From a virus, in the IMG/VR virus record IMGVR_UViG_3300013128_000050, positions 1 to 21,203 of that record: a stretch of 21,203 nt of DNA; one strand, 5' to 3'. Position numbers and translations under genes: made by a program. Positions 1 to 21,203 of the stretch are shown one piece after another (the stretch's first letter is position 1; each line of letters begins with the position of its first letter). Under the pieces are notes generated by a model. That model worked only from the letters and a program-made list of their open reading frames with translations. It did not search any database and was not told the origin of the DNA.

Positions 1-114
1 TGTATGGGAAACCCGGTGATGAATGAGGAATACCCGGATAGTAAACAGCGCTATGCCGTGTGCAATAGTCTATATGATAGGCGGGCGGCGGGGAAGCTGA
101 AGAAGCGTGAATAG
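1..114 (+). CDS. C-terminal part of a small phage protein, truncated by the window edge
   Basis: An open frame runs from base 1 to the TAG at 112-114 and has no stop upstream, so the gene may begin outside the window. The visible 37 residues include a C-x(5)-M...YPDSKQRYAVCNS...R pattern ending in a basic KLKKRE tail. Short proteins and C-terminal tails with a 'QRyAvC' motif recur in tailed-phage genomes, but I know no assigned function. An ATG at 4-6 could also be the true start of a 36-residue protein. The next gene overlaps the last 8 bases, as in a translationally coupled operon. Function unknown. Confidence 0.5.
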   Translation, partial: CMGNPVMNEEYPDSKQRYAVCNSLYDRRAAGKLKKRE

Positions 115-340
115 GGGCGGGTATATTGGGGCGGTCAAGACCGGGGCCTCCAGAAAGAACAAGCTGAGGCGGATAACGTTCTGGCCGCCGGCCGAGAAAT
201 GGGAAAGGTTTTGCCGGTATCTAGCCATGGATAGGCTTTCCGAGGCGCGATGGCTGGAGAGGGCGGTTGATCGATATATAGATGAATGCGCCAAGCATTA
301 TGAAATGGTAAATGAGGTGGAGGAAGATAATGTCGATTAG
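107..340 (+). CDS. Small ribbon-helix-helix-like protein, 77 aa
   Basis: It starts at GTG 107, overlapping the upstream stop by 8 bases; no in-frame ATG lies near the N-terminus, and the upstream Shine-Dalgarno is weak. Residues about 20-60 have a short strand-like segment (RRITFWPP), then two predicted helices. The second is LSEARWLERAVDRYID. This layout, a polar beta strand then helix-turn-helix ending in 'lerAvdryi', resembles Arc/CopG ribbon-helix-helix proteins, which bind DNA as dimers. The C-terminus is acidic (EVEEDNVD). If the fold is right, it could be a transcriptional regulator of the late genes. A small DNA-binding packaging protein is also possible, since no terminase small subunit is otherwise seen. 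The start of the next gene lies within its last codons. The fold is inferred from pattern only. Confidence 0.6.
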   Translation: MNRGGYIGAVKTGASRKNKLRRITFWPPAEKWERFCRYLAMDRLSEARWLERAVDRYIDECAKHYEMVNEVEEDNVD

Positions 341-2003
341 ACCCGATAAGATTTGCAGTACTTTCCTGGGAAAGGAAGTGCCGGAAGTTTTCACGGTTCA
401 AACGGTTGCTGATTCAAGTAAGTCGCTCGCCGGGAAATCCTATCATTTTACTACTACGGACGGGGTGACTGATTACAAGTACCGGCCATGGTACTGTGTG
501 GCGGGAACGGGTGAAAATCCGCTTTTGGGCAAGAAGGAACAGACGACTTTTACCAACCGGGCAGATTCGAGCGGGGATCTGGCATCGAAGTATTTCAAGC
601 TCGCCGATGGACCGTCCACGGGGGAAACGAAATACTATTGTTATTTCACCGTAGCCGGTGCCGGTTATGACCCGGGGCTGGGCGTGGCTGAAGTAACAGA
701 TGTAACCACGGTTGCCGATTCTAGTGGTTCACTGGATGGAACGTATTGGACTCTGCGCGACGGGGATAATGGGTCATTCTATGTCTGGTATGCGGTAATC
801 GGGAAAACCAATACCGACCCGGCCCCGGGTGGTACGGGGATCAAGGTCGTTATCAAAGAGAATGCTTCAATCCATGAAGTACGGATAGCGACCCGGGATA
901 CGCTGAATGCCATATACACCGAAAAATGGGAAGTAGTTTTGAAGTCAACTGCGCAGATCACGGTAACGAACAAAGTCAAGGGTGCGGTGAATGATGCCGC
1001 AGCCGGAACTTCCGGGTTCACGGTGACCGTGACCACGCAGGGCGTGACCGGGTTACAGAAAACCGGCCAGGCGCTTGAGGGTTATACCCTGCTTTGCGAG
1101 ATTCCGGTGGTTGCTCAGAATGATGCCGATGAAGTGGTAGCCCTGGCGATGACAAACGCTATTAATGGGGTAAGTGGATGGTCAGCTTCTCAACAGGCAC
1201 CCACGAATGATCACAAGGTTGATGTTACGCATAAGACCAAGGGCAATTGTACGAATGCCGCTGATGGGAACGTGGGCGGGGTCTTTGCCGCAACGGTACT
1301 GGTTTCCGGTATTGATCCGGTGAGCAACGAAATAGCTCTCAAAGTAGACATTGATGAAAACGAAACAGCGAATAATGTAGCCGAAAAAACGCTGCTGGCA
1401 ATCCGGGCCGATCCGGTACTCAATATCCGGCTCAAGGTCAGCCGTTCTACCGATACGCTAACCTGCACCAACAGGAGGGGCGGGGTTGTAGCCGATGCCG
1501 CTAATGTCGATGCCGGATTTACTGTTGGAGTGACAACGCAGGGCAATGATACTTTCACGACAGATATGGTTGTGACCTCTGCAGCGGAATTCTGGTATAA
1601 GCCGCCCGAGGGCAAGGTTTTGAGTCTTCGCACGATTGTATTGACTGGCACCCAGGCCGATGTTACGGATGCCTCCAAGTTTTTATCGCTGACTGCCCTG
1701 ACAAACGGATGCACTATTGATGTATGCGATAAGGACGGCACGGTTATCAAAGCGCTTAGCCCGGGCCTGCTGAAAAAGAATGCCGATATGGCAGCCATGG
1801 GTTTCCCAAGCATAGTAGCTGGTACGGTGGATTTGTTTCAAGTCGCTATTCCTCTTCTGACCAGCATGGCGGATGATATTCAGATTCTTGGAAGCGCGGG
1901 CGAATATATCCGATTCAAGGTGAATGATGATCTTACCGGCGTGACAACCTTTACTTGCAATATTTGGGGTTATCTATCCGATGCGGCAACGATTGGAGTG
2001 TAA
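330..2003 (+). CDS. Repeat-containing phage structural protein (putative decoration/appendage protein), 557 aa
   Basis: The start at ATG 330 is preferred over ATG 312 because GGAGGAA at 318-324 lies just upstream of it. The N-terminal part has three copies of a ~45-residue unit at roughly residues 26-67, 77-118 and 127-168. Each begins ADSS-x-(S/D)LxxK/T-Y and ends in an aromatic-rich strand followed by xGxxxDPxxG. A second repeat class with VTNKxKGxxxDAA...GFTVxVTTQG recurs around residues 205-240, 295-327 and 370-405. The C-terminal ~140 residues look like a separate globular beta domain. Such units occur in structural and fibre proteins of environmental tailed phages; no catalytic motif is visible. 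It sits just upstream of the 62-residue membrane protein and the terminase. Role inferred: virion surface protein. Specific function unknown. Confidence 0.7.
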   Translation: MSIRPDKICSTFLGKEVPEVFTVQTVADSSKSLAGKSYHFTTTDGVTDYKYRPWYCVAGTGENPLLGKKEQTTFTNRADSSGDLASKYFKLADGPSTGETKYYCYFTVAGAGYDPGLGVAEVTDVTTVADSSGSLDGTYWTLRDGDNGSFYVWYAVIGKTNTDPAPGGTGIKVVIKENASIHEVRIATRDTLNAIYTEKWEVVLKSTAQITVTNKVKGAVNDAAAGTSGFTVTVTTQGVTGLQKTGQALEGYTLLCEIPVVAQNDADEVVALAMTNAINGVSGWSASQQAPTNDHKVDVTHKTKGNCTNAADGNVGGVFAATVLVSGIDPVSNEIALKVDIDENETANNVAEKTLLAIRADPVLNIRLKVSRSTDTLTCTNRRGGVVADAANVDAGFTVGVTTQGNDTFTTDMVVTSAAEFWYKPPEGKVLSLRTIVLTGTQADVTDASKFLSLTALTNGCTIDVCDKDGTVIKALSPGLLKKNADMAAMGFPSIVAGTVDLFQVAIPLLTSMADDIQILGSAGEYIRFKVNDDLTGVTTFTCNIWGYLSDAATIGV

Positions 2004-2191
2004 TGCTTAGCTTTATCATAGGCGCTGCAATAGGAGCCGCTTTTCTATCGGGCGGCTTTTATTTTGGATTCAAAGTAGGCAAGCGGCTTGCGGAATCTAA
2101 GACCGAAGCGCCGCCCAAGAAGCGGGGCCGGAAGCCCAAATGCTATGTGCTAGACCCGAAAGATTTTGGCGAAGAAGAACGAACAGAATAG
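2003..2191 (+). CDS. Small single-span membrane protein with basic AT-hook-like motif, 62 aa
   Basis: ATG 2003 overlaps the preceding TAA (TAATG), with GGAG at 1995-1998 at proper spacing; a longer in-frame upstream start at 1955 lies inside the previous gene and is not needed. Residues about 2-24 form a glycine/alanine-rich hydrophobic helix (FIIGAAIGAAFLSGGFYFGF), a likely membrane anchor. It is followed by a lysine/proline-rich stretch containing KKRGRKPK, close to the AT-hook core, and an acidic end (DFGEEERTE). Its 3' end overlaps the terminase gene by 26 bases. A membrane anchor joined to a DNA-binding-like tail beside terminase suggests holding DNA or packaging machinery near the membrane, but this is speculative. 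No family recognised. Confidence 0.6.
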   Translation: MLSFIIGAAIGAAFLSGGFYFGFKVGKRLAESKTEAPPKKRGRKPKCYVLDPKDFGEEERTE

Positions 2192-3884
2192 CGAAATTGG
2201 GTATTTTCTCGATGCAGAGTTGCATACCCGATTTCACCAATGGTGGGAATCCCACTCGGAAGAGTCGGAAGATAAACGAGTAACTAGTTTTATTCAGGCT
2301 TTTCCAAATGATCCTTTGGTGCATGAAGGCATCGGGGCGGAAAGCGAAAAGTCGCTAATCCCGCTACTGGATCATATACGTTCTTTGATAAATCAAGAGA
2401 AGGAGAGGGAGCGAGTTAAATCTGATTTGATGTACCTATGTCGGGAGTATCTAGGCTACAACGATTTGAATGACGAGCTCCATGGCCGGGGTATACGGGA
2501 AGTAGATAGGGCGATAGAGGCGGGGATAAAGGACATTCTGATTCTTTGGCCGCGCGGGCATCTAAAGACTTCGGTATTTTCAATAGGCCGCACGATCCGG
2601 GGGATTCTGCGGAATCCCAACTGCCGCAAGTCTATCATGTCCTATGGCTATTCAAAGGCCATGGAAATAGTAGCCGAAATCAAAGCGCATTTGGCGAATC
2701 CCCGACTGATAGCGCTTTTCCCCGAAATCCTTTGGGAGAATCCGCAGAAGGAAGCCCCGTTCTGGCGCGAGGACCGGTTCACGGTCAATCGCTCCAAGGT
2801 GACTTCGGGGTTTACTCTCAAAGTGAACGGCATCATGCAGGGTTATACCGGGGAGCATAACGATGAAATGATCTTCGATGACCCTCATGATATGGAGAAT
2901 ACGCAGACCCTGGAATGGATTCTGAAGGTAATCGAGCGGTTCAAGAACTGCGCCTCCGTGTTGGACCCGGACGGCGTGCGAATAGTCGTAGGTACAATAT
3001 GGGCAAACGAAGATTTGTACAACTGGTGCAAGGAACACGGATTCCATGTTATCCGCCGCACGGCTACGGAGAATAGCCGGGGTGAGGAATGTGACGTAGA
3101 TGAACCCGATGCCCACGTGGTTTTCCCCGAGAAATTCAACCTTGAAATCCTTAAGAAGAAGAAGGCTGAACAGGGCCGGGCATTTTATGCGAAACAGTAC
3201 AATCTAATGCCTTTGGCCGAAGAGGATATACGGTTCAAAGAAGAAGATATTAAAACGTATGAAGGCAAGGAGCCGCCGCTTCGTAGAATCTATATGCTGG
3301 TAGACCCGGCACTTTCCAAGGAGAAGGCCCACGACAATACGGCCCTGGTCGTTGTGGGGTATCCGAAAGACGACAAGCTCCCTCTCTATGTAATGAAGTC
3401 AACAGGCATGAGGAAGAAAACTCAAGGCGTGATCGATGTTATTCTCAATGAGTTTGTCGGTTATAGCCGGATATGCCCCGATGTTTATGTGGGAATTGAA
3501 CAAGCGGCCTTGCAATATATCTTGATCGAATGGCTGCAAAAGGAAATGCAGCGGCGCAAGATATTTTTTGCACCCCACGAACTCAAGCACCGCAACCGCC
3601 CGAAGCCGGAGCGCATTTCGAGGTTGGAGCCTTATTTCAATCAGGGTGGAATCGTGCTGCACAAGACGCGATGTGAAAGGCTGCGGCAACAGCTAATCAA
3701 TTACGGGGCTTCGCGGTTTGATGATGAGATAGATGCGCTGGCTTATATCGCCTTTGTCATGGAGGACCAGGTTCCCGTTGACGTGATAATTCCTACGGAA
3801 AATCGCCACAAGGATGATCCATATTCTCTTGAGGCTATGGTAGAACAGATGGAAGTTGCCGGCGATAGCTGGCGTGATTTTTAG
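2166..3884 (+). CDS. terL: Terminase large subunit (ATPase/nuclease), 572 aa
   Basis: This is the motor that pumps DNA into the procapsid and cuts the concatemer. The ATPase domain has a variant Walker A, WPRGHLKTS (residues 128-136), a Walker B MIFDDP (235-240) and a coupling-motif-like VVGTIW (274-279). The C-terminal RNase H-like nuclease has the three expected acidic clusters: LVDPAL (D380), VGIEQAA (E445) and DDEIDALAY (D519/D520/D523). Length is normal for the family. The TTG start at 2166 gives MAKKNEQ; it is the only reasonable start before the conserved region but has a weak ribosome site and overlaps the upstream gene by 26 bases, suggesting coupling. The GHLKT form of Walker A is known in several phage terminase groups. 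No clear small subunit is adjacent. Confidence 0.96.
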   Translation: MAKKNEQNSEIGYFLDAELHTRFHQWWESHSEESEDKRVTSFIQAFPNDPLVHEGIGAESEKSLIPLLDHIRSLINQEKERERVKSDLMYLCREYLGYNDLNDELHGRGIREVDRAIEAGIKDILILWPRGHLKTSVFSIGRTIRGILRNPNCRKSIMSYGYSKAMEIVAEIKAHLANPRLIALFPEILWENPQKEAPFWREDRFTVNRSKVTSGFTLKVNGIMQGYTGEHNDEMIFDDPHDMENTQTLEWILKVIERFKNCASVLDPDGVRIVVGTIWANEDLYNWCKEHGFHVIRRTATENSRGEECDVDEPDAHVVFPEKFNLEILKKKKAEQGRAFYAKQYNLMPLAEEDIRFKEEDIKTYEGKEPPLRRIYMLVDPALSKEKAHDNTALVVVGYPKDDKLPLYVMKSTGMRKKTQGVIDVILNEFVGYSRICPDVYVGIEQAALQYILIEWLQKEMQRRKIFFAPHELKHRNRPKPERISRLEPYFNQGGIVLHKTRCERLRQQLINYGASRFDDEIDALAYIAFVMEDQVPVDVIIPTENRHKDDPYSLEAMVEQMEVAGDSWRDF

Positions 3885-3894
3885 GAGGGACTGA

Positions 3895-4197
3895 ATGGCT
3901 AAGAAAAAATTGATTTTTGATCCTAATGAGGAACCCGAGGCGGGATATAACAAATGGGTTCAGGAATATTTGCGTCTGATTGATATTGCGCCCAGCCAAG
4001 AACCCGTTGAAAGCGATGAACAGTTGGAGGCTCGTAAAAACTTCAACTATTTCAAGCAGAAGATGAATGAGGCCGCCAGGAGCGAAAAACGGGAACCGGA
4101 AGCTCCGCGCACATCGGATGAATATTATAAGCCCTATAAGCCTCCGAAAAAGAAAAAGCCCTTTGTCGGTTGGGAGCATATTCTTGAAAAGTTATGA
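3895..4197 (+). CDS. Hypothetical charged protein between terminase and portal, 100 aa
   Basis: A strong AGGAGG at about 3883-3888 precedes ATG 3895, and the stop overlaps the next start (ATGA at 4194-4197), so it is clearly part of the operon. The sequence is highly charged: a basic MAKKK start, an acidic middle, and a lysine/proline-rich segment (YKPPKKKKPF) near residues 80-90. No hydrophobic segment, cysteine or catalytic motif is visible. I do not recognise a family. Its place between terminase and portal would fit a packaging or head-assembly accessory protein, but nothing in the sequence shows that. Confidence 0.75.
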   Translation: MAKKKLIFDPNEEPEAGYNKWVQEYLRLIDIAPSQEPVESDEQLEARKNFNYFKQKMNEAARSEKREPEAPRTSDEYYKPYKPPKKKKPFVGWEHILEKL

Positions 4198-4439
4198 CCT
4201 ACGACTATAAGTGCCGATGCGGGCTGAAATTCGAGGCTTTCAATCGGATGGGTGAACGGCTTTGGGCCCAATGTCCTCGATGCGGGAAACGAGCCAAGAT
4301 GCTTTTCTCCCCGCCCCGCGCTGTTCATATTTTTAAGCCCTATTGGGATCCGCATATAGGCAATGACGGTCCTATATATCTTGAATCGTACAAGCAAAAG
4401 CGGCGAATTTTGCATGAGCAAGGGCTAGAGGAAATGTAA
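4194..4439 (+). CDS. FmdB-like zinc-ribbon protein, 81 aa
   Basis: The first ~40 residues match the FmdB/CxxC_CxxC_SSSS-type zinc ribbon: TYDYKCRCGLKFE, then WAQCPRCGKRAK and a hydrophobic MLFSPP. Metal ligands are C7, C9, C27 and C30. The first knuckle is C-x-C rather than the usual C-x-x-C, one residue short. The remaining half ends in a charged helix (YKQKRRILHEQGLEEM). FmdB-like proteins are small, of unclear role, and often encoded in phage head-gene clusters. It overlaps the upstream gene by four bases and shares one base with the portal start (TAATG at 4437-4441), so the three are probably translationally coupled. A role in head assembly or late regulation is possible but not shown. 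Confidence 0.82.
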   Translation: MTYDYKCRCGLKFEAFNRMGERLWAQCPRCGKRAKMLFSPPRAVHIFKPYWDPHIGNDGPIYLESYKQKRRILHEQGLEEM

Positions 4440-6304
4440 TGGCTTTGTTTGCTAAGAAAAAACAAGAGAAACCGGATATAGCACCCGAAGATCCCGAGAA
4501 GTTGCTGCAACAGCTCAAACGCTATTGGGATGAAGGCACTATCGCCATGAAAAACCGGCGGGATAAGTGGAAGAAGCACTACAACTATTGGATCAATCGC
4601 CAGCTATCCCCGCGGCGGCCTCATTACAAGAGCGATATACGGGTAAATTACTGTTGGGTGGTGACTCAGGTAAAAATACCCTTCCTCACTCAGAACAGGC
4701 CGAGGGTGAACTTCATTCCCTTTGATATGAGTCCCGATGCCGAGACTCGGGCCGAGCATTTGAGTAAGCTGATTGGGAATGCGCTCTGGAACAAGCTGAA
4801 AATCCAGCGTAAGAACGTCGATGTGCTTTGGAACGCCATGGTTTATGATTTGGGCTACTGGAAAACCGGATGGGAACCAGAGGCCGATGAGGACCGGGGA
4901 GAGATTTTCGCTGAATCCATCGAGCCGTTCAAGGGCATTCCCGACCCCACGGTTACGGATTTGCAGAAAGGCCGTTTCTTTATCCATGTAGAGTTTTATC
5001 CGGTATCTACTCTCAAGAAACGATACCCTCAGTATGCTGAACAAATCAATTCTTCTAGGGAAATCTCGGATATTCTATTCGAGGAACGTCGGTTTTCCGA
5101 CCGCCGGCCCACTACGGTTACGGATACTATGGACGACCGAAGCGGAATGGTAACTTCGGATACGAAATTCGCCATCGAGAGGGCGTATCTGCAAGAATAT
5201 TGGCTTGCTCCCTCGGAATGCGATGCGAAAAAGTATCCCAGGGGCCGGGTGGTGACGGTTATCAATAATGAGCTTATCGTAAATGATCGACCCCATCCCT
5301 ATAAACATGGCAAGTTTCCCTTTATCAAGCAGGTGATGAATGTCGTAGGGAATGAATTTTACGGGATCGGTGATATTGAACAGGTGATTCCATTACAGGA
5401 TGCGCTCAATCATGCCTATCAGCAGATCGATGATATTGTAACTGTAACAGCGAATGTGGGCTGGACGCTAGACCCTAGCCTCGGGGAAGATGCAATCAAG
5501 AAAATTGCGGGCAAAATCACTACGCCGGGCGCTATCAAGGTAGCCCCGGTAGATAAAATCAAAGCCGATGTGCCCCCGCAGATACCGCCCAACCTAATTG
5601 TTCGGCCAAACGATATTATTCAACGGATTTTCGATGTAACCGGCATTTCGGAAATCCTCCAGGGAGTAGGCCGGATAACGCACCGCACCGCCCGGGGGAT
5701 TGAAAGGCTGTATGAAGCAGGTTCCAGCCGCATAGGACAGTCTATTCAATTTATGGAACAAACCCTGGGCGAGCTTGCTATCCAAATGGCGGCATTAGCG
5801 CAGCAGTTTTACACGAGCGAGCGGATTCATGCGGTCATCGGGGGGAATGGTACGGTAGCGGGGACGCTAAAAACCGTTCCCGGCGACCTTGCGGGTCAGT
5901 ATGAAGTCTCGATAGATTCCGGGGCGGCACTTCCGAGAGACAAAAAGAGCAAGGCCGACCTGGTATTCGAGCTTTTGACAAATCATATTTTGGAGCTGGC
6001 CTTGTCGGATGATCCGAAACAGAAAATGGCGGCGAAAATCGTACTCGATGCGGTAGAATTCCCGGGCCGAGAGGAATTGCTCGCGTTTAAGGCTCCCGAG
6101 GCCCCCGCTCCGGTTCCCGAGGCGGTTCCGGCTCAGCCGGCGGCGCTTCCGGGGCCGGTTCAGGCCCCCGTAGCGCCCGGGCCCGGGGGGCCTGCGGGAT
6201 TACCGCCCGAAGTGCAGGAATTGCTGGCTACTTCAGGCATGACGCTAGAACAATTGATGGCTTTGGCATCACAAGCCGGGGTATGGACTCCGGCAAAAAC
6301 ATAA
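4439..6304 (+). CDS. Portal protein, 621 aa
   Basis: This is the dodecameric ring at the unique capsid vertex through which DNA enters and leaves. Evidence is size, position between terminase and scaffold/capsid, and typical portal segments: an N-terminal helical region with YNYWINRQL and a VNYCWVVTQVK helix, a mid region with RYPQYAEQIN, a PFIKQVMNVVGNEFYGIGDI loop before a helix rich in ALNHAYQQIDD, and the ISEILQGVGRITHRTARGIE clip/helix segment. The C-terminus is unusual: residues about 554-590 are almost only Pro/Ala/Gly/Val/Glu, then a short helix (VQELLATSGMTLEQLMALA). The low-complexity tail may be a flexible linker carrying a docking helix. ATG 4439 overlaps the preceding TAA. An intrinsic terminator lies about 20 bases after the stop. 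Confidence 0.92.
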   Translation: MALFAKKKQEKPDIAPEDPEKLLQQLKRYWDEGTIAMKNRRDKWKKHYNYWINRQLSPRRPHYKSDIRVNYCWVVTQVKIPFLTQNRPRVNFIPFDMSPDAETRAEHLSKLIGNALWNKLKIQRKNVDVLWNAMVYDLGYWKTGWEPEADEDRGEIFAESIEPFKGIPDPTVTDLQKGRFFIHVEFYPVSTLKKRYPQYAEQINSSREISDILFEERRFSDRRPTTVTDTMDDRSGMVTSDTKFAIERAYLQEYWLAPSECDAKKYPRGRVVTVINNELIVNDRPHPYKHGKFPFIKQVMNVVGNEFYGIGDIEQVIPLQDALNHAYQQIDDIVTVTANVGWTLDPSLGEDAIKKIAGKITTPGAIKVAPVDKIKADVPPQIPPNLIVRPNDIIQRIFDVTGISEILQGVGRITHRTARGIERLYEAGSSRIGQSIQFMEQTLGELAIQMAALAQQFYTSERIHAVIGGNGTVAGTLKTVPGDLAGQYEVSIDSGAALPRDKKSKADLVFELLTNHILELALSDDPKQKMAAKIVLDAVEFPGREELLAFKAPEAPAPVPEAVPAQPAALPGPVQAPVAPGPGGPAGLPPEVQELLATSGMTLEQLMALASQAGVWTPAKT

Positions 6305-6325
6305 TTTCGACCAACCTAATATGAG

Positions 6326-6348
6326 AACCGCCGCAGCGCGGTTTTTTT
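6326..6348 (+). terminator. Intrinsic terminator between portal and scaffold genes
   Basis: A perfect 6-bp stem AACCGC (6326-6331) / GCGGTT (6338-6343) with a six-base loop runs into a T-tract at 6342-6348. This is the classic Rho-independent form. It ends 24 bases before the scaffold ATG, leaving no room for a complete promoter downstream, so the scaffold and capsid are either expressed by read-through or from a promoter inside the portal gene. Confidence 0.8.
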
Positions 6349-6372
6349 ATTAGCGCGTCGGAGGAGGAACGT

Positions 6373-7245
6373 ATGGCTTATGATCCTGCATCCGACATTA
6401 TCCCGGATGAGGAAGAAATCGACCTGGAGGCTGAGTCTACCGACCAACAGCCGGCCGAGTCGGGCGAGAGAAAGGCAGCCGAAGTGCTTGACTTTCTCGT
6501 GGGCGAGGGCGGGGAGCAAAAGAAGTTAGCGTTTAAGCAACTCACTCCCGAAATCGTAAAACCCTGGTATGAGGCCCATTCCAACATGAAAAGTTGGCAG
6601 GCCAAGAATACCCAAGAAGCCCAAAAAATCGCAAAGGAGAAAGAGGATTTCGAGAAGGCGCGGAAAGAATACCAGTACGGCCTGGATCAGTTGAAATTGT
6701 GGGAGGACTATTTCAGCAAGAACCAGGAACTGCAAGGATTGGTAACGGCCTATCTACAAGGCCGGATTCCTAAAGAATCTCTGGCCGCGCTCATGGGTAG
6801 CCAGGCCCCTACGGGGCAACCGGCTTTTACCATGAGTCCTGAAATCCAACGGAGGTTAGACGCGTTAGAATCGCGGCTAAAAGAATCGGATGAGAAATCG
6901 CGGGTTGATAAAGACGTACGCGCTCGGCAAGAGGCGCTCGCCGCGCTGAAAGCCAAGTATCCCGATCTCAAAGAGGAAGATTTCAACAAATTCTTCGATG
7001 AGGAAACGGAAAAGGTAGAGGATATGGGCGCTTTGTACACGCTGATTCACGATGCTTACCGATGGCGCAACCGGGGAGACCTGGAAAAGAAGGCCGAAGA
7101 GGAAGCGCTACGGAAGCTGCGCGAACAGCGCGAGGCGGCTGTAGAAACGGGTTCAACACAATCTGCGGTATCTCTTCCTAAGAACGTTGATCTCACAAAG
7201 AACATGGATCAGCTCTTTGATGAGTATGAACAATCATTAACATAG
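6373..7245 (+). CDS. Capsid scaffold protein (putative), 290 aa
   Basis: GGAGGAGG at about 6360-6367 precedes ATG 6373. The protein has an acidic N-terminus (IIPDEEEIDLEAE), a long charged helical middle with coiled-coil character (roughly residues 70-120 and 155-195) and a second charged helix near 230-260. The C-terminal helix is LTKNMDQLFDEYEQSLT. Low hydrophobicity, high Glu/Lys/Gln, no cysteine, and position directly between portal and major capsid are typical of podovirus and P22-like scaffolds, which organise the procapsid and leave before or during packaging. No protease motif is seen, so release rather than self-cleavage is inferred. The stop is 9 bases before the capsid start. A hand identification by position and composition; no sequence signature exists. 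Confidence 0.85.
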   Translation: MAYDPASDIIPDEEEIDLEAESTDQQPAESGERKAAEVLDFLVGEGGEQKKLAFKQLTPEIVKPWYEAHSNMKSWQAKNTQEAQKIAKEKEDFEKARKEYQYGLDQLKLWEDYFSKNQELQGLVTAYLQGRIPKESLAALMGSQAPTGQPAFTMSPEIQRRLDALESRLKESDEKSRVDKDVRARQEALAALKAKYPDLKEEDFNKFFDEETEKVEDMGALYTLIHDAYRWRNRGDLEKKAEEEALRKLREQREAAVETGSTQSAVSLPKNVDLTKNMDQLFDEYEQSLT

Positions 7246-7254
7246 GAGAGATGA

Positions 7255-8217
7255 GTGGCTATCTCAATTAATCAAATTAGCTCATTCTGCCAGACTTACG
7301 TTGTTCCAAAGCTGGTAGACAACGTACTGTTGAGCAACCCGCTTTTCTATACCCTTTACAAGAAGGCAAAGAAGTGGGTCGGCGGCACTTATTTTGAATG
7401 CCCCGTCTGGCATACGAAGTCAAATGCGGAAGCCTACACCGATGGCACTGCTCTTGGCATTGCCACGGTCGAGCAGGTGACTAGGGCGCGGTATCCTGCG
7501 GCTCGGTACAATGTCCCGATTGCCCTGGAAGGGCTGGACCTGGAAAAGAACAAGGGCACCCCGGCGGTTCTGAATCTCGTCAAGGAGAAGGTGAATATCG
7601 CCGAATTGTCACTCAAAGACCTTCTAGGCACGGACATCATCGCCGATTATTCTAGCGAGACTTCGCACCCGCTGTATGGTCTAGGCGCAATCTGCAAGAC
7701 CGGCGATACTTCCCTCGGAGGTATTGCCTCAACCGATGTTACGACCTGGAAATCCTCTTCGGGTGCTCATGGCATATCGGGCGGGCCTGATGCAACAACG
7801 ACTGAGCTGACTAAGGCGGTGCTGGATACGCATTACAACGCCTGCAAGGCCGATGCCAACGACCAGCCGGACCTGCTAATCACCACTGACGCGATTTGGT
7901 CGGGTATCGTTTCGACCTTCATCATGCCCAACCTGCGCTATACCGATACCAAGATGGCTTCACTAGGCTTCGAGAACTTCAAGTATCGGCAGGCGCTGGC
8001 CTACACCGATAGCCACGTGGCTTCGGGGGACCTGTATTTTCTGAACACTCGGCATTTCGGCCTGGCCCTATTCCCGGGGATGAACTTCAAGTTTATTTCC
8101 TTCGATATGGCGGTGAACTCCGATGTGCGGGTGGCTCATATCCGCTTGTACTGCACGCTTTGGACTGATTCAAGGCGGCATCAGGGTTGGATGAGCGCTA
8201 TTGCGACCTTCGCATAA
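7255..8217 (+). CDS. Major capsid protein, 320 aa
   Basis: This is the main shell protein, presumably with the HK97-type fold. Evidence is its place directly after the scaffold, its length, and capsid-like patterns: an N-terminal helix with VVPKLVDNVLLSNPLFYTLYKK, a GGTYFECPVWH strand, a segment near residues 185-215 ending in DLLITTDAIWSG (many capsid proteins have a 'pdlivtn...w' strand), and a C-terminal LALFPGMNFKFISFDMAV...DVRVAHIRLYCTLWTDSRRHQGWM. The start is GTG 7255, with AGGAG at 7244-7248 six bases upstream. An ATG four bases before it (7251) is out of frame and reads into a stop after six codons. A strong terminator follows the gene, giving capsid mRNA a defined 3' end. Confidence 0.9.
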   Translation: MAISINQISSFCQTYVVPKLVDNVLLSNPLFYTLYKKAKKWVGGTYFECPVWHTKSNAEAYTDGTALGIATVEQVTRARYPAARYNVPIALEGLDLEKNKGTPAVLNLVKEKVNIAELSLKDLLGTDIIADYSSETSHPLYGLGAICKTGDTSLGGIASTDVTTWKSSSGAHGISGGPDATTTELTKAVLDTHYNACKADANDQPDLLITTDAIWSGIVSTFIMPNLRYTDTKMASLGFENFKYRQALAYTDSHVASGDLYFLNTRHFGLALFPGMNFKFISFDMAVNSDVRVAHIRLYCTLWTDSRRHQGWMSAIATFA

Positions 8218-8224
8218 GCGAATG

Positions 8225-8255
8225 ACGGGCGGGGAGTAATCCTCGCCCGTTTTTT
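8225..8255 (+). terminator. Strong intrinsic terminator after the major capsid gene
   Basis: A perfect 7-bp stem ACGGGCG (8225-8231) / CGCCCGT (8244-8250), extendable inward by GG/CC pairs, is followed by six Ts (8250-8255). The next gene's AGGAG lies immediately behind it at 8256-8260, so adaptor translation would only occur on read-through transcripts or from an unseen promoter. Confidence 0.88.
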
Positions 8256-8266
8256 AGGAGTATCCG

Positions 8267-8902
8267 ATGCAGTTTTCAGAATTGATTAGCACGGCCTTTC
8301 GCCTGCTCCGAGACGAGATAAAATCCAAGTATTCCGAGGACTATATCAAGAAATGGCTCAATGAGGCCGAGCGGCTATATTGCAATACTACTGAATATAG
8401 TGTCAAAAAGTCTACTTCCATTTCAACCGTTGCCTTGCAACGGGAATACTCGGTCCCCTCGGATTGCAAACTGATTCGGACACTCTACTATGACGGCAGC
8501 AAGCTGAAGCTGATTGATGTCGAGGATACGATTCATCAGGCCGGAGATGAATCCGGCACGCCGAGCGCCTACTATGTGGAACTCGACAAAATCGGCCTTG
8601 AACCTATCCCGACAGAAGCGAAAGCTCTAACTATTGTCTACTACTCTCTCGGCGGGGCCATGGCAGCCGCAGGTGATACTCCTATCATCCCGCAAGAACA
8701 CCATATGCTGCTGGTTTTCTATGCCTGCTATCTTGCTTCAGTCGAGGGAGAGGATGATAGGGTGAATGTGTTCTTCGCCGAGTGGGAGCGAGGACTCAAC
8801 AAGGCAATGATTGACGTTGCCAAGAAAAACCCCTGGCCTCAACCGGATATGAGTGAACGGCTCGAAGTGACGCGGGTGAATCATGACATGGAGTCCTTGT
8901 AA
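8267..8902 (+). CDS. Head-tail adaptor (connector) protein, 211 aa
   Basis: AGGAG at 8256-8260 precedes ATG 8267. The protein begins with a helical region (EDYIKKWLNEAERLYC), followed by a beta-rich part with the sequence pattern REYSVPSDCKLIRTLYYDG...LIDVEDTIHQAGDESGTPSAYYVE. It ends in helices (EHHMLLVFYACYLASVEG...AEWERGLNKAMIDV). This helix/strand layout and position, after the capsid and before a nozzle-like protein, is that of podovirus adaptor proteins, analogous in role to P22 gp4 or T7 gp11, which bind the portal and form the docking ring for the tail. The stop is directly adjacent to the next ATG (TAAATG), indicating tight coupling with the tail gene. Confidence 0.8.
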   Translation: MQFSELISTAFRLLRDEIKSKYSEDYIKKWLNEAERLYCNTTEYSVKKSTSISTVALQREYSVPSDCKLIRTLYYDGSKLKLIDVEDTIHQAGDESGTPSAYYVELDKIGLEPIPTEAKALTIVYYSLGGAMAAAGDTPIIPQEHHMLLVFYACYLASVEGEDDRVNVFFAEWERGLNKAMIDVAKKNPWPQPDMSERLEVTRVNHDMESL

Positions 8903-10438
8903 ATGGGGCTTCACCGGGGCAAAATCCTAAATCAGTATGACTTCTCGGGCGGAATCAATATCGCCGACCCCGGGCACCTGATAGCGGATAATGAATGTTA
9001 TGCCCGCGTTACGACCTATGATGGGACGCGGAACGTCTATTGGGAGAAGTATCTCAAGCGCCGCTCGGGAACTCTCAAAATCAATTCTTCTGCCTGCGGC
9101 AACAAGTTTGTCAACGGAATCCGCTGGTATCGGCCTTCTTCCCCGACGATTACCACGATAGCGGCGGCGGATGATGGAGCCAACGTCAAGATTTATTATC
9201 TCGATGGAAGTAATGACTGGCAAGAAATCACGGGCGGCTCGGCTATTAGCACGGGGAAGAAAGTCTATTTCGCCGCCTGGAAAGAAAAGCTCTATATCTC
9301 CACGGGCGATACCAAGATACAGGTTGTCAGCTATAGCGGCGGATTCAGCAGAGCCGATATTTCGGGACTGACCTATAAACCGCAATACATTTGCCAGCAT
9401 AAAGACAGGCTATGGGCCGCAGGCGGGGATATGCCTGAAGGCTACATGGAATGCACCGACTATGATACTGATGACCAGTGGGCCGGCGGGGATGGCGAAG
9501 CGTTCAATGTGGGCTTCAAAGATGGCGATCCTATCACTCAACTACTGCCCCGTGGTGATGACCTGATTATCTATAAGAATGATAGCATTTGGGCCATGCG
9601 GGGAGACAATCTTTACAACTGGTATCAGCACCGGGAGGAAGATGCTATCGGCTGTATTGCCCCGCTTTCTGCGGTTGAAATCGGGTTTGGGCATATCTTC
9701 CGGGGCTCGGACAACATCTACTTTTTCGATGGGCAGAATGACCCTGTAGCAATTGGAGATAAAATCCTGCCCTGGCTGGATTCTATTCCCCAATCCTTGC
9801 GGAGCATATCGGCGGCCTGTTACTTTGCCGGCTGGTATCGGCTGGCTTTCGCTTCTTCGGGAATGACCACCCATAACGATAAAGAGTTGTGGCTGGACAT
9901 TGCCACACTCCGCACGGGAAAGCCTATATGGTGGCTCATGGATGGGCGAAAGATAGCCGCCTACATTCCCTATACCGGGCCGAATGACACGCAAACAATC
10001 TACATGCTCGATGGGGCTTCGGGATACTTGCGGAAGATGGATATTGGAACACAAGATGATGGGGTCAACATTCCCTATGAGTTTCATAGCAAATATTTCG
10101 CCTTTGAGGAACCGGCAATAACGAAAATCTACGACCGGCTGAAAGTAGATACTTCTACCGGTATCGGTTCGATGGACTTGGACATCATCAAGAACCTGAA
10201 CGACGAACTCTCCCTGCCGTTTACGTTGGACCTAGGCGGGGCCGGTAGCACCTATGGCTCGGCGGTCCTCGGCACATCAATGATGACCTCCGGGGCAAGT
10301 AACCGGAAGATAACCGAAATCGCTTTGCCCCAAGGACTTGATGGTCTGGCAATTTCATATGCGCTGGGGCATTCGGGCGATTATGACAACGTGGGACTCT
10401 ATGGGTTCAGTCTCGCATATAAATATAAACGTTTTTGA
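8903..10438 (+). CDS. Tail nozzle / tail hub beta-propeller protein, 511 aa
   Basis: It starts at ATG 8903 immediately after the adaptor stop. The N-terminus has the typical pattern of this group: DFSGGINIADPGHLIADNEC...KRRSGTLKI...NGIRWY, then repeated beta-propeller-like units of the form KVYFAAWKEKLYISTGDTKIQ, KDRLWAAGGDMPEGYMECTD and QLLPRGDDLIIYKNDSIWAM, and DNIYFFDGQNDPVAI. The C-terminal ~90 residues form another beta domain. Proteins with a 'GGin...l..nE' start followed by WD-like Kelch-type blades build the tail nozzle or tubular hub of short-tailed phages (role analogous to P22 gp10 and T7 gp12). This supports a podovirus tail. No membrane segments. Followed by 20 bases and the first of three small tandem paralogues. 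Confidence 0.82.
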   Translation: MGLHRGKILNQYDFSGGINIADPGHLIADNECYARVTTYDGTRNVYWEKYLKRRSGTLKINSSACGNKFVNGIRWYRPSSPTITTIAAADDGANVKIYYLDGSNDWQEITGGSAISTGKKVYFAAWKEKLYISTGDTKIQVVSYSGGFSRADISGLTYKPQYICQHKDRLWAAGGDMPEGYMECTDYDTDDQWAGGDGEAFNVGFKDGDPITQLLPRGDDLIIYKNDSIWAMRGDNLYNWYQHREEDAIGCIAPLSAVEIGFGHIFRGSDNIYFFDGQNDPVAIGDKILPWLDSIPQSLRSISAACYFAGWYRLAFASSGMTTHNDKELWLDIATLRTGKPIWWLMDGRKIAAYIPYTGPNDTQTIYMLDGASGYLRKMDIGTQDDGVNIPYEFHSKYFAFEEPAITKIYDRLKVDTSTGIGSMDLDIIKNLNDELSLPFTLDLGGAGSTYGSAVLGTSMMTSGASNRKITEIALPQGLDGLAISYALGHSGDYDNVGLYGFSLAYKYKRF

Positions 10439-10458
10439 TAGTCACAATGGGACTTTAG

Positions 10459-10770
10459 ATGGGTACAATAACGCTTCCTTACACGATCACTAATCCTGTG
10501 GTACTGACGGCGGCGATGCTCAACGGCAATTTCCTTGCAATCTCGGCTCAGGTCAACGCAGGACTGGAAGAGGCGAATATCAATAGTCTGGCCCAACTTA
10601 CCGGGGCTACGGTCACGGCAACGGAAATCAAAGTCTCGGAAGTAGACCCAGCAGATACTCTGGTAATCAAACTTCCGAGTTCGGATGGGTCACACAGCCT
10701 CAAGATAAAGGACCATTCGGGGCAGGTGAGAATGGGAATCCTTAGCAGCGGTGAGGTAACGCTTTATTAA
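10459..10770 (+). CDS. Small fibre-base-like protein, first of three tandem paralogues, 103 aa
   Basis: ATG 10459 follows GGGA at 10449-10452. The N-terminal ~40 residues carry the module also seen in the next two genes: PYTITN...LNGNFLAISAQVNAGLEEANI, that is 'YT(I/F)...NF......iNgxLdxxN'. The C-terminal half is beta-rich (DTLVIKLPSSDG...IKDHSGQVRMGILSSGEVTLY). The N-module pattern is common at the start of phage fibre or neck-appendage proteins, where it probably serves as an attachment and trimerisation segment. The stop overlaps the next start (TAATG at 10768-10772). Function inferred: short appendage or fibre adaptor on the tail. No enzymatic motif. Confidence 0.75.
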   Translation: MGTITLPYTITNPVVLTAAMLNGNFLAISAQVNAGLEEANINSLAQLTGATVTATEIKVSEVDPADTLVIKLPSSDGSHSLKIKDHSGQVRMGILSSGEVTLY

Positions 10771-11084
10771 TGGCCATGCTGACCTATACATACACTATCG
10801 TCGATACCGATTGGTACGATGCCGTGCCCTGCATGGGCAATTTTCTCAAGGCCCGCAACATGATCAACGGCGAACTGGACGAGAATAACTTTTCCGCTTC
10901 CATGGACCCGACCGTGAATGTATTGGACTGTTCGGAAGAAATCGCGGGTGAATTGATTGAGCCGAGCGGAGACATAGAGATAGTGATTCCTGAAGGACTT
11001 GAGATCGACATTAGACTTGAGGCCGATCCAACCGTGACACGATATTTGATTTTTTCGGAGAGCGGGGTGCAGATCGGTGCCTAA
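10770..11084 (+). CDS. Small fibre-base-like protein, second of three tandem paralogues, 104 aa
   Basis: ATG 10770 overlaps the previous stop; an in-frame ATG at 10776 is an alternative. The N-terminus, TYTYTIVDTDWYDAVPCMGNFLKA followed by MINGELDENNF, aligns with its two neighbours by eye. The C-terminal beta part (IEIVIPEGLEIDIRLEAD...YLIFSESGVQIGA) aligns with the ends of both. It is more acidic than its paralogues. Likely a subunit of the same short appendage or fibre base. It overlaps the next gene by 8 bases (11077-11084), so all three are probably translated in a coupled manner and may form a hetero-oligomer. Confidence 0.75.
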   Translation: MAMLTYTYTIVDTDWYDAVPCMGNFLKARNMINGELDENNFSASMDPTVNVLDCSEEIAGELIEPSGDIEIVIPEGLEIDIRLEADPTVTRYLIFSESGVQIGA

Positions 11085-11400
11085 CATTTCTTATACCTAT
11101 ACATTTTCGGATGGCAATACGGGCCTTGGTACGAAGATTCAACAGAATTTTACTGACATAACCGACATCATAAACGGGGCGCTTGACGGAGACAATCTCA
11201 AATCCGGGGCGAGCATGGCAATCAAGAAAATGACCGCCTCGACTAAGTTTGTCACCGCCAAGATTTCAAGCAAGATGGCGGCGCAGGATTTGGTATTCAA
11301 CATTCCGACAAGCGGGGCGGCGAAAGTGCAAGTGAAAAACTCGACGGATACGGTTCTGTTCGAGATTGACCTAAATGATGGCGTAACCATAGGGAGTTAA
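11077..11400 (+). CDS. Small fibre-base-like protein, third of three tandem paralogues, 107 aa
   Basis: It starts at GTG 11077, inside the last codons of the upstream gene, with only a weak purine-rich stretch upstream. The N-terminus ISYTYTFSDGNTGLGTKIQQ then NFTDITDIINGALDGDNLK matches the repeated module. The C-terminal QDLVFNIPTSGAAKVQVKN...LFEIDLNDGVTIGS matches the beta segment of both neighbours. Unlike its paralogues it is basic in the middle (MAIKKMTASTKFVTAKISSK). Followed two bases later by the large fibre gene, so it may be the link between tail and fibre. Inferred role only. Confidence 0.75.
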   Translation: MPNISYTYTFSDGNTGLGTKIQQNFTDITDIINGALDGDNLKSGASMAIKKMTASTKFVTAKISSKMAAQDLVFNIPTSGAAKVQVKNSTDTVLFEIDLNDGVTIGS

Positions 11401-11402
11401 AC

Positions 11403-12116
11403 ATGGCTTTGGGAGATTTGACGGTTAAGGGGAAAATCAAGGTTGAAGGCACGGCGGAACTGGCTGGCGGGGCGAAAGATACTACGCTCGTTACTGATTT
11501 GAACGCTGATAAGGTAGATGGTGCCGATCTGGATACGGATGGCGGGCTGACCGACGATTCGGATGCGAAGATTCCGAGTCAGAAGGCGGCAAAGACTTAT
11601 GTTGACGGCCTGGATTCGGCCAATGTCAAAAAGACGGGCGATCAGACTATAGCTGGGGTTAAGACATTTTCAAGTGCAATAGTAGCAAATCTCACCGGGG
11701 ATGTCACCGGGGATGTCACCGGGAATGTCACCGGGAATGTAACGGGAAATGCAGACACAGCCACTCTTGCTGCCGGGATTCAGGAAACCGGGACGGGTGC
11801 AAAAACTCTCAAACCTAAAATCATCGAAATTGGCGATTGGAACATGGATGCTAATGCCACTAAAAATGTCGCTCACGGAATTGCGAATGAATCTAAGATA
11901 AGAAAGGTAGAAGTTATTATCAGGGATGATTTGAATATTACATTTTCTCCTCTTAATACTCCTGACAGCGATTGTCTTTCCGTATTGGGCGGGATTGCCG
12001 GTTGGAGTTCTACGTATATCACTTTGAGACGCAAAGACAGTGGAGGTTACGATTCTGATAATTATGATTCCACTTCTTATAATCGTGGCTGGATTACCAT
12101 TTGGTATGAAGCATAG
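11403..12116 (+). CDS. Tail fibre / receptor-binding protein with TG(D/N)V repeats, 237 aa
   Basis: AGGGAG at 11391-11396 precedes ATG 11403. Recognisable fibre modules follow in order. First comes LTVKGKIKVEG (shaft start, residues 5-15). Next is DADL-type linker and SDAKIPSQKAAKTYVDGLDS, then KKTGDQTIAGVKTFSSAI, a very common phage fibre motif. Residues about 98-113 hold the repeat TGDVTGDVTGNVTGNVTGN, then ADTATLAAG. The C-terminal ~95 residues start with KIIEIGDWNMDANATKNVAHGI and include VEVIIRDD and WSSTYITLRRKDSGGYDS; this is a recurrent receptor-binding head domain in phage fibres. No chaperone or autoproteolytic motif is visible. Role: adsorption to the host surface. Confidence 0.88.
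   Translation: MALGDLTVKGKIKVEGTAELAGGAKDTTLVTDLNADKVDGADLDTDGGLTDDSDAKIPSQKAAKTYVDGLDSANVKKTGDQTIAGVKTFSSAIVANLTGDVTGDVTGNVTGNVTGNADTATLAAGIQETGTGAKTLKPKIIEIGDWNMDANATKNVAHGIANESKIRKVEVIIRDDLNITFSPLNTPDSDCLSVLGGIAGWSSTYITLRRKDSGGYDSDNYDSTSYNRGWITIWYEA
11693..11752 (+). repeat. Five tandem 12-bp units inside the fibre gene
   Basis: Units CACCGGGGATGT (11693, 11705) and CACCGGGAATGT (11717, 11729), then a divergent AACGGGAAATGC (11741), are arranged head to tail. Each encodes four residues (TGDV or TGNV), so loss or gain of a unit would stay in frame and change fibre shaft length. Confidence 0.92.
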
Positions 12117-12128
12117 GAGATATTAGAA

Positions 12129-12935
12129 ATGGGTTTTTTCGATTGGCTTTTCGGCACTAAGCCGACAATTAAATCACCGACTTGGCAAGGTCCTACAACC
12201 GCGCCGAAAACTGAACGGCAGACTCTAGACTGGACGGCCTACGAGCCAAAGTTGATTCAATCGACATGGACTCCCTCGGAACAGACCCCGTATTCCGGGG
12301 CCGAATCCGGGGCCATAGCCCGGCTTGCCGATATTATCAAGTACGGCGGCTACTCCCCGGAACAGAAACAGACCATGCTTGCCGGGGCCATGCAGCCGGT
12401 ATATCAGCAGGCCGAGGAAGCGGGCCGACAGGCAACGGGGAGCGCTTACGCTCGCGGGTTGGGGCAAAGCGGGGTACTTCAGCGTAGCCTAACCGACATT
12501 CAAAAGGGAGTGGGTTCCAGTTTGGCGCAACTGGCCGGGAATATAGAACAACAGAGCGCGGCGCAGGTGCTACCGGCCATTCAGACCGTACAAACAGGCC
12601 AGCAGAATCTACAGCAGATGGCTATGGCGCAGGCTCAATACAACGCCCAACTTGCCCAGGAGCGGGAACAGCTTGCGGCCAATCTCAACATGAAGGCGGG
12701 CGATTTGCAGACGGCGATAGACCAGATCAACGCTACCCTGGATATGTCGGATGCCGACCGGGAAGTTACGCTGGCGCAGATTCGCAATCAATTCAACCTC
12801 GATGCCACAAAAATGGAAATCCTACAGAATGAGGCGAAGAAAGATAGAACCGTCAGCTTCTTTTCCAATTTGCTAGGCGGCGGATTTGATATTCTGGGCG
12901 GCTGGCTAGGTCTCAAGAAACCCGCACGGGTATAA
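12129..12935 (+). CDS. Internal virion / DNA ejection protein, 268 aa
   Basis: GGAG at 12117-12120 precedes ATG 12129. The N-terminus (MGFFDWLFGTKP) is followed by a Pro/Thr-rich linker and, near residues 75-125, the pattern YGGYSPEQKQTML...GSAYARGLGQSGVLQRSL, seen in ejection proteins of many environmental podoviruses. The middle is a long Gln/Ala-rich helical segment (residues ~125-235) with coiled-coil character. The C-terminus has a glycine-rich hydrophobic stretch, SFFSNLLGGGFDILGGWLG, which may insert in the host membrane. Proteins of this kind are carried inside the capsid and enter the cell with the DNA, helping it cross the envelope (role analogous to P22 gp7/gp16/gp20). Followed 9 bases later by a second such gene. 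Confidence 0.75.
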   Translation: MGFFDWLFGTKPTIKSPTWQGPTTAPKTERQTLDWTAYEPKLIQSTWTPSEQTPYSGAESGAIARLADIIKYGGYSPEQKQTMLAGAMQPVYQQAEEAGRQATGSAYARGLGQSGVLQRSLTDIQKGVGSSLAQLAGNIEQQSAAQVLPAIQTVQTGQQNLQQMAMAQAQYNAQLAQEREQLAANLNMKAGDLQTAIDQINATLDMSDADREVTLAQIRNQFNLDATKMEILQNEAKKDRTVSFFSNLLGGGFDILGGWLGLKKPARV

Positions 12936-12944
12936 GGAGTAATT

Positions 12945-13916
12945 ATGTCTGATCCATGGGGAGCCCTAGGAAGGGGAATAGAAAGCGGTGTCTCGGCCTA
13001 TCTGCGGGGCCGGGAAATGCAGATAGAACGGCAACGCCTTGAGGAAGAAAAAGCCCGGGCTGAGCGGGATTATCTTCTCGCCAAGGCACGGAACGATGAA
13101 GAAGCCGCCTATCATGCCCTGCAACAGAACAATCTGATTGAACAAAGGAAACTTGATCTTGAAGCCGAAGAGCGGCAAGCGGAACGCGCACGTCTATCCA
13201 CAGAAGCGCAAAGACAACACGAAAAGGAACTACTCGCCCAGCGCGGCCAACAGGAATTGCAGCAAATCCGGGCGCAAGCGGCGGCCAAGACCAAGGAGCC
13301 GGAGCGGGGCCTTTATGGTGCAAGAGGATTCGATACTGAAGTTGCTTTAACCTATGTTCTCGGCAATCTCGGCCTGAAATCGGTTGGTGAATTGCAGCAA
13401 TTGCTGAGCGGGCCACAGGGTCAAACTATCGCCGACCGGCTTGTCAATTCCCTTGTGAATATTCATGGTAGCCAATGGCCCGCGAAAGATATTTCTGGCG
13501 ACTTCTGGCGATTCTTGAAGGGTTTCAATCCCAATCTGAAAAGCCCCTCAGATATTGCCGCCGTGGAAGCGCAACGCCAGGAAGCCGCAACCCAGCAGAA
13601 AATTGAACTTGGAAAACGAGAAGAAGAAATTACTCAGGCCGGAGGGCAGATGCCCCCATTGCCGCAATTTGGCCCAACTATACCGGAAAAGATAAAGGGA
13701 TTGTTACCAGCGGCCGGTGCAGCCACAATTTATGCCTCTAGAATTGCGAGTCCTTTTATGATGATGGCTAATAAACAAACTGTGAATCAACCCACAATGC
13801 AAGAACAGGCCATTATTGATCAGTATACGAATCCCAACACGCCCGCCGTGGTAAAAGAATCTTTGGTAGCCAATCCCGTCTATCGAGAGATTTTGAGAAA
13901 ATACGGGAAATTATAA
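12945..13916 (+). CDS. Second internal virion / ejection protein with long coiled coil, 323 aa
   Basis: AAGGAG at about 12932-12937 precedes ATG 12945. Residues ~20-115 form an almost uninterrupted charged helix (REMQIERQRLEEEKARAERD and onwards), a strong coiled coil. A globular middle includes GARGFDTEVALTYVLGN and SLVNIHGSQWPAKDISG. A hydrophobic, glycine/alanine-rich helix lies near residues 245-265 (IKGLLPAAGAATIYASRIAS), then a helical C-terminus. No enzymatic motif. Position between the first ejection protein and the 958-residue protein, plus coiled coil and a membrane-active-looking helix, supports an internal virion protein. The start of the next gene is 3 bases after the stop. No family identified by sequence. 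Confidence 0.68.
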   Translation: MSDPWGALGRGIESGVSAYLRGREMQIERQRLEEEKARAERDYLLAKARNDEEAAYHALQQNNLIEQRKLDLEAEERQAERARLSTEAQRQHEKELLAQRGQQELQQIRAQAAAKTKEPERGLYGARGFDTEVALTYVLGNLGLKSVGELQQLLSGPQGQTIADRLVNSLVNIHGSQWPAKDISGDFWRFLKGFNPNLKSPSDIAAVEAQRQEAATQQKIELGKREEEITQAGGQMPPLPQFGPTIPEKIKGLLPAAGAATIYASRIASPFMMMANKQTVNQPTMQEQAIIDQYTNPNTPAVVKESLVANPVYREILRKYGKL

Positions 13917-13919
13917 AAC

Positions 13920-16796
13920 GTGCCCTATCCTTTTCTTGAACCCTCCAATCTGACCCTGTCCGGGGCCGGAAGAAACTTTCCCTATGGTTCTCTGCCCAAG
14001 AAAGCAGACCTTGAAAGTCAAATCGCCAAGGAAGAGTTAAAGGCCCAAGCCGTAGGGCTCAAAGTCCCCCCGGTGAAGCCCCCTCTTCGCGTTTGGGATA
14101 TTCTTGAATGGGCGCGGTATCCCATTACGAACATGCTTTATACCGCAGCCAAAGAATACAAAGAAGAAAAGCTCGGCTGGGATGATATAGGGAAGATTCT
14201 CAAATCCGCCGTTTACGGAATCACTCTCAAGGAAAGACACAATACCGAGGACGTGTTGCGGATCCTCTGGCCCGGGAAACCCAATTGGATTTACAAACTC
14301 GGCGGCTTGGCCGGGGATATTCTCACTGACCCTACGACCTATCTCACTTTCGGTTGGAAGGGCGGGGCCAAGGGCGCCATGGAAGCCGCAGAGAAGGGGG
14401 CGGAATGGGGGCAGAAGACCTTCAAGCGGGTGGTGGAGGAAGGGGCGGAGGCCGCTTTCGCCAAAGGGCTTATTGCCAAATACGGCGGGAAAACTTGGCA
14501 AGAAGCAATTGACATAGGCCGGAGGCTAGTTACTCAAGAAATCGGAGAGTACGGGCTTCGCCTCGGATTGCCTTTCGCTCAAGGGGGCCTGCTGATTTCC
14601 AAAGGTGGCCGGCTGGCTCATGTAGCGAAGGCGGCTAAGGCATTAGGGGCAGGTGAAGAAGCCGTAAAAGCGATCCAGGCCATGCCCACCATGCTGAAAC
14701 AGTTAATGCCGATACGGATTCTGCGACGGGCTTTTGATCCGGCGGCTGCATGGGGGCTTTTCCCGGAAATCCGCGATATAGAACGGCAAGCCGCCCGTAT
14801 GGGTTCCTGGCGTTCGGGAGTGCTTCGGGACAATTTCAAGAATGTGTTAGATGATGTAAACAAACTTCTACAAAATCCGACAGAGGCGATAACGAAGGCG
14901 GTCCAGAAAATCAAGAAGATAGAGCCGGATTTCTCGGATGCTGAAGCTCTGTTGGAATATATGTGGCGGGCGCAGGAATATGCAGCCCGTTCCCGGAAGA
15001 AAATAGCTACTGCCGTTTTGCCCGATGAAATGGCAACGGTAGATGCAAAACTCCGGGCAATCCTCAATGATCTCCATGAAGGTCTTATTCATCGGGGCCT
15101 ACTCAAAGAAAAGCAATATATCAAGAATTACTATCCTCGCTATTTCATCGACGACCGGGGGAATGTTTCGGTAATCACAGCCCGGAAATACTCAACCGAT
15201 GCGCCATTCTTCCGTACTCGGCAATTCGATACTCGGGCGCAGGCCGAGGCCGCCGGATTCAGGCTGGCCGATCCCCTGACTTGTCTACAATCTTATGCCG
15301 ATAAGACCATCCGGGCAACTACTAGCTATGACATGGCAGAGGAGATAGTCAAGAAATACGGGAAAACGATTCCCGCACAAGCTGGAAAGAAAGTCATCCC
15401 GGAGGGTATGGTACGGACACAGATAGCCGGGCTGACCGATTGGGTGCTGCCCCGTGAAATCGGCGATACGCTCAATATCACTAATAAGATCCTCACCAAT
15501 CCGGATGAGCTGCAATTAGCCGGGGCATTCGTCAACCGCTTACAGAATTGGTGGAAACGCCAGGCTACGATCTATAATCTCGGTTTCCATGCCCGGAATG
15601 CGGCCTCGAATGCATGGACTGGCTTATATAAAGACGGCTTCGGCATCAAGCAGCTCAAGAATCAGGGGAAAGCTATAGATGTATTCTTTTGGCGGAACCA
15701 TCCGAAGAAGCTCATTGAAATCACCGAGGATGGGAAGGTCGTCAAGAAAACCGCCGAAGAACTCTATGATATGTTGCGGAAAGCCGGGGTGCATACCGGC
15801 GGCTTTGCCATGCCGGAAATGCTCAAAGAGGTGGGCCGGAAGGTCGGGCCACTGGAGCGTATCGGAAGCGAAACCGGATCCTTTGTAGAAAACACGGCTC
15901 GCATGGCCTCAGCTCTCAATGATTTAGATAAGGGCTTTACTCTGGCGCAGGCGGCCAAGCGGGTAAATCATTATTTCCTCGATTACTCTGAGCTCACGCG
16001 CTTCGAGGAAAAACTCAGAAAGGTAGTGCCGTTCTATAGCTGGTTGAAAAAGAATCTGATGGTACAGGTCGAGGAGATCCTAAACAACCCCGGCAAATAT
16101 TCCGCCTTCACTACCAAGCCCCTGCGGGCGATAAATTTTCTTCAGGCCGAAGAAGCTCAATATTTGCCACCCTGGATGCAACAGGAAGCCTATGTCAATC
16201 CACTAGGCATTCGGACCCCCTCGGGCGCGCCGCTGATGTTCAATCCTAATTTTCCCTTCCAGGACATAGGGAAAATTGGAATTGACATTCTCCATCCGTT
16301 CCGCGAAACCGGGCCGATAGGGGCGCTGGCAAATATTATCAAAGAAGGTCTTACCCCATTCGTCAAAACGCCGTTTGAGATAGCGGCCAACCGTAGCCTA
16401 TTCACGGGCGAGCCCCTACAGTGGACAGAGTTTGATTATAAACCGGCCCCGCCCGCCCTTCGTATTCTTGTAGGAATGTTCCCGGACCCTGTGAAGCAAC
16501 GGCTAGGCATCCGCCAGGATGAGTATGGCAACTGGATTATGCCCGGCAAATGGGTTCATGCCCTTGCTACTCTTATCCCCATGATGAAACTCGGCGGGCC
16601 GCCCGAGCAATTGATACAAGCTCTCACGGGTGCGGGCATTCCCGAATATCGGGCCGAACGGGCCCCATGGGAACTGTTGGGCCGGACTGCTGGAATCAAG
16701 TTTAGGCCCTATGACGTGGGCTATTACAAAGAGAAGGCGTTACAGGAAAGATTGCGGCAACTCAAGGGATTGCGAAGTTTAACGGGAATTGATTAG
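13920..16796 (+). CDS. Large internal virion (ejection) protein, 958 aa
   Basis: It starts at GTG 13920, three bases after the upstream stop; the Shine-Dalgarno is weak and no ATG occurs in the first ~70 codons, so coupling is likely. The protein is mostly helical. Recognisable segments include WPGKPNWIYKLGGLAGDILT (near 118-137), an Ala/Lys-rich helical region, IKNYYPRYFIDDRG (near 402-415) and NLGFHARNAASNAWTG (near 555). Then come TARMASALNDLDKGFTLAQA (~660), LDYSELTRFEEKLRKVVPFY (~687-706), and a C-terminal FVKTPFEIAANRSLFTGEPL (~813). These match large virion-associated 'polyvalent-type' proteins of environmental podoviruses. I see no lytic transglycosylase or peptidase motif. It probably enters the host with the DNA and forms part of the trans-envelope conduit. 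Largest protein in the window. Confidence 0.75.
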   Translation: MPYPFLEPSNLTLSGAGRNFPYGSLPKKADLESQIAKEELKAQAVGLKVPPVKPPLRVWDILEWARYPITNMLYTAAKEYKEEKLGWDDIGKILKSAVYGITLKERHNTEDVLRILWPGKPNWIYKLGGLAGDILTDPTTYLTFGWKGGAKGAMEAAEKGAEWGQKTFKRVVEEGAEAAFAKGLIAKYGGKTWQEAIDIGRRLVTQEIGEYGLRLGLPFAQGGLLISKGGRLAHVAKAAKALGAGEEAVKAIQAMPTMLKQLMPIRILRRAFDPAAAWGLFPEIRDIERQAARMGSWRSGVLRDNFKNVLDDVNKLLQNPTEAITKAVQKIKKIEPDFSDAEALLEYMWRAQEYAARSRKKIATAVLPDEMATVDAKLRAILNDLHEGLIHRGLLKEKQYIKNYYPRYFIDDRGNVSVITARKYSTDAPFFRTRQFDTRAQAEAAGFRLADPLTCLQSYADKTIRATTSYDMAEEIVKKYGKTIPAQAGKKVIPEGMVRTQIAGLTDWVLPREIGDTLNITNKILTNPDELQLAGAFVNRLQNWWKRQATIYNLGFHARNAASNAWTGLYKDGFGIKQLKNQGKAIDVFFWRNHPKKLIEITEDGKVVKKTAEELYDMLRKAGVHTGGFAMPEMLKEVGRKVGPLERIGSETGSFVENTARMASALNDLDKGFTLAQAAKRVNHYFLDYSELTRFEEKLRKVVPFYSWLKKNLMVQVEEILNNPGKYSAFTTKPLRAINFLQAEEAQYLPPWMQQEAYVNPLGIRTPSGAPLMFNPNFPFQDIGKIGIDILHPFRETGPIGALANIIKEGLTPFVKTPFEIAANRSLFTGEPLQWTEFDYKPAPPALRILVGMFPDPVKQRLGIRQDEYGNWIMPGKWVHALATLIPMMKLGGPPEQLIQALTGAGIPEYRAERAPWELLGRTAGIKFRPYDVGYYKEKALQERLRQLKGLRSLTGID

Positions 16797-16812
16797 AGGT
16801 TAAACCGACATT

Positions 16813-17625
16813 ATGACCAAGGGGACTAAGCCTAAAGAATATTACCGCGATCAAAACGGGATGCACCCGGTTTTTGCCGTCAAGGATATAATCGATGCGG
16901 ACGAAATCAAAGATACTCATATTGATTTTGGGACCGGGGCGGGGCAGGTGAGCGCCGGGGATATTCCTTCTGCCGATGCCGGGGGCCGATATACTGCTGA
17001 AGAGGTTGACGGCCAGCTACAGGAAATCGCCGGAGCGGGCCGCACTACCGAAACGGTCAAGGGGAATGCGGATGCCATAGCGGCGAAGGTGCCGACGAGT
17101 CGGCAGATCATAGCCGGGACGGGGTTGTCGGGCGGCGGGGATTTGTCGGCAGATAGAACCATGTCCATATCTCCGCAGATTCTGCATGTGCGAGATGAAA
17201 AATCATCGGGAACAGATGGCGGCACCTTTACATCGGGGGCTTGGCGAACACGTGATTTGAATACAGTCGTCAAAAACACCATTCCGGGCGCTTCACTGGC
17301 GTCAAATCAGATCACTTTGCCTGCTGGAACTTATCGCATCAGAGCGAGGGCACCCGGTAATAAGGTTGATCGGCATAAGGCGGCTATTTATAACGACACC
17401 AGCTCGACCTATCTCATATATGGCTCAAACTCTTATTCGATCTCAACCGGGGAATACGCGCAAACGGACTCAGTTGTCGAGGGATGGATAACCCTCGCGT
17501 CAGAGTCGGTTTTGGAACTTCGGCATTACTGTCAAAAAACAATCGCTACAGATGGGTTTGGGATTGATACGACTTTTGGAGTTGTTGAGGTCTATTCAGA
17601 AGTAATTATTGAAAAGGTGGGCTAA
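16813..17625 (+). CDS. Second tail fibre / receptor-binding protein with jelly-roll-like head, 270 aa
   Basis: ATG 16813 follows AGAGG at 16795-16799 at a long spacing. The N-terminal ~90 residues have a YTAEEVDGQLQEIAG linker and an Asn/Ala helix. Next is the motif IIAGTGLSGGGDLSADRT (near 99-116), which marks the shaft-head transition in many fibres. The C-terminal ~145 residues begin ILHVRDEKSSGTDGGTFTSG, then AWRTRDLNTVVKNTI, ITLPAGTYRIRARAPGNKV, a Ser/Tyr-rich loop and VLELRHYCQKTIATDGFG, ending FGVVEVYSEVIIEKVG. This C1q/TNF-like beta-sandwich is a widespread phage receptor-binding head. Its head differs from that of the fibre at 11403, so the virion may display two specificities. It follows the ejection genes and precedes the lysis cassette. 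Confidence 0.87.
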   Translation: MTKGTKPKEYYRDQNGMHPVFAVKDIIDADEIKDTHIDFGTGAGQVSAGDIPSADAGGRYTAEEVDGQLQEIAGAGRTTETVKGNADAIAAKVPTSRQIIAGTGLSGGGDLSADRTMSISPQILHVRDEKSSGTDGGTFTSGAWRTRDLNTVVKNTIPGASLASNQITLPAGTYRIRARAPGNKVDRHKAAIYNDTSSTYLIYGSNSYSISTGEYAQTDSVVEGWITLASESVLELRHYCQKTIATDGFGIDTTFGVVEVYSEVIIEKVG

Positions 17626-17724
17626 TTGAACCAAACCGAACGCGATAAGAAAATCGCTCAGATGAGCGAGGACATAGCCCTCATCAAGCAGTCTATTATG
17701 GGCAACGGGATATTGATAAACTGA
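17626..17724 (+). CDS. Very small protein, truncated paralogue of the next gene, 32 aa
   Basis: TTG 17626 directly follows the fibre stop, with AAGGTGGG at 17614-17620 as ribosome site. The product, MNQTERDKKIAQMSEDIALI then KQSIMGNGILIN, matches the N-terminus of the next protein (PERDKKILEMSEQIDKL) and the soluble helical part of XhlA-like phage proteins, which usually continue past 'NG'. No membrane segment remains. It could be a real short regulator, for example a competitor in oligomer formation, or the decayed copy of a duplicated gene. The good ribosome site and exact fit between neighbours favour translation. Confidence 0.5.
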   Translation: MNQTERDKKIAQMSEDIALIKQSIMGNGILIN

Positions 17725-17742
17725 AAGCATATCGAGGATAAA

Positions 17743-17946
17743 ATGACCTCTCCCGAACGCGATAAAAAAATCCTTGAAATGAGTGAACAGATAGATAAGC
17801 TCAATCATTTGCTAAGCAACGAAGTAATACACAATATCAGGCTATTGACTAAGCGGCTCGATTTAATTCAGACGCTGGTATTTATTATTCTCAGTGGTGT
17901 GCTGCTTTCCATCGGTGTCGCTGCGCTGAAAATGTTTTTAGAGTAG
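17743..17946 (+). CDS. XhlA-like coiled-coil/single-TM protein (lysis accessory), 67 aa
   Basis: GAGGA at 17734-17738 precedes ATG 17743. Residues 1-42 form a charged amphipathic helix with heptad-like hydrophobics (ILEMSEQIDKLNHLL). Residues about 43-64 are a strong membrane helix (IQTLVFIILSGVLLSIGVAA) with a short tail. This layout, soluble coiled coil then one C-terminal membrane span, is that of the XhlA haemolysin-type proteins found beside phage holins, which assist membrane disruption. It heads the lysis cassette. Its first ~17 residues are near-duplicated in the small gene just upstream. A hairpin follows at 17955-17970. Confidence 0.72.
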   Translation: MTSPERDKKILEMSEQIDKLNHLLSNEVIHNIRLLTKRLDLIQTLVFIILSGVLLSIGVAALKMFLE

Positions 17947-17954
17947 AAAATACC

Positions 17955-17970
17955 CGCGAATGTTTTCGCG
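17955..17970 (+). other. Stem-loop between lysis genes
   Basis: A perfect 6-bp stem CGCGAA / TTCGCG closes a TGTT loop. No T-run follows, so it is not a standard terminator. It lies 9 bases after the XhlA-like stop and 27 before the next start, and could be an RNA-processing or stability element. Confidence 0.5.
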
Positions 17971-17997
17971 TCCGGTAGAAAATAAGGGTGTTTGGCA

Positions 17998-18438
17998 ATG
18001 CAAGCGGTGGTAAAAATGCTCGAACCTCGTCAAAAAATCATGCTTGCTCTTGGTGAGGGCGGTTGCTATTTTCTCAGTCTAGTTCGTCTTGCCGAAATCC
18101 TGGGGAACAAACGGATTGATGCTGTTGTTGCTTATCTTGAAGCGATAGCGGCGAAGAATCTGCAAGAGGACTGTTACGTTCTCAAACCTGAAGCAATCAT
18201 GCAAGCGCTCTATGGCGGGCGGTGGTATTTCCATAAAGAAGAACCGGGGTACAAATGCAAGCCGGGCGAGTTTGAAATCCTCCGGTATGAGCGGCCCACG
18301 CCGAAGCGGGTTTATTCGCATTTCGTTCTCGGCAACTGCGGCGGCGGGGTAGAGTATGATCCCCTCGGCGAATCTAATACAGTAGCCGGGGGCTATCTCG
18401 TATCCAAGCGAATCCTTCAAATGGTGATAGGTGCTTAA
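17998..18438 (+). CDS. Putative papain-fold (C39/DUF261-like) cysteine peptidase, candidate endolysin, 146 aa
   Basis: ATG 17998 is chosen over TTG 17992 because AAGGG at 17984-17988 is spaced correctly. An early GGCYFLSLVRLAEIL gives a cysteine (C23) at the start of a helix, as in papain-like peptidases. Near the end, VYSHFVLGNCGGGVEYDPLG provides a histidine (H108) starting a beta strand and an aspartate (D121) in a VEYDP turn. This Cys-helix, His-strand, Asp order is the signature of C39-like and NlpC-like enzymes, and resembles the DUF261 group. It has no signal peptide and sits between XhlA-like and holin genes, where an endolysin belongs. Peptidoglycan cleavage is therefore plausible but unproven. 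An inactive or regulatory family member, or processing of another phage protein, is possible. Its stop overlaps a shadow frame only; the next gene starts 15 bases later. Confidence 0.6.
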   Translation: MQAVVKMLEPRQKIMLALGEGGCYFLSLVRLAEILGNKRIDAVVAYLEAIAAKNLQEDCYVLKPEAIMQALYGGRWYFHKEEPGYKCKPGEFEILRYERPTPKRVYSHFVLGNCGGGVEYDPLGESNTVAGGYLVSKRILQMVIGA

Positions 18439-18453
18439 TGGAGACTGACCGCG

Positions 18454-18726
18454 ATGAAAAGCCTCCCCCTGGCAATCGCCATTTGTTTCGGAACTGGTAT
18501 CATTTCCGACCTCATGGTTACTGGCTATTATATTTGCGTTGGCCGGGGCCTTTCCTGGCTGGCTGCTGTGGTATCAATCCCAATAGCCTTGATGAATTTC
18601 TTTGTCATCGATGCCGTGCTAATTAGGGGCGGCTCTTGGCAAGGGGCGATAGCCTATGCCGTGGGGAATGCGGTTGGCTCTTTTCTGATAATGCGCCTTA
18701 TGCGAAACCGGAGGAAGAATGTTTAA
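18454..18726 (+). CDS. Three-span membrane protein, possible holin, 90 aa
   Basis: GGAG at 18440-18443 precedes ATG 18454. Three hydrophobic segments are visible at about residues 5-27 (LAIAICFGTGIISDLMVTGY), 33-57 (LSWLAAVVSIPIALMNFFVI) and 62-82 (QGAIAYAVGNAVGSFLIMRL), ending in a basic tail MRNRRKNV. Size, spans and position in the lysis region fit a class I holin. However, the GxxxG-like 'AYAVGNAVGSFL' segment also occurs in small phage membrane proteins of unknown role. An overlapping frame from ATG 18438 is a shadow. Its 3' end overlaps the 34-residue gene by 8 bases. Confidence 0.75.
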   Translation: MKSLPLAIAICFGTGIISDLMVTGYYICVGRGLSWLAAVVSIPIALMNFFVIDAVLIRGGSWQGAIAYAVGNAVGSFLIMRLMRNRRKNV

Positions 18727-18823
18727 CAACCAAGCCGGGCTAATCACGGCTATTGTTTGGATAGTGTTATGGGGCGGGGCGGCACTAATGATATTTCTGC
18801 CGTATTTCCCGCATGATAAGTAA
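18719..18823 (+). CDS. Tiny single-span membrane protein, 34 aa
   Basis: ATG 18719 is preceded by a near-perfect GGAGGA (18710-18715) four bases upstream, and the gene overlaps the preceding one by 8 bases. The product is MFNNQAGLITAIVWIVLWGG, then AALMIFLPYFPHDK. It has one membrane helix (residues ~7-28) and little else. The strong ribosome site, correct stop and placement between two membrane-protein genes support expression. It may act as a pinholin-like, antiholin or holin-partner peptide; the sequence does not decide. Easily missed by length cut-offs. Confidence 0.65.
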   Translation: MFNNQAGLITAIVWIVLWGGAALMIFLPYFPHDK

Positions 18824-18827
18824 GTAG

Positions 18828-18842
18828 TCCGCCGTTGGCGGA
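18828..18842 (+). other. Stem-loop after the 34-aa gene
   Basis: A perfect 6-bp stem TCCGCC / GGCGGA has a three-base GTT loop. It is followed by an A-rich stretch rather than a T-run, so it is not a typical + strand terminator. Confidence 0.5.
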
Positions 18843-18853
18843 TAAATAAATCT

Positions 18854-18863
18854 CTCACGTGAG
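18854..18863 (+). promoter_or_regulatory. Palindrome overlapping the ribosome site of the 66-aa gene
   Basis: CTCACGTGAG is a perfect 10-bp palindrome ending in the GAG of the GAGG Shine-Dalgarno (18861-18864). The start codon is 5 bases further. Dimeric protein binding or mRNA pairing here could affect translation of the holin-like gene; this is inference. Confidence 0.35.
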
Positions 18864-18869
18864 GTATGT

Positions 18870-19070
18870 ATGAGCGAAAATCTTAAAAAGGCTATCAGCG
18901 CGACTGTAGCCGCTGCCGCTTGCATCGCCGATGCCGTTGTGGGCTGGCTGGTCTACGCCAAAGCGCTGACAGAGCTTCCGCAGGTTCTCCCGGGTCTTAT
19001 TGTGCCTGCGGTTGTGGCTATTATGGCGCTTGTCCTGGGCAAGCCCTGGAAATGGCCTAGCTCTGAATAA
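18870..19070 (+). CDS. Small two-span holin-like membrane protein, 66 aa
   Basis: GAGG at 18861-18864 lies five bases before ATG 18870. Two hydrophobic segments are present: residues ~8-28 (ISATVAAAACIADAVVGWLV) and ~39-58 (VLPGLIVPAVVAIMALVLG), followed by a polar, proline/tryptophan end, KPWKWPSSE. Two membrane spans with a charged N-terminus match class II holins. It abuts the 3-TMS holin (TAATG overlap at 19068-19072), so the pair may form holin and antiholin or two components of one lesion. No family name can be assigned from sequence alone. Confidence 0.7.
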   Translation: MSENLKKAISATVAAAACIADAVVGWLVYAKALTELPQVLPGLIVPAVVAIMALVLGKPWKWPSSE

Positions 19071-19492
19071 TGCTGACGGGAAATGATGTGAAGGCCGCTG
19101 GCGAGGCAGCTAGCGGCCTCGTTTCCGGCCTCGGAGATTTCGCGCTAAAGCTACGCTCTGCTATCACGGGTAAGATAGACCCGGTTACTGAAGCGAAATT
19201 ACTAGAGCAAGCCGCACGGATAGAATTATCGGCGATGCAGGCGCAGGCCAAGGTAAACGAGATAGAAGCAGCGAGTCCAAGGTTTTTTATCGCCGGGGCT
19301 CGGCCCGCGATTATCTGGCTATGCGGCTTGATTTTGTTTTATTCCTATATGCTCATCCCGATAATTGCGGCCTGCGGCGTTAGACTTCCCAATATTGATT
19401 TGGGCAATTTATGGCCCGTGTTAACTGGGCTATTAGGTATATCTGGATTGCGGACATACGAAAAAATGAAAGGTGTTCAGGGGAAACACTAA
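19070..19492 (+). CDS. Holin of the 3-TMS superfamily, 140 aa
   Basis: ATG 19070 overlaps the preceding TAA. The N-terminal ~70 residues are a soluble helical region (ARIELSAMQAQAKVNEIEAA). Then comes the family hallmark SPRFFIAGARPAIIWLCG, leading into the first span (~residues 81-103) and LIPIIAACGV, then NLWPVLTGLLGISGLRTYEK for the final span. The 'F.aGaRPai.W' signature is that of the 3-TMS holins, common in proteobacterial phages and gene-transfer agents. It permeabilises the inner membrane at lysis time. It is the last gene of the contiguous + strand late block; the following 48 bases before the minus-strand gene contain a small GC-rich inverted repeat (CCGCCCGGCGG) without a T-run. 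Confidence 0.88.
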   Translation: MLTGNDVKAAGEAASGLVSGLGDFALKLRSAITGKIDPVTEAKLLEQAARIELSAMQAQAKVNEIEAASPRFFIAGARPAIIWLCGLILFYSYMLIPIIAACGVRLPNIDLGNLWPVLTGLLGISGLRTYEKMKGVQGKH

Positions 19493-19540
19493 TTAGAAGC
19501 CGCCCGGCGGGATAAGCCTCTCTACTTCGTATAATCTACG

Positions 19541-19804
19541 TTATTTCCCCATCTGTTCCTTTACGTATTCCATCCGAGCTTTTTCTTCTTCTGTAGGCCC
19601 CGGAGGGGCGGGAGCGCGAAATAGCACTATCAACATCGCCATAATGAAGGCAATTATTAAAAACCATGTCCAGAATTTCATGCGGCTTTTTTCTTTTGCC
19701 TTCTTTGCGGCTTCGATGCTTTTAAACTCTATTATTCCGCCCTCGCGCCATTGATTAGCGAATTGAGCACCATCAAAACGGAAAGAATGATTTCGCTTTT
19801 TCAT
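19541..19804 (-). CDS. Minus-strand single-span membrane protein, 87 aa
   Basis: The start at 19804 is chosen because GGGGGG (minus strand, 19809-19814) lies a few bases before it; a longer frame to 19951 lacks this and would cross the promoter region. The N-terminal half is charged (MKKRNHSFRFDG... AAKKAKEKSRMKF), then a membrane helix WTWFLIIAFIMAMLIVLF at about residues 45-62, then a proline-rich APAPPGP and an acidic/basic helix. It has its own sigma70-like promoter, so it is probably expressed independently of the late genes, perhaps as an accessory membrane protein. It faces the end of the holin gene convergently. No family recognised. Confidence 0.62.
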   Translation of the reverse strand: MKKRNHSFRFDGAQFANQWREGGIIEFKSIEAAKKAKEKSRMKFWTWFLIIAFIMAMLIVLFRAPAPPGPTEEEKARMEYVKEQMGK

Positions 19805-19822
19805 GATTCCCCCCTTAGCCCA

Positions 19823-19851
19823 AGCATAGTACATCGCCCGGCAAATATCAA
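19823..19851 (-). promoter_or_regulatory. Minus-strand sigma70-like promoter
   Basis: Read on the minus strand, TTGATA (19851-19846) and TATGCT (19828-19823) are separated by exactly 17 bases. Transcription would begin near 19816 and give a very short leader to the gene starting at 19804. Confidence 0.6.
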
Positions 19852-19860
19852 GACTGCACC

Positions 19861-19888
19861 TTGATTTTTCCCTCCGATGTGGTATATC
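19861..19888 (+). promoter_or_regulatory. Plus-strand promoter candidate before the homing endonuclease
   Basis: TTGATT (19861-19866) and TATATC (19883-19888) are separated by 16 bases; TATCTT at 19885 with 18 bases is an alternative. It lies 20 bases before the GAGGAG ribosome site of the next gene. The two divergent promoter elements are only ten bases apart. Confidence 0.45.
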
Positions 19889-19908
19889 TTTTGCATTGAG
19901 GAGTGGAA

Positions 19909-20274
19909 ATGAATAGGGTAAATAGAGATGCGGCAATTTATATTGCTGCATTTTGGGAAGCCGAAGGATGGGCGGGAGTTTATAAACACAAGAGTCATAG
20001 AACTGATAGAAAAAGACCCAGTATAACTATGGTTGCCAAGATTGGAATTAGTCAGGCAGATCGTTCAATCCTTGATTGGATTAGAAATCAAATTGGATGT
20101 GGTGCCATACATCAAACTATAAAACCTACTGAAAACAGAAAGGGTATATGGACCCTGAGATTGGCAAGTAAATCGGCACGTGATTTTTTAAGATTAATAG
20201 AACCCCATACTAGATTTAGAAAAAAACAAATCAATCAAATATTATTAGAACAGGTTCGATTTGGTAATAATTAG
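19909..20274 (+). CDS. LAGLIDADG-type homing endonuclease, single-motif, 121 aa
   Basis: GAGGAG at 19898-19903 sets the start at ATG 19909 rather than GTG 19903. Residues 11-20, YIAAFWEAEG, correspond to the LAGLIDADG helix, with E19 at the catalytic acid position. The rest follows the fold: VAKIGISQADRSILDWIRNQIG (strand, helix, 'lG'), GAIHQTIKPTENRKGIWTLR (strands, with the W in the usual place), and DFLRLIEPHTRFRKKQINQI, a 'l..i.p.l..Kk' end. One motif and ~120 residues indicate a homodimer. It is free-standing, in neither an intron nor an intein here. Codon use is far more AT-rich than its neighbours, indicating recent acquisition. Such enzymes cut a long site in cognate alleles and spread by repair. 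A DNA-binding regulator that lost cutting is an alternative. Confidence 0.82.
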   Translation: MNRVNRDAAIYIAAFWEAEGWAGVYKHKSHRTDRKRPSITMVAKIGISQADRSILDWIRNQIGCGAIHQTIKPTENRKGIWTLRLASKSARDFLRLIEPHTRFRKKQINQILLEQVRFGNN

Positions 20275-20313
20275 AGGGTAAGATCGGTGGGCGAAAATAA
20301 TTCTCAAAAACCC

Positions 20314-20342
20314 TTGACAGATTCCTAAAAGTGTGCTATTGA
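20314..20342 (+). promoter_or_regulatory. Strong sigma70 promoter with extended -10
   Basis: A perfect TTGACA (20314-20319), a 17-base spacer and TATTGA (20337-20342) preceded by TGC, an extended -10. Transcription should start near 20349, just before the GGGAGGGG ribosome site of the next gene. It would drive the last two genes independently of the late operon. Confidence 0.72.
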
Positions 20343-20367
20343 TTTAGATAGAACAGGGAGGGGAACT

Positions 20368-20727
20368 ATGATTCTAGGGGGGTTTGGGGCTTTGCCTGGA
20401 TTCATGGGTAGCGCGCAAGTAGACAGAATCTTTAGCCTGCGAACTTCCTCCTTTTTTACTGCGCCCGGTTGCGCTACTAGTCTAGGCATGGACGCCTTTA
20501 AACCTCCCGTACCGACTAGGTTCCCTTCTATATTATTGCTACGGGCGCAGGCGGAGGAACTTTTACCTGAAATCATCCGGCATCAAGAAGCCTTCGCTCA
20601 CATCATGTGGGAAGCTTATCAATCGCTCGGTTATCGTCTCGATGAGCTCTACGAGAGAATCGAGGAGATTCAAAAGCGGCTGTTCCGGCTGGAACGTGAT
20701 TACCCGGAATTATGCGTTAGGGGGTAA
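20368..20727 (+). CDS. Hypothetical coiled-coil protein, first gene of a promoter-driven pair, 119 aa
   Basis: GGGAGGGG at about 20356-20363 precedes ATG 20368. The N-terminal ~50 residues are Gly/Pro/Ser/Phe-rich without a clear signal peptide. The C-terminal half (from about residue 58, AEELLPEIIRHQEAFAHIMW, through YRLDELYERIEEIQKRLFRL) is a long helix with coiled-coil heptads, likely for oligomerisation. No family recognised. It is separated from the next gene by four bases and is preceded by a strong promoter, so the two form a likely moron operon that could be expressed in a lysogen. The N-terminal part has unusual composition, and the true start might be further downstream. Confidence 0.6.
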   Translation: MILGGFGALPGFMGSAQVDRIFSLRTSSFFTAPGCATSLGMDAFKPPVPTRFPSILLLRAQAEELLPEIIRHQEAFAHIMWEAYQSLGYRLDELYERIEEIQKRLFRLERDYPELCVRG

Positions 20728-20731
20728 ACCG

Positions 20732-21202
20732 ATGAAAAGGAATCTGCTTTTTATCATGGCAATTTTACTAATTGTCTCTGCGGGCGCAGCCCTGGCGGAT
20801 GATTCAAATAATTGGGGCGGTCTCTATTGGGGGGCTACGGAGCAAGACTTATTTACAGCTTATGGTCGCGGCTTCACCAAAGATATGGCGCATGAGGATA
20901 ATGCGCATACCTATCTTTACGTCAAAGATTCGCCGCTTAAAGAAGCTGAGTTATGGTGGATTTATTTCTTTGATAATAAAATTGGCTTCTGTTCATTCCG
21001 CATAGTCTTCATCGGCGAAGCCTACGAGGCGGGGGCTGCTATTCTTTATTGGGCCGTATCCCGGGCTTACGGCAAAACCGATCTAGTCGATAAAATGCCA
21101 ACCTGGACCCTGGATTATGCGTATTTGGAATTAGGTATAAAGCCGGAAGATAAAGTCGCCTATTTGCAAATTACCATGCTAAAAAGAGAGGGCAAGAAAT
21201 GA
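20732..21202 (+). CDS. Exported protein with Sec signal peptide, 156 aa
   Basis: ATG 20732 follows GGGGG at about 20720-20724. A classic signal peptide is visible: KR at the N-terminus, a hydrophobic core NLLFIMAILLIVSAG, and a cleavage site AALA|DD near residue 22. No lipobox cysteine is present. The mature part begins NWGGLYWGATEQDLFTAYG, a pattern shared with periplasmic proteins of unknown function that begin 'WG.l.WG.s..dv...yg'. It continues with aromatic-rich strands (EAELWWIYFFDNKIGFCSF) and a helix. It is likely periplasmic or secreted and alters the host cell rather than building the virion. The stop at 21200-21202 overlaps an ATG at 21199, a possible start of the next gene cut by the window edge. 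Confidence 0.78.
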   Translation: MKRNLLFIMAILLIVSAGAALADDSNNWGGLYWGATEQDLFTAYGRGFTKDMAHEDNAHTYLYVKDSPLKEAELWWIYFFDNKIGFCSFRIVFIGEAYEAGAAILYWAVSRAYGKTDLVDKMPTWTLDYAYLELGIKPEDKVAYLQITMLKREGKK

Positions 21203-21203
21203 A

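Follow-up and report, generated by a model that had tools for sequence, protein, structure and literature searches.

A DUF261 protein as a probable endolysin in the lysis region of a podovirus-type virus contig

Phage lambda carries its lysis genes as a holin/endolysin/Rz-Rz1 cassette. CHAP enzymes use a cysteine-based mechanism, and the type VI effector amidase Tae4, a papain-fold peptidoglycan enzyme with an NlpC/P60-like fold, shows the order Cys-His-Asp. The Pfam family DUF261 (PF03196) comprises Borrelia BppB and its relatives; in the literature searched, no paper contained the word DUF261 (DUF2612 and DUF2614 appeared as prefix matches only). In this study, we examined a DUF261 gene in the lysis region of a 21.2-kb linear virus contig of the podovirus type, whose head and tail genes include a terminase, a P22-like portal, an SU10-type adaptor, and tail fibres. 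The whole stretch of 21,203 nucleotides is referred to here as the window. Compared with the lambda enzyme, DUF261 is unrelated, and its resemblance to Tae4 is not significant. One relative of the locus (L009) nevertheless has a lambda-like gene order with DUF261 in place of R. The DUF261 protein would act in the manner of CHAP and NlpC/P60 endolysins, yet it tests outside those families.

The DUF261 protein and its predicted fold

The open reading frame (ORF) at positions 17998 to 18438 on the plus strand (ATG at 17998, stop at 18438) encodes a protein of 146 amino acids with the motifs GGCYFLSLVRLAE (C23), SHFVLG (H108), and VEYDPLG (D121), C23 lying in the stretch GGCYFLSL. A Pfam profile search, which the first-pass annotation of this DNA had proposed, placed the protein in DUF261 above the curated cutoff (E = 1e-13; 52.1 bits versus a cutoff of 26.1), with profile positions 4 to 136 (of 137) aligned to residues 8 to 141, and returned this family only. 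A PHROG match was not found, DUF261 being without a family in PHROGs. Since the ORF has a Pfam match, a relative with 64% identity (from a phage whose head module differs), and conserved Cys, His, and Asp residues, and since pN/pS is 0.13 to 0.30 in family members, it is not a chance ORF. Translation, Pfam match, and conservation thus confirm the 146-residue frame with C23, H108, and D121 that had been claimed from the letters. The protein is predicted to be soluble, with no signal peptide, hydrophobic segment, or membrane anchor.

Single-protein scans of viral contigs with the window protein and the terminase as queries returned nothing. The way to the family was opened by tblastn, which found DUF261 genes on Borrelia plasmids and, in virus record vir526, a remote family member (hhalign, 99%). 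Scanning viral contigs with a three-sequence alignment revealed eight DUF261 loci, and a wider profile added four viral loci and five in metagenome-assembled genomes (MAGs) of Treponema, Erysipelotrichaceae, and Bacilli. Matches were also present in 50 of 393 Spirochaetota genomes (over the cutoff in 40), and the strong ones were mostly multicopy. All 42 full-length sequences aligned keep C23, H108, and D121, and G22, F109, S136, and R138 show little or no variation; G22, C23, H108, D121, and R138 are shared between the window protein and the Pfam family. The other conserved cysteine, C59, varies among the 42 relatives and was rejected as the nucleophile for this reason.

An AlphaFold model of the window protein, built from a 17-sequence alignment, reached a pLDDT of 93 and a pTM of 0.88. 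According to DSSP, a helix begins with C23, H108 is part of strand 105 to 112, and D121 comes just after strand 118 to 120; a second family member with 30% identity shows a similar topology in its model. Both the order of invariant residues (Cys, then His, then Asp/Asn) and the predicted topology (Cys at a helix start, His within a strand, and Asp close to the strand that follows) are those of clan CA. The papain-like order of the putative triad, put forward in the first-pass annotation, is thereby supported by conservation and a confident model.

Foldseek searches with two DUF261 models yielded no PDB match, of clan CA or otherwise, at E ≤ 0.001; Tae4 was weakly present in both lists (E = 0.46 to 2.1; TM = 0.23 to 0.30), and PDB sequence searches with the single protein or the profile gave nothing meaningful. 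The BFVD matches were a viral protein without a name (E = 8.8e-8; TM = 0.78) and a stretch of a torovirus polyprotein (probability, 0.94; TM = 0.33). The fold is therefore assigned from topology and conservation, no solved homologue having matched significantly. Alignment of DUF261 with a CHAP and a C39 protein in hhalign was not significant in either case, and membership of the window protein in CHAP, NlpC/P60, or C39 is unsupported by these comparisons and by the Pfam scan. Of the comparison folds named in the first-pass annotation, DUF261 proved to be the family of the protein itself, and membership in C39 or NlpC/P60 found no support.

Lysis genes in the window and in relatives

In the window, the DUF261 gene is preceded by a gene for a 67-amino-acid protein with a coil-like N terminus and a predicted C-terminal membrane segment (17743 to 17946, plus strand). 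This protein has no profile match of its own and shows the same architecture as the XhlA-type proteins that precede DUF261 in loci L010, L021, and L019. Downstream follow a 90-amino-acid membrane protein with at least two hydrophobic segments (18454 to 18726), holin-like by position and with a weak, subthreshold DUF5698 match; a 34-amino-acid, one-segment membrane ORF overlapping its end (18719 to 18823); a 66-amino-acid ORF with two predicted membrane segments (18870 to 19070); and a 140-amino-acid holin of the GTA_holin_3TM family (19070 to 19492; PF11351, E = 3.6e-12; phrog_3427 holin, E = 7.8e-18), all on the plus strand. The earlier description of 17626 to 19492 as encoding only membrane proteins and the DUF261 protein is correct for these five membrane ORFs and fails for a 32-amino-acid ORF at 17626 to 17724, which has no membrane segment and resembles a truncated copy of the start of 17743 to 17946. 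No spanin was recognised in the window, which is an incomplete fragment; a canonical lysin could lie beyond its ends. Directly after the lysis region lies an ORF for a LAGLIDADG-type endonuclease (19903 to 20274; phrog_5046, E = 3e-14; Pfam match below the cutoff).

Besides the holin in the window, holin-like and spanin-like genes accompany DUF261 in most virus relatives. Among the phage relatives, small membrane proteins make up 25 of the 46 nearest same-strand neighbours of DUF261, versus 42 of 448 proteins elsewhere in the same sequences, as counted by simple ORF calling and a hydropathy threshold (odds ratio, 11.5; Fisher p = 2e-12). The recurring set consists of an XhlA-like protein with a coil and a C-terminal membrane segment before DUF261, a two-segment holin-like protein, and spanin-like genes. 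The XhlA-like protein of L010 matched a PHROG hemolysin (E = 1.2e-7), and that of L021 matched Pfam XhlA below its cutoff (E = 4.7e-4). In L009, DUF261 is followed by an 83-amino-acid, two-segment holin-like protein, a coiled-coil protein with an N-terminal membrane segment (N-TM), which weakly matched an Rz-like PHROG (E = 0.034), and, in another frame, a proline-rich lipoprotein with the lipobox LTSC.

Nearly all other virus relatives carry nested spanin-like pairs, with Rz-like profile matches at E = 4.6e-4 and 0.0053, and most differ from lambda in that the two genes overlap over nearly their full length. At these loci, the register of the overlap between the two ORFs, of approximately 100 to 170 amino acids each, is fixed. 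When one frame was shuffled synonymously, the second seldom stayed open (combined p = 3e-9 in one direction and 1.5e-5 in the other), and synonymous change is 0.43 to 0.51 in the overlaps versus 0.62 to 0.84 in the genes for DUF261, holin, and tail proteins. Both are therefore apparently real genes. Such pairs, in different frames and with starts usually 2 to 16 nucleotides apart, occur in at least seven phage groups, at L008 10632 to 11154, L010 10654 to 11028, L012 10433 to 10912, L019 3242 to 3665, L014 3062 to 3460, L024 2274 to 2660, and L002 8586 to 8987, among others. In roughly 70% of published embedded spanins, the inner start lies at about 0.4 to 0.5 of the outer gene (PMC6139136); relative to these, the near-complete overlap looks like an extreme architecture.

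Two host labels sit oddly with these pairs. Locus L002 (vir526, BK063670.1; 7600 to 8987), with DUF261 and a nested spanin-like pair, is labelled archaeal (Methanomicrobiales), a label that may be wrong because the pair fits a diderm bacterium better. This record is a true relative, and we dropped it as evidence against a peptidoglycan substrate in view of that pair. In L019 and L020, which are MAG contigs under the names Erysipelotrichaceae and Bacilli, spanin-like genes adjoin DUF261, which is odd for monoderms; misbinning is possible.

CHAP in place of DUF261 in sister phages and the proposed role

Pooled Pfam scans report the best 25 families, and a weakly matching lysin could escape them; seven single-family searches were therefore added. 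In 15 DUF261 records, Amidase_3, Amidase_2, Phage_lysozyme, Peptidase_M15_4, SLT, and NlpC/P60 gave nothing over the cutoff, while the same searches gave matches in control genomes; CHAP was found in G006 only, inside a 695-amino-acid frame. The seven families are thus absent from 14 of the 15 records, which are mostly fragments, some of 37 to 66 kb. The window itself gave nothing with the NlpC/P60 and CHAP profiles, and the profile searches bear out the earlier remark that no other lysin motif is visible in it.

The holin of the L012 group led us to three contigs, G410 to G412, which were not among the finds of the DUF261 scans. Relative to G005, they share tail genes (42 to 60% identity), a 281-amino-acid membrane protein (75 to 78%), and the holin (66%) in the same order, and two of the three also share the reverse transcriptase (73%). 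After the holin, they encode a 96-amino-acid N-TM coil protein, an overlapping 92-amino-acid lipoprotein, and a 141-amino-acid protein that matched CHAP (PF05257) over the cutoff. DUF261 was not found in the parts of these contigs that were read (about 99%, 100%, and 95%), nor was the 141-amino-acid CHAP protein found in the parts read of G004, G005, G006, G015, and G016. The CHAP protein shares with DUF261 its size class, the lack of a signal peptide, and a matching place in syntenic cassettes, but no sequence or profile similarity. The simplest reading is that one endolysin was exchanged for another, though the gene order within the cassette differs, CHAP standing after the spanin genes and DUF261 before them. 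DUF261 thus has a natural replacement by a known endolysin in syntenic contigs.

Since the triad is kept, the surroundings are lysis genes in very different phages, and CHAP replaces DUF261 in sister phages, DUF261 is probably a new endolysin family. For the window protein, a role in lysis is likely, with murein hydrolysis by C23 as the best mechanism; the endolysin role suggested in the first-pass annotation gains support from the holin and spanin neighbours and from the CHAP replacement. The enzyme would be a compact cysteine peptidase (or amidase) of the papain-like type that builds up in the cytoplasm during infection, reaches the cell wall once the holin opens the inner membrane, and cuts peptidoglycan at its peptide stems or cross-links. 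C23 would be the nucleophile and H108 the base, and D121 would orient the histidine. We infer in this scheme the triad geometry, the holin-dependent release, peptidoglycan as the substrate, and the bond cut.

Alternatively, the protein could be a cysteine peptidase of the lysis cassette that regulates or processes holins, spanins, or a lipoprotein, with the murein hydrolase encoded elsewhere in the genome. Its usual position near small membrane proteins in phage loci, the fragmentary state of the window and most relatives, and the additional CHAP domain in G006 would agree with this, but the matching cassette of G410 to G412 has CHAP as its one soluble enzyme and no DUF261, and seven common lysin families are missing from the DUF261 records save for the CHAP domain in G006; we consider such a role unlikely. 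It is very improbable that DUF261 is a virion-maturation or structural peptidase encoded at the end of the tail module: the gene often follows tail genes (window, L008, L010, and L015), yet it stands after reverse transcriptase and holin genes in the L012 group and upstream of the terminase gene in L014, and its constant neighbours are of the lysis type.

Slightly less probable than the regulatory role is a function away from lysis, in which a phage- or plasmid-borne cysteine peptidase or transferase targets a protein of the host or the virus (for take-over or counter-defence) and its gene hitch-hikes near lysis genes. This draws on the spirochaetes. On cp32 and lp54 of Borrelia, unlike in the window, the DUF261 gene is found outside the blyA/blyB holin cassette, and its neighbours in Borrelia include DUF244 (bppA), ssb, and integrase genes; in the chromosomal context of a Treponema MAG, it comes after two similar genes that do not look phage-like. 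Both placements count against the endolysin reading, but a function away from lysis leaves unexplained the repeated holin-spanin location in different phages and the mutual exclusion with CHAP in sister phages. Under the endolysin reading, the Borrelia and Treponema copies may have been relocated or reused.

DUF261 in spirochaetes and further observations

We tentatively extend the endolysin reading: DUF261 may form an independent family in diderm hosts, mainly spirochaetes, that is perhaps adapted to peptidoglycan of the ornithine type. The family would then include the murein hydrolases, as yet without a name, that the Borrelia prophage plasmids encode (cp32 and the lp27/lp28-2-like prophages), a proposal that we hold with much less confidence than the role in the window. 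If the endolysin reading is right, it would give DUF261 its first function, as far as the searched literature shows, and thus a function to a domain present in hundreds of Borrelia plasmids; it would also add an endolysin family missed by annotation pipelines, there being no PHROG, and supply a candidate for the wall-cutting enzyme still missing for spirochaete phages. The genome of the Borrelia phage phiBB-1 was described in a 2024 paper that leaves lysis, holins, and endolysins unmentioned (PMC11008901).

Furthermore, lpG27 and related Borrelia plasmids (L073, 5979 to 6671) encode a longer DUF261 protein of about 230 amino acids, which in lpG27 stands among an N-TM coil protein, a hypothetical protein, and a BBA14-family lipoprotein. 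This set is possibly a lysis cassette separate from blyAB. In two Treponema MAG loci (L016, 8093 to 10399, and L017), DUF261 follows a gene pair with no phage genes near; the pair presumably resembles DUF2589, and a non-lytic use of the DUF261 fold is possible there.

Reverse transcriptase genes lie just before the lysis cassette in L011, L012, L013, L022, and L083 to L085. Those of the G005 set belong to RVT_1, and two different kinds occur in otherwise syntenic phages; they are possibly diversity-generating elements.
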